A stretch of 64,000 nt of DNA, taken from NCBI RefSeq assembly GCF_019704315.1, contig NZ_AP024597.1, forward strand, positions 558,001 to 622,000, read 5' to 3'. Below, piece after piece: positions 1 to 64,000 of this stretch (its first letter is position 1; each line of letters begins with the position of its first letter). The notes beneath the pieces were generated by a model. That model did not search any database, was not told where the DNA came from, and saw only the letters and a list, made by a program, of their open reading frames with translations. Source of the DNA: Stygiolobus caldivivus. GTDB taxonomy: Archaea > Thermoproteota > Thermoprotei_A > Sulfolobales > Sulfolobaceae. Made by a program: the position numbers and the translations under genes.

Positions 1-400
1 TTTCTATATATTCCCCCAAGTTAATACCGTGCTTCGGGACATCGATCCCAGTCAGCTTTTCTGTGAGGGCTGACAATACTGCCTGTGGTGTACCTCCTAC
101 TTCTCTGCAATTTACATAAGCCTGTATTATACCATCATAATCTTTATCCTCTTTCTTTACCTCTTCGATTTCATTAAACATATACATAGCAACGAAAGTC
201 TTACCAGTACCGGTCAGACCTAAGAATAATGTAGAGAACTTAACGGAGTTCTTGACAAAATACCTCACTGCTATTGCAAGTTCCTTCAGGATGTCTTCTC
301 TAAATGGTATATCCTTAAATACAGTTAACGGGTCGATAAACACTTTAGGGTTTTTTATGACCTCGCCTTTCCCTCCTTTTAGTGTCTCTCTGATCGCCAC
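1..400 (-). CDS. cdc6-3: Orc1/Cdc6-type replication initiator, Cdc6-3 group (5' part, runs off the window)
   Basis: AAA+ origin-binding protein that marks replication origins and is thought to help load the MCM helicase. About 133 N-terminal residues are visible; the rest lies to the left of base 1. Seen: the Walker A motif GLTGTGKT at residues 61-68, followed by [16 protein letters not shown], which is typical of archaeal Orc1/Cdc6. The N-terminus ([17 protein letters not shown] after the start) matches my memory of the Sulfolobus Cdc6-3 paralogue rather than Cdc6-1. The start is a GTG at 400-398; an in-frame TGA lies just upstream at 406-404, so the protein cannot begin earlier. A TATA-like AT stretch lies around 425-437. 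The neighbour icd, and the non-coding gap between them, match the arrangement I recall around Sulfolobus oriC2. The paralogue assignment comes from memory and was not searched. Confidence 0.88.
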
Positions 401-838
401 GTGTCATTTCAGATGTTTCTTATGTTATTTTGGTTATCAGTTATTTCTAATGGTCTTACCAAATCATATAGAATGATAAGAATACCATTTGTTTTACTCC
501 CCAGTTATACAGTAAATTTCAATCGTTTCACGATACCCATTATACCCTAAATCAGATACATTAAAATAATTTTACTATATCGAAATTATTATTTATAAAC
601 ATAATACTGTGCGGAGTGTATTTCCGCAGGGCTTGACAGAGAGAGTAAACTTCTTCCGTTTCACGTAATATTTGGCTGTGATAGTCTGAAAGAGAGTTTG
701 TATAATTAAAAAATAAGGGATATTTTTCGTCGCTGTACTAATGAGTTATTAAATTAGGCTTACGAAGGAAAACCTGGCTCTGTGTTTACAGGTTAGGGTA
801 TGTAAGGGATGGAAACAAAGGAAAAATACTGTAATAGG
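401..838. other. Candidate replication origin (oriC2-like) between cdc6-3 and icd
   Basis: A 438-base stretch with no convincing gene. It holds a very AT-rich block at about 541-600 that could be the unwinding element; a perfect 13-base dyad ATCGT-TTC-ACGAT at 522-534; a second copy of the 9-mer CGTTTCACG at 657-665 (first copy 524-532); a 6-base inverted repeat TGCGGA/TCCGCA at 610-615 and 623-628; a 6-base inverted repeat AACCTG/CAGGTT at 771-776 and 789-794; and ATGGAAACAAAGG at 809-821, which resembles the mini-ORB core bound by Orc1/Cdc6. Known: Sulfolobus oriC2 lies beside cdc6-3. Inference: this is the equivalent origin. No replication data are available here. Confidence 0.6.
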
Positions 839-2068
839 TTAATTTTCATTAATTATAGCTATTAGTGCGTCAGAGAACTCTTTGGTGCCTAGCGGTTTAA
901 CTCCCATAAATCTAGCTAGGTCCTGAGTAACCTGTTTCCTCTCTATAGCCTTATTTATACTCTTTTCTATTAGGTCAGCAGCTTTATCCCAACCCATAAA
1001 CCTGAGCATCAGCTCTCCGCCTTTTATTATCCCCGTGGGGTTTGCTATGTTTTTACCGGCGTATTTCGGTGCGGTACCGTGTATCGCTTCAAACATTCCG
1101 CCATCATCACCTATATTTGCCCCACCTAGCATTCCGATATTACCTATTAGAGCACCTGCTGCATCAGAAATATAGTCACCGTTTACATTAGGGGCTAAGA
1201 TTATATCGTATTCATCTGGCCTCGTTATAATCTGTTGGAACATATTATCGGCTATCCTATCATTAATTATGACTTTTCCTTCTGGTTTTACTCCCCGGTT
1301 AATTTCTTCTTCAGTAACTACATGTTCCCTAAACTCTTTAAGGGCTACTTCATAAGCCCACTCCCTAAATGCCCCTTCAGTGTATTTCATTACGTTTCCC
1401 TTATGCATTATAGTAACTTTTCTCCTACTGTTATTTAGAGCGTATTGGATTGCTAATCTAGTGATCCTCTGCGTCTTATACTTGCTTATTACTTTAACGC
1501 CTATCCCGGTGTCGTCTTCAATTTCCACTTTTAGCTGTTCTCTTAGAAATTCTCTTATTTTTTTAGCTTCTTGGCTATCATAAGGATACTCTATCCCTCT
1601 GTACAAATCATCGGTGTTTTCCCTGAAAATTATCATATCTACTTTCTCAGGGTTTTTCAGAGGGCTTTCTAAGCCTGGGATATACTTTACCGGTCTTATA
1701 TTTGCATAGAGGTCTAACATAAGCCGTATAGCTACATTTACAGATTTCCATCCTTTGCCTATAGGTGTTTCTAGGGGTCCTTTTAATACAACTCTATACT
1801 TAAGGAGCATATCTTGAGTATCTTGAGGGAACCTATTTCCAGCTATTTTTTCGGCCTTTTCTCCCGCATATACTTCCATCCATTTTATCTCCTTCTTACT
1901 CCCGTATGCCTTTTCCACTGCGGCGTTAATTACCTTAATCGCGGCTTGAGTTATTTCGGGTCCTATCCCATCTCCTTCTATATATAAGATAACAGGCTTA
2001 TCTGGTACAACCCATTTACCTTTTTCAAATGTGATCCTCTCTCCATCTCCAGGTTCTTTGTATAACAT
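839..2068 (-). CDS. icd: Isocitrate dehydrogenase (NADP-type family)
   Basis: Oxidative decarboxylation of isocitrate to 2-oxoglutarate in the citric acid cycle, cytoplasmic. The protein has the beta-decarboxylating dehydrogenase fold: the N-terminal GDGIGPEI motif, the substrate-binding region IFRENTDDLYRGIEY with its preceding arginines, the KGNVMKYTEGAFREW segment, and the C-terminal signature NVNGDYISDAAGALIGNIG. The reading frame is open to a start at 2140, giving 24 more residues, but the Met at 2068 (MLYKEP...) fits the start of known Sulfolobales enzymes, gives about 409 residues, and avoids overlap with the divergent gene starting at 2147. The candidate origin lies directly downstream. 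Confidence 0.95.
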   Translation of the reverse strand: MLYKEPGDGERITFEKGKWVVPDKPVILYIEGDGIGPEITQAAIKVINAAVEKAYGSKKEIKWMEVYAGEKAEKIAGNRFPQDTQDMLLKYRVVLKGPLETPIGKGWKSVNVAIRLMLDLYANIRPVKYIPGLESPLKNPEKVDMIIFRENTDDLYRGIEYPYDSQEAKKIREFLREQLKVEIEDDTGIGVKVISKYKTQRITRLAIQYALNNSRRKVTIMHKGNVMKYTEGAFREWAYEVALKEFREHVVTEEEINRGVKPEGKVIINDRIADNMFQQIITRPDEYDIILAPNVNGDYISDAAGALIGNIGMLGGANIGDDGGMFEAIHGTAPKYAGKNIANPTGIIKGGELMLRFMGWDKAADLIEKSINKAIERKQVTQDLARFMGVKPLGTKEFSDALIAIINEN

Positions 2069-2113
2069 ATCACTTTGTAGATTTACCACTAAGTTATTAG
2101 GCTTTACGAAAAA

Positions 2114-2123
2114 GGTTTTAAGG
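2114..2123 (+). promoter_or_regulatory. TATA box of the S53 protease gene
   Basis: The sequence GGTTTTAAGG centres about 28 bases before the ATG at 2147, the spacing expected for a leaderless archaeal transcript. This supports ATG 2147 over the TTG at 2135. The box lies inside the longer version of the divergent icd frame, which also favours the shorter icd start. Confidence 0.5.
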
Positions 2124-2146
2124 ACATGGGATAATTGCATAATACC

Positions 2147-5100
2147 ATGTGGTCAGCTCTAGCAATACTCTTACTTTTATTGACTGGGGTAGGAGTAGCT
2201 GTACTTCCCTTATCTCCCCAAAGTGTAACCACTAGCTCTCCTCAGGGTATGGTTAACGTAACTATAGTTATACCTCCAAAGAACGTAGAACTATTACAAA
2301 TGTACGTTCAACAACACGTGGTCTTAAACCAGTCTCAAGTCGTAAAGACGTTTATCCCTACTCAAAAGATTTCCGATCTAGTCCAGCAATTGAGGTCTCA
2401 TGGGATAAACGCTACCGTTAACCTAAACGTAATATCTTTTTCAGCACCCGCTCCGGTTGTAGAAAAACTCTTTCATGGGGAATTTGTTACCTTCACCTTT
2501 GAAGGTAAAAAAGTCTACGAGTTCTTGTCCCGCGATACGTCAATACCCGGTGTTATAATAGCTACTAACTTGACAGAAGCCTTGTTCAGTAAGCCCAGTA
2601 CTTTATATAACATAACGCAGGCTGTAGCTTATTCATGTGTAACTCCAAGTGAAATCCAACAAGCCTATAACATAACTTATTTATTTAAGCACGGGATTAA
2701 CGGTAGCGGGACTAATATAGGGATTCTGGACTTTGAAGGTGATCCTTACATTTATCAGCAACTGGAAAAGTTTGACCAAGAATACAACATTTCAGCGCCC
2801 CCGATGTTTAAGGTAGTCCCAATAGGAGCCTATAACCCTAATGACGGTATAGAGAGCGGTTGGGCACTAGAGATTTCTCTCGACGTGGAATATGCCCATG
2901 CTGCTGCTCCAGGGGCAGGTATTGTCTTATACGTAGCTAACCCCTCGGTATCTTTACCCCAGGCTATTGCGTATATTGACCAACAGGATGAAGTGAACGT
3001 CGTTTCGCAGAGCTTTGGGATCCCGGAAATTGATTTTCTATTGGGGCTTTTACCCTTATCATATCTCCAATCAATGATCTATGAGTATTGGATAGGTGAG
3101 GTAGAAGGTATAACGTTCCTAGGTGCAAGCGGTGATGCAGGTGGTAACGGGTATAATTTCTATCTGAGTCCTTTAGGCTCTCAAATTGTCCCGGCTGCTA
3201 TACCTTACATTTTGGCTGTAGGAGGGAGTAGCCTCTATGTATCAGGGAATGAGAGTGTACAGACAGCGTGGAGTGGAGAAAGTGTAATAGGGAGTACCAC
3301 AGGTGGGTTTAGTAGCATATTTCCCGCACCTCCTTATCAGGGGATGAAGGGGTTCAGGCAAGTACCAGACGTAGTGGCAGTAGGTAACCCTTACACTGGA
3401 GTTAACATAGTATATTACCACGGAGAAAGTATCCTTGTAGGCGGGACTTCTTTAGCTACCCCTACCGTTGCTGGTATAATAGACTTAGCTACTGAAGTCC
3501 ACGGAAAGTTAGGGTTTGTGAATAATTTAATTTACTCGTTGAACTGCACTCCTGCACTCGTCCCTATAACTTTCGGCTATAATTCACCTTATGTAGCCAA
3601 TTCTACTTATAACCCTGTCACCGGTCTAGGTTACATAAATGCAGGCTATTTAGTAGAGCTCCTTAAAGTCCCTAAGGCTACGCTGTCTTTAGCCGTCCAG
3701 AACACGACTTATTTGCCTGGTCAACAAGTTCAGGTCATAGCTAAGTTAAACGGTGTAAACAATAAACCGATGTCCTTAACTGCGGTTATTTACAATGGGA
3801 CTGATATCTTAGGTCAGACCCAATTAGTGTATAACGGCTCATATTATGTAGGTTCATTTACAGCTCCTCAGTCTGGAGTTTATGAGGTTGTAACGAGGTA
3901 TAATAACTTAGAAGGTTTTACGTACTTTATTGACGGTTATCAAGCTATTTTCATATTTCCAGTTTTAGCGATATATCCTATTCCTACAGCAATTCCAATT
4001 TTGGTGATGGTAGATTATCCAAACGGCACTTTAGTACCTTCGTTCAATAATACTCAATTAGAGGTTTACTCGGAAAACCAACTAAACGGTAAATTAACAG
4101 TGATAGGTTCCACGACTTTGACCAGTGTCCCTATCATTAACATAACGGCTTTAGGGATATCTATTAAGTATAAGACTGGCATACTGGAGGGTTACATCAA
4201 TTATACAAGTGTAAAAGATTTGGGAGGGGTATTAGTGTTAAAAGTAGCTAATACTTTAGGTCTCGATGAGATAGTCCTAGGTTCTTATGTAGTACCTATA
4301 ATTATACCCAATTCTTTTGCAGAGCCTACTGTGATATATCCTGGTGAAAATATTACGGCAGAGGTAGCAGTCGAAAGCTTAGGTATGCCTAACGTGAGCG
4401 TCTCCTTTATTAAGGGGGGTAAAGTATTTTGGAACTTCACTGTTAATTCTATAACGTATAACGGTCTTGCTTATTATATAAGGCAAGTTACAGTCCCTAT
4501 GAATTTAACACCCGGATATTATGATGTTAAAGCTTACGGTATATACAGTAACGGTACTTATGTTACTTTTGGTGAAGGGTATACACAAGTCTATGTAGCT
4601 TCCAGCTCATTAAGTTACAGAGCGCACATAAGTTCTATAGCGTTTGAGAACCAAACAGTTACGGTCAAGGTAGGTATTTATTATCCCAATGGCACGCCAG
4701 TTAAATTCGGGACATTTAGTGCTATAATAGTCCCGAGATACCTAGTCTCACAACTGGACGACCTGGAAATATCTAATACGGTACCTCTAACATATAATCA
4801 CGGTGTTTGGCTAGGTAATTTCACACTGCCTTCAGGAAATAGTCCTAACAGCGGTATATCAAGTAGTGACGCTTCTGGTGTATGGGACGTATATATTGTA
4901 GGGTCCTCTTATAATGGTTATGCAATTCCCTTTAACTCCACTCTTAATTACGAGAGTTTAACAATTAGTCCTTTATATGACGGTTTGACTTTTGTGGTAC
5001 TACCTTATACTTACGTGGAGAACTTTAGCGGTAGTCTAGCTTACGGGCTCTATATCGAGAATGCCGTATTTAAAAACGAGAATGTAACACTGGTTAACTC

Positions 5101-5377
5101 TATCGTGGAAAACTTAACGGCTGTTAACTCATCTATTCTACTAATAAATACGCAAGTGCATCACCTAGATTTAATAAATTCGGAGATTTTAAAGAATATC
5201 TCTACGGCAACAGAAAGTAACATTAATGTTGTAACTTCTTCCTCATCCAGTACTCCTAACTATAGTAGTAATCACTCTACCAGTGCCTTACACGGTAATT
5301 TCTTCACAGCCGAGGTGGTAATCGCTATCTTAATATCCTTTGCACCTTTAATATATTTCAGTTTAAGGAAGAAGTAG
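2147..5377 (+). CDS. Secreted or membrane-anchored acid serine protease, family S53 (sedolisin/pro-kumamolisin)
   Basis: A large extracellular peptidase for acid conditions, about 1076 residues. Order of parts: signal peptide (about 1-30), pro-kumamolisin activation domain (about 35-160), S53 catalytic domain (about 175-510), then beta-rich repeats, a stretch rich in short repeated Asn/Ile/Val turns near the C-terminus that resembles a beta-helix, a Ser-rich linker, and one C-terminal membrane segment ending in KK. The catalytic set is visible: Glu242 and Asp246 in EISLD, the oxyanion-hole Asp330 in SGDAGG, and nucleophile Ser435 in GGTSLATP. Many N-x-S/T sites suggest glycosylation. Start: ATG 2147, chosen over the TTG at 2135 because of the TATA spacing. 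It is divergent from icd. The substrate is not known; nutrient protein degradation or surface-protein processing are possible. Confidence 0.9.
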   Translation: MWSALAILLLLLTGVGVAVLPLSPQSVTTSSPQGMVNVTIVIPPKNVELLQMYVQQHVVLNQSQVVKTFIPTQKISDLVQQLRSHGINATVNLNVISFSAPAPVVEKLFHGEFVTFTFEGKKVYEFLSRDTSIPGVIIATNLTEALFSKPSTLYNITQAVAYSCVTPSEIQQAYNITYLFKHGINGSGTNIGILDFEGDPYIYQQLEKFDQEYNISAPPMFKVVPIGAYNPNDGIESGWALEISLDVEYAHAAAPGAGIVLYVANPSVSLPQAIAYIDQQDEVNVVSQSFGIPEIDFLLGLLPLSYLQSMIYEYWIGEVEGITFLGASGDAGGNGYNFYLSPLGSQIVPAAIPYILAVGGSSLYVSGNESVQTAWSGESVIGSTTGGFSSIFPAPPYQGMKGFRQVPDVVAVGNPYTGVNIVYYHGESILVGGTSLATPTVAGIIDLATEVHGKLGFVNNLIYSLNCTPALVPITFGYNSPYVANSTYNPVTGLGYINAGYLVELLKVPKATLSLAVQNTTYLPGQQVQVIAKLNGVNNKPMSLTAVIYNGTDILGQTQLVYNGSYYVGSFTAPQSGVYEVVTRYNNLEGFTYFIDGYQAIFIFPVLAIYPIPTAIPILVMVDYPNGTLVPSFNNTQLEVYSENQLNGKLTVIGSTTLTSVPIINITALGISIKYKTGILEGYINYTSVKDLGGVLVLKVANTLGLDEIVLGSYVVPIIIPNSFAEPTVIYPGENITAEVAVESLGMPNVSVSFIKGGKVFWNFTVNSITYNGLAYYIRQVTVPMNLTPGYYDVKAYGIYSNGTYVTFGEGYTQVYVASSSLSYRAHISSIAFENQTVTVKVGIYYPNGTPVKFGTFSAIIVPRYLVSQLDDLEISNTVPLTYNHGVWLGNFTLPSGNSPNSGISSSDASGVWDVYIVGSSYNGYAIPFNSTLNYESLTISPLYDGLTFVVLPYTYVENFSGSLAYGLYIENAVFKNENVTLVNSIVENLTAVNSSILLINTQVHHLDLINSEILKNISTATESNINVVTSSSSSTPNYSSNHSTSALHGNFFTAEVVIAILISFAPLIYFSLRKK

Positions 5378-5461
5378 TTTTTTATTATCTTTTATCGGGT
5401 TTTACTCAAATAAAGTCAATGGGGAAACTATTTTTAACCTCAATGAAGTCATAAGAATACT

Positions 5462-5809
5462 GTGGAGAACAATAGGAGTAGACAACAAAAAAAGAGGAAG
5501 AAAAGTAAAGAGAGTATATTAGCGTTTAAAAAAGAGCTTAAGGCTATGGTGCTTGAACCTATTTATGGTGATAATATGAAAGACATCGTAACTAGGCTTA
5601 CCTCCAAATTAGAGGAGATAGCTGAGTCATACGGTTATGAAATTGAATTCCCTGAGAGAGCTAAAAAAGACATTGAGGGGGACATATATTACTTTATCTA
5701 CCCGGTTAAAGTGAAGACTAGACACGGTTCTAAGAAGATAAACCTTGAAGTACAATACATGATTTATGATGAAGGCAAATGGATGGGTGTCATAACTGAA
5801 GTTAAATAA
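5462..5809 (+). CDS. Conserved small basic protein of unknown function
   Basis: 115 residues. I do not recognise a named family. The first 20 residues are strongly basic (RSRQQKKRKKSK), which could bind nucleic acid or be disordered. The rest looks like a compact alpha/beta domain with a strongly predicted helix (residues 25-55) and beta strands (DIYYFIYPVKVKT, KINLEVQYMIYD). The start is GTG 5462; a TTTTTAA TATA box at about 5430-5437 lies 25-33 bases upstream, so the message is probably leaderless. No membrane segment or signal peptide. Confidence 0.7.
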   Translation: MENNRSRQQKKRKKSKESILAFKKELKAMVLEPIYGDNMKDIVTRLTSKLEEIAESYGYEIEFPERAKKDIEGDIYYFIYPVKVKTRHGSKKINLEVQYMIYDEGKWMGVITEVK

Positions 5810-5833
5810 TTTTAAGGAAATTCTACCTTGTAG

Positions 5834-7192
5834 TTATATATAATATTCCTCTATTCTTCTCCTTACATTCCAGCCTTCATCGTATAATTCTTCAAGACCT
5901 TTGTCTAAGTCACGCTTTAATTGTTTTAGGTTATCTGCCATGTTTTGCGAATATTTAGATTCGAGAATTTGAACAAACTCATTAAGATCCATAAAGTTTT
6001 CTGCAATATCATGAGGTTCTTTCTTAAAGAAACCAAAGAAGCTCTTTTTATACTTATACACCTGCGTGCCAATGGCAATAGCCCTATCTGCGAAGTCTTT
6101 AACTAGTAAAAAGGGTACAATAACGTCTACTTTTTCATCCAGATAAGGTGCTCTTTTATACATCCCTTTTAGTTTGTTAAGTTCTTCTTCACAAGCACGT
6201 TTTATTGAGCTCAGCTGGTTTACCACATTTTGAAGTAAGTTATCTAGTTCTATGATTTTATTGTTAATGTCTTCTAATTCTTTCTGTTTTTGCTGGTTTA
6301 ACAGATTTATTTCTGAAGCAAGGTTTCTTACTTCATTTTTGTATTTATTTTTAATGTTAGTGATAGAAGAATTTATCTCATTTATGTACTTTACCTTTGT
6401 AAGAGCTAATGCTTCTAAGTCTTTCTCAGATACTAAACCTGCCTCTTTATCAATTTCAGTCTTAGCTATTAAAACCTCGATATCAGCTAATTTATCGTAT
6501 AGTCTTTTTGACTCAGAGGATAATTCACTTTCTAATTTTTTCTTTGTTTCGAGCATCTTATGCTTTAATTCTTCTTTCTTAGCCGATATTAATTGATCAT
6601 ATTTGTCTTCAATTTGTTTCCTCTCCTCTGCCCTTTTCCCTTTGAGAATAGTTATTATAGTAGTTACTTTGCTGATAACACTTTCTATTATTAAGATATT
6701 ATCCGTGATGGCTTTTTCTCGTAAATTAAGGTCTTGTAGTAGTGTATCTAAATCAAACTGTGAAGCCTCCTTTTGTAAAATACTTACAGGGAGTTGAGGA
6801 CTTCCAGTGGAAAGTATTGGAGTAATGTCATTATTTACAAGCCCCCTAAAAGTCATTTCTTCGTAACCTTTGGTAGCATGCCATTTAAAAGACTTGAGTA
6901 AAGCGAGTATTTCAGCTTCATTCTTACTGTTTTGAAGAGTACTTAATGTACGGTCGTAATTCTGAAGAATTGTAAACTGTAATTTTGTAGTTATATTCAT
7001 GGTCTGGTCAAAAATTATATACCCTCCGTTTTTTTCGTTCTTAACCAATGTTAAAGGCCAACCAATTAGTTGTCCGGATTTTATCTTTACTTCCCTACCG
7101 GTTGCCCTAACCAATGCAATAGCCATCTGTTTTTCTATATTCAAAGGCTGTTTATTAGCATCAATAGCCAACGGTAGATATATTGATTCCAC
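5834..7192 (-). CDS. Coiled-coil protein of unknown function
   Basis: 452 residues, not recognised by family. The N-terminal 150 or so residues look globular (beta strands such as GGYIIFDQT). Residues about 165-350 are a long Lys/Glu-rich coiled coil, interrupted near the middle by VSEKDLEALALTKVKY. The C-terminal 100 residues include an aromatic basic patch, YKYKKSFFGFFKKEP, that could touch a membrane or nucleic acid. No transmembrane segment, Walker motif or zinc ligands are visible, so it is not an obvious SMC/Rad50 protein. It is divergent from the 2-hydroxyacid dehydrogenase gene with only 57 bases between them. Another unrecognised protein (8199-8981) lies on the far side of that gene. 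Confidence 0.7.
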   Translation of the reverse strand: MESIYLPLAIDANKQPLNIEKQMAIALVRATGREVKIKSGQLIGWPLTLVKNEKNGGYIIFDQTMNITTKLQFTILQNYDRTLSTLQNSKNEAEILALLKSFKWHATKGYEEMTFRGLVNNDITPILSTGSPQLPVSILQKEASQFDLDTLLQDLNLREKAITDNILIIESVISKVTTIITILKGKRAEERKQIEDKYDQLISAKKEELKHKMLETKKKLESELSSESKRLYDKLADIEVLIAKTEIDKEAGLVSEKDLEALALTKVKYINEINSSITNIKNKYKNEVRNLASEINLLNQQKQKELEDINNKIIELDNLLQNVVNQLSSIKRACEEELNKLKGMYKRAPYLDEKVDVIVPFLLVKDFADRAIAIGTQVYKYKKSFFGFFKKEPHDIAENFMDLNEFVQILESKYSQNMADNLKQLKRDLDKGLEELYDEGWNVRRRIEEYYI

Positions 7193-7249
7193 AAATATAC
7201 TTTGTCATAGTATTATATAAGTTGTTTCAACTTAAAGATCGAGAGGCAC

Positions 7250-8194
7250 ATGAAAGTCCTAATAACTTTCCGCTTTTTTGATGAATGGGTAAACAGAATA
7301 AGGGAAAACGGGATAGAAATTATACAGTGGAAAGAAGAGAAAGCACCTCCTAAAAAATGGATCATGGACAATGTGACCGACGTTGACGGGATCTTATGCA
7401 CATTAAATACTAGAATAGATAAGGATATAATTTCTATTGCTAAAAAGCTAAAAGTGATAAGCACCTATAGCGTAGGTTTTGACCATATAGACGTTAAAGA
7501 GGCTAAGAGCAAAGGAATAAAGATTGGATATACTCCTGAAGTACTAACAGAGACTACTGCAGACTTAATATTTGGGCTAATTTTAGCTGTAGCGAGGAGA
7601 ATAGTAGAGGGAGATAAGCTCATAAGGGAAGGTAAATGGATGATCCCGTGGCAACCAGACTTTTTGTTAGGTTATGACGTTTATGGAAAAACCTTAGGGA
7701 TTATAGGGATGGGAAGGATAGGTAAAGCAGTTTATAGGAGGGCTAAGGGGTTTAACATGCATGTTATATATTATTCCAGAAGCAAGAAGTATGATATAGA
7801 GGCTGAATACGTATCTCTTGACGAGCTGTTACAAAGGTCAGACTTCGTAGTGGTTACGGTCGACTTAAACGAGTCGACTTATCATATGATTAATGAAAAG
7901 GCGTTGAAAATGATGAAAAGAAACGCATTCTTGATAAACGCTTCCAGAGGGAGAACAGTTGACGAGAAAGCTTTAGTGAAAGCATTAGAAGAAAAATGGA
8001 TAGCAGGAGCTGCATTAGATGTCTTTGAAGAAGAGCCAATCAATAAGGACCACCCTCTTTTAAAGTTTAATAACGTAGTTGTAACTCCTCATATAGGTAG
8101 TGCTACCTTCGAGACTAGGCATAAGATGGCCGAAATCGCAGTAGAGAACTTAAAAAGGGGTCTAAGAGGAGAAAAATTAGTCTATGAATTGTAA
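7250..8194 (+). CDS. D-isomer-specific 2-hydroxyacid dehydrogenase (glyoxylate reductase/phosphoglycerate dehydrogenase type)
   Basis: NAD(P)-dependent reduction of a 2-oxoacid or oxidation of a D-2-hydroxyacid, cytoplasmic. 314 residues, the usual length for the short form. Seen: the Rossmann dinucleotide motif GMGRIG, the catalytic Arg region INASRGRTVDEKAL, the Glu region DVFEEEP, and the catalytic His in TPHIGSAT. There is no C-terminal ACT domain, so it is not a regulated full-length SerA. Sequence alone does not separate glyoxylate/hydroxypyruvate reductase from 3-phosphoglycerate dehydrogenase. It is convergent with the next gene, with 4 bases between stops. Confidence 0.85.
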   Translation: MKVLITFRFFDEWVNRIRENGIEIIQWKEEKAPPKKWIMDNVTDVDGILCTLNTRIDKDIISIAKKLKVISTYSVGFDHIDVKEAKSKGIKIGYTPEVLTETTADLIFGLILAVARRIVEGDKLIREGKWMIPWQPDFLLGYDVYGKTLGIIGMGRIGKAVYRRAKGFNMHVIYYSRSKKYDIEAEYVSLDELLQRSDFVVVTVDLNESTYHMINEKALKMMKRNAFLINASRGRTVDEKALVKALEEKWIAGAALDVFEEEPINKDHPLLKFNNVVVTPHIGSATFETRHKMAEIAVENLKRGLRGEKLVYEL

Positions 8195-8198
8195 AGGG

Positions 8199-8981
8199 TT
8201 AAAAATACTCAGCCTTTTTCTTTATCTCTTCCCTTAATTTATTTAGTTCTTCTATAAGTATAGGGTCTTCAGACTTTATTTGCTTAATAGTATCCGTTAT
8301 CCCTACTTCGGTAACTTTATTATCAAAATAGAGCGTAGTAGACGCCACCAGATAAACTAACTTGCTTTTCTCGGCTTCAAAAAATTCGTCCATTTTTCCT
8401 TGAATACCTATGGCCTTAAGCATATCTCCCCTTTTGACTGACTTAACCCAGCTCTTCTTTCCTTTTAATTCATTCACATAATCACTTTGATAAGCGATTT
8501 CATCAACTACATAATACAAATCAGCGTTGATCTCTTCTCTTTTTCTTTTCTCCACCACTTCAACCGCTAATGCCTGAATATCAACTGGGTCTATTGTGAT
8601 GTCTTCTCTTCTCGGATATGAAGTAAAGCCTTGCGATAAGGCCTCTTCTTCTATTAGTTTAAATATCTTCTCTATATCTTTTTCTGCTAACGATAGGCTA
8701 AAATTGCGTCGAGACAGTATTGCGGCCATAGAGTGCAAAAAATAAACGTCTAAAGTTATAAACAGTGATAAAATTCTGTCAATGTTTTCAAAGTGTTTAG
8801 TTAACCCCCATAGCAAAAAATTTTTCCTTACATATTTTTTAGGCCAATTATCTAACGTATACAAGATTGGCGGTTTGGCGTAACTTAAAGATACAAAATA
8901 TCCACCGTTTATCTTCTTATACACTGGCACTACTAGATCTTTATTTAAACCGGTTTTTTCTGCTAGTGCTATATAATTCAT
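8199..8981 (-). CDS. Conserved hypothetical protein
   Basis: 260 residues, not recognised. It appears alpha-helical after an N-terminal beta region (VVPVYKKINGGYFVSL). The middle holds a moderately hydrophobic helix (RILSLFITLDVYFLHSMAAIL) that is probably buried rather than membrane-spanning, and the C-terminus is a charged helix. A TATA-like element at 9047-9056 on the minus strand lies about 65 bases before the ATG at 8981, and a candidate C/D box guide RNA sits between them, so the gene could be transcribed with that RNA as its leader. Confidence 0.65.
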   Translation of the reverse strand: MNYIALAEKTGLNKDLVVPVYKKINGGYFVSLSYAKPPILYTLDNWPKKYVRKNFLLWGLTKHFENIDRILSLFITLDVYFLHSMAAILSRRNFSLSLAEKDIEKIFKLIEEEALSQGFTSYPRREDITIDPVDIQALAVEVVEKRKREEINADLYYVVDEIAYQSDYVNELKGKKSWVKSVKRGDMLKAIGIQGKMDEFFEAEKSKLVYLVASTTLYFDNKVTEVGITDTIKQIKSEDPILIEELNKLREEIKKKAEYF

Positions 8982-8989
8982 AGTAACCT

Positions 8990-9052
8990 TACCTCTTCAG
9001 ACCTGGCCACTCTCCTCACTGATTCAGCAAAGAGTGTAGTCATCAACTATAT
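8990..9052 (-). ncRNA. Candidate C/D box guide sRNA
   Basis: Reading the minus strand, all four boxes are in order with the archaeal spacing: box C TTGATGA (9046-9040), a 12-base guide, box D' CTGA (9027-9024), a 4-base spacer, box C' GTGAGGA (9019-9013), a 12-base guide, box D CTGA (9000-8997). Both D boxes are perfect and each C box has one departure from RTGATGA. It would direct 2'-O-methylation of rRNA or tRNA; the target was not identified. It lies in the gap upstream of the gene at 8199-8981, just after a TATA-like element. Confidence 0.6.
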
Positions 9053-9082
9053 AAAAGAAGAAGAGGCAAAAATAAAAAATTA

Positions 9083-10168
<1,086 letters not shown>

Positions 10169-10254
10169 CTATATTACTCAATTGGGAAATATAAATTTGC
10201 TTTAAAAATATAAGCTTTACAATTTGATAAAAAACAGTTTATGTTAAAAGAAGA

Positions 10255-11943
10255 TTATGTCAAAAGGACAGCCCCTCTCGATGACGAGGAGACCAGTTTT
10301 GAATATTGGGCTAGCAACCCAGACTTATACCTAGGTGGTGGAGGGCTCCATTCATCTTTTCTTTTCTTTAATTCTTCTGCTGTAAGTTCTACTTCAAGTT
10401 TTCCCTTGTCGGCATCTATAACAATTATGTCTCCATCTTTAAGTAATGCAATAGTCCCACCTACAGCAGCTTCTGGTGCTACATGCCCCACCATAATTCC
10501 CCTTGTTGCACCTGAAAACCTCCCGTCCGTGATCAGGGCGACTTTTTCACCAAGCCCTTGTCCTACTATAGCGCTAGTTACCGCTAACATCTCCCTCATG
10601 CCGGGGCCTCCTTTAGGTCCTTCATACCTTATGACTACTACATCATTTTCTTGAATTTTACCTTCTAGTACAGCCTTAAACGCTTCCTCCTCAGAGTTGA
10701 ATACTTTTGCAGGGCCCTTATGGTACTTTATTTTGCTTGCAGAGACTTTCATAACAGCGCCTTCTTCAGCAAGGTTCCCTTTTAATATCCTTATCCCACC
10801 TGTAGGAGCAAATGGGTTCTTAACATCTCTTACTATATGTTCATGGGGTATAGGGGGAATTTTATATTCTGCCAAGTTCTGTTTTACCGTCTTACCAGTA
10901 ACGGTCATAACATCACCGTGAAGTAGGCCAGCTTCTAGTAGTTTCTTCATTAGTAGGGGTGCCCCGCCTACTCTATGGAGGTCAGCCATGACATACTCCC
11001 CTCCAGGTTTCATATTTACGATCTCAGGGGTCCTCATACTTATTCTGTCAAAATCTTCTAGAGTTAGTTTCACTCCGGCTTCATGTGCTATTGCTAGTAG
11101 GTGGAGTACTGCATTTGTAGACCCACCAGATGCCATCAGTACAGTTATAGCGTTTTCAAACGCCTCAAAGGTCAAGATATCTCTGGGCCTAAGTCCTATT
11201 TCTACTAGGTGCATTAACGCTTTACCCGTCTCAAACGCGTACCTCGTCCTCATTGCGTCTACTGCAGGAGGAGATGAACTCCCTGGTAATGCTAGGCCCA
11301 ATGCTTCAGTTATTAGCCCCATAGTATTAGCTGTATACAGCCCCCCACAAGTGCCCGGGCCCGGTATAGCGTTATCTTCCATTAACCTCAAGTCTTCGGC
11401 TGTTATCTTTCCTTTAGAATACGCTCCTACAGCTTCATATACGTCTTGGATGGTTATGGGTTTCCCTTTATAATCACCTGGTAGTGTGGATCCTCCATAC
11501 ATAATAATTGAAGGTATATTTAGCCTTGCCATCGCCATCATCATGCCAGGGGGCGTTTTATCGCATCCAGCTAAGGCTACAAAAGCGTCATAACCGTGAG
11601 CGTTTACGACTAGTTCTACTGTATTTGCTACTATTTCTCGGCTTACAAGTGAATATTTCATACCTTCACTTCCCATAGCAATTCCGTCAATTACAACTGG
11701 TGCCGTAAAGACTCTAGGTGTGCCCCCTGCACTTCTTACTCCTTCTTTGACTATATTTGAAAGTCCTAAAAGATGAATATTACAAGGCCCTGCTTCATTC
11801 CATGCGACTGCAACTCCTACTATAGGTTTTGATATATCATTGTCGGTTAATCCCATTGCCTTAAGGAATGCCCTATTAGGCGCTTTTTCGTAACCTCCGT
11901 ATATTGTGTTCGACCTTTTTTTAGGCGTGTAGTCTGACATCAT
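10255..11943 (-). CDS. ilvD: Dihydroxy-acid dehydratase
   Basis: Converts 2,3-dihydroxy-isovalerate and 2,3-dihydroxy-3-methylvalerate to the matching 2-oxoacids in valine and isoleucine synthesis; the Sulfolobus enzyme has also been reported to dehydrate sugar acids such as gluconate. 562 residues, normal length. Seen: iron-sulfur ligand cysteines in [17 protein letters not shown] and [14 protein letters not shown], and the IlvD/Edd C-terminal signature TDGRFSG. The start could be either of two adjacent ATG codons (11943 or 11940). It lies 95 bases upstream of mcr on the same strand, and the gap contains an AT-rich promoter-like stretch, so mcr is probably transcribed separately. Confidence 0.95.
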
Positions 11944-12068
11944 GATATTAACAAGTTCGAAATTTTTAAATTATTTATATTAACATCGTCTTTATCCAAC
12001 AGTTTTCGTTCTATAAATTTTACTTTTCGACAGAGGTTTTACAGTGTATATTAGGTACTTTTTTAATT

Positions 12069-12809
12069 TCACGTAGGTTTTGCGATAATAGTCATCTGCG
12101 GGTCGCTTATTTCGAATTTTTTCAATGAATAGCCGCTATACACATCTAGTACCTCAAACCCTGCTTTTCTCATTAATTGTACAATTTCATGGAGACTATA
12201 ATACCTCTGAGAAAACGTTATTTTTTCTACTTCCTTTCCGTCCTTTATGTATGAACGTGTCACCTGAAGCCTTGAAGTAAAAGGGTCGAAACTGTTCTTA
12301 TCTATGACCAGAAAAGGGGGTACGTAGGAATGTATTATCTCTGGTCTGTCGTAAATTAGAAAATCTCTGTTATCGAGGTTTACTATTAGAATCCCGTCAT
12401 TCTTTATCACTCCCCTGAACTCCCTCAAAATTTTTAAATCATCTTCTTCTTCGTAATACCCCAAGCTGTTAAATATGTTTATAATAATATCATAAGATCC
12501 TCCATTAAGTAGTTGGGTTAATTTTCTCATATCCCCTTTAAGGAAATTCCCTTTGGGCACATTTTCTTTGGATTTCTTTACCATTTTTTCTGAGATGTCT
12601 ACTCCAGTGACCTCATAACCGAGTTCTGACAAGAAGTAGCTTACTCTACCTATTCCACAAGGTACATCAAGAACCTTTTTCCCTTTAATGTTAAATTTTC
12701 TAGACATTTCGTCTATCCATTTTGCCCATTTATTACCCTCTTCCCATAACTTCAACATCTCATTTATATAAAGGTCTGATTCAAAGATCTTCAGCCAATA
12801 TTCGTCCAT
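12069..12809 (-). CDS. Class I SAM-dependent methyltransferase
   Basis: 246 residues. The Rossmann-type methyltransferase core is visible: motif I VLDVPCGIGRVSYFL, motif II VTGVDIS, and YDIIINIFNSLGYY as the motif IV region, then a C-terminal beta region. The substrate is unknown; the family includes enzymes for small molecules, lipids and proteins. No membrane segment. It is divergent from the small membrane protein at 12844, with 34 bases between start codons that must hold both promoters. Confidence 0.8.
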   Translation of the reverse strand: MDEYWLKIFESDLYINEMLKLWEEGNKWAKWIDEMSRKFNIKGKKVLDVPCGIGRVSYFLSELGYEVTGVDISEKMVKKSKENVPKGNFLKGDMRKLTQLLNGGSYDIIINIFNSLGYYEEEDDLKILREFRGVIKNDGILIVNLDNRDFLIYDRPEIIHSYVPPFLVIDKNSFDPFTSRLQVTRSYIKDGKEVEKITFSQRYYSLHEIVQLMRKAGFEVLDVYSGYSLKKFEISDPQMTIIAKPT

Positions 12810-12843
12810 TAACTTAAATTATAACGCCTGAATAATAAAACTG

Positions 12844-13434
12844 ATGAAGCTATTAATCATCTTTTTATTATTACTAACTGTAGTAGCATATACTGCAAAT
12901 GCTGTCATAACTCTTTCCCCTGGAGACGTTTTTATTTATGAACTTTCAGTCTCTCATCAGGACGAGTTATTTACATACAATTACACATTTATAATAAATT
13001 CAGTAAATAGAGGGACGATCAATTTTACAATGATCGTAATAAACTTAAACAACGATACGTCCGCTTCGGAGACCTACGTATTCCCTACAACCGACTTAAA
13101 ATACCTTCCTTATAATGGTTCATTGTTTAACACGGAAAACCTGACATTTTACGGTTACGAATTATTTAAGGGACAAAATTCTTCTGTATATACCGGGTAT
13201 TTCTTGTTTAACGGGGTTAAAATACCGATTAAAGCGTACTATGTAAATGGTACTCTGGACTATTTAAACGGCAGTTACAACGGGTATTATGTCCAGTTAA
13301 CATTAGTGGCCCACTATAATCAAAATGAACAAACACAAGTTAGTACTACTCTCACTAATTACATCGTTCTAGCTATAGTTATTATTTTCATAGTAGTTGG
13401 GGTAGTTTTACTAGTTAAAATAGGTAAAATCTAA
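12844..13434 (+). CDS. Secreted, membrane-anchored protein of unknown function
   Basis: 196 residues. An N-terminal signal peptide (about 1-22, KLLIIFLLLLTVVAYTANA), then an extracellular domain of about 140 residues rich in Asn/Thr/Tyr with many N-x-S/T sites, and a C-terminal membrane helix (IVLAIVIIFIVVGVVLLV) with a short basic tail. The topology is outside with a C-terminal anchor, as in several Sulfolobales surface proteins in this window (27405-29339, slaB, 43634-44200). No function can be assigned. Confidence 0.7.
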   Translation: MKLLIIFLLLLTVVAYTANAVITLSPGDVFIYELSVSHQDELFTYNYTFIINSVNRGTINFTMIVINLNNDTSASETYVFPTTDLKYLPYNGSLFNTENLTFYGYELFKGQNSSVYTGYFLFNGVKIPIKAYYVNGTLDYLNGSYNGYYVQLTLVAHYNQNEQTQVSTTLTNYIVLAIVIIFIVVGVVLLVKIGKI

Positions 13435-13478
13435 AGAAGAGATAAAAAAGAATTTATTTCAAATGTATACAAATCGGT

Positions 13479-14231
13479 CTAGGACAGTATATCAAGCCCT
13501 ACTTTATCGAGGTTTTTAAGCCAATTAAGGAATTTTTTAGCGTTATCTCCTATAAATATTGAGCCGTGTTGGGGAGCAACAATATTAATTTCCAAACCTT
13601 CTATTTTCTTAGACCAAAGTTCTATAGCTTTCCTTGAAGCTATATACCTCCTATGAAACCACTCCATAATTTTAACATGCTCTTCAAAATTATCTACTAT
13701 TAAATACCACTTATCTTTAAAGACAGCCGCACCCATGTCGCCAGAGAAGTAAATTTTTGCTATCGGGTCGTAATAGTGGAAGTTACCCGGAGAGTGCATA
13801 AAGTGAGCTGGTATAGCTTTGATCATAAACTTACCGAAGTTAATGTCCATACCTTCATCAGGTAGGTCTATAATCCTATCCCGTAGGTCAACTCCCAAAT
13901 GGGGGATGAACCTTTCCCATAAATATGACACATATATTTTAGCATTGGGCACCATATCGAGCCATAATGTTAGTCCGCCTATAACGTCTGGGTCTTGGTG
14001 GCTATACAATATCGCCTTAACGTTTTCTGGTTTAACGAACCTAGTAGCGTTTTCGAAGACCCTTTCGAAGACGAAATAACCGCCAGGATCGATCAGTACT
14101 CCCTCATCGCCGTGCATGACGAGGTACTGGTTAGTCAATATACCTTTTTCAGCTTCGCTTTCGTCCAGCCCCAGCCAAATAAATTTGTGATCATTTGACT
14201 CATATAGTATGTAAGGCTCATGAACTTTCAT
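13479..14231 (-). CDS. Metallo-beta-lactamase-fold protein, flavodiiron-like (ODP) group
   Basis: About 250 residues. The metal-binding sequence SHQDPDVIGG replaces the usual HxHxDH with HxDxDxxG, a variation seen in oxygen-binding diiron (ODP) proteins. Further ligands are likely in IPAHFMHSPGNFHYY, FSGDMGAA and APQHGSIF. There is no flavodoxin domain, so it is not a complete flavodiiron protein. It may bind oxygen or act as a redox sensor, or be a hydrolase (inference). Start: Met at 14231 (MKVHEPYIL); the frame stays open 20 residues further up, but those residues overlap the upstream gene and do not resemble the family. It overlaps the upstream gene by 14 bases and is probably co-transcribed with it. 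Confidence 0.75.
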   Translation of the reverse strand: MKVHEPYILYESNDHKFIWLGLDESEAEKGILTNQYLVMHGDEGVLIDPGGYFVFERVFENATRFVKPENVKAILYSHQDPDVIGGLTLWLDMVPNAKIYVSYLWERFIPHLGVDLRDRIIDLPDEGMDINFGKFMIKAIPAHFMHSPGNFHYYDPIAKIYFSGDMGAAVFKDKWYLIVDNFEEHVKIMEWFHRRYIASRKAIELWSKKIEGLEINIVAPQHGSIFIGDNAKKFLNWLKNLDKVGLDILS

Positions 14232-15021
14232 CTTCAACAACACCCGGGATCTCTGGGACAAGTAATACGTATACGTTAAGTTTGAACTCACCTGAGAGCG
14301 AACTTAATGCGTTTTCGTCACTGAAGTACTCTTTCCCATTATCGTTTACATAGACCCCTTTTAGCTCGCCGTTAATGAAGAGTAACCTGAAAGAGGCTGA
14401 AGTAGCCGATGCGGATACGTAGATAGTTTTATACTTTGAAAGGACTTCTCCTATAGAACCTAGAACCGTATCAAGCATTTGTCCCTTAGGTATTGATATT
14501 CCTTCGGACTTCACCAGACGGGACTTCAGTAGAAGTTTTGAGACGAAACTCAACTTGTTTAATTGTTTAGAATAATCGAATTCCTTTTCATTAGATTTAG
14601 CTTCTATTTCGGAAACTCTCTTAACTTCTCTACTTATTCCTTCTAGTAAACTCTCTGCTATATCAGATAAATATTTCTTCACAATCCACTCTTTTTCTCC
14701 GCTATATTCTATAGCAACATGGACTAAACTAGTAGAGTTTTTATTATCTCTCACATTGATAAAAATTTGAAATCTATTATTTCTTCCTGTTAATGACTTA
14801 AGAGTATAGCCGAACATTAATGATGACTGTTGAGAAAAAGAGACTTCGAAAGTGTCCTTAAAACTTAATAGCAAAAATCTAGAAAACTGTAAGGTAATAG
14901 TGTTTCTTCCTCTTTCTACTTGATATGGAAAATAAGAGAGTAATGTATCAGTATCTTTTACCACTGAAATTACGCTAGTTGAATTAGCGTTCACAGTTTC
15001 TTCTGCTAGATGAGTTAACAT
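14218..15021 (-). CDS. Conserved hypothetical protein
   Basis: 267 residues, not recognised. The N-terminal half is predicted beta-rich, the middle (about 120-180) helical, and the C-terminal part is an alpha/beta segment with ATSASFRLLFINGELKGVYVND, which resembles small beta-sheet domains that follow ligand-binding or signalling modules. No signal peptide or membrane segment. The overlap with the downstream metallo-beta-lactamase gene suggests a joint function, unknown. Confidence 0.6.
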   Translation of the reverse strand: MLTHLAEETVNANSTSVISVVKDTDTLLSYFPYQVERGRNTITLQFSRFLLLSFKDTFEVSFSQQSSLMFGYTLKSLTGRNNRFQIFINVRDNKNSTSLVHVAIEYSGEKEWIVKKYLSDIAESLLEGISREVKRVSEIEAKSNEKEFDYSKQLNKLSFVSKLLLKSRLVKSEGISIPKGQMLDTVLGSIGEVLSKYKTIYVSASATSASFRLLFINGELKGVYVNDNGKEYFSDENALSSLSGEFKLNVYVLLVPEIPGVVEDESS

Positions 15022-15114
15022 ATATTATATTTGGGGGAAAGGCTTAAAAAGATAATTATACCATAAAACTCTAATCAAAACCTTTAACAGTGTTAAATGA
15101 TTTGATTTTATTTA

Positions 15115-16035
15115 ATGATTGTTCTTACTTCTGAACAACTTGAACAAGTCCTGACGCCAGATATCGCCATTAATGCAGTTAGACAAGCTTTTTCTCTATA
15201 CTCATCAGGTAAAATAACACAGCCCCAACGGCAAGTGTTGACAATAAAGGGAAATTGGTGGGGAATTATGCCCTCCTTTTGGGAAAGGTCTGTGGTAATC
15301 AAGATAGTGAATGTAATTCCCGATAATAAGAGAAGGGGTATAGCAGCTGTCCAGGGCTCTGTCCTGCTATTCTCACCTGAGACGGGAGAACCCTTAGCCC
15401 TCTTAGACGGGACAACCCTTACTGCGATAAGGACTTCAGCAGCGAGCGTCCTTTCAGCAGAGTTAGCCTTTGACAGCAGGAATATAGGAAACCTAGGAGT
15501 CATAGGGGCGGGGACGGAGGCGAGGTATCATATAAAGCTTGCTACAAGCTATTTGAAATATTCGAAGGTAATGGTGACCGCGAGGAGCTCTCATACTCAA
15601 CTAGCGAAAGAATTTGGAGCGGAGGCTGTAGATTTAGAGACGTTGCTTAAAAGTTCTGATGTCATTTTTGCCACAACATCTTCTTCCAGCCCAGTAGTAC
15701 TCGGGAAATTTCTAAAGGACGACTTTCATGTTTCGAGTATTGGGGCTCATACACCTGAATCCAGAGAAATAGATGATGAAACTATAAAGAAAACTAAGAC
15801 CTTTTTTGTAGACTCATTAGAAGCTGTAGGTAAAGAGGCTGGGGACTATATCCAACCAACCAAGGCCGGTATCTTAAAGCAAGCCCTAGAAATAGGGGAA
15901 ATTATTAACAAAGGGGTTAAGGTACAGAGGCCGTCTGTGTTCAAGACCGTAGGTATTGCCGCTCAGGACAACATAACAGCCCTAGTCGCTTATGAAGAGG
16001 CAGTAAAGAAAGGTATTGGGGTAAAGATCACTTAG
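15115..16035 (+). CDS. Ornithine cyclodeaminase/mu-crystallin family protein
   Basis: 306 residues. NAD-binding core [17 protein letters not shown] and the family region [13 protein letters not shown] are clear. Members include ornithine cyclodeaminase, archaeal alanine dehydrogenase, ketimine reductase and pyrroline-2-carboxylate reductase; the sequence does not decide between them. Start ATG 15115, with a TATA-like CCTTTAAC about 28 bases upstream suggesting a leaderless message. The 3' end overlaps the convergent cobalamin adenosyltransferase gene by 8 bases. Confidence 0.8.
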
Positions 16036-16546
16036 GCTTCCAGATCACGTTAGGGTTAGACGTCCTCTTGTTTATATAGAGTGCCATGACGAAGAGGAGA
16101 GAGGAAAGCCTATTAAGATAAATGACGTGCTCGTGTTTAACTTTTGGATGGGTCTTCGATATCCTTACCACGCTTCTTTCCGCCCTCCTGCATATAGCTC
16201 TAGATAAGTGAAGAAATGACGAGGCTATATGCCCTCCGGGTAATACAAAATTTTTCAGGGGCTCAAGGGGTTCAGAATATTTTCTTATGAGGTCTTCAAT
16301 TTCTCTTACCTTGTTCCCATCAAAATGTAGATCGAAGCCTGCTATTTCTGATGAAATTGAAAAGATATCGTTTTGTATTTTCTCAATGTCTTGTCTTATT
16401 TCAGGAAAAAGAGAAGATACTACACCTAAGGAAGAATTTAACTCATCTAAATCTCCTAATGCGTTCACCACGTCCTCGTCTTTCCACACTTCTCCCACAG
16501 ACGGTACTCTTGTCTTACCGCTATCGCCTGTACCAGTATACCACAT
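16028..16546 (-). CDS. Cob(I)alamin adenosyltransferase, PduO type
   Basis: Transfers the adenosyl group of ATP to cob(I)alamin, making coenzyme B12. 172 residues, the normal size for a PduO-type helical bundle. Seen: the ATP-binding N-terminus [12 protein letters not shown], followed by [10 protein letters not shown], and the C-terminal [12 protein letters not shown] region. In autotrophic Sulfolobales adenosylcobalamin serves methylmalonyl-CoA mutase of the same CO2-fixation cycle as mcr in this window (inference from pathway knowledge). Confidence 0.88.
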
Positions 16547-16600
16547 TATAACTTAACATCTCCACTTAGCTTTAATTAGCTTTGCTCACATCTATTTCAA

Positions 16601-17434
16601 GTGAAAAGAGTAGTACCAATTTTGACAGTAATTTTGGTATGGAGCTCTGCTTATCCTTTGATAAAAATAGCCTTAGAATATGTTTCCCCGATAGTCCTAG
16701 CTATAATAAGGCTACTAGTAGGAGGAATTATCCTTGCAATTTACGGCAAAGGGATAATTTATGGTAAAAAGGAACTGATAGGGGGGCTAATTAATGTAGG
16801 TGCTTTCATGTTATTTCTAAATTTTGGTGTCATGTATTCTGAAAATCCGGCCTTATCTGCCACTTTAATCTACACACAGCCTATATTTCTCATACTGTTA
16901 AGTGCTATATTTTTGAGAAGGAGAGCGTCAGTACTCCAGATCCTCGGAACAATTATAGCTATAAGCGGTGCTATTTATTCAGCTGGGATAACCGGGTTCG
17001 GGCTAGGTAGTATAATATCGATAATTGGAGGGCTAGTCTGGGCAATAGGTACTTTATACTACCAAGTGTTTTTATACAGTAGAGACATTGTCAAGTTAAA
17101 CTCTTTTATGGCCCTAATATCATCAATTTTCCTATTGCCCTTTACCCCCTTTAATTACTACTTCAAATTAAGTTTAATCGGGATCTCTGTAGCCGTACTG
17201 ATAGGAGTTACGGCACAAGCAGTAGGTTTTATAGCGTGGTTTAGTTCTATTAAGACGTTAGGACCTTTTTTATCTAGTTCACTTTCTCTACTTGTACCCG
17301 CGCTCTCTTACGTGTTTTCTTACGTGATCTTAGGTATTGTGCCAACTATACAGCAGTTACTAGGCTCAGCGATAGTCTTAGCCGGTATATTTTTGACAAT
17401 CATGGCAGGAAAAGTAAGGAAACCAACTGGTTGA
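16601..17434 (+). CDS. EamA/DMT-family transporter
   Basis: 277 residues with about ten membrane helices in two repeated halves, the drug/metabolite transporter architecture (helix 1 ILTVILVWSSAYPLIKIAL, and a second EamA repeat starting near GSIISIIGGLVWAIGTLYY). The transported solute is unknown; amino acids or other small metabolites are usual. The start is GTG 16601. The gene ends in a 523-base gap that carries one copy of a dispersed repeat. Confidence 0.85.
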   Translation: MKRVVPILTVILVWSSAYPLIKIALEYVSPIVLAIIRLLVGGIILAIYGKGIIYGKKELIGGLINVGAFMLFLNFGVMYSENPALSATLIYTQPIFLILLSAIFLRRRASVLQILGTIIAISGAIYSAGITGFGLGSIISIIGGLVWAIGTLYYQVFLYSRDIVKLNSFMALISSIFLLPFTPFNYYFKLSLIGISVAVLIGVTAQAVGFIAWFSSIKTLGPFLSSSLSLLVPALSYVFSYVILGIVPTIQQLLGSAIVLAGIFLTIMAGKVRKPTG

Positions 17435-17957
17435 CCGCTGGGCCTAATCTTAACTGTCCGTGTTTTCTTAGCTTTCAATCTTTTTACCTAATTACGCACG
17501 GTATATAGCCTTACTTACTTATTTATCCTGTTAGAATTTTACGTACAATATTTTACCTAAAAATCTTCATGTGTGATATATTTTATACTCGGTCTGTTAA
17601 TAGGGGGCCAAGAGTACTTTAGTATGAACCGTACACATTTTCTGGGCAGAAGGACGAGGTCTTGCCCTATAGTGTCTGACATAGTATAATAGCTAAACGA
17701 CTATTATTACATACTTCCCATTTAAGCTTTAGAACCTCAAATATTTAACGTAAATTAGAGTATAAGCATTGTAATTATTCAGTTAATACTTAACCGTAGA
17801 GGTTTTCCAATAGAAGGCGTTCTGTGACATTTGTCCTATGCGCTTCTTAGACAAAATCAAATACACTAGTTATCTTTTTTATAGCTCACATTGGCTTTGA
17901 TCGCGATTTCGAAGGTTTATTGGCATGAAAACGTGTTTTGCTTATTCTCCTTCGTAT
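17435..17957. other. Long non-coding gap containing a dispersed repeat
   Basis: 523 bases between two genes that both end here (convergent 3' ends). No open frame with coding character was seen. Bases 17587-17695 hold one copy of a repeat also found at 41674-41795. The remainder, about 17700-17957, is AT-rich sequence in which I see nothing recognisable. Confidence 0.6.
17587..17695 (+). repeat. Dispersed repeat element, copy A
   Basis: About 105 bases closely matching 41674-41795 on the same strand. Shared blocks include GTACTTT-GTATGAA-CGTACACATTTT, GGGCAG-AGGACGAGGTCTTGCCCTATAGTGT and TGACA-AGTATA, with scattered single-base differences. The segment GGGCAGAAGGACGAGGTCTTGCCC can fold into a short hairpin (GGGCA and GA against TC and TGCCC). 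A TATA-like ATATTTTATAC lies just upstream at 17578-17587. It could be a small RNA gene, a miniature mobile element or a protein-binding site; the strand is arbitrary. Confidence 0.75.
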
Positions 17958-19028
17958 CTAGAGTTTACTCCCCGGTTTAAGGACTTCCCCGTGGGGTACT
18001 TGTACTTCAGGAGATATTAGAGCTCCTAGTTTACTGATTCTACCCCTTATCACACTAGCGGGATAGCTCGATGTAATAACACTAGCTCCTAACTTTGCTT
18101 TCCTCCCTACAATGGTAGAAGTAAGATAACTTTTGGACCCTACCTCTGCATAAGGTTGAACAGAACTCCTGGCTATTTCACAATAAGCCCCTATTATAGC
18201 GTTATTCTCTATGGAGGAGTAGTCCCTAATTAAGGAATATGTCCCTATGTAAGCGTTCTTACCTATATACGCAGGTCCCTTAATTACAGCATAGTCGTCT
18301 ATTATAGCGTTATCATCTACTATAACTTTCTTCCCGATTATCGCTGTCTTAGCTATTTCGCTAGTATCTGAAATCACGGTTTTTTCCCTCTTAAGCATCA
18401 TCTCTATTCCGTTTATAATATCTTCTGGGTATCCTATATCTAGCCATTCTTCGCTCCAAATAAAGTATTTTAGCTTATCTCCTTTAGACTGTAGATATGT
18501 TAAGAAGTCGTCAATTTCCTCGTTTCTGATCACATACGCACCGCCTAAAGCTAGAGTCGACCCTTCGTTAGTTATTATAATCCCCCTATCTGTAAGTTTA
18601 ACGAGTCCGTAAGTTTGTAGCCCCTCGCTTATAGGGATCAGGGGTACTACGACTTCTGCTCCTGAAGTGAGGTAAGCGTTAACTAGGCTGATGTAGAACT
18701 CCTCCGGTGCTAAGATATCTCCAAAAGCCACCACTAATGTGTCCTCACTTGCTTTTTCGATCCCGTCCTTTACTGCTCCGTTAATCCCTTCCCTCTTTTG
18801 GACGACTATATCTATACTTATATCTTTTAACTCTAGGTCTTCTTCTAACCGTTTCCTACCTTTTTCAGTAGTCACGACTATGAAGTCCTTTATCCCGGCT
18901 TTCCTTAGACCTTGTATTGAATATGAAATAAGCATCCTACCCAAGAGACTTATCGTCTCCTTTTGTTCCTTGTCCGAGTAGGGACTTAACCCCTCTCCCT
19001 TACCTCCCGCAAGGATAATAGCCTCCAT
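17958..19028 (-). CDS. Sugar-phosphate nucleotidyltransferase with left-handed beta-helix (GlmU-like)
   Basis: About 356 residues. N-terminal nucleotidyltransferase domain (about 1-220) with AIILAGGKGEGLSPYS; the usual Lys/Arg-rich triphosphate loop is altered to GKGEGLSPY. The C-terminal part (about 235-350) has isoleucine-patch hexapeptide repeats (AIIGKKVIVDDNAIIDDYAV). It probably makes a UDP- or dTDP-sugar; whether the C-terminal part is an active acetyltransferase is unknown. Start: Met at 19028 (MEAIILAGG); the frame runs 22 residues further but would overlap mevalonate kinase. Divergent from mvk with 31 bases between starts; GlmS two genes away suggests hexosamine metabolism. Confidence 0.82.
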   Translation of the reverse strand: MEAIILAGGKGEGLSPYSDKEQKETISLLGRMLISYSIQGLRKAGIKDFIVVTTEKGRKRLEEDLELKDISIDIVVQKREGINGAVKDGIEKASEDTLVVAFGDILAPEEFYISLVNAYLTSGAEVVVPLIPISEGLQTYGLVKLTDRGIIITNEGSTLALGGAYVIRNEEIDDFLTYLQSKGDKLKYFIWSEEWLDIGYPEDIINGIEMMLKREKTVISDTSEIAKTAIIGKKVIVDDNAIIDDYAVIKGPAYIGKNAYIGTYSLIRDYSSIENNAIIGAYCEIARSSVQPYAEVGSKSYLTSTIVGRKAKLGASVITSSYPASVIRGRISKLGALISPEVQVPHGEVLKPGSKL

Positions 19029-19059
19029 ACTTTCACATATATTCGGGGAATTAATAACA

Positions 19060-20022
19060 ATGATCGTCGAAGCTAATGTACCCCTTAAACTCACGCTATT
19101 CGGAGAACATGCAGTAGTGTATGGTAAACCAGCTATTGCGTATACTATATCGGAAAACCTTAAAGTAAGAGTGAGGGAGAGCGAGAAGTTCTATGTAGCT
19201 TCTGACAATTTACAGCTAAAGGGGATAAGGGTAGACCTACACGAGTTCAAGATAGAAAACGAGAACGTAAAAAAGGTAATCTCATACGTTACAGAGGTCA
19301 TTAATTACTTTTCAGAAAAATACGGGTTTAATAACGAAAGGAAAGCACTAATTGAGATAGAGTCTAACGTAGACCCTTCTGTCGGTTTAGGTACGAGTGC
19401 CGCAGTAGTAGTAGGGACAGTTATAGCGTATTCCAAGTTTTTGGGTTTAGACCTACAAAAACAAGATATAGCAAAGATCTCCCACGAAATAGAACTTAGA
19501 GTCCAGGGTATTGCGAGCATTATGGACACGCATACTGAAACATATGGCGGTTTTCTACTCATAAGGGAAAATAAAGTTGAAAACTTGAATATACCGGTAC
19601 CCCTGACATTCTCGGCAGGGTATTTCAGGAGGATAATGACCACTGCAGAGATGCTACGTAACGTTAAAAACCTCAAAGATAGGGATCCTTCCCTATTCAA
19701 TTCCCTTATCGACAGTATTGAAAGGGTTACGCTAGAGGCAAAAGAAGCGTTAATTTCAGGCGATATAGACCGTTTAGGCGAATTAATGTATGTGAACCAC
19801 GGGCTACTCTTTTCACTGGGCGTTACGGTCCCTATACTGGATCAGTTTGTTTCCATGTCAAGGGCTTCTGGAGTTAAAGGTTGTAAAGTGAGCGGAGGAG
19901 GAGGTGGGGGAGCTGTAATATGTACTAAAGACCAGAGGGCAGAACTATTAATGAACGCTCTAGGAGGCAGGATCGTAAACGCTAACCCGACTTTTCAAGG
20001 CGTTACGGTAAAATTAATTTAG
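19060..20022 (+). CDS. mvk: Mevalonate kinase
   Basis: Phosphorylates mevalonate to mevalonate 5-phosphate, feeding isoprenoid chains of archaeal lipids and quinones. 320 residues, GHMP-kinase fold. Seen: N-terminal LFGEHAVVYGKPAIAYTI, the ATP loop DPSVGLGTSAAVVVGT, the catalytic region IMDTHTETYGG, and the C-terminal motif KVSGGGGGGAVICT. Start ATG 19060. glmS follows 23 bases downstream on the same strand, so they may form one transcript. Confidence 0.9.
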   Translation: MIVEANVPLKLTLFGEHAVVYGKPAIAYTISENLKVRVRESEKFYVASDNLQLKGIRVDLHEFKIENENVKKVISYVTEVINYFSEKYGFNNERKALIEIESNVDPSVGLGTSAAVVVGTVIAYSKFLGLDLQKQDIAKISHEIELRVQGIASIMDTHTETYGGFLLIRENKVENLNIPVPLTFSAGYFRRIMTTAEMLRNVKNLKDRDPSLFNSLIDSIERVTLEAKEALISGDIDRLGELMYVNHGLLFSLGVTVPILDQFVSMSRASGVKGCKVSGGGGGGAVICTKDQRAELLMNALGGRIVNANPTFQGVTVKLI

Positions 20023-20045
20023 TGCAATTAGTGTAAAAATAAACT

Positions 20046-21815
20046 ATGTGTGGTATAATAGGCGTGATATCATCAAACGAGAGCAAGAAGCTCTCAGAAA
20101 TTACGATTTCAGCACTCAAAAGGCTTGAATATAGGGGATACGACAGTGTCGGGGTAGCTTCTCTAGGTAGTAAAGGGATAGAGGTGAGAAAAGCCAAAGG
20201 TACAGTAGAGCAAGTCACTGTCAGGAAGAAAATCCCCGATATGTCGGGATATATATTTCTAGGCCATACTAGATGGGCTACCCACGGTGCCCCAACTGAC
20301 TACAATGCCCACCCGCACACGGACTGTTCGGGCAAAATAGCGGTAATCCATAACGGTACCATAAAGAACTTTAAGGAGCTCAAGGCAGAACTTGAATCGT
20401 TGGGCCACAAGTTCACTAGTGAGACGGATACAGAAGTAATACCACATTTAATAGAGGAATTCATGAAGAGGGGGATGGATCCGTTTACTGCATTTAAGTC
20501 TGCCATAAAGTCCCTAGACGGTAGCTACGCAGTATTAGGTATAATCCAAGGGGAGAAGAGGATATTCTTCGCAAAGAGAGACAACCCCCTCGTAATAGGT
20601 CTCGGAGAAGGGGAAAACTATATAGCTAGTGATATACCTGCATTTTTACCTTATACAAAGAGGATTTTAGTCATATCCGACGGTGAAGTCGGTTTCCTAA
20701 CTAATTCAAGCGTGTACATAGAGGACTTAAACGGGAATGCCGTTGATATCCATAAGAGGATAAGGATTATAGACTGGGATGTCGAAACAGCTTCAAAAGA
20801 AGGTTACCCCCACTTTATGATAAAGGAAATCCATGAGTCACCAAAGGCTGTGAGGGATACTATCTCCAGCTTAGTTTCAGACCTAGATGTAGTGGAGAAA
20901 ATAAGTGAGGAGATAAGACAAGCTGAAAGGGTTATCATTACGGGTGCGGGAACCAGTTATCACGCAGGGCTTTATTTCTCTCTCTTGTTATCGAGGGAGG
21001 GTTTAACCGCGATCCCCCTAGTCGCTTCAGAATACTACAACTTGAAAGGAAGGAAGGGGGACTTAGTGGTAGCAATTAGCCAGAGCGGAGAGACAATCGA
21101 TGTATTACTGTCTATACGTAAACTTAAGAGTGAAGGTGCTAAAATAGTCTCAATTACTAACGTTATAGAAAGTGCAATAGCGAGAGAAAGCGACTATAAG
21201 GTCTACATGAGGGCAGGCCCAGAAATAGGTGTAGCCGCTACAAAGACTTTTACTACCCAGGTCGCAACTCTCCTGTTCTTATACTCTTACACATTCGGTA
21301 AAGAGTGGAAATCCTTAAAGGAAGCTGACAAGGAAGTTGAACAGGCTATAAACTTAACGGAAGGTTTTACTAAGAGAATAGGAGAAGAACTATCTAAAAA
21401 GGCTAGTGTCTATTATCTAGGAAGGGGGCTTTCACTACCTCTGGCCATGGAAGGTGCACTGAAGATCAAAGAGGTGTCCTATGTACATGCAGAGGCATAC
21501 CCTGCTGGTGAGAGTAAACACGGCCCTATTTCTCTGGTAGAGAGCGGGTTCCCCGTAGTATTTATTAATGATGGTGAAATGCCCGAATTACTGAAAAATA
21601 ACGTAATGGAAATGAAGGCTAGAGGGGGTAAAATATTCACAATTAGTGTAAACAAGAAGATAGGAGAGGCTGACACAGAAGTCTTCCTCAGTTCCAAGTT
21701 CCCAGTACTCTCAATATCTCCAGTTATACAGTTGATCGCTTATTACGCGGCCGTAAGTAAGGGGTTAGACCCAGATAAACCGAGGAACCTGGCTAAGACC
21801 GTTACTGTAGAGTAA
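20046..21815 (+). CDS. glmS: Glutamine-fructose-6-phosphate aminotransferase (isomerizing)
   Basis: Makes glucosamine 6-phosphate from fructose 6-phosphate and glutamine, the entry to amino-sugar synthesis for glycans. 589 residues. N-terminal glutamine amidotransferase class II domain with the nucleophile Cys2 directly after Met (MCGIIG), GHTRWATHG and HNGTIKNF; then two SIS sugar-isomerase domains with ITGAGTSYHAGL and SQSGETIDVL, ATKTFTTQ, YPAGESKHGPISL; and the conserved C-terminus [12 protein letters not shown]. The exposed Cys2 fixes the start at 20046. The 3' end overlaps the convergent ThrRS editing gene by 14 bases. Confidence 0.96.
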   Translation: MCGIIGVISSNESKKLSEITISALKRLEYRGYDSVGVASLGSKGIEVRKAKGTVEQVTVRKKIPDMSGYIFLGHTRWATHGAPTDYNAHPHTDCSGKIAVIHNGTIKNFKELKAELESLGHKFTSETDTEVIPHLIEEFMKRGMDPFTAFKSAIKSLDGSYAVLGIIQGEKRIFFAKRDNPLVIGLGEGENYIASDIPAFLPYTKRILVISDGEVGFLTNSSVYIEDLNGNAVDIHKRIRIIDWDVETASKEGYPHFMIKEIHESPKAVRDTISSLVSDLDVVEKISEEIRQAERVIITGAGTSYHAGLYFSLLLSREGLTAIPLVASEYYNLKGRKGDLVVAISQSGETIDVLLSIRKLKSEGAKIVSITNVIESAIARESDYKVYMRAGPEIGVAATKTFTTQVATLLFLYSYTFGKEWKSLKEADKEVEQAINLTEGFTKRIGEELSKKASVYYLGRGLSLPLAMEGALKIKEVSYVHAEAYPAGESKHGPISLVESGFPVVFINDGEMPELLKNNVMEMKARGGKIFTISVNKKIGEADTEVFLSSKFPVLSISPVIQLIAYYAAVSKGLDPDKPRNLAKTVTVE

Positions 21816-22974
21816 CATACTTTTTAGGTCTCTTAGAGACAAGTAAGGGTAAGAAAGGCTGTAGAGATAAGGGGTCTTGTGCTTTTATCTCTTTTCGTAA
21901 CTCATCCGCGGTGTAACTCCTCTGCTCGTTTCCTTTTCGTATCTTCACCGTCAACGAACCGGTTTTAACTTCTCTCTCCCCTAGTAGCACTAGATAGGGG
22001 ATCCATTCCTTACCTGCCCTAGCAATTTTGGAGCCTAAACCGTCTTCTGTATCATCAATATCTACCCTCGACCCTATCTGTGAGGCCAGTGTTACCGCCT
22101 CATTTATAAACTCCCTTTTTACCGGGATTATTCTGACTTGAACTGGCGAAAGCCACAAGGGTAATGTAGGGGGGTTTTCCCTTGACGCATTTAAAAGGTA
22201 ATAATAGGTGAGTAGGTTAACGTTGATCGTGGAATAGCCCTTATTGCCCTTAGCCCTCACGATATAAGTATTCTTAGAGTCAGTAAAACTATCTGGTATA
22301 CCGTTGACTTCGCTCTTGGTCTTTACTTTAATGGTCGGTTCCTCATTTATACAAGGGAGCCTCCTCCCAGAAGGAGTTGAATAGGATATTACCATTTCCC
22401 CGTTTTCCGGCTCCCCTTCTCCTTCTATTATCACATCTGGCTTAGCTAAGTACCTTAAATACTCGAGTGTAGCCCTCCTCATAAAGGTAGAATGGGGAGA
22501 GCTGGAAAAACCAAACTTCTCACAAACCTTAAGTTCCTCGCTCTTCTGGTAGTTTACCTCTCCTTCCCTTATACGCTTTGATAGCTCACTTAAAGGGTGC
22601 CCGTAACAGTCTATCATAAACTGTTTATACCACCCGAAAGGTGTCCTATAGACTTCTTTGCCCAGAGCCTTAGACATCTTGTCCTCAAATAACTTGAGCA
22701 ATGAAATAGCTTGGGCCGGCCTTTCTAAATTGTCTGAAAGGTGGGCATAAGGGTAAATCACGACAGAACTCGCCTTAACGTCGTTGAAGACGCTTACCAC
22801 TTCGCTCACAGCCTTATCCACTAATTCCTCACTATCACCCTTTTCGATAGTAGTAAATACTACTAGTACGTTTTCCTTTTCTAAAGACGGTATTTTCGGC
22901 TCTTCAGGCTCCTTAATAGCCTTCTCCTTGACCGAGAAAGAGAATTTAGATGCGTGGATAAGTAAAAGGATCAT
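21802..22974 (-). CDS. Free-standing threonyl-tRNA synthetase editing protein (ThrRS-ed)
   Basis: Removes serine mis-attached to tRNA-Thr. About 390 residues: an archaeal ThrRS N-terminal editing domain (about 1-140, with [10 protein letters not shown] and VIYPYAHLS), a remnant of the synthetase catalytic region in the middle that lacks the full class II aminoacylation core, and an anticodon-binding domain at the C-terminus ([17 protein letters not shown]). Known: several Crenarchaeota, including Sulfolobus, split ThrRS into a catalytic protein without editing and this trans-editing protein. The gene overlaps the upstream nuclease gene by 4 bases, so the two are co-transcribed. Confidence 0.88.
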
Positions 22975-24239
22975 ACACTTATCTCCTTACCATTTTCAGC
23001 AACTTCGACATATATTCCTAACTCTCTCCTAACCTCTTCGGCAAGTTTAGAGGAGCTCGCAGGGTCGCCGTGCACCAGCACCACTTTCTCCAAGTTCCTA
23101 GCTGCCTTGATGATCTGTTTGAGTTGCTCTTTCCCTGCATGGCTGGAAAAGTCGAAGAGCTGAAACCTAGCTTTTAACATAGGGGAATACTCATCAAATT
23201 TCCCTGTCTCGAGCAACCTCCTCCCTGGAGTATTTTCAGCTTGATAACTTACCAGAAATACGGCGTTCTTCGGGTTGTCGGCTACCTTTTTGAAGTAGTA
23301 CACGGCAGGCCCTCCTTTGAGCATACCCGCACTGCTTACAATTACACCTTCGCCCCTCGTAGCCTTATTCCTGTTCCCCCACCCTTCAACGTACTTAAAG
23401 TTGTCGTAAGCCCTCTTTAAAGCCGGATAATTATTTATGAACTCGGGGTTATGGATCATAAGCTCAGTTATCTCCTTTACCATGCCGTCATAAAATACGG
23501 GGTACTCAAGCTTCCTATCAGCTAAAACAGAGAGGATCTCCTGGCTCCTCGAAAGGCTAAACGCCGGCACTAGGACTGTCCCACCTTCTTCTAGTACTTC
23601 CTTAGTTGACTCATAGAACTCCTCTTCAACTGTCTTCCTATCGGGGTGGTTAAACCTACCGTAAGTGCTCTCCATTACTAGGACGTTAACGTCCCTCAAG
23701 AAGTCCAAGTCAGCCGGGCTTACTAAATGTGTGTTAGTCAAGTTTATGTCCCCCGTGTACGCGATGACATGTTTATCTGTCTTTACCTTAATTATAGCAC
23801 TCCCCGGTATGTGGCCCGCGTTGCCCAGTTCCAGTTTAAACGAGTCTACCTCGAACTCTTTATAGTAATCAACGGTCCTAAAGTTGTCCATAGTCTTCTT
23901 CACTTCTACCCACTCAAAGGGGAGCTTTGCACCAGATAACTTCAAGAAGTCTTTTAACATTATTTCAGTAATTAGCCTCGTTATCCTAGTCCCGTAAACC
24001 GGGTAGTTCCCTGAAATCTGGTATAGGGGCAAAGCACCTACATGGTCCAAGTGTGAGTGGGAAACTACAAAGCCTTTAATCTTGCCCGGTGCGTCTTGCA
24101 AAGGTAAATTGGGGTTGTCGTTTGGGTCAAAGTTTACTCCGTAATCGAGTACTACTGCCGAACCTCCCTTCTCTACCTCAATAGCCGCTCTGCCTACTTC
24201 TTTTCCTCCGCCTAGAATTTTTATTGTGTAATTACTCAT
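22971..24239 (-). CDS. RNase J-type/aCPSF2 metallo-beta-lactamase ribonuclease
   Basis: RNA-processing exonuclease/endonuclease of the beta-CASP family; the Sulfolobus member of this size (422 residues) was described as a 5'-3' exonuclease. Seen: metal-binding [10 protein letters not shown], the GHIPGSA and YTGDI motifs, and beta-CASP features [43 protein letters not shown] and LVHGD. It lacks N-terminal KH domains, so it is not aCPSF1. It shares an operon with ThrRS-ed, a translation-quality gene, and lies beside NAC, which is divergent. Confidence 0.88.
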
Positions 24240-24294
24240 TATGCATTAATCTCTGACCGCCAAGCTATTAAGTTTGTTTTACTGAAGTTAATAT

Positions 24295-24642
24295 GTGAAA
24301 GTAAAACCTAACCAGTTTAAAAACTTGGAGAGGATGCTGGGGATAAAGACAGAACAGATAGACGCTATTAAGGTCATAATAGAGCTCCAAGACAAGACGT
24401 TAGTGATCGAAAACCCTTCAGTACTAAAGATGACACAACAGGGACAAGAGATATACACAGTAATAGGCAGTGCTAAGGAACAAGTTAAAGAGCAGAAAGT
24501 AGAAATTAGTGATGAAGACGTGAAGTTCGTGATGGAGCAGACGGGGAAGAGCGAGAACGAGGTCAGGGAAGCATTACAGAAGACAAACGGGGACATTGCA
24601 CAAGCCATACTCTTACTTACCGGGGGAGAGAATAAGGGGTAA
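24295..24642 (+). CDS. nac: Nascent polypeptide-associated complex protein
   Basis: Ribosome-bound chaperone that contacts emerging proteins; archaeal NAC forms homodimers. 115 residues: NAC domain (about 30-65, IELQDKTLVIENPSVLKM) and a C-terminal UBA domain (about 75-113, DVKFVMEQTGKSENEVREAL). The start is GTG 24295; an out-of-frame ATG two bases before it should not be confused with the start. Divergent from the RNase J-type gene with 55 bases between starts. Confidence 0.92.
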   Translation: MKVKPNQFKNLERMLGIKTEQIDAIKVIIELQDKTLVIENPSVLKMTQQGQEIYTVIGSAKEQVKEQKVEISDEDVKFVMEQTGKSENEVREALQKTNGDIAQAILLLTGGENKG

Positions 24643-25670
24643 ATACCCCGTTTTTATCTTTATGAACCTACTCCCTTGACTTTAGTGAACACATCGAGGA
24701 ATGGCAAGAAAAAAGCTAGGGAAAAAAGTTAGAGGGGTCAGCCCGAGATGCGTATTAACGGCTCAGATAAACTGTGAAATTTTCTTATTTATACGTGCGG
24801 TATTTCTTAGAAACCGTGGTACCAGATATGGACTGTTTACCTAAAGGTAGTGAGGGTTAAATGCCCTTATTTACGTATTTGGATATAAAGATATGAAAGT
24901 GACGGCTTTCTACGGTAGAGGGGAATAAATTAAGCCATGCCACTACACCACACCTAAACAGACGTTAAGTCACGTTACATTTATTATGGAAAGGACTATA
25001 AGAGCAGTGCAGACGTTATATATACCCCCTCCCCCACGTTCATGACGTGTCGCGGGCGTATGCTTGGTCATCCCGCTAAAGGGGCGGAAAAAGATGAACG
25101 AGTGGTATTATCTGTAAAATCCTTACATCTCATGTGTTTTCATTAAATAGGGATATATTATCTATTATTAATAGAAAGATAGCATATATTTTCTGGTTTA
25201 GATCATCTGACCCTAAGCATTAAACGTAAAAAATTAAGGTATAAGTACTGAGGAAAGTGTTAGAGGTAATACTCGAGCACAACGATTTTTAATAAACGCT
25301 AAACGAGTAATCTCCTTTGACTTCAACAAGGACTAAGTGCTGAGGGTTTAGGCTTAAATTTATTAAGATTTAGTAAAAGCCCAAGTCCCACGAGTAATTC
25401 CCCGTAAATTCATCCTGAGTTAAAGGCGCAGCTTTAACACATCTCAGGTTTTATCACGTCCTTGATAATAGCCCTAATGTACAGATGAGAGGGTAGCGGG
25501 TTAAGGGTTACAAAGGAAAAATAAGGAGTATCAAGGCAGAATACTTTATACACGATTAACCCTCGTGTCCTACTCTCATCAAGACTAAGGTCAAAAATGG
25601 AGAGGTCTTTTTCCATAATACCCTCAAAGGCGTGAGATAGCTGACGTAAATTGTTATAAACTAAGAAGAG
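24643..25670. other. Long gene-free region with a GC-rich structured island
   Basis: About 1.0 kb between nac and tRNA-Ala. No frame with coding character is visible; a 60-codon minus-strand frame at 25434-25616 has no recognisable features and was not called. Bases 25028-25087 form a GC-rich block with paired stems (see the separate entry). A weaker stem AGCC/GGCT lies near 24740-24770. The rest is AT-rich and without obvious content. Confidence 0.5.
25028..25087 (+). ncRNA. Candidate structured RNA (GC-rich island)
   Basis: A 60-base GC-rich block in AT-rich surroundings. It can form a closing helix CCTCCCC (25028-25034) with GGGGCGG (25081-25087, one mismatch) around two hairpins: ACGT/ACGT at 25036-25048 and GCGGG/CCCGC at 25052-25076. 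In AT-rich thermophiles such islands often mark non-coding RNAs. A TATATATA element at 25016-25024 lies immediately upstream, closer than the usual spacing. Strand is uncertain and no known RNA family was recognised. Confidence 0.35.
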
Positions 25671-25758
<88 letters not shown>

Positions 25759-26352
25759 ACTCAAATCAGTATAATAATTAACTAGATTTAAGTTTTTCCT
25801 AAGCCACTCTACGGTGTTGCTAAAATACTACGTAAATCTTAAACCAATTTTCATTACAACGTTACCCTTAGAAAAGGTAAGTTCAAGACACATCAAAACC
25901 AGCATGACATTGATATTAGGACGAGGATTGGGAGTGCCCTATTTTACGTGTTCAGACACCAGTAGGATATATTACTCGTGATAATGAGTACGTTAAGCTA
26001 TTGATTTTTTTATGATATTCCATCGGTTTCTCCAGTTTTTCTTAAAATCTAGTTTTTAAAGTTCAAACCAAAGAATAAATCACTATCTTATTATCAAAAT
26101 ATTTATAACTATTTACTTAAATTAGCTTATACATCACGGTTTTAAAACCCAACCTCTCTAGAAATCAGATCTGTAATCAAGTACTCTTTATCCTTTCACT
26201 CTAAAAACCGCTTACTAAGTTTTAAAGGGCATTACTATGCTCCATTATCCACTTTACCCAACTTAACTCCGACTCCCCTCTTTATCTCCTTCCACCTAGG
26301 AATTTTATTTATAAAACATCCTTAGGTGTTTCTAAGGGACTTAATTTCGAAG
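25759..26352. other. Gene-free spacer between the two tRNA-Ala genes
   Basis: 594 bases, very AT-rich. No coding frame, repeat or structured element was recognised. The part just above 25758 carries an AT-rich stretch (TTAATTATTATAC on the minus strand) suitable as the promoter of tRNA-Ala(UGC). Confidence 0.5.
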
Positions 26353-26440
<88 letters not shown>

Positions 26441-26489
26441 AAAGTAATATTACCATAATCGCTAAAAAAGCTTTAGGTCATAAAAGGGT

Positions 26490-26565
26490 TGGGCCCGCCG
26501 GGACTTGAACCCGGGACCACGGCGACCCGAACGCCGCATCCTAGTCCAAGCTAGACCACGGGCCC
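26490..26565 (-). tRNA. tRNA-Pro(CGG)
   Basis: 76 bases, no intron. Acceptor stem GGGCCCG/CGGGCCC, anticodon stem CGGCG/CGCCG with loop TTCGGGT giving anticodon CGG, T arm CCGGG-TTCAAGT-CCCGG, discriminator A, no encoded CCA. It lies 49 bases upstream of tRNA-Ala(CGC) on the same strand, so both may be processed from one transcript. Confidence 0.93.
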
Positions 26566-26602
26566 AATAAGATTAATTCCCCCATTACTTATAGCTTTTT
26601 CT

Positions 26603-27295
26603 ATGGACTACCTTATCGAGACACTCGCTAAAAGGATCGCGGGGGACATAAGCTGGAGCGAGTCCCCCGGGGCTTCTATGAGGAAATGGAGGGAAGCCTT
26701 CAACATCTCGCAAGGGGAAATAGCGAGGCATATGGGCATTTCCCAGTCTGTTATCGCAGACTATGAGAGGGGGAGGAGAAAGCCCGGTATCGACTTCCTC
26801 AGGAAGTTCGTGTCAGCCCTAATAGAGATAGACGGAGAAAGGGGGTTCAAAGTCATCAATGAACTGATCAAGGGCTATACCCTAATGCTCCCTTTTATAG
26901 ACGACTTGGGGGACTTCCAGTCCCCAGTAGGGGTGGACGAAATCGTGATGGCAATAGACGGGGTAATACCCAACTCTTTTGTCCCGGAGTCCAGAGTCTA
27001 CGGTTGGGTAATAACTGATAGTATAAAGGCCATAACGAGCCTTAAGGGGCTTGAGTTCTACCAATTGTTAAACTTCATGTTGGGTAGGGTAGTAGTATTT
27101 ACTAACGTCAGTTCAGGTAGGTCACCCCTGATCGCCTTAAAGATAGCCCCTATTAAGCCCTCGATAATAGTACTCCACAGACCGGTAAAGTTAGACCCTC
27201 TAGCCCTATTACTCGCAGAGAAAGACGGCATTACACTGATAGTTTCTACCTTAAAAGACCCTAAGGAAATTAAGGAAAGGATAAGGAAAATTTAG
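26603..27295 (+). CDS. XRE-type helix-turn-helix transcriptional regulator
   Basis: 230 residues. The N-terminal HTH_3 domain (about 27-72) reads MRKWREAFNISQGEIARHMG followed by ISQSVIADYERGRRKPG. The C-terminal 150 residues form an alpha/beta domain of the kind found in archaeal predicted regulators (COG1709-like), with no recognisable ligand site. Start ATG 26603. It lies between the tRNA cluster and the surface-protein genes; whether it controls them is unknown. Confidence 0.85.
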   Translation: MDYLIETLAKRIAGDISWSESPGASMRKWREAFNISQGEIARHMGISQSVIADYERGRRKPGIDFLRKFVSALIEIDGERGFKVINELIKGYTLMLPFIDDLGDFQSPVGVDEIVMAIDGVIPNSFVPESRVYGWVITDSIKAITSLKGLEFYQLLNFMLGRVVVFTNVSSGRSPLIALKIAPIKPSIIVLHRPVKLDPLALLLAEKDGITLIVSTLKDPKEIKERIRKI

Positions 27296-27404
27296 CTAGT
27301 CCAATAAAAAGTGGGTACTTGTACGACTTTACCCTGAACTCTGGGGGGTTAAGATAAAAAAATAAAAACTAACTCGCTTAATAAAAAACCTTATCGTTTA
27401 CATT

Positions 27405-29339
27405 TTACTTCCTTAGGAATATTACAGCTACTACAGCAGCAATAACTACTATTACTACGATAATAAGTATTGGTAGGAGGCTCAATGTTGTCGTTTGCGA
27501 GGTAGAAGGTGGGGTAGGCGGTGGAGTTATCGACACCGAGGAACTAGTGCTTGTTGTTGGTGGTGTTGTGCTTGTTGTTGGTGGTGTTGTAGAGGTATGA
27601 GTACTGGTACTAGGCTGTGTAGAGGTTGGTGGTGTTGTGCTTGTTGTTGGTGGTATCGTACTAGTATGAGTAGACGGTGGGCTTACTACATTTACTGTTA
27701 TAGTAGTGCTGTTCGTGGCACCGTTACTGCTCGCTTCTACTTCTACATGGTAAGTGGCTACGTTACTGAATACGTAACTCAAGGTGTACACCCCGTTATT
27801 CATCGTTATATTGACCGGGACCCCGTTAATCGTAGCCGTTAACGTTACACCATACGGGCTGTTAGTAGCTACTTTGATACCGAAAGTCACCGCGGTTCCT
27901 TCATACACTGTAATTGTAGGAGATGGACTAATTGTCATCGTACTACCGTTAGGTAATTTTTCAGATACTTGGTTTAGTGACAAGCCTAAGTATATCGGGG
28001 TCAAATACACCTTTACCGTCATATTACTGCTTAGTGTTATCACTGTAGAGTTAGCTATGTATTTTAAAGCACTGACTGAGACGTTTACTTTGCTGCCTGT
28101 GGGGAGAGTTAGCTGAGTTAACCCTTGAGAGTTTGTAGTATAAGTGTTGATAGCCTGCATAGTGCTTACGTTATACACCGTTACTTTAGCGCCCGGTATC
28201 GGTAACCCCGCGGGGGTCACAGCCTCAATAGTTAGTGTGCTAAGGGCTACCGGTTTGCTCGGTATACTTAAGCTCACTGTCCCCGTTGGTGATTTAATCT
28301 GGACTTGAGCTTGGTAGAACTGGGGTAACTTCAGTATCACGGAGTCGTTAGAGTACGCCCACGGTATATTAGCCCCGTACACGTTTGCGTTAAACGCTGG
28401 GAGAGGCGGAGGGAATATAGAGTAAGTCCCTCCACTAGTATTCGTTAGGGTAATTGTCTGGGTACCGCTTAGAGTAGTTAGTGTTATAGTGTAGGTGTTA
28501 GCGAAGGAGAACGGGTAGTTAATTTCTAGATATGTGTTCCCACTTATGTTTTGTGCTTCTACTGTAATGCCGTTCTGAGAATATACTTTCGGAGAAGGTA
28601 GTGATGACATTATACCGTAAGAGACGTTGATCAGCACCAGACCGTATACGTAGGATAAGGGAGCACCAGAACTATTTGTGAATTCATGGTAAATGTATAT
28701 GTAATAAAGCCCCTGCGGTATATCGTTGGGCACTACAAATTCTATTTTTCCGAAAGTGCCGTACGGGCTAGGTGAACAGTAAACTCCTTCATAATAATTA
28801 TTAGCTAGGTCAGAGACGAAATGTCCTTCTGGTATTAGCGAACCCACCGACGAGCTATAGTTATAATCTACAGTGTAGTAATGGCCTGGGACTGCATTAA
28901 ACACATATACGTTTTCGCTCCCGTTAATGCTCATGGTCCCAGTTACCGCGTTTTTCAGTTCAGTGACGTTCACGTCAAAAGTCTGCCCGTTAGCTTCTAC
29001 TTGGTGTACCCCTACTGAAAGGGAAATGGACTCGATCTGGTACGAGTAAGGTTGTAACGTAACCGTAGAGTAGAGGGAGGAGTCTACATACACTGGGACT
29101 TGGGCTGGTGTATCTCTACTGTTTATTATGATAAGGTTAAAAGTCGCGGAGCCACTCGACGTCGGTAGCACTATTTGGGGTGTCGAAGCACCTAGCGGGT
29201 TGATTGACGAATCTGGAAGCACCGTTATGCCCGTGGTAGAATATATTGAAGGGGACTGCGCTAAGTAAATTGGCAAAGTACTAAAAATAAGTAATATCAT
29301 TGGTATTACTATCATTAAGCCTATTAGTCTTCTCAACAT
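27405..29339 (-). CDS. Large membrane-anchored surface protein with Thr/Pro stalk
   Basis: 644 residues. Order: signal peptide (about 1-28), several beta-sandwich regions rich in N-x-S/T sites, a carboxypeptidase-regulatory-like domain (about 378-445, AVTPAGLPIPGAKVTVYNVS), an Ig-like domain (about 455-550), a low-complexity stalk of Thr/Ser/Pro repeats (about 553-612, TTPPTTST units) and a C-terminal membrane helix (LLPILIIVVIVVIAAVVAVIF) ending in LRK. Its layout resembles SlaB (outside beta domains, stalk, C-terminal anchor), with a Thr/Pro stalk where SlaB has a coiled coil. The stalk is probably O-glycosylated. It lies 1.2 kb from slaA, divergently. It may be an extra S-layer anchor or an envelope sugar/protein-binding protein (inference). 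Confidence 0.8.
   Translation of the reverse strand: MLRRLIGLMIVIPMILLIFSTLPIYLAQSPSIYSTTGITVLPDSSINPLGASTPQIVLPTSSGSATFNLIIINSRDTPAQVPVYVDSSLYSTVTLQPYSYQIESISLSVGVHQVEANGQTFDVNVTELKNAVTGTMSINGSENVYVFNAVPGHYYTVDYNYSSSVGSLIPEGHFVSDLANNYYEGVYCSPSPYGTFGKIEFVVPNDIPQGLYYIYIYHEFTNSSGAPLSYVYGLVLINVSYGIMSSLPSPKVYSQNGITVEAQNISGNTYLEINYPFSFANTYTITLTTLSGTQTITLTNTSGGTYSIFPPPLPAFNANVYGANIPWAYSNDSVILKLPQFYQAQVQIKSPTGTVSLSIPSKPVALSTLTIEAVTPAGLPIPGAKVTVYNVSTMQAINTYTTNSQGLTQLTLPTGSKVNVSVSALKYIANSTVITLSSNMTVKVYLTPIYLGLSLNQVSEKLPNGSTMTISPSPTITVYEGTAVTFGIKVATNSPYGVTLTATINGVPVNITMNNGVYTLSYVFSNVATYHVEVEASSNGATNSTTITVNVVSPPSTHTSTIPPTTSTTPPTSTQPSTSTHTSTTPPTTSTTPPTTSTSSSVSITPPPTPPSTSQTTTLSLLPILIIVVIVVIAAVVAVIFLRK
27547..27657 (-). 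repeat. 21-base tandem repeats encoding the Thr/Pro stalk
   Basis: Units of GTGCTTGTTGTTGGTGGTGTT occur back to back at 27547-27567 and 27568-27588, and again, slightly changed, at 27637-27657. They code for repeated TTPPTTST in the surface protein. Such repeats vary in number easily between strains by slippage or recombination. Confidence 0.85.
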
Positions 29340-30516
29340 GTTAGATCAGGTTAAAATAAAAAGGTAAATAAGTTCTTTGGCATATGGTATTATTGACGAG
29401 TTTTCAAATGTAAGTATTTATATATATGCATTGTGGTTCATTAAGTAAAAAACTAGCACTCAGCTTAAAATCGGGCTTAATAAGGGAAAAGTAGTTTTAG
29501 GGAAAGGATTCACGTCACGTCTTACCCAAAACCCTCAAGTTTCCGAGATTTTTACTTAAATAAAATTATATATACAATATACTACATGCCGTACTCCCAG
29601 TTTGAGCGCTAAGCCCCTAAGCGTTTTGCATAAAACAAGGTAAAGACATATAAATAGTGTTTAGGGTAATACTCGATTGGGTCGTTAAAATATTAATCGT
29701 GAATTGAAGCATTTTTTCTCAAGTCGGCAAATAACACGTATGCGTCAAATGTTCCATGCAATTAAAATTACAGTATTCCTGTTGTCAGTCCTACTAGCCT
29801 TCTTGTATTAATATTGTCCTTATTAACGTAAAATTAACAGCTAAAATATTACCTTGGTAAGACGAATAGAAATTACAAAGGTACGTAAACGACCATCAGC
29901 CGCCACAATTTTTTAACAAAAACTATATCATGAATTTACATAAAACTAGGGTTAGATAACACCCTTTAATAGGGATAAAATTACAAGGTTAAAAGTAATG
30001 ATAGGGAGAATATTTTATACCGACTTAAGGTAGATGTTAGAGTATAATTTTGCTTAATATCAATTTAAGGATATTTCACTTGTTATCCACCTTTATACAG
30101 TAACTGTGTATTTAAAGCTTAAAGTCCATAACTATTAAAGAGCTTAGGTTACAAAGTGACCTAAGTTAGCCACGGCCTTAACACTAGTTTTAACCTCTAC
30201 TTTGTTACAACTCGCAGTATATACCCTATGACCAAGTATATGTTTACGGAATTAAGGAATTCGAGTTAACGGCATACTCTACATAGGTTATAAAGATAGA
30301 TACTGGATATTTTGGACGCAAATCCTTTTGGAGTCGAATATAGCTATAATTTCTATTACTAGTTACGTAATTTATTAGCTGTAATACGGGCATAAATTTT
30401 GTATTTTTACACGCTATATATCTACTTAGATGAGCGCTAAACCTAAAGGATTGAGATGTATACAAGTGTATAAAAGAATTTATAAATAGAGACTACTCCT
30501 TTCCCTTAGAAGTGAT
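29340..30516. other. Long non-coding region between two surface-protein genes
   Basis: 1177 bases between two divergent genes. It contains the promoters of both: CCTTTTTATTTTAACC on the minus strand near 29353-29368 for the stalk protein, and the slaA promoter at 30479-30486. A short hairpin CGCT/AGCG lies near 29609-29625 after a TATATATA stretch. A 23-codon frame at 29740-29811 encodes a basic then hydrophobic peptide (MRQMFHAIKITVFLLSVLLA plus three residues). A 73-codon minus-strand frame at 30244-30465 shows no recognisable features. No gene is called with confidence. Confidence 0.5.
30479..30486 (+). promoter_or_regulatory. slaA promoter (TATA box)
   Basis: TTTATAAA preceded by a purine-rich BRE-like AAAGAA. 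Transcription should start about 25 bases downstream, near 30508, leaving a very short leader with a GTGAT ribosome-binding site (30512-30516) directly before the ATG at 30517. A strong promoter fits an S-layer gene. Confidence 0.65.
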
Positions 30517-33500
30517 ATGAATCGGACCCTAGGTTTAATCCTATCTACGTTATTTATAGCTTCGATAATAATTGAAGCAAGCCCACTCCTAACATCTATA
30601 GTACCACAAGCAGCTACCCCATTGCCTGCAGCCGGACAAATAGGGGCTATATATTTGTCTTCTTATGTTAATGCTAAAGGTATAACATGTTATGTACAGT
30701 CTATAATGTACGTAGTTAACGTATCCAACGTAAACTTGACAAAGATAAGTACAAACTTGAATAATGCGATTGCACAATTACTGCAGAGCGTTGCAAATAA
30801 CGTCCAGATGTACTTCGTAGCTCAAAACGCAGTAAACGGACAAGCTATTCTAGGCCCAGCAGAAGTTACCTTCTACCACGATTTACAGACACCACCAGGG
30901 ACTACCTATCAGTATTACGTATACTATAACAACGTGTCGAAACTAGTGTTCTTCATGATAGGTGTAGGTTATGAACACCGACACCCCTTAACCCCCCCCT
31001 CAACTAACACTACAGTCCAAGTCCCTATTACATTTTTACAGAACTACATACCAGACTTATCAGCGTCCCAAACTTATGTATATAACGTAACCACAGGTAC
31101 AGTAAACACTGTAGCTAGCGTACATATAAACTACCTATTAACTAACCCTCTTAGTACATTATACGATACTCAAACTGGTAAAGTAGTAAGCGCGTCAACG
31201 GGGACTCCTGCTCAGGAAATATGTTCATATCTATCAAGTGAAACTATACTAGAAGAAAATGCTAGCGGCCCAAACCACGTAGAGTATATAGGGTATGCTA
31301 CATTGTCGAGCTTCACTATAGGGGGTGCTACTCTAGGCCCATACACGAGTAACCAGATAATAATATTCTCTCCGTTAGTATTTGCTACATCCCCATCGCA
31401 GTCAGGGTTCTTCAACCCGATACAAGCTAACGGTAACCTAGGCCCTGCATTAGCTTCGTTATCGACTACTCAACCAAAGATATGGGGTAGAGCTCTAATA
31501 AACTTCACATTGGTTGACGGCTTACTCAATAACGCACCAGGTAACTTTACGTTCCAGCTTAATTACTCCACACCAGGTCCAGTATCTTTAAGTTTCGCCA
31601 GCTTAGGGTATATAGCTTCGCTAGATAACTATCCCAGCACTTTCATGTTTAACGCGTATAACTTCTCTAACGGCTACCACGAGTTCTTCGGAATAATTAC
31701 GACAAGTAATGATACAACGTTAGGCGGTAAGACAATAAACGCTTCTGGGTACTTTAATGTCTCACATTATGAAGGGAATACTATAGTAACTACAACCTAC
31801 TATGTTTACCTATTGACCTTCATACCCGGAGTCAAGAATGGTACTGTATCAGAGTACGTCACTAATCTGTATATTCAAGTTCCAGAGATAAAGCCTTATG
31901 GTGTTGAGCAAGTTGAAAAAACTCAAGTATATGCTCTTTACAAAGGGTATAAACCTAATACTACAATTGGGAAGTTACCAGTATTTGAGTTCTGTGTACC
32001 ATATCCTGCATCGACTACATTTACCTCATACTTTAACGGTAAGCAGTACTCGGTCACTATAACCGAGCCAAAGACAGCTACGATAAACTTCTATTCAGCT
32101 CTGATCCAGTTAAGGGCTGTGGCGTATGAAGGTGTGTACGAGGTTTCACACGCTTCTTTCCCATACTATTATGGCGGATTATTATCTACTCCACCATCTA
32201 ATATCTCTGTGACCGGAGAATCTAGTATAGACGCAGAAGGTCACTTGTATAGTTCAATGGCGAATGTGAAAGCTACATTATTCACAAATGCTACTCTAAC
32301 GTTTAGTAACGTGACTGAAGGTAACTTCAGCTTCAATGGCTTATTACTGACACCTGCGTACGCGTACATAAACGGTACCTCTGCAATGGGATATATTCTA
32401 TCAGCAGTATATGAGACCCCATCTGTGTTATCCGGCTTCAATGAGTACGAAGTAGCAATAACCGGTACTGAAGAGCCCTTCATAGCAGAGATGTATAATA
32501 ATCTCCCTGAGATGTACGGCTTTACTCTATTACCTTACTTCCAGTTAACATTAAGTGCACCTACCGTCCCAGCTACGACCACCGGTACCGCACCTCTATT
32601 CGTAGAGTTATCAACTGTACCTCAGTACGCATATATAGAATTAGTTGACTTCGGCTTATGGACTAATGAGACCAGCGTAGTAGTTACTGCATACAACGCT
32701 GAGAGTAACACGCTATCAGCCAATAAAGGTTACTTCTATGCTGTAGTAATACCGCCTAAAGTCTATATATCACCTGTAACTCCGTCAGACTTTATATGCC
32801 AGAACTATGCTACTCTAAGTATATATGACCCCGACGCTATACTAGATCCAGGGTATCCGGCAGGTACGTTTACTTATACCTTACCTTATGCTTTGAACTA
32901 CAATAATAAGCCGGTCAGTGGGCCAGTGATATTGTACAGTGGGACTATATATCCAAGTGGGACTGCAATAAGCTCCAGTACAGTGTATAAATCTTCCGGT
33001 GTGTTCCCAGTAGGGTATGTTAATGGAACGAAAGAATATCTTTCATTATCTCCAGAGGTGTGCTACTCCCCCCATAACAATCCTAATGAACCGTATGAGC
33101 CAACATACTTAGAGGCTTACGTATATGCTACTGGCCAGACTACACAAATCTATGCTACTGGAATTACTAATCCAACTTTGGCTATAGCATCTTATGGGTT
33201 ACAGTACTTTGGTAGTAATAACCCAACCGTTAACTACTACTTTGAGCAATCACAAGTAAAGACCGTGAAGATTAGCGGGATGGTATACAATTACTCAGTA
33301 CCGTTCTACGGTATAGCAGGACTAAACGTGTCATCGATAATTTCAGGTGTAATCACACCAGCGAACATGAATGTCTTACCTGGTAGCAGTGGACAAGTAG
33401 GTTACATAGATCTCACACCTCAAGCTGCGTTGCCACCTGTTCCATTCCCAGGAGCTGCAACACCTAACATTACTGTACAGTTATATGTAAGGTACCAGAC

Positions 33501-35250
33501 TGACTTAGCGTCTGTTGGTACTGTAACTGTGAACGGTACCTATGTAGGGCAAGGTCCGGGTATATACTTAACAGTCCCCAATGGCTCATTCGTCAACAGC
33601 GGCTTTAGTATATTATATGAGACTACTGACTATGCTGTATACCATGACTTCCAGTCGACAGGTGCGTACAAGGACATAGCAAGGATGACAGTCCCCAACG
33701 TAACTGACGAGTTCTACATACCCGGTAACGTAATTCCGTTATATGCTACATATGCAAACCTAGTACTGTTAGAACCGTACTATGGCTCAACACTGCCAAC
33801 ATATCTAGCAATAGGTAGTGTAAATAACTTACTTGACTTACAGTGGGTGTCTAGCACATATGAATTAGTCAATGTCCCGGCAGTATCTCAGTTACTAGGG
33901 TACATGTTCTCTATTAAAGTCACGTATCCAAATGGAACTACAGTATCCATAATACCATCGTTCAGTAACCTGACCACACTATTCATATCTCTAGATGGAC
34001 AGCAGCAGCTATACTGTAATGGCACATATGACTTTGAGCTCAGTATAGCGGGTCTAGTTAAAGTACTGCACACAACTGTCCAGGCACTGAACGGTAGCAA
34101 CTTCACAATATCCTACCACGACTACATAACCGGTGAGACTTTAACCGCTACTGCGAAGTTAGAAGCTCTACAAGGAATAGCTCCGATAGCTATCCAGCCC
34201 GGTGAGGTAGAGTTCTTCTTAACAGCCTATCCGTTCTATCCGATACCCACGTTTGCACCTCCATGGTTTATTGCTGAGAACGTATCATTCCAGCCTCACT
34301 TGTCAATATCTGATAAACAGTATGCACAATCTGCAGTGTCATCAGTATTGTCCTTAACACTAAGCAACATAACCGTAGTGACTGGCAATACTGTAGGACC
34401 AAAGTACATGGCTATGGTATACTACAACGCTACAAGCGGGCAAACGGTAATTATGAATGTATATGGTGTAAAGACTATGGTATCTGGTGATGTAGTTCCA
34501 ACACTGGTTGAAACTGCTCCTGCTAGCGGTGTATTCAACGGTACTATACCCTTCGTCATAATAGCTAACAATACTATAGTGCCAGTGAAAGAGGTGAGCA
34601 ATACTACCGTATATACGAACGGAAGCTTAGGCATAATAATTGCTGGTAAGACATACGTACTAGGCCCAGCTGGATACTTCCTGTTACCATCAGTACCATA
34701 TAAGAACATATCAGTAGGATTTAATGCGAAAGTTTACGTGACAGTGTCTGACCCGATACAGAGTGTAACCTTCAATACCTCCTTAGAGCCAATTAACTTC
34801 ACTCCGATTAGGTTAGCACCATTCAGTGTACCTCCGGTAGTTCCTATACCTCATGCACCTAAGTATGTATATGAGTACAACCAGTCCCTAGTGATAACTC
34901 CAACAGATCAAGTCGTAAAGATATATGTGACTAGCGTGATTCCGTACCCGTTAGAGTTCCAGATAGAAGCACTAGTGTATCCAGCTCAAGAGTTCAATGT
35001 GTCTATAGGAGCTCCTGAACCCAGCGCACCGTTAGTCTACTACTCGTACCAGGCTGTAGTAGCTAAACCAGCATTAGGGATAGGCACTCCAGTACCTAAC
35101 TTGCTGGTCTACGTACAGCTTAACGGTATTGCGTCACTACCACCAGGGAAGTATGTAATAGTGCTATTTGCAGTGCCATACGCTGGCGGTCCTGCCCTAT
35201 CAGAATACCCAGTATCACTAATATTCACTAACGTCAACGTCACAACTTAA
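30517..35250 (+). CDS. slaA: S-layer protein SlaA (outer lattice-forming subunit)
   Basis: The main surface-layer protein, which forms the outer protein sheet in Sulfolobales. 1577 residues, longer than the roughly 1200-1450 residues I recall for Sulfolobus and Metallosphaera SlaA. Seen: signal peptide (about 1-26, LGLILSTLFIASIIIEASPL), no membrane segment after it, beta-rich sequence throughout, dozens of N-x-S/T glycosylation sites, a Tyr/Thr/Ser/Asn-rich composition with few lysines, and scattered cysteines (in GITCYV, EICSYL, FEFCVP, DFICQN, EVCYSP, LYCNGT) that could form disulfides. Identity is supported by slaB directly downstream. Confidence 0.93.
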   Translation: MNRTLGLILSTLFIASIIIEASPLLTSIVPQAATPLPAAGQIGAIYLSSYVNAKGITCYVQSIMYVVNVSNVNLTKISTNLNNAIAQLLQSVANNVQMYFVAQNAVNGQAILGPAEVTFYHDLQTPPGTTYQYYVYYNNVSKLVFFMIGVGYEHRHPLTPPSTNTTVQVPITFLQNYIPDLSASQTYVYNVTTGTVNTVASVHINYLLTNPLSTLYDTQTGKVVSASTGTPAQEICSYLSSETILEENASGPNHVEYIGYATLSSFTIGGATLGPYTSNQIIIFSPLVFATSPSQSGFFNPIQANGNLGPALASLSTTQPKIWGRALINFTLVDGLLNNAPGNFTFQLNYSTPGPVSLSFASLGYIASLDNYPSTFMFNAYNFSNGYHEFFGIITTSNDTTLGGKTINASGYFNVSHYEGNTIVTTTYYVYLLTFIPGVKNGTVSEYVTNLYIQVPEIKPYGVEQVEKTQVYALYKGYKPNTTIGKLPVFEFCVPYPASTTFTSYFNGKQYSVTITEPKTATINFYSALIQLRAVAYEGVYEVSHASFPYYYGGLLSTPPSNISVTGESSIDAEGHLYSSMANVKATLFTNATLTFSNVTEGNFSFNGLLLTPAYAYINGTSAMGYILSAVYETPSVLSGFNEYEVAITGTEEPFIAEMYNNLPEMYGFTLLPYFQLTLSAPTVPATTTGTAPLFVELSTVPQYAYIELVDFGLWTNETSVVVTAYNAESNTLSANKGYFYAVVIPPKVYISPVTPSDFICQNYATLSIYDPDAILDPGYPAGTFTYTLPYALNYNNKPVSGPVILYSGTIYPSGTAISSSTVYKSSGVFPVGYVNGTKEYLSLSPEVCYSPHNNPNEPYEPTYLEAYVYATGQTTQIYATGITNPTLAIASYGLQYFGSNNPTVNYYFEQSQVKTVKISGMVYNYSVPFYGIAGLNVSSIISGVITPANMNVLPGSSGQVGYIDLTPQAALPPVPFPGAATPNITVQLYVRYQTDLASVGTVTVNGTYVGQGPGIYLTVPNGSFVNSGFSILYETTDYAVYHDFQSTGAYKDIARMTVPNVTDEFYIPGNVIPLYATYANLVLLEPYYGSTLPTYLAIGSVNNLLDLQWVSSTYELVNVPAVSQLLGYMFSIKVTYPNGTTVSIIPSFSNLTTLFISLDGQQQLYCNGTYDFELSIAGLVKVLHTTVQALNGSNFTISYHDYITGETLTATAKLEALQGIAPIAIQPGEVEFFLTAYPFYPIPTFAPPWFIAENVSFQPHLSISDKQYAQSAVSSVLSLTLSNITVVTGNTVGPKYMAMVYYNATSGQTVIMNVYGVKTMVSGDVVPTLVETAPASGVFNGTIPFVIIANNTIVPVKEVSNTTVYTNGSLGIIIAGKTYVLGPAGYFLLPSVPYKNISVGFNAKVYVTVSDPIQSVTFNTSLEPINFTPIRLAPFSVPPVVPIPHAPKYVYEYNQSLVITPTDQVVKIYVTSVIPYPLEFQIEALVYPAQEFNVSIGAPEPSAPLVYYSYQAVVAKPALGIGTPVPNLLVYVQLNGIASLPPGKYVIVLFAVPYAGGPALSEYPVSLIFTNVNVTT

Positions 35251-35286
35251 AGCGGGGATCGTGGATAAAAGTTAAATCTTGTTTTT

Positions 35287-35325
35287 TAATATCTTTTTAT
35301 AAGTTTCGTATACAATCAGGTGGTG
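35287..35325 (+). promoter_or_regulatory. slaB promoter and ribosome-binding site
   Basis: After slaA comes a T-rich run (TTGTTTTTTAATATCTTTTTAT, given as positions 35279-35300) that can end the slaA message, overlapping a TATA box TTTTATAAG at 35295-35303. AGGTGGTG at 35318-35325 is a good Shine-Dalgarno-like site five bases before the slaB ATG. Partial read-through from slaA and an own promoter would both supply slaB, which is needed in lower or equal amounts. Confidence 0.5.
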
Positions 35326-35330
35326 TTTAA

Positions 35331-36758
35331 ATGAATAGATCTTACTTGATATCAATTTTGTTAATGATTGCAATGGTAGTGTCAATTCCAGTTTTTAGTG
35401 CTAGCTATACTAGTGGAGGCATAACATTTTATTCACCAGTTGCTAATAACGAGGTTTATCATTCGGGCCAGCAGTTAATATTGAATGCAAGTACTGGAGA
35501 GCCTAATGTCCCAGTAACTATTTACGTAGAATATAACGGTAAGTATGTGTATGTTAATCCAGCAGCTCATACTAATGCTCAAGGATATATATATGCCGAT
35601 CTGGGTACTTTTGGTACAGGCTCATTGACCTCTCCCGGGACTTATACTATTATAGTATCGACGTCAGGTACACCCCCTGAAACTGGTACTATAAATGTGG
35701 TGTACATACCGGCGGAGGCTACTATCAACGTAGAAGTGCTGAACAATCAGAATTTACCGGTTAGTGGAGCTACAGTGTACCTTTATAATGTGACTAACGG
35801 TGTCCATACTCTAATATCACAAAATACTACTAACCCTAGTGGAGTTGCGACCTTTCATGTTATATCTTATAACTTTACTCAGACTTTTGAGGTCGAGGCT
35901 AGTGCGTCCGGTTATGTATCATCAAGTGCTAATGTCTCAGTAATTGGTAACCAGACTGTTAATGTGGTTATTCATCTATACCCTGCAATATTAACAATTG
36001 TACCCTTATACGTTATACAGAATAATTCTATAGTTGATGCCGGTACTATGCAGTCACCTTTGCAATCAGTCGTAGTCACTCAGGGACTCCCTGCTTCTAT
36101 GATAGTTGCAGTTATGTTTGCTGGTAAGCCCGTGACAAATGCTACCCTCTCGGTGAGTTCCGCATTACCAAGTCAGATAAAGATAGTGTCTTACTCTCCA
36201 ATAACTTCTGGAAAATATGCTGGTGATTACAATATAACTTTTGTAGCTGCTGTTGAAAACTACACGAGTGTCCCATACGAGGTTGACTTAGATATAAACG
36301 CTACGTATATTACTTATACTCAGAGCAGCTATGTGGAGGTTCAGGCTTACTACAATGCCCTCACATATATACACACGACTTTAACTCAATTACAGAACGA
36401 AATTAACATCGTGTCGCAAGATGTAGCTGCGCTGAACAAGAGCATAACTTCATTAAACACTACTTTAACTTCACTGAGCCAGAGCATAACTACGATTAAT
36501 AACGACATTAATACCTTAAACACAGAGTTAAAGTCCGTTAACCAGACCGCTACCGGGCTATCAGGGACTGTAACAAAATTGCAGAGCGAAATAAATTCGT
36601 TAAATGGGACTGTGGGGAGTTTAAGTAGTCAAGTGTCTTCATTGAACTCTAAGGTTGACGGTATACTGCCCTTAGTATATGGCGGTATAATAGCTGGAAT
36701 AATTGGCCTAATAGTAGCAATAATAGCTATTATATTAGTCTATAGAAAAATAAGTTAA
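35331..36758 (+). CDS. slaB: S-layer protein SlaB (membrane-anchored stalk subunit)
   Basis: Anchors the SlaA lattice to the membrane. 475 residues: signal peptide (about 1-24), N-terminal beta-sandwich domains (two or three, about 30-340, including a regulatory-like fold LPVSGATVYLYNVTNG), a coiled-coil stalk (about 345-445) made of repeats such as LNTTLTSLSQSITTINNDIN, and a C-terminal membrane helix (VYGGIIAGIIGLIVAIIAII) with a basic end. This is the classic SlaB layout. It follows slaA by 80 bases. Confidence 0.95.
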   Translation: MNRSYLISILLMIAMVVSIPVFSASYTSGGITFYSPVANNEVYHSGQQLILNASTGEPNVPVTIYVEYNGKYVYVNPAAHTNAQGYIYADLGTFGTGSLTSPGTYTIIVSTSGTPPETGTINVVYIPAEATINVEVLNNQNLPVSGATVYLYNVTNGVHTLISQNTTNPSGVATFHVISYNFTQTFEVEASASGYVSSSANVSVIGNQTVNVVIHLYPAILTIVPLYVIQNNSIVDAGTMQSPLQSVVVTQGLPASMIVAVMFAGKPVTNATLSVSSALPSQIKIVSYSPITSGKYAGDYNITFVAAVENYTSVPYEVDLDINATYITYTQSSYVEVQAYYNALTYIHTTLTQLQNEINIVSQDVAALNKSITSLNTTLTSLSQSITTINNDINTLNTELKSVNQTATGLSGTVTKLQSEINSLNGTVGSLSSQVSSLNSKVDGILPLVYGGIIAGIIGLIVAIIAIILVYRKIS

Positions 36759-36795
36759 AATCCTTTTTTTTCTTTTCTTTCCTTTCTTCCTACTT
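36759..36795 (+). terminator. T-rich terminator after slaB
   Basis: Long pyrimidine run just after the slaB stop, with eight consecutive T residues and several CTTTT repeats. Crenarchaeal transcription ends at such T-rich stretches without a hairpin. Confidence 0.55.
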
Positions 36796-36894
36796 GTTCT
36801 TAGTAGTTATTTTTTCAATGCTGTTTCTTTTCCCTTTATATCCTGACAGGGAAAATGAGTAAAATTTATTACGATGACTGATTAAATAGAAATT

Positions 36895-36982
36895 GCGGCC
36901 GTCGTCTAGTCTGGATTAGGACGCTGGCCTCCCATGTAAAGGGGAGAGCCAGTAATCCCGGGTTCAAATCCCGGCGGCCGCA
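36895..36982 (+). tRNA. tRNA-Gly(CCC) with intron
   Basis: 88 bases, 76 without the intron. Acceptor stem GCGGCCG/CGGCCGC, anticodon stem CTGGC/GCCAG, loop CTCCCA followed by a 12-base insert (TGTAAAGGGGAG) at the canonical position after base 37, then A; anticodon CCC. T arm CCGGG-TTCAAAT-CCCGG, discriminator A, no encoded CCA. A TTTATTAC TATA box lies about 28 bases upstream. Confidence 0.93.
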
Positions 36983-37141
36983 CTTATTTTAAACGGTTTA
37001 TGACTTTTTATAATTTTTAGTTTATTCCGTATTGTCCTCGTTTTTGGAGCAAAACTAGGCTTATATAATTAAACACTTTTTATATTTTTTTAGCTTTTAT
37101 CTATAATTTGTAAAATATGAGAGCTTATATCGTGGAATGAG

Positions 37142-37172
37142 ACCAAAATAGTACTTAATTATTACTTTTGGT
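37142..37172. promoter_or_regulatory. Imperfect palindrome upstream of glutamate synthase
   Basis: ACCAAAATAGTA is followed by an AT spacer and TTACTTTTGGT, making an imperfect inverted repeat of about 31 bases that ends some 87 bases before the start of the glutamate synthase gene and about 35 bases before its TATA box (TTATAAAC near 37209-37216). The position and symmetry suit binding of an Lrp-like or other dimeric regulator. The regulator is unknown. Confidence 0.35.
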
Positions 37173-37258
37173 GACGTAAATTGGAACCCTAAAGTTTGTT
37201 TTAATTCTTATAAACAAATATATAGTGATATTGAGTTAATTAATACCAGCGACCGCCA

Positions 37259-39400
37259 TTGTTGATCATAAAAGATTACCTCCCTCTGCCTAAGCAGTTG
37301 GACGGTGAGTTTTGGAACGTTGAAAGGATAGACCACATAAGGAGGCTAGCGGTTACGGGTAAGCCCTATAAGGTCTTCCCTGACTGGGAAGGATCATTAA
37401 GGATTTTAGACCGTGTAAGGTTTAAAAACGAGAAGAGTAAGGTAGTGGATAACCCTAGTTCTGATAGCTCTACTGAGGTAGCAGGGATATACATGTCTGC
37501 CCCATTATACCTTGGAGACATGTCCTACGGTGCCCTGAGCGGGAACCCGAACATCGTAATAGCGAAAGCTGCGGATTATACTCAGACTCTAGCAGGGACT
37601 GGTGAAGGCGGGTTACACCCTGAAGTGGCTAAATACAAGAGGATCTTTGTACAGTGGGCTTCTGCCAGGTTCGGAGTAGATTATGATGTCCTCTCCCACG
37701 GTGCAGCTGTGGTAATAAAGATAGGACAAGGGGCTAAACCCGGTATTGGTGGTCACTTACCGGGTAGTAAAGTCACGGGGCCTATTTCAATGACAAGGCG
37801 TATCCCTGTGGGTATTGATGCGATTTCACCAGCCCCACACCACGACATCTACTCTATTGAGGATCTGGGGCAGAGGATAGAAGCTTTAAAAGAGGCGACC
37901 GGAAAGCCGGTATTCGTAAAAGTAGCAGCGACGAATTACATACCTTATATTGTCTCGGGTATAGCTAGGATGGGTGCTGATGGGGTTATAATAGACGGGC
38001 ACGGTGCTGGCACTGGAGCCACCCCCGTCGTGATAAGGGACAATGTAGGCATCCCTATAGAATTAGCGGTAGCCGTAAGTGACCGTGTGCTTAAGGAGCA
38101 GGGGATGAGGGATGGCTTTACGATTATCGCTGCTGGTAGGGTCGCAGACGCTACCGATGCGGCTAAGTTAATAGCGTTAGGTGCGGACGTGGTGAGTATA
38201 GGTACTGGGGCTTTAATAGCTATGGGTTGTGTGATGGTCCATAAGTGCCACATAGGTTCCTGCCCTTCGGCCCTGACTAACAAGATAGACGGGACAAGGG
38301 AGTTGGATATGGAGTTCGGGTTTAAAACGCTTACAAACTACATCAGGGGGTTTACTCTGGAACTGAGGAATATCCTCGATAACCTCGGTCTGAAAAGTGT
38401 AAGTGAATTAAGGGGTAGGAGAGAGCTTTTGGTAGGTAAGGGCCTATCTAGGGAGACCCTTGAGGTGTTAGGGATCCACGGTGAGGAGGAAGAGTTACCG
38501 CCTAAGATAGGGGAACTATGGAGTAAGAGGAGGAAGGTATATCTACACGAGTTGATCAATAAGGGTGAACCCGTAATAACCAGTATGGGTAGTACAGCGC
38601 CACCGGATATAGAAAAACCGGCCAGGGTCGTTGATTGGTTAAGGTCTGATGGCGCTCAGGTCACTAGGCCTTCTATAGACCCCTATAGGGAAGATATTGA
38701 CACTAGTTTTTACTTAGCCCAAGGTAAGTTTTACCTCTCATTACCTATTATCTTCGACGTGTCAGACGCACAGCCTGAAGTTAGGGACGCCCTGAGTTGG
38801 GCGTCACTAGCCCTCAGCGCGGGTATTTTCACAGTGGAGGCGGACGTTAGGTTTAGTGAAGTGACTTTATCTAATGACGAGAAGGGTGCAATAACGTGGA
38901 GTAAGACTTACAAGCCTTTTACTTACCTTTACCTCCCCTCTAGTTCAGAAGCCGTTGAAGAAGTCGTGGAGTTAAAAGGAGTATTAGGCTTTATCATAGA
39001 TGAGGACAGTGGGAATGAAGACCTAGAAGTGGTCATCTCTGAGGTAGATACTAAGCTCAAAGAAATGGGTATTAGGAAGAAGTTTGACGTAATCGCGAAG
39101 TCCAGCAGGATTAGGGACTCCGGTGATGTCTTCAAGCTCGTGGCCTTAGGTGCTGACAGTGTGGTAATGAGCCATAAGGTCTTGGACGTGGCTATAGGAG
39201 AAGGTTCCAGAACGGGGTTGAAGGACAAGGCATTTAACCTCATCGCGGGGTTTAAGAAGGAAATTGCGCTATTAGCAGGTGCAGCTGGGATTTACAGTGT
39301 ACAGTCATCGTTAACCGGGAATAGGGAGCTATTGAGGGCAGTTAACCTGAACTCGTATGTTTTGAGGAAATTAAGGGTTAAGGTGGCTGGTTCATTATGA
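37259..39400 (+). CDS. gltB: Glutamate synthase, FMN/iron-sulfur synthase domain subunit
   Basis: Forms glutamate from 2-oxoglutarate and ammonia delivered by the partner subunit. 713 residues matching the central FMN-binding domain of glutamate synthase: [46 protein letters not shown] and the 3Fe-4S ligands C-x5-C-x4-C in [17 protein letters not shown]. An additional C-terminal region of about 200 residues ends in a second TIM-barrel-like sequence ([19 protein letters not shown]). No ferredoxin-like or pyridine-nucleotide domain is present, so electrons come from another protein. Start: TTG 37259 (a second TTG follows directly). The stop overlaps the next ATG by 4 bases. Confidence 0.88.
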
Positions 39401-41373
39401 TCCATCCTTCCGGTTGTGGTGTATTAGGGGTAATTAGGAAGAAAGACGCTCCTAAAATTAAAGGAGAGGCTGTTGTAAGGGGTATAGAGAGAGTAAGGTA
39501 CAGGGGGAGTGATAGGGGAGCAGGGTTTGCGGTGTTTGATAAGAGTTCCAATAACAAGTACGTAATAAAGGTGTTCTTTGAGAAGGACCCCTCTCAGCTC
39601 GAATCTATATTTGAGTCCCACGGGATCAAGGTAAAGTCACGGGAAATTGAGTATATGGACGGGGATGTATGCGATTGCAAGTACGAGATCACTATATCGG
39701 ACTTAACCCAATTGAGAAAAGCTTTCAGGAATATAAACGAGATAATGTGGAAACATGGTAGGTTGGGTAGGATATACAGTATAGGTTCATCACTGAAGGT
39801 CTATAAAGGTGTTGGGTACCCGAAAGATGTAGCGATGACTTATAAGGTCGAAGAGTTGGAGGGAGACTTATGGCTAGCCCATACTAGGCAACCTACTAAT
39901 TCTCCGGGACATTACCCTTACTGGTCCCATCCCTTCTCGTCCTTCAATATAGCTATAGTTCATAACGGTGACGTGAGCTCTTTCGGTGCGAACCTAGAGT
40001 TTTTAATGGAGAGGGGATGGGAAGGGATGGTAGGTACTGACAGTGAGGTCATCGCGTTTCTATTCGAGGAGTTATTGAGCGAAGGGTTTACAGTAGAAGA
40101 GGCTACAAAAATCCTTGTTAACCCTTCAAGGAGGTTCTCTGTAATAAATAAGGAACTGGATTACTTTTATAGGAATGCCAGGCTTGACGGTCCTTTCACC
40201 GCTGTTATAGGTTACGATTCGGGCGACGACCTCTACCTTGTGGCACTCGCTGACCGTTCGAAGTTCAGGCCTGCAATAATAGGTGAGGACGACTATTATT
40301 ACTATGTCGCGAGTGAGGAGAACGAGATAAGGGAGATAAGCCCTAAAGCTAAAGTCTGGACTTTAAAGCCCGGTTCTTACTTTATCGCTTCTCTTTACAA
40401 AGGTGTAATAGCTTATGGTAGGGATGAGGAGGAGAGGAGGTCGTTCTCTTCACCGCCGGTTTTCGTCCCTGAAAAGTATGACATAGACGCTAGGAATGTG
40501 GAGTATAATGAGCTGAACAAACTAATTGCATCTGTGGTCAAGAACGAAGGTAAGAAAGAAGTCACTGTGGCTAACCTTATGGGGCACAGGTTTATAGGTA
40601 TAAGTTTCAAGCGCCTCGGTATAAGCAAGGTGAGGGTGAACCTCTACGGCGTAGTGGGTAATTCCTTGGCTAACTTAAATGAGGACAACGAGTTTTACGT
40701 GTACGGTAATGTTGCCGATGATTGTTGTGATACGATGCACGGCGGTAAGGTAGTAATTTACGGGGACGCGAGGGACGTGTTAGCTCAGACTTTTCAAAAC
40801 GGTAGGGTGTTCGTTAAGGGGAATGCGGGGAACAGGGTGGGTATCCAGATGCGTGAATATAAGGACAGGAGGCCTTATCTGGTCATAGGGGGCATGGTAG
40901 ATGACTACCTCGGGGAATATATGGCAGGGGGTGTTATTTTGGTCTTAGGCAGTAACGTAAAGCACGAGCCTGTAGGTAATTTCGTGGGGACTGGCATGGT
41001 AGGGGGTAGAATATATATCAGGGGTAGGGTTTCCCCTTCTAAAATAGGTCTACAGCCGCCAAAGGGTGAGGTAATAAGGCTCTTAAAGGCGTTACTCCTC
41101 GATAACCTGATTAGTGTAGAAGAGTTTGATTCGTTACGTGAAAAGGAGTACATTGAAGTTATGGACCTGCTAAGCGGGAAGGCTAAGGAATACGCTAAGA
41201 GGCTGTTCGAAGAGAAAGTCGGTATTCCCGAGTACGAATATAGGGAATTAAGTGAGGCTGAGTTTAAGGAGCTTTTGCTTGTAGTGGAGGAGTACTCTAA
41301 AGACATGGGGACGGACTACTCTGAAATGCTGAAGGAGAGGTTTACGGTAGTGACAGCTAGGTCTAAGAAATAA
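39397..41373 (+). CDS. Glutamate synthase, fused glutaminase (GATase II) and GXGXG domain subunit
   Basis: 658 residues. N-terminal class II glutamine amidotransferase domain (about 1-320) with Cys7 in PSGCGVLG as the probable nucleophile, [21 protein letters not shown] and [11 protein letters not shown]; then the GltB C-terminal beta-helix (about 370-560) with repeated Gly motifs ([33 protein letters not shown]). The first six residues would have to be removed to free Cys7, as in amidotransferases with propeptides. The ATGA overlap with gltB shows tight translational coupling. Together the pair replaces the single large bacterial GltB, with domains in the order synthase first, glutaminase second. 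Confidence 0.88.
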
Positions 41374-41903
41374 TTTTTTGTCGTGTAAGTAGGGCCGGAC
41401 TTGATTAGGTAGATTCATGATTTATTTTACAGATTGTATTTACCTAAGTATAGTGAGACTAACCATAAAAACATGCTAAGCAATAGTTAATACATAGTAC
41501 GTGCAAAAGCTTAAGGTGACAAGTTTACAATTTAGTTTATTCAGGTAGTTTCACGTACACTTTATTATTTGCATATAAATTATACTAATTCGGGAGAAAA
41601 TATTTTAATTTGCAATGAATACCTTAATGATCTACTCATTGACAGAGTCCTAATGCTGTTACTCTAGCAGTTATACCCAGTCGGTTAATAAAGGGCAAAA
41701 GTACTTTGGTATGAAACGTACACATTTTATGGGCAGTAGGACGAGGTCTTGCCCTATAGTGTTGACCTTGCCCTATAGTGTTGACAAAGTATAGCTACCT
41801 TCTTTATTTAAAAAACAAGATTACTTTATTTAAAAAACAAAGATTAATGTTAAAACCATAAATTAAACATTTATATAACATCTTTACGTATAAGTATTAC
41901 GAG
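41374..41903. other. Long non-coding gap with repeat copy B and local tandem duplications
   Basis: 530 bases between the glutamate synthase pair and the CbiG-like gene. No gene is visible. It contains repeat copy B (41674-41795), a direct repeat of about 22 bases (TTTATTTAAAAAACAA-GATTA, 41803-41850) and the TATA box of the next gene (TTTATATAACA, about 41870-41880). Confidence 0.6.
41674..41795 (+). repeat. Dispersed repeat element, copy B, with internal duplication
   Basis: Close match to 17587-17695 with scattered differences. It also carries a tandem duplication of about 20 bases: CTTGCCCTATAGTGTTGAC occurs at 41759-41777 region and again directly before it (41749-41765), where copy A has it once. 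The hairpin core GGGCAGTAGGACGAGGTCTTGCCC is conserved. The element has no coding potential. Confidence 0.75.
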
Positions 41904-42725
41904 TTGTATTTTACTAAAGTCAGGGTCATAGGTGTTTCAGGTACAGCTGAAAAGATCAGAGAAGGACTAGAGTCTTTAGGTTATTATATAACGGAGAGAG
42001 GTGAAAACTTAAGGGTAGTAGTTGGCCCTATATCTAAAGCTGTAAAATACGTTAATTCTAAGCCCGTCATTTCAGTATCAGAGGACGGGGAATATATAAT
42101 TCCCTTAACGGGAATAGAGAGCGGTGTTTCGTTTGTAGCGTCTGTCATTTCAGATATTATAGGTGGTAGTTTAATCCTCACTTCGAAGACCTCTGAAAAG
42201 GGGTTGTACAGTGTCCAAGAGTTTTCTTGGATAAATGGCTTGTATTGGCTGAGAAGAGACGGTATAAAGGAGGTCAACAGGAAGCTAGTAGAACGGGGTA
42301 GTTTACTGGTCTATTCCTCAGGGTTTGATAACTTTATATTACCTGAGGGGTATGAGAGAGCCGATTTCCCTTGTGACGCTGATATAGTTATAGGAGAGAA
42401 CAGTTGCAAGGGCCTTACACTTATGCCCTATAAGGTTATTGTAGGGTTAAAGTTTATCCAACCTATTCCCGTTGAGGTTATCCTTTATAGTATAAAGTTA
42501 ACCCTTAAGTCCCTTTACCTAAATGAAAGGAGGGTTGATGTAATTGTGACCGGCGTGAGGAATAGTACTATTGGGTCTTTAGGGAAGATTATGGGCTCAG
42601 AGGTGAGTGTTATTGAGGGGGATACGTGTGAGTCCCTCCTGCTAAATTACGGTGGGAAGACGGTGTTAAGGGGAGTGAAAAGGGCCTATGGTCTTGAGAC
42701 TTGTTTGGGTGTGTTAAGGTTATGA
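41904..42725 (+). CDS. CbiG-like protein (cobalt-precorrin-5A hydrolase family)
   Basis: 273 residues. The segment IIPLTGIESGVSFVASVISDIIGGSLILTS resembles, in changed form, the CbiG core in which the family usually has GH-GGAN (here GIESGVSF); the region about 155-210 resembles the CbiG middle domain. CbiG opens the lactone ring of cobalt-precorrin-5A in anaerobic cobalamin synthesis. The family assignment is moderate because the typical glycine/asparagine motif is not conserved, so it may be a divergent or inactive member. Start: TTG 41904, with a TATA box about 28 bases upstream (leaderless). The next gene overlaps by 4 bases and encodes a B12-binding-type protein, which supports a cobalamin role. 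Confidence 0.6.
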   Translation: MYFTKVRVIGVSGTAEKIREGLESLGYYITERGENLRVVVGPISKAVKYVNSKPVISVSEDGEYIIPLTGIESGVSFVASVISDIIGGSLILTSKTSEKGLYSVQEFSWINGLYWLRRDGIKEVNRKLVERGSLLVYSSGFDNFILPEGYERADFPCDADIVIGENSCKGLTLMPYKVIVGLKFIQPIPVEVILYSIKLTLKSLYLNERRVDVIVTGVRNSTIGSLGKIMGSEVSVIEGDTCESLLLNYGGKTVLRGVKRAYGLETCLGVLRL

Positions 42726-43537
42726 GGAGGGTTTATAACGAGATCTTTGACGACTTTATATCTTTACCGGATAAAATCAAGAAAATAGTGAGTCTAGACC
42801 CAGCTACCACTGAGTCCCTATTTATGATGGGTTTAGGGGACAAGGTTATAGCCACTGACGCGTTCAGTTACAGACCGGAAGAGGCTAGGAAGAAGCCTAA
42901 AATAGGTAGTTATACTCATGTTAATGAGGACTTTCTCAGGCAAAACAAGCCCGACGTGATTTTCACTACTACCGGGGCACAAAAGGCTTTGACCAAGAGG
43001 TTAGTTGAAGAGGGGTATACTGTCTACCCTCTCGGTGTTTCTAATTCGGTCTATAGGATAATAAATAACGTGGAGGTCGTTTCGCTTGTGTGTAATGTCA
43101 AAGAAGAAGGTAGGAGATTGGCTTCATTTTTGTTAGGTCAACTGTCCCGTTATACCGTGGAACGTACTATAAGGGCTAAGGTCTATGTCGAATTCGATTT
43201 AGGCGGTGTTATAACATCTGGCTATCCTACTCATGTAAGTGACGCTATTTATCTCGTGGGAGGGAGGAATATATTTGATGACAAGGACGAGGCTTATTTC
43301 ACTCCCTTCGATCAGGATATAATGTCTAGAGAACCGGATGTAATAATTTATGAGCCTAAGAGGCTTAATGAGTATGAAAAAGAGAGGTTTATGAGGAAGA
43401 TGAGGGAGAGGGGCTTAGAGGAGTTAATTAAGAATAAGAAAGTGGTATTTACAATTGGTGATTTTTTAGCCCATCAAGGCCCAAGCTTTATTACTGATGG
43501 GTTAAAATTCTTACATGAAGTTATAAACAAGACATGA
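42722..43537 (+). CDS. BtuF-like periplasmic-binding-fold protein, no signal peptide
   Basis: 271 residues. Class III substrate-binding fold with KIVSLDPATTESLFMMGLGDKVIATD and KPDVIFTTTGAQKALTKRL, as in BtuF/FhuD cobalamin and iron-chelate binding proteins. No signal peptide, lipobox or membrane anchor is visible, and no ABC permease/ATPase gene is near, so it may act inside the cell or be a related intracellular protein. Start: ATG 42722, overlapping the CbiG-like stop (ATGA). An in-frame TTG 21 bases upstream is the alternative. Confidence 0.75.
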   Translation: MRRVYNEIFDDFISLPDKIKKIVSLDPATTESLFMMGLGDKVIATDAFSYRPEEARKKPKIGSYTHVNEDFLRQNKPDVIFTTTGAQKALTKRLVEEGYTVYPLGVSNSVYRIINNVEVVSLVCNVKEEGRRLASFLLGQLSRYTVERTIRAKVYVEFDLGGVITSGYPTHVSDAIYLVGGRNIFDDKDEAYFTPFDQDIMSREPDVIIYEPKRLNEYEKERFMRKMRERGLEELIKNKKVVFTIGDFLAHQGPSFITDGLKFLHEVINKT

Positions 43538-43633
43538 AGTTTACAACGAGAAGTCGGGTTAAGTTTTCATCCTTCTTAATTTCATTCTTCTAAGTATCTG
43601 AAAGCTTAGGGCTAATTTAAAGTAGTGGGTGGT

Positions 43634-44200
43634 TCATTTTCTCCCTTTACTCTTATCAGGTGTCTGGAGTATTCTATCTAGTTTTGTCCCAATTTTCCCG
43701 CTGAATATTGCCTTTATCAACCCTATTCCGGCTATTACAATACCTATAGCCATTATGAACTCGGTCACTGTCCCTGCAATAGAGGAGTAACTGTCGAAAT
43801 TGGAGAGTTCGTAAGCGGGGATAACGGCATAATGGACGGACACTGGTTGGGGAGAACTTGTAGGGTTATTTATAGCTAGGATATAGTTACCGGGTGTTAC
43901 TCTGGCAGCTATGAAGCCGTTACTGTTATTAAACGCTAGGGTAAGGTTATTATAGTATATGAAAACGTTAACATTACTATTATTTGTTACTACGTAGATA
44001 GTATTATTTTTATCCGTAGCTGTTACGTTCACCACTTTCTCCGTCAATGAGGGGTTTACTTTAACGTTTACTGTATGGTTGACTAATTCCGAATCAATTT
44101 GGTGATAATATGGTAAATAAAAAGGCATCAAAAGGTTACCTGCTAGTCCTAGCAAAAAGATCAATATCCCCACTGCTATTAATGATAAGTTTTTGTTCAT
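43634..44200 (-). CDS. Membrane protein with extracellular domain, unknown function
   Basis: 188 residues: N-terminal membrane helix (SLIAVGILIFLLGLAGNLL), an outside domain of about 100 residues with many Asn and N-x-S/T sites and beta character, a second membrane helix (FIMAIGIVIAGIGLIKAIF) and a short basic tail (KLDRILQTPDKSKGRK). No family recognised. Confidence 0.65.
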   Translation of the reverse strand: MNKNLSLIAVGILIFLLGLAGNLLMPFYLPYYHQIDSELVNHTVNVKVNPSLTEKVVNVTATDKNNTIYVVTNNSNVNVFIYYNNLTLAFNNSNGFIAARVTPGNYILAINNPTSSPQPVSVHYAVIPAYELSNFDSYSSIAGTVTEFIMAIGIVIAGIGLIKAIFSGKIGTKLDRILQTPDKSKGRK

Positions 44201-44262
44201 ACCTTATCTTCTCTTATCCTTAAAATTTAAATTCTTATTTAATTAATGTAAACCTATGTCCG

Positions 44263-45837
44263 GTGTTTACGAAATCTGTTGAGGTACTCGATACAACACT
44301 AAGAGATGGGGCACAGACCGCAAATATATCCTTCACGTTGAACGATAAGATACGTATAGCCCTACTTCTTGATGAATTGGGAATAGACTATATAGAGGGA
44401 GGTTGGCCTGGGTCTAACCCGAAGGATGAGGAGTTCTTTAAAGAGATCAAGAAGTACGGTCTAACCAAAGCTAAGATAGCAGCATTCGGGAGTACTAGGA
44501 GGAAGGAGTTTTCCGTTAAAGAAGACCCAAGCTTGAACGCCATAATAAGGTCTGATGTAGAAGTCGCGGTGCTGTTTGGTAAGTCATGGACCCTACATGT
44601 GACGGACGTGTTAAAAATAAGCCTGAAAGATAACTTAGACTTGGTCTATGACAGTATAAGTTACCTTAAGTCTCACGGGCTGAAGGTCATATTCGATGCT
44701 GAACATTTCTATCAAGGCTATAAGGAGGATAAGGACTACGCCCTTAGTGTGCTGAAGACGGCTGAGGAAGCGGGTGTAGATGTTATAGCCTTAGCAGATA
44801 CTAACGGCGGAAGTCTCCCTTACGAGGTGTATGATATAACAGCAGATGTAGTAAAACATGTAGGGGTAAAAATAGGTTTACACATGCATAACGACTCGGG
44901 GTGTGCTGTTGCAAATACTCTCATGGGAGTTTTAGCCGGTGCCAGGCATGTGCAAGGTACAATAAACGGGATAGGCGAAAGGACTGGTAATGCAGACTTA
45001 ATCCAGATAATCCCTAACTTGTCCTTGAAAATGGGTTATAACGTATTAAAAGGTAAAGACAGCCTGAAGAAGTTAAAAGAAGTATCAAGGATAGTCTATG
45101 AGATAGCTGGGTTACACCCGAACCCCTATCAGCCTTATGTGGGCGATTTTGCTTTTACCCACAAGGCAGGTGTTCATGCCGATGCTGTAATGAAGGTAAG
45201 TCGTGCTTATGAACATATTGACCCTTCTCTAGTGGGTAATACTAGGAGGTTTGTTATCTCAGAGGTCTCAGGTTCATCTAACTTGGTGACTTATCTAGAG
45301 AATGTAGGAATAAAAGTAGACAAAAAAGACCCGAGGCTTAAAGCAGCTCTGGCCAAGATAAAGGAGTTGGAGAATAGGGGTTATAGTTTTGACCTAGCTC
45401 CGGCTTCTGCAGTCCTGGTGGCTATGAGGGAATTAGGCTTGTACAGCCCCTTAATAAAAGTTGACTATTGGAAGGTAATCAATGAGAGGGAGTTAGCTAT
45501 AGCTGTAGTGAAAGTTAACGGGCAACTCGAAGTGGCAGAAGGAGTTGGACCGGTTCACGCTATAGATATCGCGTTAAGGAAAGCCTTGCAGAAGGTGTAC
45601 CCCGAGATAGGTAAAGTGAAGCTGACTGACTACAGGGTAATTTTACCCGGGGAAATAAAGAACACAGAGAGCGTGGTCAGGGTCACTATTGAGTTTACAG
45701 ACAACGAGAGGACGTGGAGGACCGAGGGTGTCTCTACCAGCGTTATAGAAGCTAGTGTTATGGCACTGATCGAGGGACTGGATTATTATTTGCAACTTAA
45801 TAACAAGAAATTAAAAGCTACTGAAGTTAATAATTAG
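44263..45837 (+). CDS. cimA: (R)-citramalate synthase
   Basis: Condenses acetyl-CoA and pyruvate to citramalate, the first step of the threonine-independent isoleucine pathway. 524 residues. HMGL-like TIM barrel with VLDTTLRDGAQTANISFT, the metal-binding GLHMHNDSGCAVANT, NGIGERTGNADL, and KAGVHADAV; C-terminal LeuA-type regulatory dimerisation domain (about 400-510). The overall pattern fits the CimA (TIGR00977-like) group rather than isopropylmalate or homocitrate synthase; the latter remains possible. Start GTG 44263, with an AT-rich TATA region about 25-30 bases upstream. Confidence 0.82.
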   Translation: MFTKSVEVLDTTLRDGAQTANISFTLNDKIRIALLLDELGIDYIEGGWPGSNPKDEEFFKEIKKYGLTKAKIAAFGSTRRKEFSVKEDPSLNAIIRSDVEVAVLFGKSWTLHVTDVLKISLKDNLDLVYDSISYLKSHGLKVIFDAEHFYQGYKEDKDYALSVLKTAEEAGVDVIALADTNGGSLPYEVYDITADVVKHVGVKIGLHMHNDSGCAVANTLMGVLAGARHVQGTINGIGERTGNADLIQIIPNLSLKMGYNVLKGKDSLKKLKEVSRIVYEIAGLHPNPYQPYVGDFAFTHKAGVHADAVMKVSRAYEHIDPSLVGNTRRFVISEVSGSSNLVTYLENVGIKVDKKDPRLKAALAKIKELENRGYSFDLAPASAVLVAMRELGLYSPLIKVDYWKVINERELAIAVVKVNGQLEVAEGVGPVHAIDIALRKALQKVYPEIGKVKLTDYRVILPGEIKNTESVVRVTIEFTDNERTWRTEGVSTSVIEASVMALIEGLDYYLQLNNKKLKATEVNN

Positions 45838-45840
45838 CAA

Positions 45841-46740
45841 ATGGTTCACAGTTGGGACCCTGGTGGGGCTACAGAAAGTAAAAGTAAATTATATATATAC
45901 TTACGTTTTCTAAGGATAGAGCAGACGTTCTTTAGTCTACCCATGGCATATCTAGGTGCTTTTGTAGCCATTAAGAAGGTTCCCCCTCTTTATATTCTCT
46001 TTTTAATTTTCCTTTCATTGTTCTTTTTGAGGACAGCAGGGATGACTAATGACAATTTGGCAGACCGTGAGATAGACGCTAGGAACCCTAGGACAAGGAC
46101 CAGACCGCTAGTTACGGGTAAGATCAGTGTTACGGAGGCAAAGGTATTAATAGCGGTCTCATTAGCCGGGTTCTTTGCATCGGCATATTTTGTAAACTTT
46201 TACGCCTTTGTTCTGTCCCCCTTAGTGGCACTAGTTGTAATGACGTATCCTTATATGAAGAGATATACTGCCTTTGCTAATTACCACCTCGCTACAATAC
46301 AAGGTTTAGCGATATTTAGCGGTGCAGTAGCCTCATTAGGACTTTACGTCCATTCTTTTACGTCTTTATTTGAGGGGATACCTTGGTTTTTCGTGCTGTC
46401 AGCTATATTCTGGGCTGTTGGTTTTGACCTATATAACCACATCCCTGATGCTGAATTTGACAAGAGTATGGGGTTACACAGTTTTGCTGTATTATTAGGT
46501 AATAAAGCATTACCTTTTGCCGGACTTAACCAAGTATTGTCTGTAGTACTGGCTTTTATGGGCGACGTGTTCTACGGCCTCGGCCCGATAGCTTATATTG
46601 CCACTGTATTGCACGGGCTAATAATGGCTTATGCGTATTATTTGGCCACCAGAGGGAATTTCGGAAAAGCGTTCTATTACAATATATATTCGTCGGTAGT
46701 GTTGGGCCTAGGCGTAATATTTGACATAATACTGATCTAG
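45841..46740 (+). CDS. UbiA-family prenyltransferase
   Basis: Attaches a prenyl chain to an aromatic or other acceptor in the membrane. 299 residues with about eight or nine membrane helices and the two Asp-rich motifs: NDNLADREID with RNPRTRTRPL, and YNHIPDAEFD. It resembles the 4-hydroxybenzoate polyprenyltransferase branch. A role in caldariella- or sulfolobusquinone formation is a reasonable inference; other UbiA roles (lipid, heme) are possible. It starts 3 bases after cimA, so the two share a transcript. Its stop lies directly beside a candidate guide RNA. Confidence 0.82.
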   Translation: MVHSWDPGGATESKSKLYIYLRFLRIEQTFFSLPMAYLGAFVAIKKVPPLYILFLIFLSLFFLRTAGMTNDNLADREIDARNPRTRTRPLVTGKISVTEAKVLIAVSLAGFFASAYFVNFYAFVLSPLVALVVMTYPYMKRYTAFANYHLATIQGLAIFSGAVASLGLYVHSFTSLFEGIPWFFVLSAIFWAVGFDLYNHIPDAEFDKSMGLHSFAVLLGNKALPFAGLNQVLSVVLAFMGDVFYGLGPIAYIATVLHGLIMAYAYYLATRGNFGKAFYYNIYSSVVLGLGVIFDIILI

Positions 46741-46800
46741 AACCTCAGCATCGGTCAAGGTTCATCATAATCCAGAGAGGGGATTGTTCATCATACAAAA
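46738..46800 (-). ncRNA. Candidate C/D box guide sRNA
   Basis: Minus strand: box C ATGATGA (46794-46788, perfect), 12-base guide, D' CTGG (46775-46772), a 3-base spacer, C' ATGATGA (46768-46762, perfect), 13-base guide, D CTGA (46748-46745, perfect). Only D' departs from consensus, which is common. It sits in the gap after UbiA on the opposite strand. Target unknown. Confidence 0.65.
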
Positions 46801-46802
46801 AT

Positions 46803-46862
46803 ACAGTTCAGCCTCGGGTTCTCATATCACCAGGTCACTGAAGGGCGGGCGTCATCATATGA
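46803..46862 (-). ncRNA. Candidate C/D box guide sRNA overlapping a stop codon
   Basis: Minus strand: box C ATGATGA (46858-46852) overlaps the stop codon of the gene at 46855-47679; a longer 18-base segment, D' CTGG (46833-46830), a C'-like TGATATGA directly following, a 10-base guide, and D CTGA (46811-46808). The internal C'/D' pair is weak. It lies in tandem with the RNA at 46738-46800, in the same orientation. Confidence 0.4.
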
Positions 46863-47679
46863 ACTTTTCTAACCCACTACTTATGCAGTTCTTCCAACTG
46901 CTTCTTAACCCTTGTAATATATAGTTCACGTATTCTTTAGATGGTTCAAATTCTCCTTCTTCAGACGGGGATAAATAGGTATATGCAAAATAAACGTTTT
47001 TGTTCTCGTCTTCTACCTTTACGACATCTCTTATGTACCTTATAAGGTGCTTTTCAGCTTTATCGAGTGCGTTTAATTCACTCTCCAACATAACGTATAT
47101 ATACCCACAGACTTTCCCTCCCTCGTCACTTCTTAAGTTTGCACAATACCCCCACCTGCAAGGGGTGTTGAAGACTATTCTAGATCCCGTCAGGAGAGCC
47201 GGTATCTTCTTAAATATTCTGGTAACACCCCTTTGTTTTAGTATCTCTTCATTAGTGTTCTCAGCATATGCAAAATAATTTAAGATTACGGGCATTCCAG
47301 CGTATTTTGAATAGTCCCCGTCTTCTACTGTGTCTCTCCCTTCAATAGTCTGGTTGTAGACGTATATATTTACGTCGTTTAGGCTGTACCTCCTCTTGTA
47401 ATCAAAGTATACTCTGACTTTTTCTCTAACATAGAGGTCGTCTGGCCTTCCGTTAAAGTCCTCTACTTGATCTAGGAGCCTTAATGTCTCTTCCGAAACT
47501 TCGTACACTTCTCCGTGTATAATTCCGTCTCCTTTAACTACACCGGGATAGTTCCCTAAGTCATACATCCTAAAACCTTCCGTAAACCCTAACCCTACGA
47601 ACCTGGAGTTCCTTAAAAAATGGTTTAGTTCGAACCCGAATCTCAGTGATCCGTAAACGAATAGGTAAGGTATATTCAA
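46855..47679 (-). CDS. Gamma-glutamylcyclotransferase-fold protein, two tandem domains
   Basis: 274 residues. The N-terminal domain (about 1-125) starts with the AIG2/GGCT signature YLFVYGSLRFG and ends with aromatic strands; the C-terminal domain (about 130-265) is a second, divergent copy (YFAYAENTNEEILKQRGV with a GYIYVM strand). Single-domain members cleave gamma-glutamyl peptides or bind small ligands. A head-to-tail pair in one chain is unusual; one copy may be structural. Its start overlaps the upstream small gene by 4 bases. Confidence 0.75.
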   Translation of the reverse strand: MNIPYLFVYGSLRFGFELNHFLRNSRFVGLGFTEGFRMYDLGNYPGVVKGDGIIHGEVYEVSEETLRLLDQVEDFNGRPDDLYVREKVRVYFDYKRRYSLNDVNIYVYNQTIEGRDTVEDGDYSKYAGMPVILNYFAYAENTNEEILKQRGVTRIFKKIPALLTGSRIVFNTPCRWGYCANLRSDEGGKVCGYIYVMLESELNALDKAEKHLIRYIRDVVKVEDENKNVYFAYTYLSPSEEGEFEPSKEYVNYILQGLRSSWKNCISSGLEKFI

Positions 47680-47984
47680 TCACCTCCTATTAAGTATTCA
47701 GCCCAAAGCTGTAGTTCACTCTCATCAAGCTCTCTCCTCTTACTCCCCTCAATTATTTCAGCTCTTACTATTTTTACTTTTCTAGTAACCTCGTCTACTT
47801 CACCCCTGATTTCAAAGTACTTGGGCTCACTATCTGCCTCTTCTAGCCCGCTGGCATCTGAGATGCTTGGAGGGAAATAAGTAATTAAAATGACTTTTTT
47901 ATTTTCTACTTCTTCTATTTCCTCCACTCTGTAACTAGGGAGAAGCTTCAGCCTTAGGACTTTATCTAAGTCAAACTCTAACAC
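47676..47984 (-). CDS. Small acidic hypothetical protein
   Basis: 102 residues, strongly acidic, mixed alpha/beta, no signal or membrane segment and no recognised family. It overlaps the NfeD-like gene upstream by 14 bases and the cyclotransferase gene downstream by 4, so the three form one operon. Confidence 0.65.
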   Translation of the reverse strand: MLEFDLDKVLRLKLLPSYRVEEIEEVENKKVILITYFPPSISDASGLEEADSEPKYFEIRGEVDEVTRKVKIVRAEIIEGSKRRELDESELQLWAEYLIGGD

Positions 47985-48333
47985 GGTTATATCTTTTAAC
48001 CCTGAGTTTTAAGTTCTCCATCCCAATTACAATAACCTCTTCTCCTTCAGCAATAGGTTCATCTGATATCGCTAACCACCTCTCTCCTTCTACTAGGATA
48101 TATCCCTCTTTTCCGGGCAAGATGTCATCAAGTGCTTTGCCAATTTTTCCGTTATAGGTATACAAATTCCTACCTTTAGTCTTCCAGACTACGTAAAAGA
48201 CGCGGTAAGATATGAACCCCACAATTGCCAGAGAAGGAACTGCTACTATGGGGTCAGAATACTGTCCAGTAATAACAAGTAGGAGTACCACTACTACGAT
48301 CAAAATTATAGGTATTGCAATATGACTTACCAT
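47971..48333 (-). CDS. Short NfeD-like membrane protein
   Basis: 120 residues: two N-terminal membrane helices (HIAIPIILIVVVVLLLVI and IVAVPSLAIVGFISYRVF) and a C-terminal OB-fold domain (about 60-118, GKIGKALDDILPGKEGYILVEGERWLA), the NfeD C-terminal module. The ClpP-like serine protease domain of long NfeD is absent. NfeD proteins partner with stomatin/SPFH proteins, and one is encoded at 49672 on the other strand. Divergent from the thermopsin-like gene. Confidence 0.8.
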   Translation of the reverse strand: MVSHIAIPIILIVVVVLLLVITGQYSDPIVAVPSLAIVGFISYRVFYVVWKTKGRNLYTYNGKIGKALDDILPGKEGYILVEGERWLAISDEPIAEGEEVIVIGMENLKLRVKRYNRVRV

Positions 48334-48367
48334 AATACTTAAATTGAGAAGCGAAAATAATAACTTT

Positions 48368-49675
48368 GTGAAACTTTTACCGATATTTTTGATATTTATA
48401 CTAATAGCACCTACTGCCGGGGTCTTGTTACTCCATGCCCAGTCCTCATCTTCTTATCCCATCGGGATGTCTTTCTTTCCCCTAACTCAAATATACTATA
48501 CTAACGAGGTAGTAGGGGCTGTAAATATTAGTTCCATGTATATTGGTAGTAGTTATTTCCCTAATGGACAATATTTTACATATGGTAATGCGTCATTACA
48601 GTTAAACGTTATGGTAGACGGGCTATATTGGGCTCAGGACGTAGCACTATTTCACGAGATAAATAGTAGTAGTTTTGATATCACTTTCGTAGTTAACGTA
48701 TGGGATTTAGGCGGTCCTTTTACTAATAGTAATATAACCAGCGGAGTAGTTTCAACTTACCAAGGGCTTGGCGTAATATGCTATTTAGGGCCTACATATA
48801 AGGTCTCTACACCGCTTTCTTTGGTCTTATTTATGTTAATTAATTCCTCCTATCTGGACTTCGGCTACCAATTAGGTAATAAAGTCGATATATATTACAG
48901 TGTACCCATTGGGGGACAATTTCAGATAGGTGGGCTTTCTGTAAGGGGTGTACCTAACGACCTTGAGTTTGTCTTCGGGGGACCAGGAGGAGGTAGTGTT
49001 GTGGAGATGTACGTTAACGGAAGTGAGGAACTTTATTTCGAGAATAACGGTAAGCTCCAGATAGTCCCTCAAGCGTTCTCTGTTGGTCTCGATACTGCAG
49101 AAAGCGTAATAGGTATAACCTCTTCCGCCAATTTAAGCAACATATGTATGCCTTTTACACAGTTAAGCTATGGGAGAGACGACGTAAAGGTACTATGGCC
49201 TGTTAAGCCCCAATTAGATGTAAAAAATAACGGTTCTAGTGTCCTAGTCACTTTAACCTATGACGGGAAGCCTTTACAATGGCAGAAAGTAGAACTTGAG
49301 AAGTTTTCGTTCCCTTCACTGCTCAAGACTGAGGAGGTAGGAGTTACCGGTTCAAACGGCTCGGTGATGTTTAAGTATAACTCCAGTTCCTATGTAATCT
49401 ATTACCCTGGAAACTTCAGCCTATCTTCTACTTATTACGTATCTCTTCCTTATCTGTCATCAGTTACTTCGTTCCTTAAATCCGCATATGATAACCTAAC
49501 ATCATTTATATCCCATTACAATTTTAAGAAAACTATCTCGTCATTCTTCGGACATAAATCCAGTTCGATAGCGTATACCTCCCAAGTATCTATAAACTAC
49601 ACTATTTTACTCTATATTCTAGCTTTTAGTATAGGCGTTGTAATATCAGCCATACTATTAAAATTTAAGCATTGA
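48368..49675 (+). CDS. Thermopsin-family acid protease, membrane-anchored
   Basis: Acid endopeptidase family A5. 435 residues. After the signal peptide (about 1-26) come the thermopsin signatures: YPIGMSFF, VVGAVNISSMYIG, LQLNVMVDGLYWAQDV and PNDLEFVFGGPGGGSVV. The C-terminal third carries a beta domain and a membrane helix (ILLYILAFSIGVVISAILL), so the enzyme is likely held at the cell surface, unlike secreted thermopsin. Start: GTG 48368, which has TACTTAAAT at 48337-48345 about 26 bases upstream; an in-frame TTG at 48344 would add eight residues. It overlaps the stomatin-like gene by 4 bases. Confidence 0.82.
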   Translation: MKLLPIFLIFILIAPTAGVLLLHAQSSSSYPIGMSFFPLTQIYYTNEVVGAVNISSMYIGSSYFPNGQYFTYGNASLQLNVMVDGLYWAQDVALFHEINSSSFDITFVVNVWDLGGPFTNSNITSGVVSTYQGLGVICYLGPTYKVSTPLSLVLFMLINSSYLDFGYQLGNKVDIYYSVPIGGQFQIGGLSVRGVPNDLEFVFGGPGGGSVVEMYVNGSEELYFENNGKLQIVPQAFSVGLDTAESVIGITSSANLSNICMPFTQLSYGRDDVKVLWPVKPQLDVKNNGSSVLVTLTYDGKPLQWQKVELEKFSFPSLLKTEEVGVTGSNGSVMFKYNSSSYVIYYPGNFSLSSTYYVSLPYLSSVTSFLKSAYDNLTSFISHYNFKKTISSFFGHKSSSIAYTSQVSINYTILLYILAFSIGVVISAILLKFKH

Positions 49676-50475
49676 GTGAGTATAATATAACTATGAGCTT
49701 TTCACTGATAGGTGATATTTTAGGGATAGTCTTTCTATTGATAATCGTAATAATCTTGCTCGTATTATCCTTGCGTGTGGTCGCTGAGTGGCAGAAGGCT
49801 GTAGTTTTGAGGCTAGGTAGGGTCCTTGGAGTAAAAGGGCCGGGCTTAATATTCCTTATCCCTTTTGTAGATAAGCCGTTATTAGTGGACTTGAGGATTG
49901 TGACTGTAGACGTCCCTCCGCAGACTATAGTAACTAAAGATAACGTGACTGTAACTATAGACGCAGTAGTTTATTATAAAGTGATCGACCCCCTAAAAGT
50001 TGTCACTTCCGTAACTAATTACCAAGCCGCCGTCCTCAATATCGCACAGACGTCATTGAGGGACATAATAGGGCAGATGGAATTAGACGAAATATTGAGT
50101 AAGAGGGAGGAGATCAACAAGAGGTTACAGACTATTCTTGATGAGGTCACCGAAGGTTGGGGGATTAAGGTGACCAATGTCACTGTAAGGGATATTAGGT
50201 TATCTCAAGAACTATTATCTGCGATGGCTGAACAGGCCAAAGCAGAAAGGCTGAGGAGGGCTAAAATAATTTTAAGTGAAGGAGAGAGGCAAGCTGCTTC
50301 TATATTATCAGATGCTTCTATGTCATACCAGAATAACCCAGTGGCTTTGCAATTAAGGTTTTTGGAAATGTTATCAGATATATCACAAAGGGGAAATATG
50401 GTGATCGTAGTCCCTGCGGGACAAGAACTCTATTCAACTCTCTCAGTCTTAAAGGCTAAGCCTACTAGTAGTTGA
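49672..50475 (+). CDS. Stomatin-like SPFH/band 7 membrane protein
   Basis: 267 residues: N-terminal membrane helix (IVFLLIIVIILLVLSL), SPFH domain (about 36-195) with EWQKAVVLRLGRV, PGLIFLIPFVD, VTVTIDAVVYYKV and LRDIIGQMELDEIL, then an alpha-helical oligomerisation tail. Such proteins organise membrane patches and work with NfeD. Start TTG 49672 overlapping the protease stop; ATG 49693 seven codons later is an alternative. Confidence 0.88.
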   Translation: MSEYNITMSFSLIGDILGIVFLLIIVIILLVLSLRVVAEWQKAVVLRLGRVLGVKGPGLIFLIPFVDKPLLVDLRIVTVDVPPQTIVTKDNVTVTIDAVVYYKVIDPLKVVTSVTNYQAAVLNIAQTSLRDIIGQMELDEILSKREEINKRLQTILDEVTEGWGIKVTNVTVRDIRLSQELLSAMAEQAKAERLRRAKIILSEGERQAASILSDASMSYQNNPVALQLRFLEMLSDISQRGNMVIVVPAGQELYSTLSVLKAKPTSS

Positions 50476-50530
50476 TCAGGTGGACTTGGAACTATCATTG
50501 GACTCAACGGTGGTCTTCTCATCATCTCTG
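50472..50530 (-). ncRNA. Candidate C/D box guide sRNA sharing a guide core with 52783-52840
   Basis: Minus strand: box C ATGATGA (50525-50519, perfect), 11-base guide ending in GACCACCG, D' TTGA (50507-50504), C' ATGATAG (50498-50492), 12-base guide, D CTGA (50479-50476, perfect). The eight bases before D' are the same as those before box D of the candidate at 52783-52840, so both would direct methylation of the same target nucleotide. It lies immediately after the stomatin-like gene. Confidence 0.55.
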
Positions 50531-50542
50531 TAATTTTTATAA
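50531..50542 (+). promoter_or_regulatory. TATA box of the ThiN gene
   Basis: AATTTTTATAAT lies 23-34 bases before ATG 50565, the expected spacing for a leaderless message. Confidence 0.5.
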
Positions 50543-50564
50543 TCCTTTCTTATGAAATTTAAGT

Positions 50565-51116
50565 ATGGATGAAAGAACAGAAGTGTTATTAAAACTGAAA
50601 GAAGCCGTCGATTTATTTGTTAGTAATGACAAGTCATATCTTCTGATCCCTGAAATCAGGACTAACCTGGGATATGCGTTAAACGGGGCTGAAAAGGCTG
50701 ATGAGGTTGCCGCAATACCCGGGAGGCTTACAGTTGCGTTTAACAAAGTTATATATTGCCTGCCCCCGGCCTTCGGTGCATCGGATCACATAGCTAGGGT
50801 TATAATAACGGCTTTAAGGTATGATAAGAGTAAGAGGAGTGCGATAAACCTGAAGTATTATGAAGAGATAGTAAAGAATTTACCGAGTAATGAGACTTTC
50901 GTCTTTGATAGGAAGCTAGAGCCAGAGGAAAGTAGGAAAACGGAGCACCATACTATGAATTTTATGATAGACTCAGCATATAAAGCGCTTAATAAGGTCC
51001 CGCAGTACGTAGTTGACCTGGGTGATATAGGTAAAGAACCTACGATTTACGTCATAGACGTAGATCCGGTAGTAGTAGTAGAAAAAAGTCTTAAACTATT
51101 AGATTTCATCTCTTGA
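50565..51116 (+). CDS. thiN: Stand-alone ThiN-type thiamine-phosphate synthase domain
   Basis: 183 residues. ThiN joins the thiazole and pyrimidine phosphates in archaea; it is often fused to ThiD or to an HTH domain, but here it stands alone. Seen: IPEIRTNLGYAL, VAAIPGRLTVAF, FGASDHIARVIITALRYD and AINLKYYEE, the ThiN pattern. An N-terminal helix of 20 residues replaces the usual fused domain. Whether it is the enzyme or a sensor of thiamine compounds cannot be settled from sequence. Convergent with the PadR gene, 5 bases apart. Confidence 0.8.
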   Translation: MDERTEVLLKLKEAVDLFVSNDKSYLLIPEIRTNLGYALNGAEKADEVAAIPGRLTVAFNKVIYCLPPAFGASDHIARVIITALRYDKSKRSAINLKYYEEIVKNLPSNETFVFDRKLEPEESRKTEHHTMNFMIDSAYKALNKVPQYVVDLGDIGKEPTIYVIDVDPVVVVEKSLKLLDFIS

Positions 51117-51121
51117 TCCTA

Positions 51122-51568
51122 TCATTCATGAAAAAGTTCATCAATATCATGTTTACATTTATCTAGAATTCCCAATACTTCCTGCATTTTTTTGTCGTCA
51201 AGTTTCTTCCTGTTCTTGTAGAGTATAAAGCCTATTTCAAATAGCGAATCAATGATTTTTCTCTTCATAGGACTATCTTCTGCTAAGATACTCTTCTCCT
51301 CCTTTATCTCGTTAAACTTCTTTAAACCTTCCTCGGTTATTGAATATATTTTCTTGCCTTCTTTCTCCTCAACCGTTATAAGGCCTTGCTTGATAAGAGT
51401 CCTCAAGACCGGGTATACCGAACCTGGACTCGGCTTGTATATCCCGTTAGTCTTACTCTCAATATGCTTAATAATTTCATAAACATACATGGGCTTCTCT
51501 GTAAGGGCCGACATAACTAAGAACCTCAATGCTCCTCTTTTCATTCGTTCAATAGTAACCTTTTTCAT
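51122..51568 (-). CDS. PadR-family transcriptional regulator
   Basis: 148 residues. Winged-helix PadR domain (about 10-85) with YEIIKHIESKTNGIYKPSPG and VYPVLRTLIKQGLI, then a C-terminal dimerisation helix. Usually a repressor of a neighbouring gene. It is divergent from the SQR-like flavoprotein gene with 106 bases between, so that gene is the likely target (inference). Confidence 0.88.
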   Translation of the reverse strand: MKKVTIERMKRGALRFLVMSALTEKPMYVYEIIKHIESKTNGIYKPSPGSVYPVLRTLIKQGLITVEEKEGKKIYSITEEGLKKFNEIKEEKSILAEDSPMKRKIIDSLFEIGFILYKNRKKLDDKKMQEVLGILDKCKHDIDELFHE

Positions 51569-51674
51569 ACGTGTTACTTTATAATCTCGGTAGGTTAAAA
51601 ATAATTTTAGGTATACCCTTATTCATCGTTTATTGTAAAAAAACTTTATATCAAATTATAGTGATTTATAAAAT

Positions 51675-52820
51675 ATGCAAAAAAAGGTAGTAATAGTCGG
51701 AGCTGGGAATGCAGGTACTGTAGTTAGTAATGAACTAATAAATAGGTTAGGTAATCAAGTTGAGATAACCGTAATTGAGCCCTCTGAGTACCACGTATAT
51801 CAGCCAGGTATAGTGGATGTTGTATTAGGGTATGAAAGCCCTGAAAGTATAATGAGGAAAGTCGAATCACTTATTGATAGGAGGGCTAATATTGTAAAAG
51901 ACAGAGCCGTTAAAGTGATCCCAGAGAAGAGGACTGTCGTCACGTCAAATGGAAAAGAAATAACCTATGATTACCTTGTTCTATCGCCTGGGGTTAAAAA
52001 TAAGGCTGGGGCCTTACCTAGCTGGCATACTCTGGATGAGGCACTGAAATTAAGGGAGATGGTCACCAATTTTACGGGGAAGAAGATAGTAGTAGGGTAT
52101 AGCGGTGTTATAAAGTGCCCTGCAGCACCTTTCGAGTTTGCGTTTCTGCTTAAACAAAAATTCCCCGACACTAAAGTTACTCTGATAAACCCGGTAGCCC
52201 AGCCACCTGAACTCCAGAGACCAATGGCTAATAAACTAGGAGAGAGAAGTAAGGAATTAGGGATAGAAGTACTAAGAGGCGTGAAGATCTCGTCTGTTGA
52301 CCCTTCTAATAAGACCATAGTAACCGATGAGGGTAAAAAAGTCGAGTATGATTTGGCTTTGATAGACTCACCTATTCAGGTTGGAGAGGAGTTCGCTAAT
52401 TTAGTTGACTCCTCCGGTTTTATTCCAGTAGACAAGAAGAATTTGAAAGTAAAGGGGTTTGACGATGTATATGCCATAGGAGACGTTACTAACATATTTT
52501 TGCCCCCAAAGACTGGTGCTATAGCCCACTATGAGGCAATTTATGTTGCCGAAAGTATTTTTAGCGATATAATGGGGTATGAAAAACCTGAATTCGATGG
52601 CAGTGCTATGTGTGCTATTTACGGTGGATATAGGAACGGCTATTTTGTGTACATGAATTATGAAAAGAGCAGTGCTCTCGGTCCATCAACTCTGTTTTAC
52701 TCTGCAAAGAAGTCTTTTACCAGTCTATACTGGCTATCGTTAAAAGGTGGTATAAATCCAATCCTCCATGCAGCTTCCAAATATTTCAGCGGTGGTCCTC
52801 AACTCATCAAATCTCGTTAG
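51675..52820 (+). CDS. Sulfide:quinone oxidoreductase-like flavoprotein
   Basis: 381 residues, pyridine-nucleotide-disulfide oxidoreductase fold. FAD-binding KVVIVGAGNAGTVVSNEL at the N-terminus, YDYLVLSPGVK, and the second FAD contact VYAIGDVTNI. Exactly two cysteines are present, Cys148 in IKCPAAPFEF (matching the sulfide-oxidising Cys of SQR) and Cys313, a possible redox pair. The alternatives are type II NADH dehydrogenase or flavocytochrome c-type sulfide dehydrogenase. The C-terminal half has amphipathic helices suited to membrane contact. TATA-like ACTTTATATC lies about 28 bases upstream. A guide-RNA candidate overlaps the 3' end antisense. Confidence 0.78.
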   Translation: MQKKVVIVGAGNAGTVVSNELINRLGNQVEITVIEPSEYHVYQPGIVDVVLGYESPESIMRKVESLIDRRANIVKDRAVKVIPEKRTVVTSNGKEITYDYLVLSPGVKNKAGALPSWHTLDEALKLREMVTNFTGKKIVVGYSGVIKCPAAPFEFAFLLKQKFPDTKVTLINPVAQPPELQRPMANKLGERSKELGIEVLRGVKISSVDPSNKTIVTDEGKKVEYDLALIDSPIQVGEEFANLVDSSGFIPVDKKNLKVKGFDDVYAIGDVTNIFLPPKTGAIAHYEAIYVAESIFSDIMGYEKPEFDGSAMCAIYGGYRNGYFVYMNYEKSSALGPSTLFYSAKKSFTSLYWLSLKGGINPILHAASKYFSGGPQLIKSR

Positions 52821-52840
52821 TGCCCGGTATCATCATTTAG
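52783..52840 (-). ncRNA. Candidate C/D box guide sRNA antisense to a gene 3' end
   Basis: Minus strand: box C ATGATGA (52836-52830, perfect), 12-base guide, D' ACGA (52817-52814), C' TTGATGA (52810-52804), 14-base guide ending in GACCACCG, D CTGA (52789-52786, perfect). Half of it overlaps the end of the SQR-like gene on the opposite strand. The guide core next to box D equals the one in the candidate at 50472-50530. Confidence 0.5.
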
Positions 52841-53084
52841 CTAAAAGATCAACATACAAGTTTTTTATTTATTATTTTTCCGTCCTATCGCCGGTTTTCA
52901 TAATTAGTTTTATTCTCTAAATACATTAAAAAATTGTTAGAGGCTAACATAGTGTCGTCATTAAGCTATTTATGTTTCTATAAGTTTTTTAGTACATAGT
53001 GATATGTTAATTCGGTGTTTATACTCTTTATAAAGAAAAAGGTCATTTGATAAATTTATATACAAATGACTGCGCTACCATTAT

Positions 53085-53146
53085 TCGCATTCAGATAAGG
53101 AGCGTTCTTCACATTTCAGGTTCTTCCCACTTCATCATCAGAAATT
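53085..53146 (-). ncRNA. Candidate C/D box guide sRNA
   Basis: Minus strand: box C ATGATGA (53138-53132, perfect), 12-base guide, D' CTGA (53119-53116, perfect), 3-base spacer, C' GTGAAGA (53112-53106, one mismatch), 11-base guide, D CTGA (53094-53091, perfect). A short terminal stem CGCA/TGCG flanks the boxes at a small distance. It lies in the 421-base gap before the DUF364 gene. Of the six candidates this has the best set of boxes. Target unknown. Confidence 0.65.
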
Positions 53147-53241
53147 GCGGGTTTAGCTCATCCATCGCAAGGGGTGGAACATCTTCATCTTGTTGGCAAT
53201 TTCATTCATTTTTTATTACTCTTTTTCGCCACTATTATTTA

Positions 53242-53946
53242 ATGATATTGGAAGAGATAATAAATGAGTTACGGTTTGCCCTAAAGGGCAAAAAGATAAC
53301 CAACTCTTGTGTGGGCGTAGCGTTTTCCGTAAGCCTTTTGAGTGATGGTAGTCTGGGGATTTCACACACGATATTGGACGGTGAAAATAGTCTGAGCGGT
53401 GAGATAATGGGGAGTGAAGCTGAGGACGTGGTGGGCAAACTGACTTCTAACCCCTTAGAGAGATCGGTCACTTTATCGATCTTAAATGCGGTAAGTTATC
53501 TGCCTTCATATGAAAGAGGAGACCCTCTAGACCACCTAGAAGGTAATAAGCTGTGTCTATTTGGGTATTCGCCAGTAGTTGAGACAAATAAGTTTTCCTC
53601 TATTTTGATATACGATTTTAAAAACCCAGATCCACAAAATCTGGGTAAAGTCATCATCAAGCCTTATTCTTCACTAGCCTCAGAATCGTGTAATACGGCA
53701 GTTATATTTGCTTCCGCTCTCGTAGCAGGATACACTGAGAATATATTAAAAAAGATATCTGCTGACCACTTAATTTTAAGCGGGGTTTCGTCGGTCTATG
53801 CACCTTCTACTTTAAGGAGTTACGGGTTTGAATATGTAAGTAAAATAGAGCCTTTAGATAAGTTCAGGGCATTCAGAACCGTGTGTGAAGGTGGTTCAGG
53901 TAGGCAATTAGCAAAGTATACTTATAAAATATACACAAAACTTTAA
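53242..53946 (+). CDS. DUF364/DUF4213 putative metal-chelation family protein
   Basis: 234 residues. N-terminal DUF4213-like part (about 1-85: SLGISHTILDG, NPLERSVTLSILNAVSYL) and C-terminal DUF364 alpha/beta domain (about 90-230). The family has been proposed to bind or handle metals; function is unproven. The frame is open to 53047, but ATG 53242 is chosen because it starts the conserved part and TTTTTATTA at about 53210-53218 gives leaderless TATA spacing. The upstream 65 codons overlap a candidate guide RNA and have no family similarity. Confidence 0.78.
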   Translation: MILEEIINELRFALKGKKITNSCVGVAFSVSLLSDGSLGISHTILDGENSLSGEIMGSEAEDVVGKLTSNPLERSVTLSILNAVSYLPSYERGDPLDHLEGNKLCLFGYSPVVETNKFSSILIYDFKNPDPQNLGKVIIKPYSSLASESCNTAVIFASALVAGYTENILKKISADHLILSGVSSVYAPSTLRSYGFEYVSKIEPLDKFRAFRTVCEGGSGRQLAKYTYKIYTKL

Positions 53947-53947
53947 G

Positions 53948-55108
53948 TTATATAGAAGTCTTTATTTCTTCAAGGCTCTTGTAACAACTATTAGAGTATT
54001 TATATTCAGAATTGCTACATCCATTATCCTTCACTACTTCCACCCTAATGTCATCCTTTACTTTAACAGTACTCCTTACTAATTCATTAATTTTTAGGTA
54101 AGCTATGGCTACTCTGGATAATACCCTGATATCACTCCCAAGAGTATAGCTTACGTTCATTGCTTTCTTAGCGTCTTCAAGATATTTTTGGTCGTTAGTA
54201 ATAGCCCATAGTTTAGCGAAAAATATTGACGCTTCTGAATTCGCTAAAGGCTCGTACACGGGTGCACGAGTTAGCTCGTTTTCTGGTTTACAGTCTCTAA
54301 AACCTAACTTGTCAGAGAGGTTTGAGGATGTCCAGTTATATACCTTTAAGGCTAGATCAAGGTATTTTTCGTCGAAAGAATCTTGGTAGAGTTTGACTAA
54401 CGCATTTCCTACCATTGCTTGGTCGATTAACAGTCCCTTAACCTCGTTCCTGCTGCTCCTAACTACACTTCCGTCCTCTTTGATCCTATCTAGTAATTTT
54501 TTTACTGATTCATCTCTCTCTATCTCGAGGATTATATTTAAAGCCAAGTTAGAAGTATAAGTCTCATCTAGGTTAGGTTTTTTACCGGTTAGTAGAAACT
54601 CGGCTAAAGGTTCAGCGGGCTTGGTCAGGGCTAGGACTTTTCCATATTCTTTATGGATCTTTGAATAAAACTTCAGAAATTCAACCCCTCTAAAGTCTAA
54701 AGGGTTACCGTCAAGTGCGTAGGTCACTATATCATAAAAATCAGCAGGGTTTACTTCTATTGTCTCCTGTGGTGTTGGTGGTGATATCCCTACTATTTTA
54801 TCTTTATCGGAGTATATATCTCTTAACCTATCTTCTATATAATCTAAGTTTTCTGACTCTATTATACCTAAGAGCCTTCCATCGGGGCTTACAATACCGA
54901 TCGAGGGGATAATCCCCCTACTGAACCTGACAGAATACTGAAGATATTCTACCGCATTCAGTTTCAATAGGTAAAACTTCTGTGCTATCTGTAACTTATT
55001 TACTTTCTCAAAAAGCTCATCACATATATCGCATTTTTCAGATGTAAAGAAAATTGCTAATAACTTATTATAAAACTTAGCGTCAGCGATGATTTTTTCA
55101 GATATCAT
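53948..55108 (-). CDS. Thioredoxin-domain protein, short YyaL/DUF255-like
   Basis: 386 residues. N-terminal thioredoxin-like domain (about 1-100) with a CDIC pair in [14 protein letters not shown] and [17 protein letters not shown]; then an all-helical region (about 190-345) resembling the six-hairpin glycosidase-like part of YyaL/SPATA20 proteins ([35 protein letters not shown]). YyaL relatives are about 600-700 residues, so this is a shortened version lacking part of the helical barrel. A Cys-containing tail ([12 protein letters not shown]) may bind metal. The neighbouring gene ends one base away (convergent). Confidence 0.7.
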
Positions 55109-55153
55109 AGTTACCGTAATGCTTATTTACAGTTTAATAACTTACTCTCCCTA

Positions 55154-55492
55154 ATGAGTAGACCACAAACTAAATGGAACTGTGGACTATGCGGAAACCC
55201 TATCTACTGGGACGAATTGTTTACTTTCCTGTCAAACAAGGCAGTAGTGCACTTCACTTGTTTGAAAGAGAGAGCCTTAAAGACTGCAAAAGTTAACCAA
55301 GATACGATGGGTGTAGTCCTCGACTCGTTGGAAGACGAATTAAATAAAATAGTAGTGTATAAGCAAAGAATGTCGAAAGTCACAGACAATGAAGAAATTA
55401 AGAAAGCTCTAGATCAAACAGAAAAAGACGCAGAAAAAAATGCCGCCATCCTGACTAGACTAGTTGAGAAACTAAGTTCGGTAGTAAGTTAA
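55154..55492 (+). CDS. DUF2175-family zinc-binding-like small protein
   Basis: 112 residues. N-terminal zinc-ribbon-like part with [18 protein letters not shown] and [11 protein letters not shown] (ligands C-x2-C and H-x2-C), then a helical C-terminus. The family is archaeal and of unknown function. The gene is divergent from the thioredoxin-domain gene with 45 bases between starts, and ends in a T-rich stretch (55494-55517). Confidence 0.8.
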
Positions 55493-55624
55493 TTTTTATT
55501 TATTATTTCTTTTTATTATTAATAATTAATTAAGTTAATACTTGTACAATAGAAGTGCCTAGCATCATAGAGTAATATAATACCAAAAGCGTATTAAACG
55601 ATTACGAGTATAAGTTTGCAGTCA

Positions 55625-56380
55625 ATGAAAGTCACACTAGTTTCTTATACACGAGATGGGGAAAGGGTAGTCGCTATCGCATCTAAGATGAGCAGGAGTA
55701 GGAAAGGCTGGGACTACCACGCGAAGACGATGACGGATGAAGAGGTGGAGGAGTGGGTTAGGGACGCAATTATTCATGGCTACTGGTCAGTGCTCGAACA
55801 CAGCGTTTATACGTTCAGTATAGAAGGGATAAGTAGGGTAGCTTCCCACCAGCTGGTCAGGCACCGTATCGCCTCTTATACGCAGATGAGCCACCGTTTC
55901 GCAAAACCCGTAGACGAGTATTACCAACCAGTTACTCCACCTTCTGCAGAAAAGAGGGGTGCGGAGGTCGTGGAAAAAGCGTACCAAGACGCATATAGGT
56001 ACTATTATGAACTCCTACAAGAAGGCGTACCGGAAGAAGACGCCAGGTACGTCCTGCCTAACGGGGTGAACACTAACGTCGTCGTTACAATGAACGCCCG
56101 GGAACTTTACAACTTCTTTGCCCTGAGGCTGTGTTCCCGGGCACAATGGGAAATCAGGCAGGTCGCGTGGAAGATGCTAGAGGAAGTTAAGAAAGTCCAC
56201 CCGCGTCTGTTCCGCTATGCAGGGCCTAACTGCATAATCCACGAGAACTTCATACGTGATACACCATTGACCTTAGAGTCGTTGAACGAAAAGACAGAGT
56301 TTATATCCCAAAGGTGTATAGAAGGAGTCCCAAGAGAGGGTATTATAAAGTGTATTGAAAACTCAAAATTATCACGATAA
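55625..56380 (+). CDS. thyX: Flavin-dependent thymidylate synthase
   Basis: Makes dTMP from dUMP with FAD, methylene-tetrahydrofolate-type one-carbon donor and NADPH. About 251 residues. ThyX motif [13 protein letters not shown], preceded by [14 protein letters not shown], and the C-terminal [22 protein letters not shown] with [13 protein letters not shown]. Start: ATG 55625; a TTG three codons upstream is possible. It stands alone, with its own AT-rich promoter region between 55517 and 55600. Confidence 0.95.
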
Positions 56381-56509
56381 TCTCCTTTATAGAGTGAAAT
56401 AATCTTTAGATTACGCTTTCGTTAATTTAAATCTCTTTTTTAGTTTATGTTATCTTTTCCTAAGAATTGATAGAAAAGTATTTTAGGTGATAAAGTTAGA
56501 TTACTCTCG

Positions 56510-56899
56510 ATGGCTTTTACGCAGGCTATTTTAGCCTTTGGGCTCCCTCTCATCTTATTTCTAGCAGCTGGGTATGGTGGATATAAGATATTATCGTTAG
56601 CAGTAGAAGGTAGGTTCAATCCCATCAAGGTTAGCAGGTTTGAAGCTGGGAATATTCCGTTTGGAGAAGGGCGTCTCTGGTTCCCATTACAATATTACGG
56701 CTATCTTTTAGTGTATACTTCAATAGAGCCTATAATTGTCCTTCTTTTCTCTATATCAGAGGCATCATATTTTACATCGTTAGTTCTGTTCAGGAATCTT
56801 TTAATAATAGTCCTTACGACCATAGCCGTGCTCTATCCAGTACTATATTACGCGATAAAGCAAGTTAATATAATACAGTATTGGTTAATTAGAAGGTGA
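56510..56899 (+). CDS. nuoA: Complex I subunit A (NuoA-like)
   Basis: 129 residues with three membrane helices. Between helices 1 and 2 is the NuoA loop with [13 protein letters not shown] and [18 protein letters not shown]. First gene of the quinone-reducing complex I cluster that runs to the end of the window. An AT-rich promoter region lies at about 56430-56470. The next gene is nuoC, not nuoB. Confidence 0.88.
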
Positions 56900-56905
56900 T
56901 GAGTA

Positions 56906-57412
56906 ATGTCAGCTCCTCAGCAAGCTTCACAATCACTTCTATCTAAGCTTATACAAGACGTAATAAGTAAATTTAAGGTAACCGGTAAAGCGGAGTCCGA
57001 AACGAGAGGATTTATAGAAGTGGATAAGACTAAAATTGTAGAGGTTGCTTCGTATTTAAAGGAAGTTGGTTTTGATCACGTAAAGAGCGTCACTGGGATT
57101 GATTATCCTGAACAGAACCAGTTTGAAGTCGTCTACCACATTTCTTCCTATTCTAACCCAGACCTGGCAAAGGTAATCCTAGCCCTAAAGACGAAAACAA
57201 GTTATAAAGATCCCGTCTTTCCTTCCTTATACTCGATCTGGGAGAGCGTGTGGACTGGAGAGAGGGAGACATATGAAATGCTAGGGATAATATTTGACGG
57301 TCACCCCGAATTACGAAGGTTATTTTTAGATGAAGACTTCGAGGGTGTATACCCGTTAAGGAAGAGTTTTAAGTTAAAACAGGAGGGGATGTTTGTTGAC
57401 AAGTCAGCCTGA
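56906..57412 (+). CDS. nuoC: Complex I subunit C (30 kDa-type)
   Basis: 168 residues, soluble arm subunit. The signature [38 protein letters not shown] (cited by its pieces [26 protein letters not shown]) is complete. Start ATG 56906 with GGTGAT ribosome-binding site at 56895-56900. The 3' end overlaps nuoD. Confidence 0.92.
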
Positions 57413-58601
57413 ACCAGCAGGGTTACAAGTAGATATAGTCCCTGTCCAAGGAGAATTAAACGTAGGCCCTCAACACCCTGGATCTGGGCACATGAGAATC
57501 TATGTAAAGTTAAATGGGGACATAATAGAGGATATTGATCTAGATGTAGGCTACGTTCACAGAGCTGTAGAAAAACTTAGTGAAATAAGGAATTACATGC
57601 ACCTTATTCCACTCGTTGAAAGACCAGCTATATTGGACTCCATACACATGAACTTAGGCTATATTCTAGCCGTAGAAAAGATAATCGGAGTGGATGTACC
57701 AGAGAGGGCCCAATACCTGAGGTCATTAGCTGCTGAAGTGAACAGGATCGCAAGCCACTTATACGGTACTGGGATTTTGGGTATATTTTTAGGGCATTCG
57801 ACCGCATTTATGTGGGGTTTTGGTGATAGGGAAGTATGGGTAGAGATACTTCAGGCCCTAACTGGAGCTAGAGTTACTAACTCTTACATAATACCGGGTG
57901 GAGTTAGAAGGGATCTAACACCTGCAATAAAGGAAATGATACAGAAAGCCTTGGCATATCAGAGGAAGAAAGTTAGAGACTGGTACAAGATATTTGTTAA
58001 GAACCCTAACATAAGGAGTAGGTTAGAGAATGTAGGAGTTATGACTAAAGAAAACGCGATAAAATGGGGAGCTGTAGGTCCTAACCTAAGGGCATCCGGT
58101 GTATATTATGACGTGAGAAAGATCGAGCCTTATGCTGCTTATAGTAAGTTAGATTTTGAAATTCCAGTCTATAAAGAAGGAGATGCATATGCTAGGCTCC
58201 TAGTCAGGTTTGAAGAGGTAGAACAGAGCATGAGGATTATAGAACAGATAATAAAAGAGATACCGGAAGGGAACATACTGAGCGATAGGTTCTTTAAACA
58301 GATCCCACCAACTAGGTTAAAGAAATGGTGGGAAGGTCAGAAGAAAGTAGTCTTCCCCGGTTATTATGCTTCTTTCAGGCCTCCTAAAGGTGAAGCCGTA
58401 AGCAGAGTAGAAGCTGCTAGGGGAGAACTTTTATATTACTTAGTCAGTGACGGTTCTCCAAAACCATATAGATTAAGGATGATAACACCTTCTTACCGTT
58501 TAATTTATGTTTTTAAACAACTAGCTAAAGGCGCTAGGTATGCTGATTTGGTCGCAATATATGGGAGTCTAGATTATTTCCCTCCGGAGGCGGATAGGTA
58601 A
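57393..58601 (+). CDS. nuoD: Complex I subunit D (49 kDa-type)
   Basis: 402 residues, forming the quinone-binding site together with NuoB. Seen: [48 protein letters not shown] and the C-terminal [13 protein letters not shown]. As in group 4 hydrogenase-like complex I proteins, hydrogenase-type Cys ligands are absent. Start TTG 57393 or the adjacent TTG 57396; AGGAGGGG at 57381-57388 is the ribosome-binding site. It overlaps nuoC by 20 bases. Confidence 0.94.
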
Positions 58602-59671
58602 TGTTCCCACTCACCTCTATCCCTAGTATAATAAAGTTCTATTTATTTTACCCATCATTTTTTGCTGTAATTATATTTCCAGGGTTAATTTTCACAACCT
58701 TAATTCTACTGCTAACCATTTGGTTCGAAAGAAAAGCTGCGGCTAGGATACAAATGAGAATAGGCCCTCTGTATGTATCCAAGAGGACTGGAGGTATATT
58801 ACAATTAGTAGCCGATGCTCTAAGAATCGTATTTTCAGAAATAATTATTCCAAACGGAGTTAACCCTACATTGTATGTACTAGCACCGGTACTGCCAATA
58901 GCGTTTAGTTTTATACCTATGGTGCTCATACCTTTCTCTTCAATTCCCCAGTCAGGCTCAATACTCTCTATATATTATCACGACTTTTATGATCCTGAAA
59001 TAGGGCAAGGTGTAATGGTCGGCTATTTTGTCCAATACAATATGATCCTTGCACTAGCCGTATTGGCTGTTATCCCTATCTTTATATTGCTCCAAGCGTG
59101 GGCTACTAATAACAGATTCGCCATCCTAGGTGCTGTAAGAGAGTCCTTATTATCTGTCTCATATGATGTGTTAATTGTTATGGCTGTAGTAGCTGTAGCA
59201 CTAGAATACCACACTTTGGATATGGCAAAGGTTGTTAGCTCGGGAATACCTGGTATAATAGCAAATCCACTGGCTGCACTAGTGTTCTTCGTAGGGATGA
59301 TAATGGGGACAGGGAGGTTTCCATTCGACATAGTTGAAGCGGACACAGAACTGGTCCTAGGACCCGCAACAGAGTATAGCGGTTTTCTATTTGTACTAGC
59401 AATGGGTGGGGGCTATATAGCTACTTTTGCTTACTCTTTCATATTCGCTGACCTATTTTTAGGTGGTTGGGCCCCTCTTTCGGGTTTACCCGGTGCGTTA
59501 CTTACCTCTATAAAGGCAATTATTGTTTTATGGTTCTCCGTTTTTCTGAGGGGAGTTTACGGTAGGTATAGGTTAGACCAAGCCCTAAGGGGGTCTTGGA
59601 AATATTTACTCCCCGTAGCTTTTGCTTCTATTTTACTAGGTTTGGTGGTGGGTTGGTTATGGATCAGGTAA
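58601..59671 (+). CDS. nuoH: Complex I subunit H
   Basis: 356 residues, eight membrane helices. Signatures: [14 protein letters not shown], the cytoplasmic/quinone-channel segment [19 protein letters not shown] and the conserved C-terminal [17 protein letters not shown]. The start overlaps the nuoD stop (TAATG). Confidence 0.94.
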
Positions 59672-60186
59672 AAGAGCAAGATAATAATCCGAAAATTAAA
59701 GAATATAAGAAAGAGAACCCGTTTAGGCTTTTTGCGGATCATGTCCAAGCTGTTGGAGCAGGACTAAAGTATATGGTGTCCCCACAGCGGATCACGGTAA
59801 AGTATCCTGAAGAAGCACTATCTCTACCTACGGGCTATAGGGGAATGATAAGGCTGTATAAGGACATATGCATAGGATGTACTCTATGTGCTCTAATATG
59901 CCCTGCTGATGCCATGAAAATGGTAACAGAGGAAGGAAAGAAGTTACCTAGTATAAACTACGGCAGGTGTGTATTCTGCGGCTTTTGTGTCGACGTATGC
60001 CCGGTTGACGCACTTAAGGAGACCAGAGTCCATGATGCGACTTTTACCAACAGGAGGGATCTAGTGTTTAGGCCGGATAGGTTTGACCAGGATTTTGATT
60101 CTCCAGCTCCGGTGGAAGGCGTAGTTAAAAAAATGAAGACAGTAATAGATGAGAAAAAGGGGATAAAGTATGTACCAGACGAATGA
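59659..60186 (+). CDS. nuoI: Complex I subunit I (8Fe ferredoxin type)
   Basis: 175 residues. Two 4Fe-4S motifs, [12 protein letters not shown] and [12 protein letters not shown], pass electrons to the quinone site. The frame stays open to 59596, but ATG 59659 begins the family-like sequence and keeps the overlap with nuoH to 13 bases. Overlaps nuoJ by 17 bases. Confidence 0.93.
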
Positions 60187-60679
60187 TTTCCAACTTAGCT
60201 TGTTTATAATTTTCTCTGTCTTTAGCATAGCCTCCGCTTTATTTATCACTAGGCAAAGGAATGTCTTCTACGCCTCAGTAGGGCTAGCTTTTTTAGGTAT
60301 AGCAACTGCTGTCCTTATAGCTCTACTAAACCCTTCAGCATATGCCTTTTACTCCGCCTTTCACTTATTCCTATACGTAGGTTCAGCAGTAGTATTCTTG
60401 TCTATTTCCCTAGTTGTCTTCAGGGGTCTAGAGGTAAGAGAAGTGCAAATCCCTTGGGCGGGACTTGTAGCACTAGTAGTTGGTGCTCTAACGTTTTTAG
60501 GACTATTCGTGACTTTTACCTCATTAACTGGTATAAAATACACCCCTGTAACGTTTAATCTAGTCCAATTTGCGAACACTTTTTTACAACAATACTGGTT
60601 CCCTACTGTAATTTTAGTCATAGCCCTCCTCACGACTATGATAGAAGCCCTATCTCTAGCTAGAGGTGAAAGATCGTGA
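60170..60679 (+). CDS. nuoJ: Complex I subunit J
   Basis: 169 residues with five membrane helices; helix 3 carries the usual Tyr/Gly-rich bend ([21 protein letters not shown]). Position between nuoI and nuoK confirms identity. Overlaps nuoK by 4 bases. Confidence 0.88.
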
Positions 60680-60960
60680 TCTTAGGAGATCTTGGTCTGG
60701 TAATAGCTATTATTCTTCTAGCTATAGGTGCTTATGGCCTTCTCAATAGTAAAAACATAATCAGGGTCTTACTCTCTTCCGAGATAATAGTAAACGCCTC
60801 GATTTTAATGGTATTTTCAGCCTCATCTATCCTCAACCATGTATATTTACCAATATTTTTTTCTATTTTTGCCATAGGTATGGCTCTAATAGAAGTAGTA
60901 GTCGCATTCGCGGCTATTTTCCTCTATTATAGGACAAAGGGTAGTCTGGAGGTAGAGTAA
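60676..60960 (+). CDS. nuoK: Complex I subunit K
   Basis: 94 residues with three membrane helices and the conserved acidic residues for proton transfer, Glu in [12 protein letters not shown] and Glu in [16 protein letters not shown]. Start GTG 60676. Only three bases separate it from the next gene. Confidence 0.9.
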
Positions 60961-60963
60961 GGG

Positions 60964-63900
60964 ATGATATCCTTATTTATTTTCATAATATCTTTCGCTC
61001 TTGCTTCTATGGCGTTTTTTATTAAAGGGAAAGGGAGCGGTATAGCCTCAGCACTTTCAATCCTAGTCAATATTTACTTTGTTTTTAGGTACGGGTTATA
61101 CTATACGTTTTATGTCGCTAGTGACATAGGCAGTTTTGGGTTCACGGTAAACGACTTTAACTACGCCTTTATAGTCACGATAATATTAGTGACGTTAGTC
61201 ACCGTGTTCTATTCTACCAGATATATGGAGAAGAAATTCCACGAAATAGGAAAAGAAAGCTGGAGCCTTTATTACGGTCTCTACAGTCTATTCGCTATCT
61301 CGATGCTATATGTGGTAGTTTCCACTAACCTCCTAGAACTTTACGTATTTTTAGAGATTGCATTAGTGACGTCATTCCTCCTAATACTCCTCTACGGTTA
61401 CGGTGATAGGAGGAGAATAAGCTTAATGTATTTTATATGGACACATATAGGTACTATACTTACTTTAACATCTATTGTCATCCTCGGGCTAACTACAGGA
61501 AAGATGGACATATACTCGTCATACGGCATACCTTACGATTATTCATCGCTCTCTCTCGCTGAGCTAATATTTCTAGTAGGCATCATAGGTATGTTGGTAA
61601 AAGGTGCTATAGCCGGTTTCAACATATGGTTACCATATGCCCACGGAGAGGCCCCTACACCTATATCTATCCTCCTCAGCCCTAACATGGTGGGGCTAGG
61701 GATATACGTCGTAATGGTGTATTACTACCTCTTCCCTGCATTTTCATACCTTGCTCCTATCTTCATAGGCTGGGCTATAATCACCATGATATACGGGGGG
61801 CTTAACGCTTTAGCACAGAGAGATTTTAAGAGGTTCTTGGCCTATTCTAGCGTCTCCCAGATGGGTTATATGTTGCTCGGGGCATCCATTTCCCTATACT
61901 TAGGCCTGAAGTCTACAGTTTTAGAATTACCTTTGGGTGTAATAGCGTCAGTCCTTATCTACGTCTCTCATGGGCTGGGTAAAGCCCTACTCTTCATGAG
62001 TGCGGGTGCGTCAATAACTGAACTTGAAGAGCGTGATATAGAAAAGTTAGGAGGCTTATACTTAGTGTCCCCCCTACACTCGACCTTAGCATTTATTGGA
62101 CTACTTAACATCCTAGGGCTTCCTCCTTCGATCGGCCTCGTTAGCGAAGTACTCCTCTTATTGGCTGTAGGGCAAATGGCTGGTATAGTAGGTTTAGGCT
62201 GGCTCATAGTCCTTGTGGCGTTGTTGATGATAGCTATAGGTATTTCGTCAGCTTACGGTACCTACCTATTTAAGAAAGTTTACAGCGGGCTGAAAGAGGT
62301 AAAAGTAGACCTTGACAAGGCGGTCGAGTATTCAATACCTATGGTTATAATCGCTGTAACAAGCGTCTTTTTCTTCTTCTTCCCACAATTCCTAGTACAC
62401 TCCCTCAACAATTTTATACAGAGTACGCAAGGTTCCGCCGTTTCCTTATTCCTTATAACTACACTACCCGCATTAGGCTCCCTAATAGTACTAGTCTTAC
62501 CTAGGTCGGTTAACCAGGACTTGAGAGGTGCAATAGTGACGCTTCTGATAGGTATTTCAATGGTCTTATCAGTCTCATCTCTTATATCATCAGTTGGTAG
62601 CCCCCTATTTACCCAAACACAGTCTTACACTTTATTCGGTTATTTTGACTACAGTTCTTCTCTCCTCCAGAGCATTATCGGTCTTTTCGTGTCAGGGCTA
62701 GCTTTCTTCATTTCCCTCTATAGTATAGGCTATATGAAGGAGGACAGTGTATTAAGAAGGTATTGGGGGTTCTTTGGATTCTTCGTGTCTTCTATGTTAA
62801 CTGTAGTCTTTGCTGACAACGTACTACTATTTTTGGCAGGCTGGGAAGGGACAAGCCTTGCATCTTATGGTCTAATAAGCTATTGGTTAGACGATAACGA
62901 GAGAAATGTAGTAGGGGACTTCGGGAGAAAAGTCCTAGGTATCGAGTACTTGTCCAGACCTACGACGAGCGGAATAAGGGCTATGATATTTACGAGATTG
63001 GCTGACGTAGGTCTTATAGTGGGACTCGGTTACTTGTTATTACTGACTACTGGTACCCACTACGCCGGGGTAACCCTCCTTTATCAAGGGTTATTTACCG
63101 CTATCCACACAGTTTACTTCTTACCTTACGGTTGGGTCATACTCTTCCTCATCCTTTTAGGAGGGTTAGGGAAGAGTGCGCAATTCCCCCTGACACAGTG
63201 GCTTTTAACTGCTATGACAGGTCCAACTCCGGTGAGTGCTCTCATACACGCTGCTACTATGGTAAACCTAGGCGCTATTCTAACCTTCTTAATATATCCC
63301 TATTTCCTCTACCCTAACCCACAGACCACAGTCCTGATGGGTATAATGGTGGGGGTAACCGTGTTTACAGCTATCTATACTAGTACTGGGGCCCTAGCAG
63401 CTAACGAGCAGAAGATAATCTTAGCTTACTCTACAGCCGACCAGATATCTCTAATGATACTGTCATCGTCGGTAGGTGCTCTCCTAGCTTCCACTACAGG
63501 TAACCTAAGCTTTTTGAGTTCAGGAATTATTGTTGGTCTAATTCAGATGATAGCCCACGGTTCTTATAAGGCGTCGCTTTTCATGAACGCGGGGAGCGTT
63601 ATCCATTACACTGAGAACAGATACGTAGGTGTATTTAAATCACTGTATAAGAGGTTGCCCGTAGTCTTTGTACTACAGTTAATAGCTGCGTTAAACTTAG
63701 CCAGTATTCCTCCGCTTATAGGTTTCTGGGCCCATAACCTAATAGGAAACTTAGTAGCCAATACCAGTCTTATTACGCTGTACGCGTTAGTGGAGTTCCT
63801 CGGTGGGATATACATTATAAGGTATATTGTAAAGACGTTCACTTGGAGAAGAGGTGAAGATCTCCATGAAGAAGGCCATGTACACTTACTTATGGTAGTG

Positions 63901-64000
63901 GCCCCTACATTTACGGTACTAGCTTCTATTATTTTAGGAGGTGTTTTTGCGTTTTATCTACAGCCCTATTTTATCCACTTAGGTCTTTCACCTTCTCTAA
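60964..64000 (+). CDS. Fused antiporter-like complex I subunit: NuoM/N-type domain joined to NuoL-type domain (3' end outside the window)
   Basis: One uninterrupted frame of at least 1012 codons, read codon by codon from ATG 60964 to the window end with no stop. The first part (about 1-490) is a Mrp-antiporter/NuoM-N module: Glu in [12 protein letters not shown], Lys in [48 protein letters not shown]. The second part (about 545 to the end) is a NuoL module: [21 protein letters not shown] (conserved Glu near residue 628), [20 protein letters not shown] (conserved Lys near residue 736), [10 protein letters not shown] and [11 protein letters not shown]. Normal NuoL is about 600 and NuoM/N about 480-500 residues, so the chain is a fusion. 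Each module should pump protons, driven by quinone reduction. Confidence 0.9.

Follow-up and report, generated by a model that had tools for sequence, protein, structure and literature searches.

A family-wide gene fusion joins NuoM-type and NuoL-type antiporter modules in Sulfolobaceae

NuoM and NuoL are neighbours in canonical complex I, and NuoM is believed to end on the same (outer) face on which NuoL begins. The subunits NuoM, NuoL and NuoN are each thought to hold a proton pathway whose distal residue releases the proton outward, and it is debated which of these antiporter subunits release protons and whether release is confined to the outermost subunit, NuoL/ND5 (PMC9271201). Fusions of complex I subunits encoded by adjacent genes are reported in two papers, namely NuoCD, NuoBCD and FqoBC (PMC12361115, PMC11237513); those fusions link hydrophilic Q-module subunits, whereas the gene described here links two polytopic membrane antiporter subunits. 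The section on respiratory chains in the archaeal fusion survey does not describe an M-L fusion (PMC11237513). In the Sulfolobaceae, archaea that thrive in hot acid, a gene is labelled 'nuoLM' in a figure legend of a 2024 paper, a name suggesting that this is the fusion described here, and the passages found there give the label only, with no discussion of the fusion (PMC11323534). Beyond this label, no description of an M-L fusion, or of the His substitution reported below, was found in the open-access literature, from which many journals are missing.

The locus lies in a window of 64,000 nucleotides from Stygiolobus caldivivus (C1:558001-622000 of the complete 2.96-Mb genome). From an ATG at 60964 a single frame, nuoML, stays open for 1012 codons to the end of the window, and the complete genome (2,958,410 bases, one contig) places its stop 377 bases farther on, so that the whole protein has 1137 aa. 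An earlier note on this DNA had recognized a NuoM-type and a NuoL-type module in one frame of more than 1000 codons, and this reading is borne out: PF00361 matched twice within the frame in a Pfam search of the genome (160 and 110 bits), while NCBIfam NuoM-like models aligned to residues 58-488 and NuoL models to residues 495-998. The M module scored 235 bits with NDH_I_M over residues 58-488, where the curated whole-protein cut-off of 263.8 was not reached. The L module (PRK06590, 388.8 bits in NCBIfam) is full-length including its C-terminal part, aligning from residue 491 of the query over 5-643 of 647 and, in a comparison with the solved structure of Mycobacterium NuoL (8e9g_L), over residues 8-625 of 629 of that protein (E 6.7e-41). 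For the 1012 residues encoded in the window, AlphaFold with a 4-sequence alignment gave a model too poor to use (pLDDT 39, pTM 0.29).

Table. Features of the nuo operon and of the fused gene, in window coordinates (fractions: fused proteins with the residue)
Feature	Position	Strand	Remarks
nuoA	56510..56899	+	upstream of the fusion gene
nuoC	56906..57412	+	directly after nuoA; operon without nuoB
nuoD	57393..58601	+	upstream of the fusion gene
nuoH	58601..59671	+	upstream of the fusion gene
nuoI	59596..60186	+	start as listed (earliest possible) overlaps nuoH
nuoJ	60170..60679	+	upstream of the fusion gene
nuoK	60676..60960	+	upstream of the fusion gene
nuoML fusion gene (nuoLM)	60964..64000, 377 bases more past the window; genome C1:618964-622377	+	1137 aa
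NuoM-type antiporter module	60964..62397	+	residues 1-478; TM14 ~459-478
Linker, M-module TM14 to L-module TM1	62398..62430	+	~11 residues (479-489); variable; conserved Met absent
NuoL-type module	62431..64000, continuing past the window	+	residues 490-1137; TM1 ~490-508
M-module TM5 Glu E131 (E. coli NuoM E144)	61354..61356	+	29/29
M-module TM7 Lys K213 (E. coli NuoM K234)	61600..61602	+	29/29
M-module TM8 Gly G244 at E. coli NuoM central Lys K265	61693..61695	+	order-wide
M-module TM10 Lys K340 at NuoL central Lys K342 position	61981..61983	+	29/29
M-module TM12 distal Glu E395 (E. coli NuoM E407)	62146..62148	+	29/29
L-module TM7 Lys K737 (E. coli NuoL K229)	63172..63174	+	29/29
L-module TM10 central Lys K869 (E. 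coli NuoL K342)	63568..63570	+	29/29
L-module TM12 His H924 for distal exit Lys K399	63733..63735	+	codon CAT; next residue Asn, not D400

The M-L fusion is real and family-wide in Sulfolobaceae. Of 31 genomes of this family (named members of the sample include Metallosphaera yellowstonensis, Ca. Aramenus sulfurataquae and Sulfolobales archaeon Acd1), 29 have an uninterrupted fused frame of 1126-1158 aa, the exceptions being a fragment at a contig end (G017) and a draft genome that is 71% complete (G019). Pairwise identity across the 29 fused proteins is 50-99%, and those of the 28 relatives match the window protein at 55-84% identity over essentially its full length. Being family-wide and already labelled, the fusion is less surprising than the earlier note implied.

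Unfused counterparts from the same order indicate how the gene probably arose. At all 20 loci of a comparison set drawn from five other families of the order, separate genes occur in the order NuoM, NuoL, NuoN, with NuoK before NuoM where it was detected. The products of these genes are 502-523 aa for NuoM and 651-708 aa for NuoL, and the M stop lies near the L start, with a few-base overlap at several loci (e.g. L051, L052, L063, L065). The M-L order is also found in more distant members of the phylum, and the locus tags of Nitrososphaera run in that order as well (PMC11561398); the E. coli genes, in contrast, are separate and ordered L-M-N, so that L precedes M. Because unfused relatives have M and L adjacent in the same order and often overlapping, the simplest account, and the most likely one, is that the ancestor of the Sulfolobaceae lost one stop/start junction, a deletion or an in-frame mutation having erased the boundary between nuoM and nuoL. 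No other M-L fusion occurred among the matches listed for a 200-genome sample of the phylum. One candidate for a second fusion, in a genome of another family (G238, open frame 1016), was rejected, as the gene is 559 aa from its start codon and the rest is a long stop-free stretch upstream.

The same adjacency means that a single sequencing or assembly error concealing a stop and a start between two normal genes could look like a fusion. We regard this explanation as having practically no chance of being right, since 29 independent genomes, diverged as far as 50% in pairwise identity, hold the same open frame with in-frame variation in the length of the linker; the conservation of the frame in the family likewise excludes the missed frameshift or stop near 62390-62640 that the earlier note had raised. 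A genuine fused gene might still yield separate NuoM and NuoL proteins, either from an internal start or by cleavage of the linker, which is short and variable and whose cutting would separate two modules that function apart elsewhere. In the alignment, both helices at the junction, TM14 of M and TM1 of L, are intact around the linker, and Met occurs there only sporadically and is conserved at no position. The absence of a conserved start codon makes hidden internal initiation less likely, and membrane subunits of complex I are not known to be processed at a position of this kind; on balance, we consider the production of two proteins from the one gene to be quite unlikely.

The identity of the first module was also weighed, as the best match to it among solved structures is MrpA, and some Mrp A and hydrogenase-4 D models outscore NuoM on it. 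Moreover, with E. coli NuoL, NuoM and NuoN as residue rulers, it has the central Lys on TM10, like NuoL, and not on TM8, like E. coli NuoM: the position of the TM8 Lys (K265) is occupied by Gly in 29/29 fused proteins and also in the NuoM of all 20 unfused loci of the order. These features could reflect an Mrp-type or hydrogenase-type antiporter recruited beside NuoL, which would make a functionally different complex. Against this idea, the module is located in a complete nuo operon with nuoK and nuoL on either side, it carries the NuoM-type distal Glu (E407) in 29/29, and its unusual traits are common to the unfused NuoM of the order and to most NuoM sampled in the phylum, a TM10 Lys in place of the TM8 Lys among them. 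From the shared traits, the operon position and the distal Glu, the first module is NuoM-type by sequence, the ordinary NuoM of this phylum though not of the E. coli type, and recruitment from another antiporter family appears very improbable. The loss of the central TM8 Lys was considered as a consequence of fusion and this was rejected, since all unfused relatives in the order have Gly there too and a TM10 Lys is present. The equivalents of E. coli NuoM E144, K234 and H348 are kept in every fused protein.

The second module retains the canonical charged residues of NuoL except at the distal exit. The equivalents of E. coli NuoL E144, D178, K229, H254, H338 and K342 are invariant in the 29 fused proteins, and E628, D681, K737, H762 and K869 of the window protein are among these residues. 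The distal exit Lys of NuoL (K399) is replaced by His in 29/29 (K399H), and the following position, D400 in E. coli, is N, S, D or Q. Lys occupies the K399 position in 20/20 unfused relatives of the order and in 34 of 41 further NuoL-type proteins of the phylum, the other seven having His. All seven belong to a single family, coded f29, presumably Caldivirga/Vulcanisaeta, whose habitat is likewise acidic hot springs. The f29 proteins (L106, L107, L117-L121) have Tyr at the H334 position in addition to the His, and their genes are in an unfused context. In a tree, f29 groups with a Lys-bearing family (SH-aLRT 98) and K399H needs two changes, although a single clade of His-bearing proteins, uniting the fused family with f29, was not rejected (AU p 0.088). 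The same substitution in this second, presumably acid-dwelling family would make K399H convergent. Acid habitat by itself was rejected as the cause of K399H, given that some lineages presumed to be Acidilobus and Caldisphaera (L056, L048) keep the Lys.

The PROPKA pKa calculated for E. coli K399 near D400 is low, 6.2 (PMC9271201), so a His at this position, often without the Asp, would be chemically reasonable. The His at the L exit may be a still protonatable exit site, possibly tuned for a very acidic exterior. A more specific proposal, that K399H and the frequent loss of D400 are an adaptation for proton release against a very large pH gradient, with the M-L link perhaps stabilizing the distal arm in hot acid, is speculative and in our estimation rather doubtful. 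The fusion and K399H are confounded in a single clade, which leaves no basis for linking one causally to the other.

The rest of the operon and genome point to a complete complex-I-like enzyme. The earlier note had suggested that the fusion may accompany loss of a separate nuoM or nuoN gene and had proposed looking past position 64000 for separate nuoL, nuoM or nuoN genes. As regards nuoM this was correct: the complete genome has five PF00361 modules, of which two are in the fusion, one is NuoN and two belong to a hydrogenase-4-type cluster, and among these modules there is no separate nuoM or nuoL. The nuoN gene, however, has been kept as the next gene, encoding 464 aa and starting 5 bases downstream of nuoML (L006:10383-11777). 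Its product retains K217, K247 and K395; the TM5 Glu (E. coli E133) is absent from NuoN, the position being Ala or Gly in 29/29 fused-family genomes and Ile, Leu or Thr in 20/20 relatives. At the other end of the operon, nuoA and nuoC are directly adjacent without nuoB (56899-56906), in the window as well as at three other loci (L043-L045), and nuoB lies between them in those unfused relatives that were checked. The NuoB gene is located outside the operon (C1:2681043-2681657; L009:1357-1971), encoding 204 aa and scoring 169.6 bits against a cut-off of 116. Read from its earliest possible start, nuoI shares 76 bases with the end of nuoH (59596-59671), and its true start is probably a downstream internal ATG.

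With the distant NuoB gene, the 11-subunit core is complete, NuoA, B, C, D, H, I, J, K, L, M and N all being encoded. NuoF (PF01512), the only component of the NADH module NuoEFG that was searched for, had no match in the genome, and we therefore consider the enzyme to be an 11-subunit complex-I-like one. The absence of NuoF is shared with the archaeal 11-subunit Fpo/Fqo type and the unfused Nuo of Thermoproteota, as is the K-M-L-N order in relatives; the fusion of M and L and the position of the NuoB gene outside the operon set the Sulfolobaceae locus apart from them. A second complex-I/hydrogenase-4-like cluster, at C1:1633274-1639731 (L007:3274-9731), encodes HyfF-, HyfB- and NuoB-type proteins and a NuoD/large-subunit homologue. 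The homologue lacks CxxC pairs, and its complex is thus probably of the Ehr type, with the nickel site absent.

Taken as a whole, these features make it very probable that the gene encodes both distal antiporter-like subunits of a complex-I-type quinone oxidoreductase of archaea in a single chain, with NuoM ahead of NuoL. Relative to bacterial and mitochondrial NuoM and NuoL (E. coli; ND4, ND5), the fused protein has the same modules, the canonical charged residues, the operon context and the neighbouring position in the membrane arm, and it differs from the E. coli subunits in the central Lys of M and the exit residue of L. Since most pathway residues are kept, an ordinary distal half-arm built as a single polypeptide is the best reading. 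The chain would fold into two adjoining antiporter modules, placed as usual at the distal end of the membrane arm, and together with NuoN it would pump protons as in other complex I. If M ends and L begins on the outer face, as is believed for the canonical subunits, a short linker would leave the topology unchanged. The suggestion in the earlier note that a covalent link would fix the order of M and L in the arm is plausible as far as the link goes; the order itself is unchanged, as M and L are canonical neighbours, a point that the note also makes, and the link probably only ties existing ones together. Fusion would secure a fixed 1:1 stoichiometry and co-assembly, and it may make the arm more stable in heat and at a low external pH.

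On its own the fusion is of modest interest; what should concern complex I specialists is the K399H, invariant in the outermost pump module. For the evolution of complex I, nuoLM adds a fusion of membrane subunits. Sulfolobus acidocaldarius is a genetically tractable host, and a natural enzyme with M and L tied and a His at the exit would provide a ready-made test of the link and of the exit residue.
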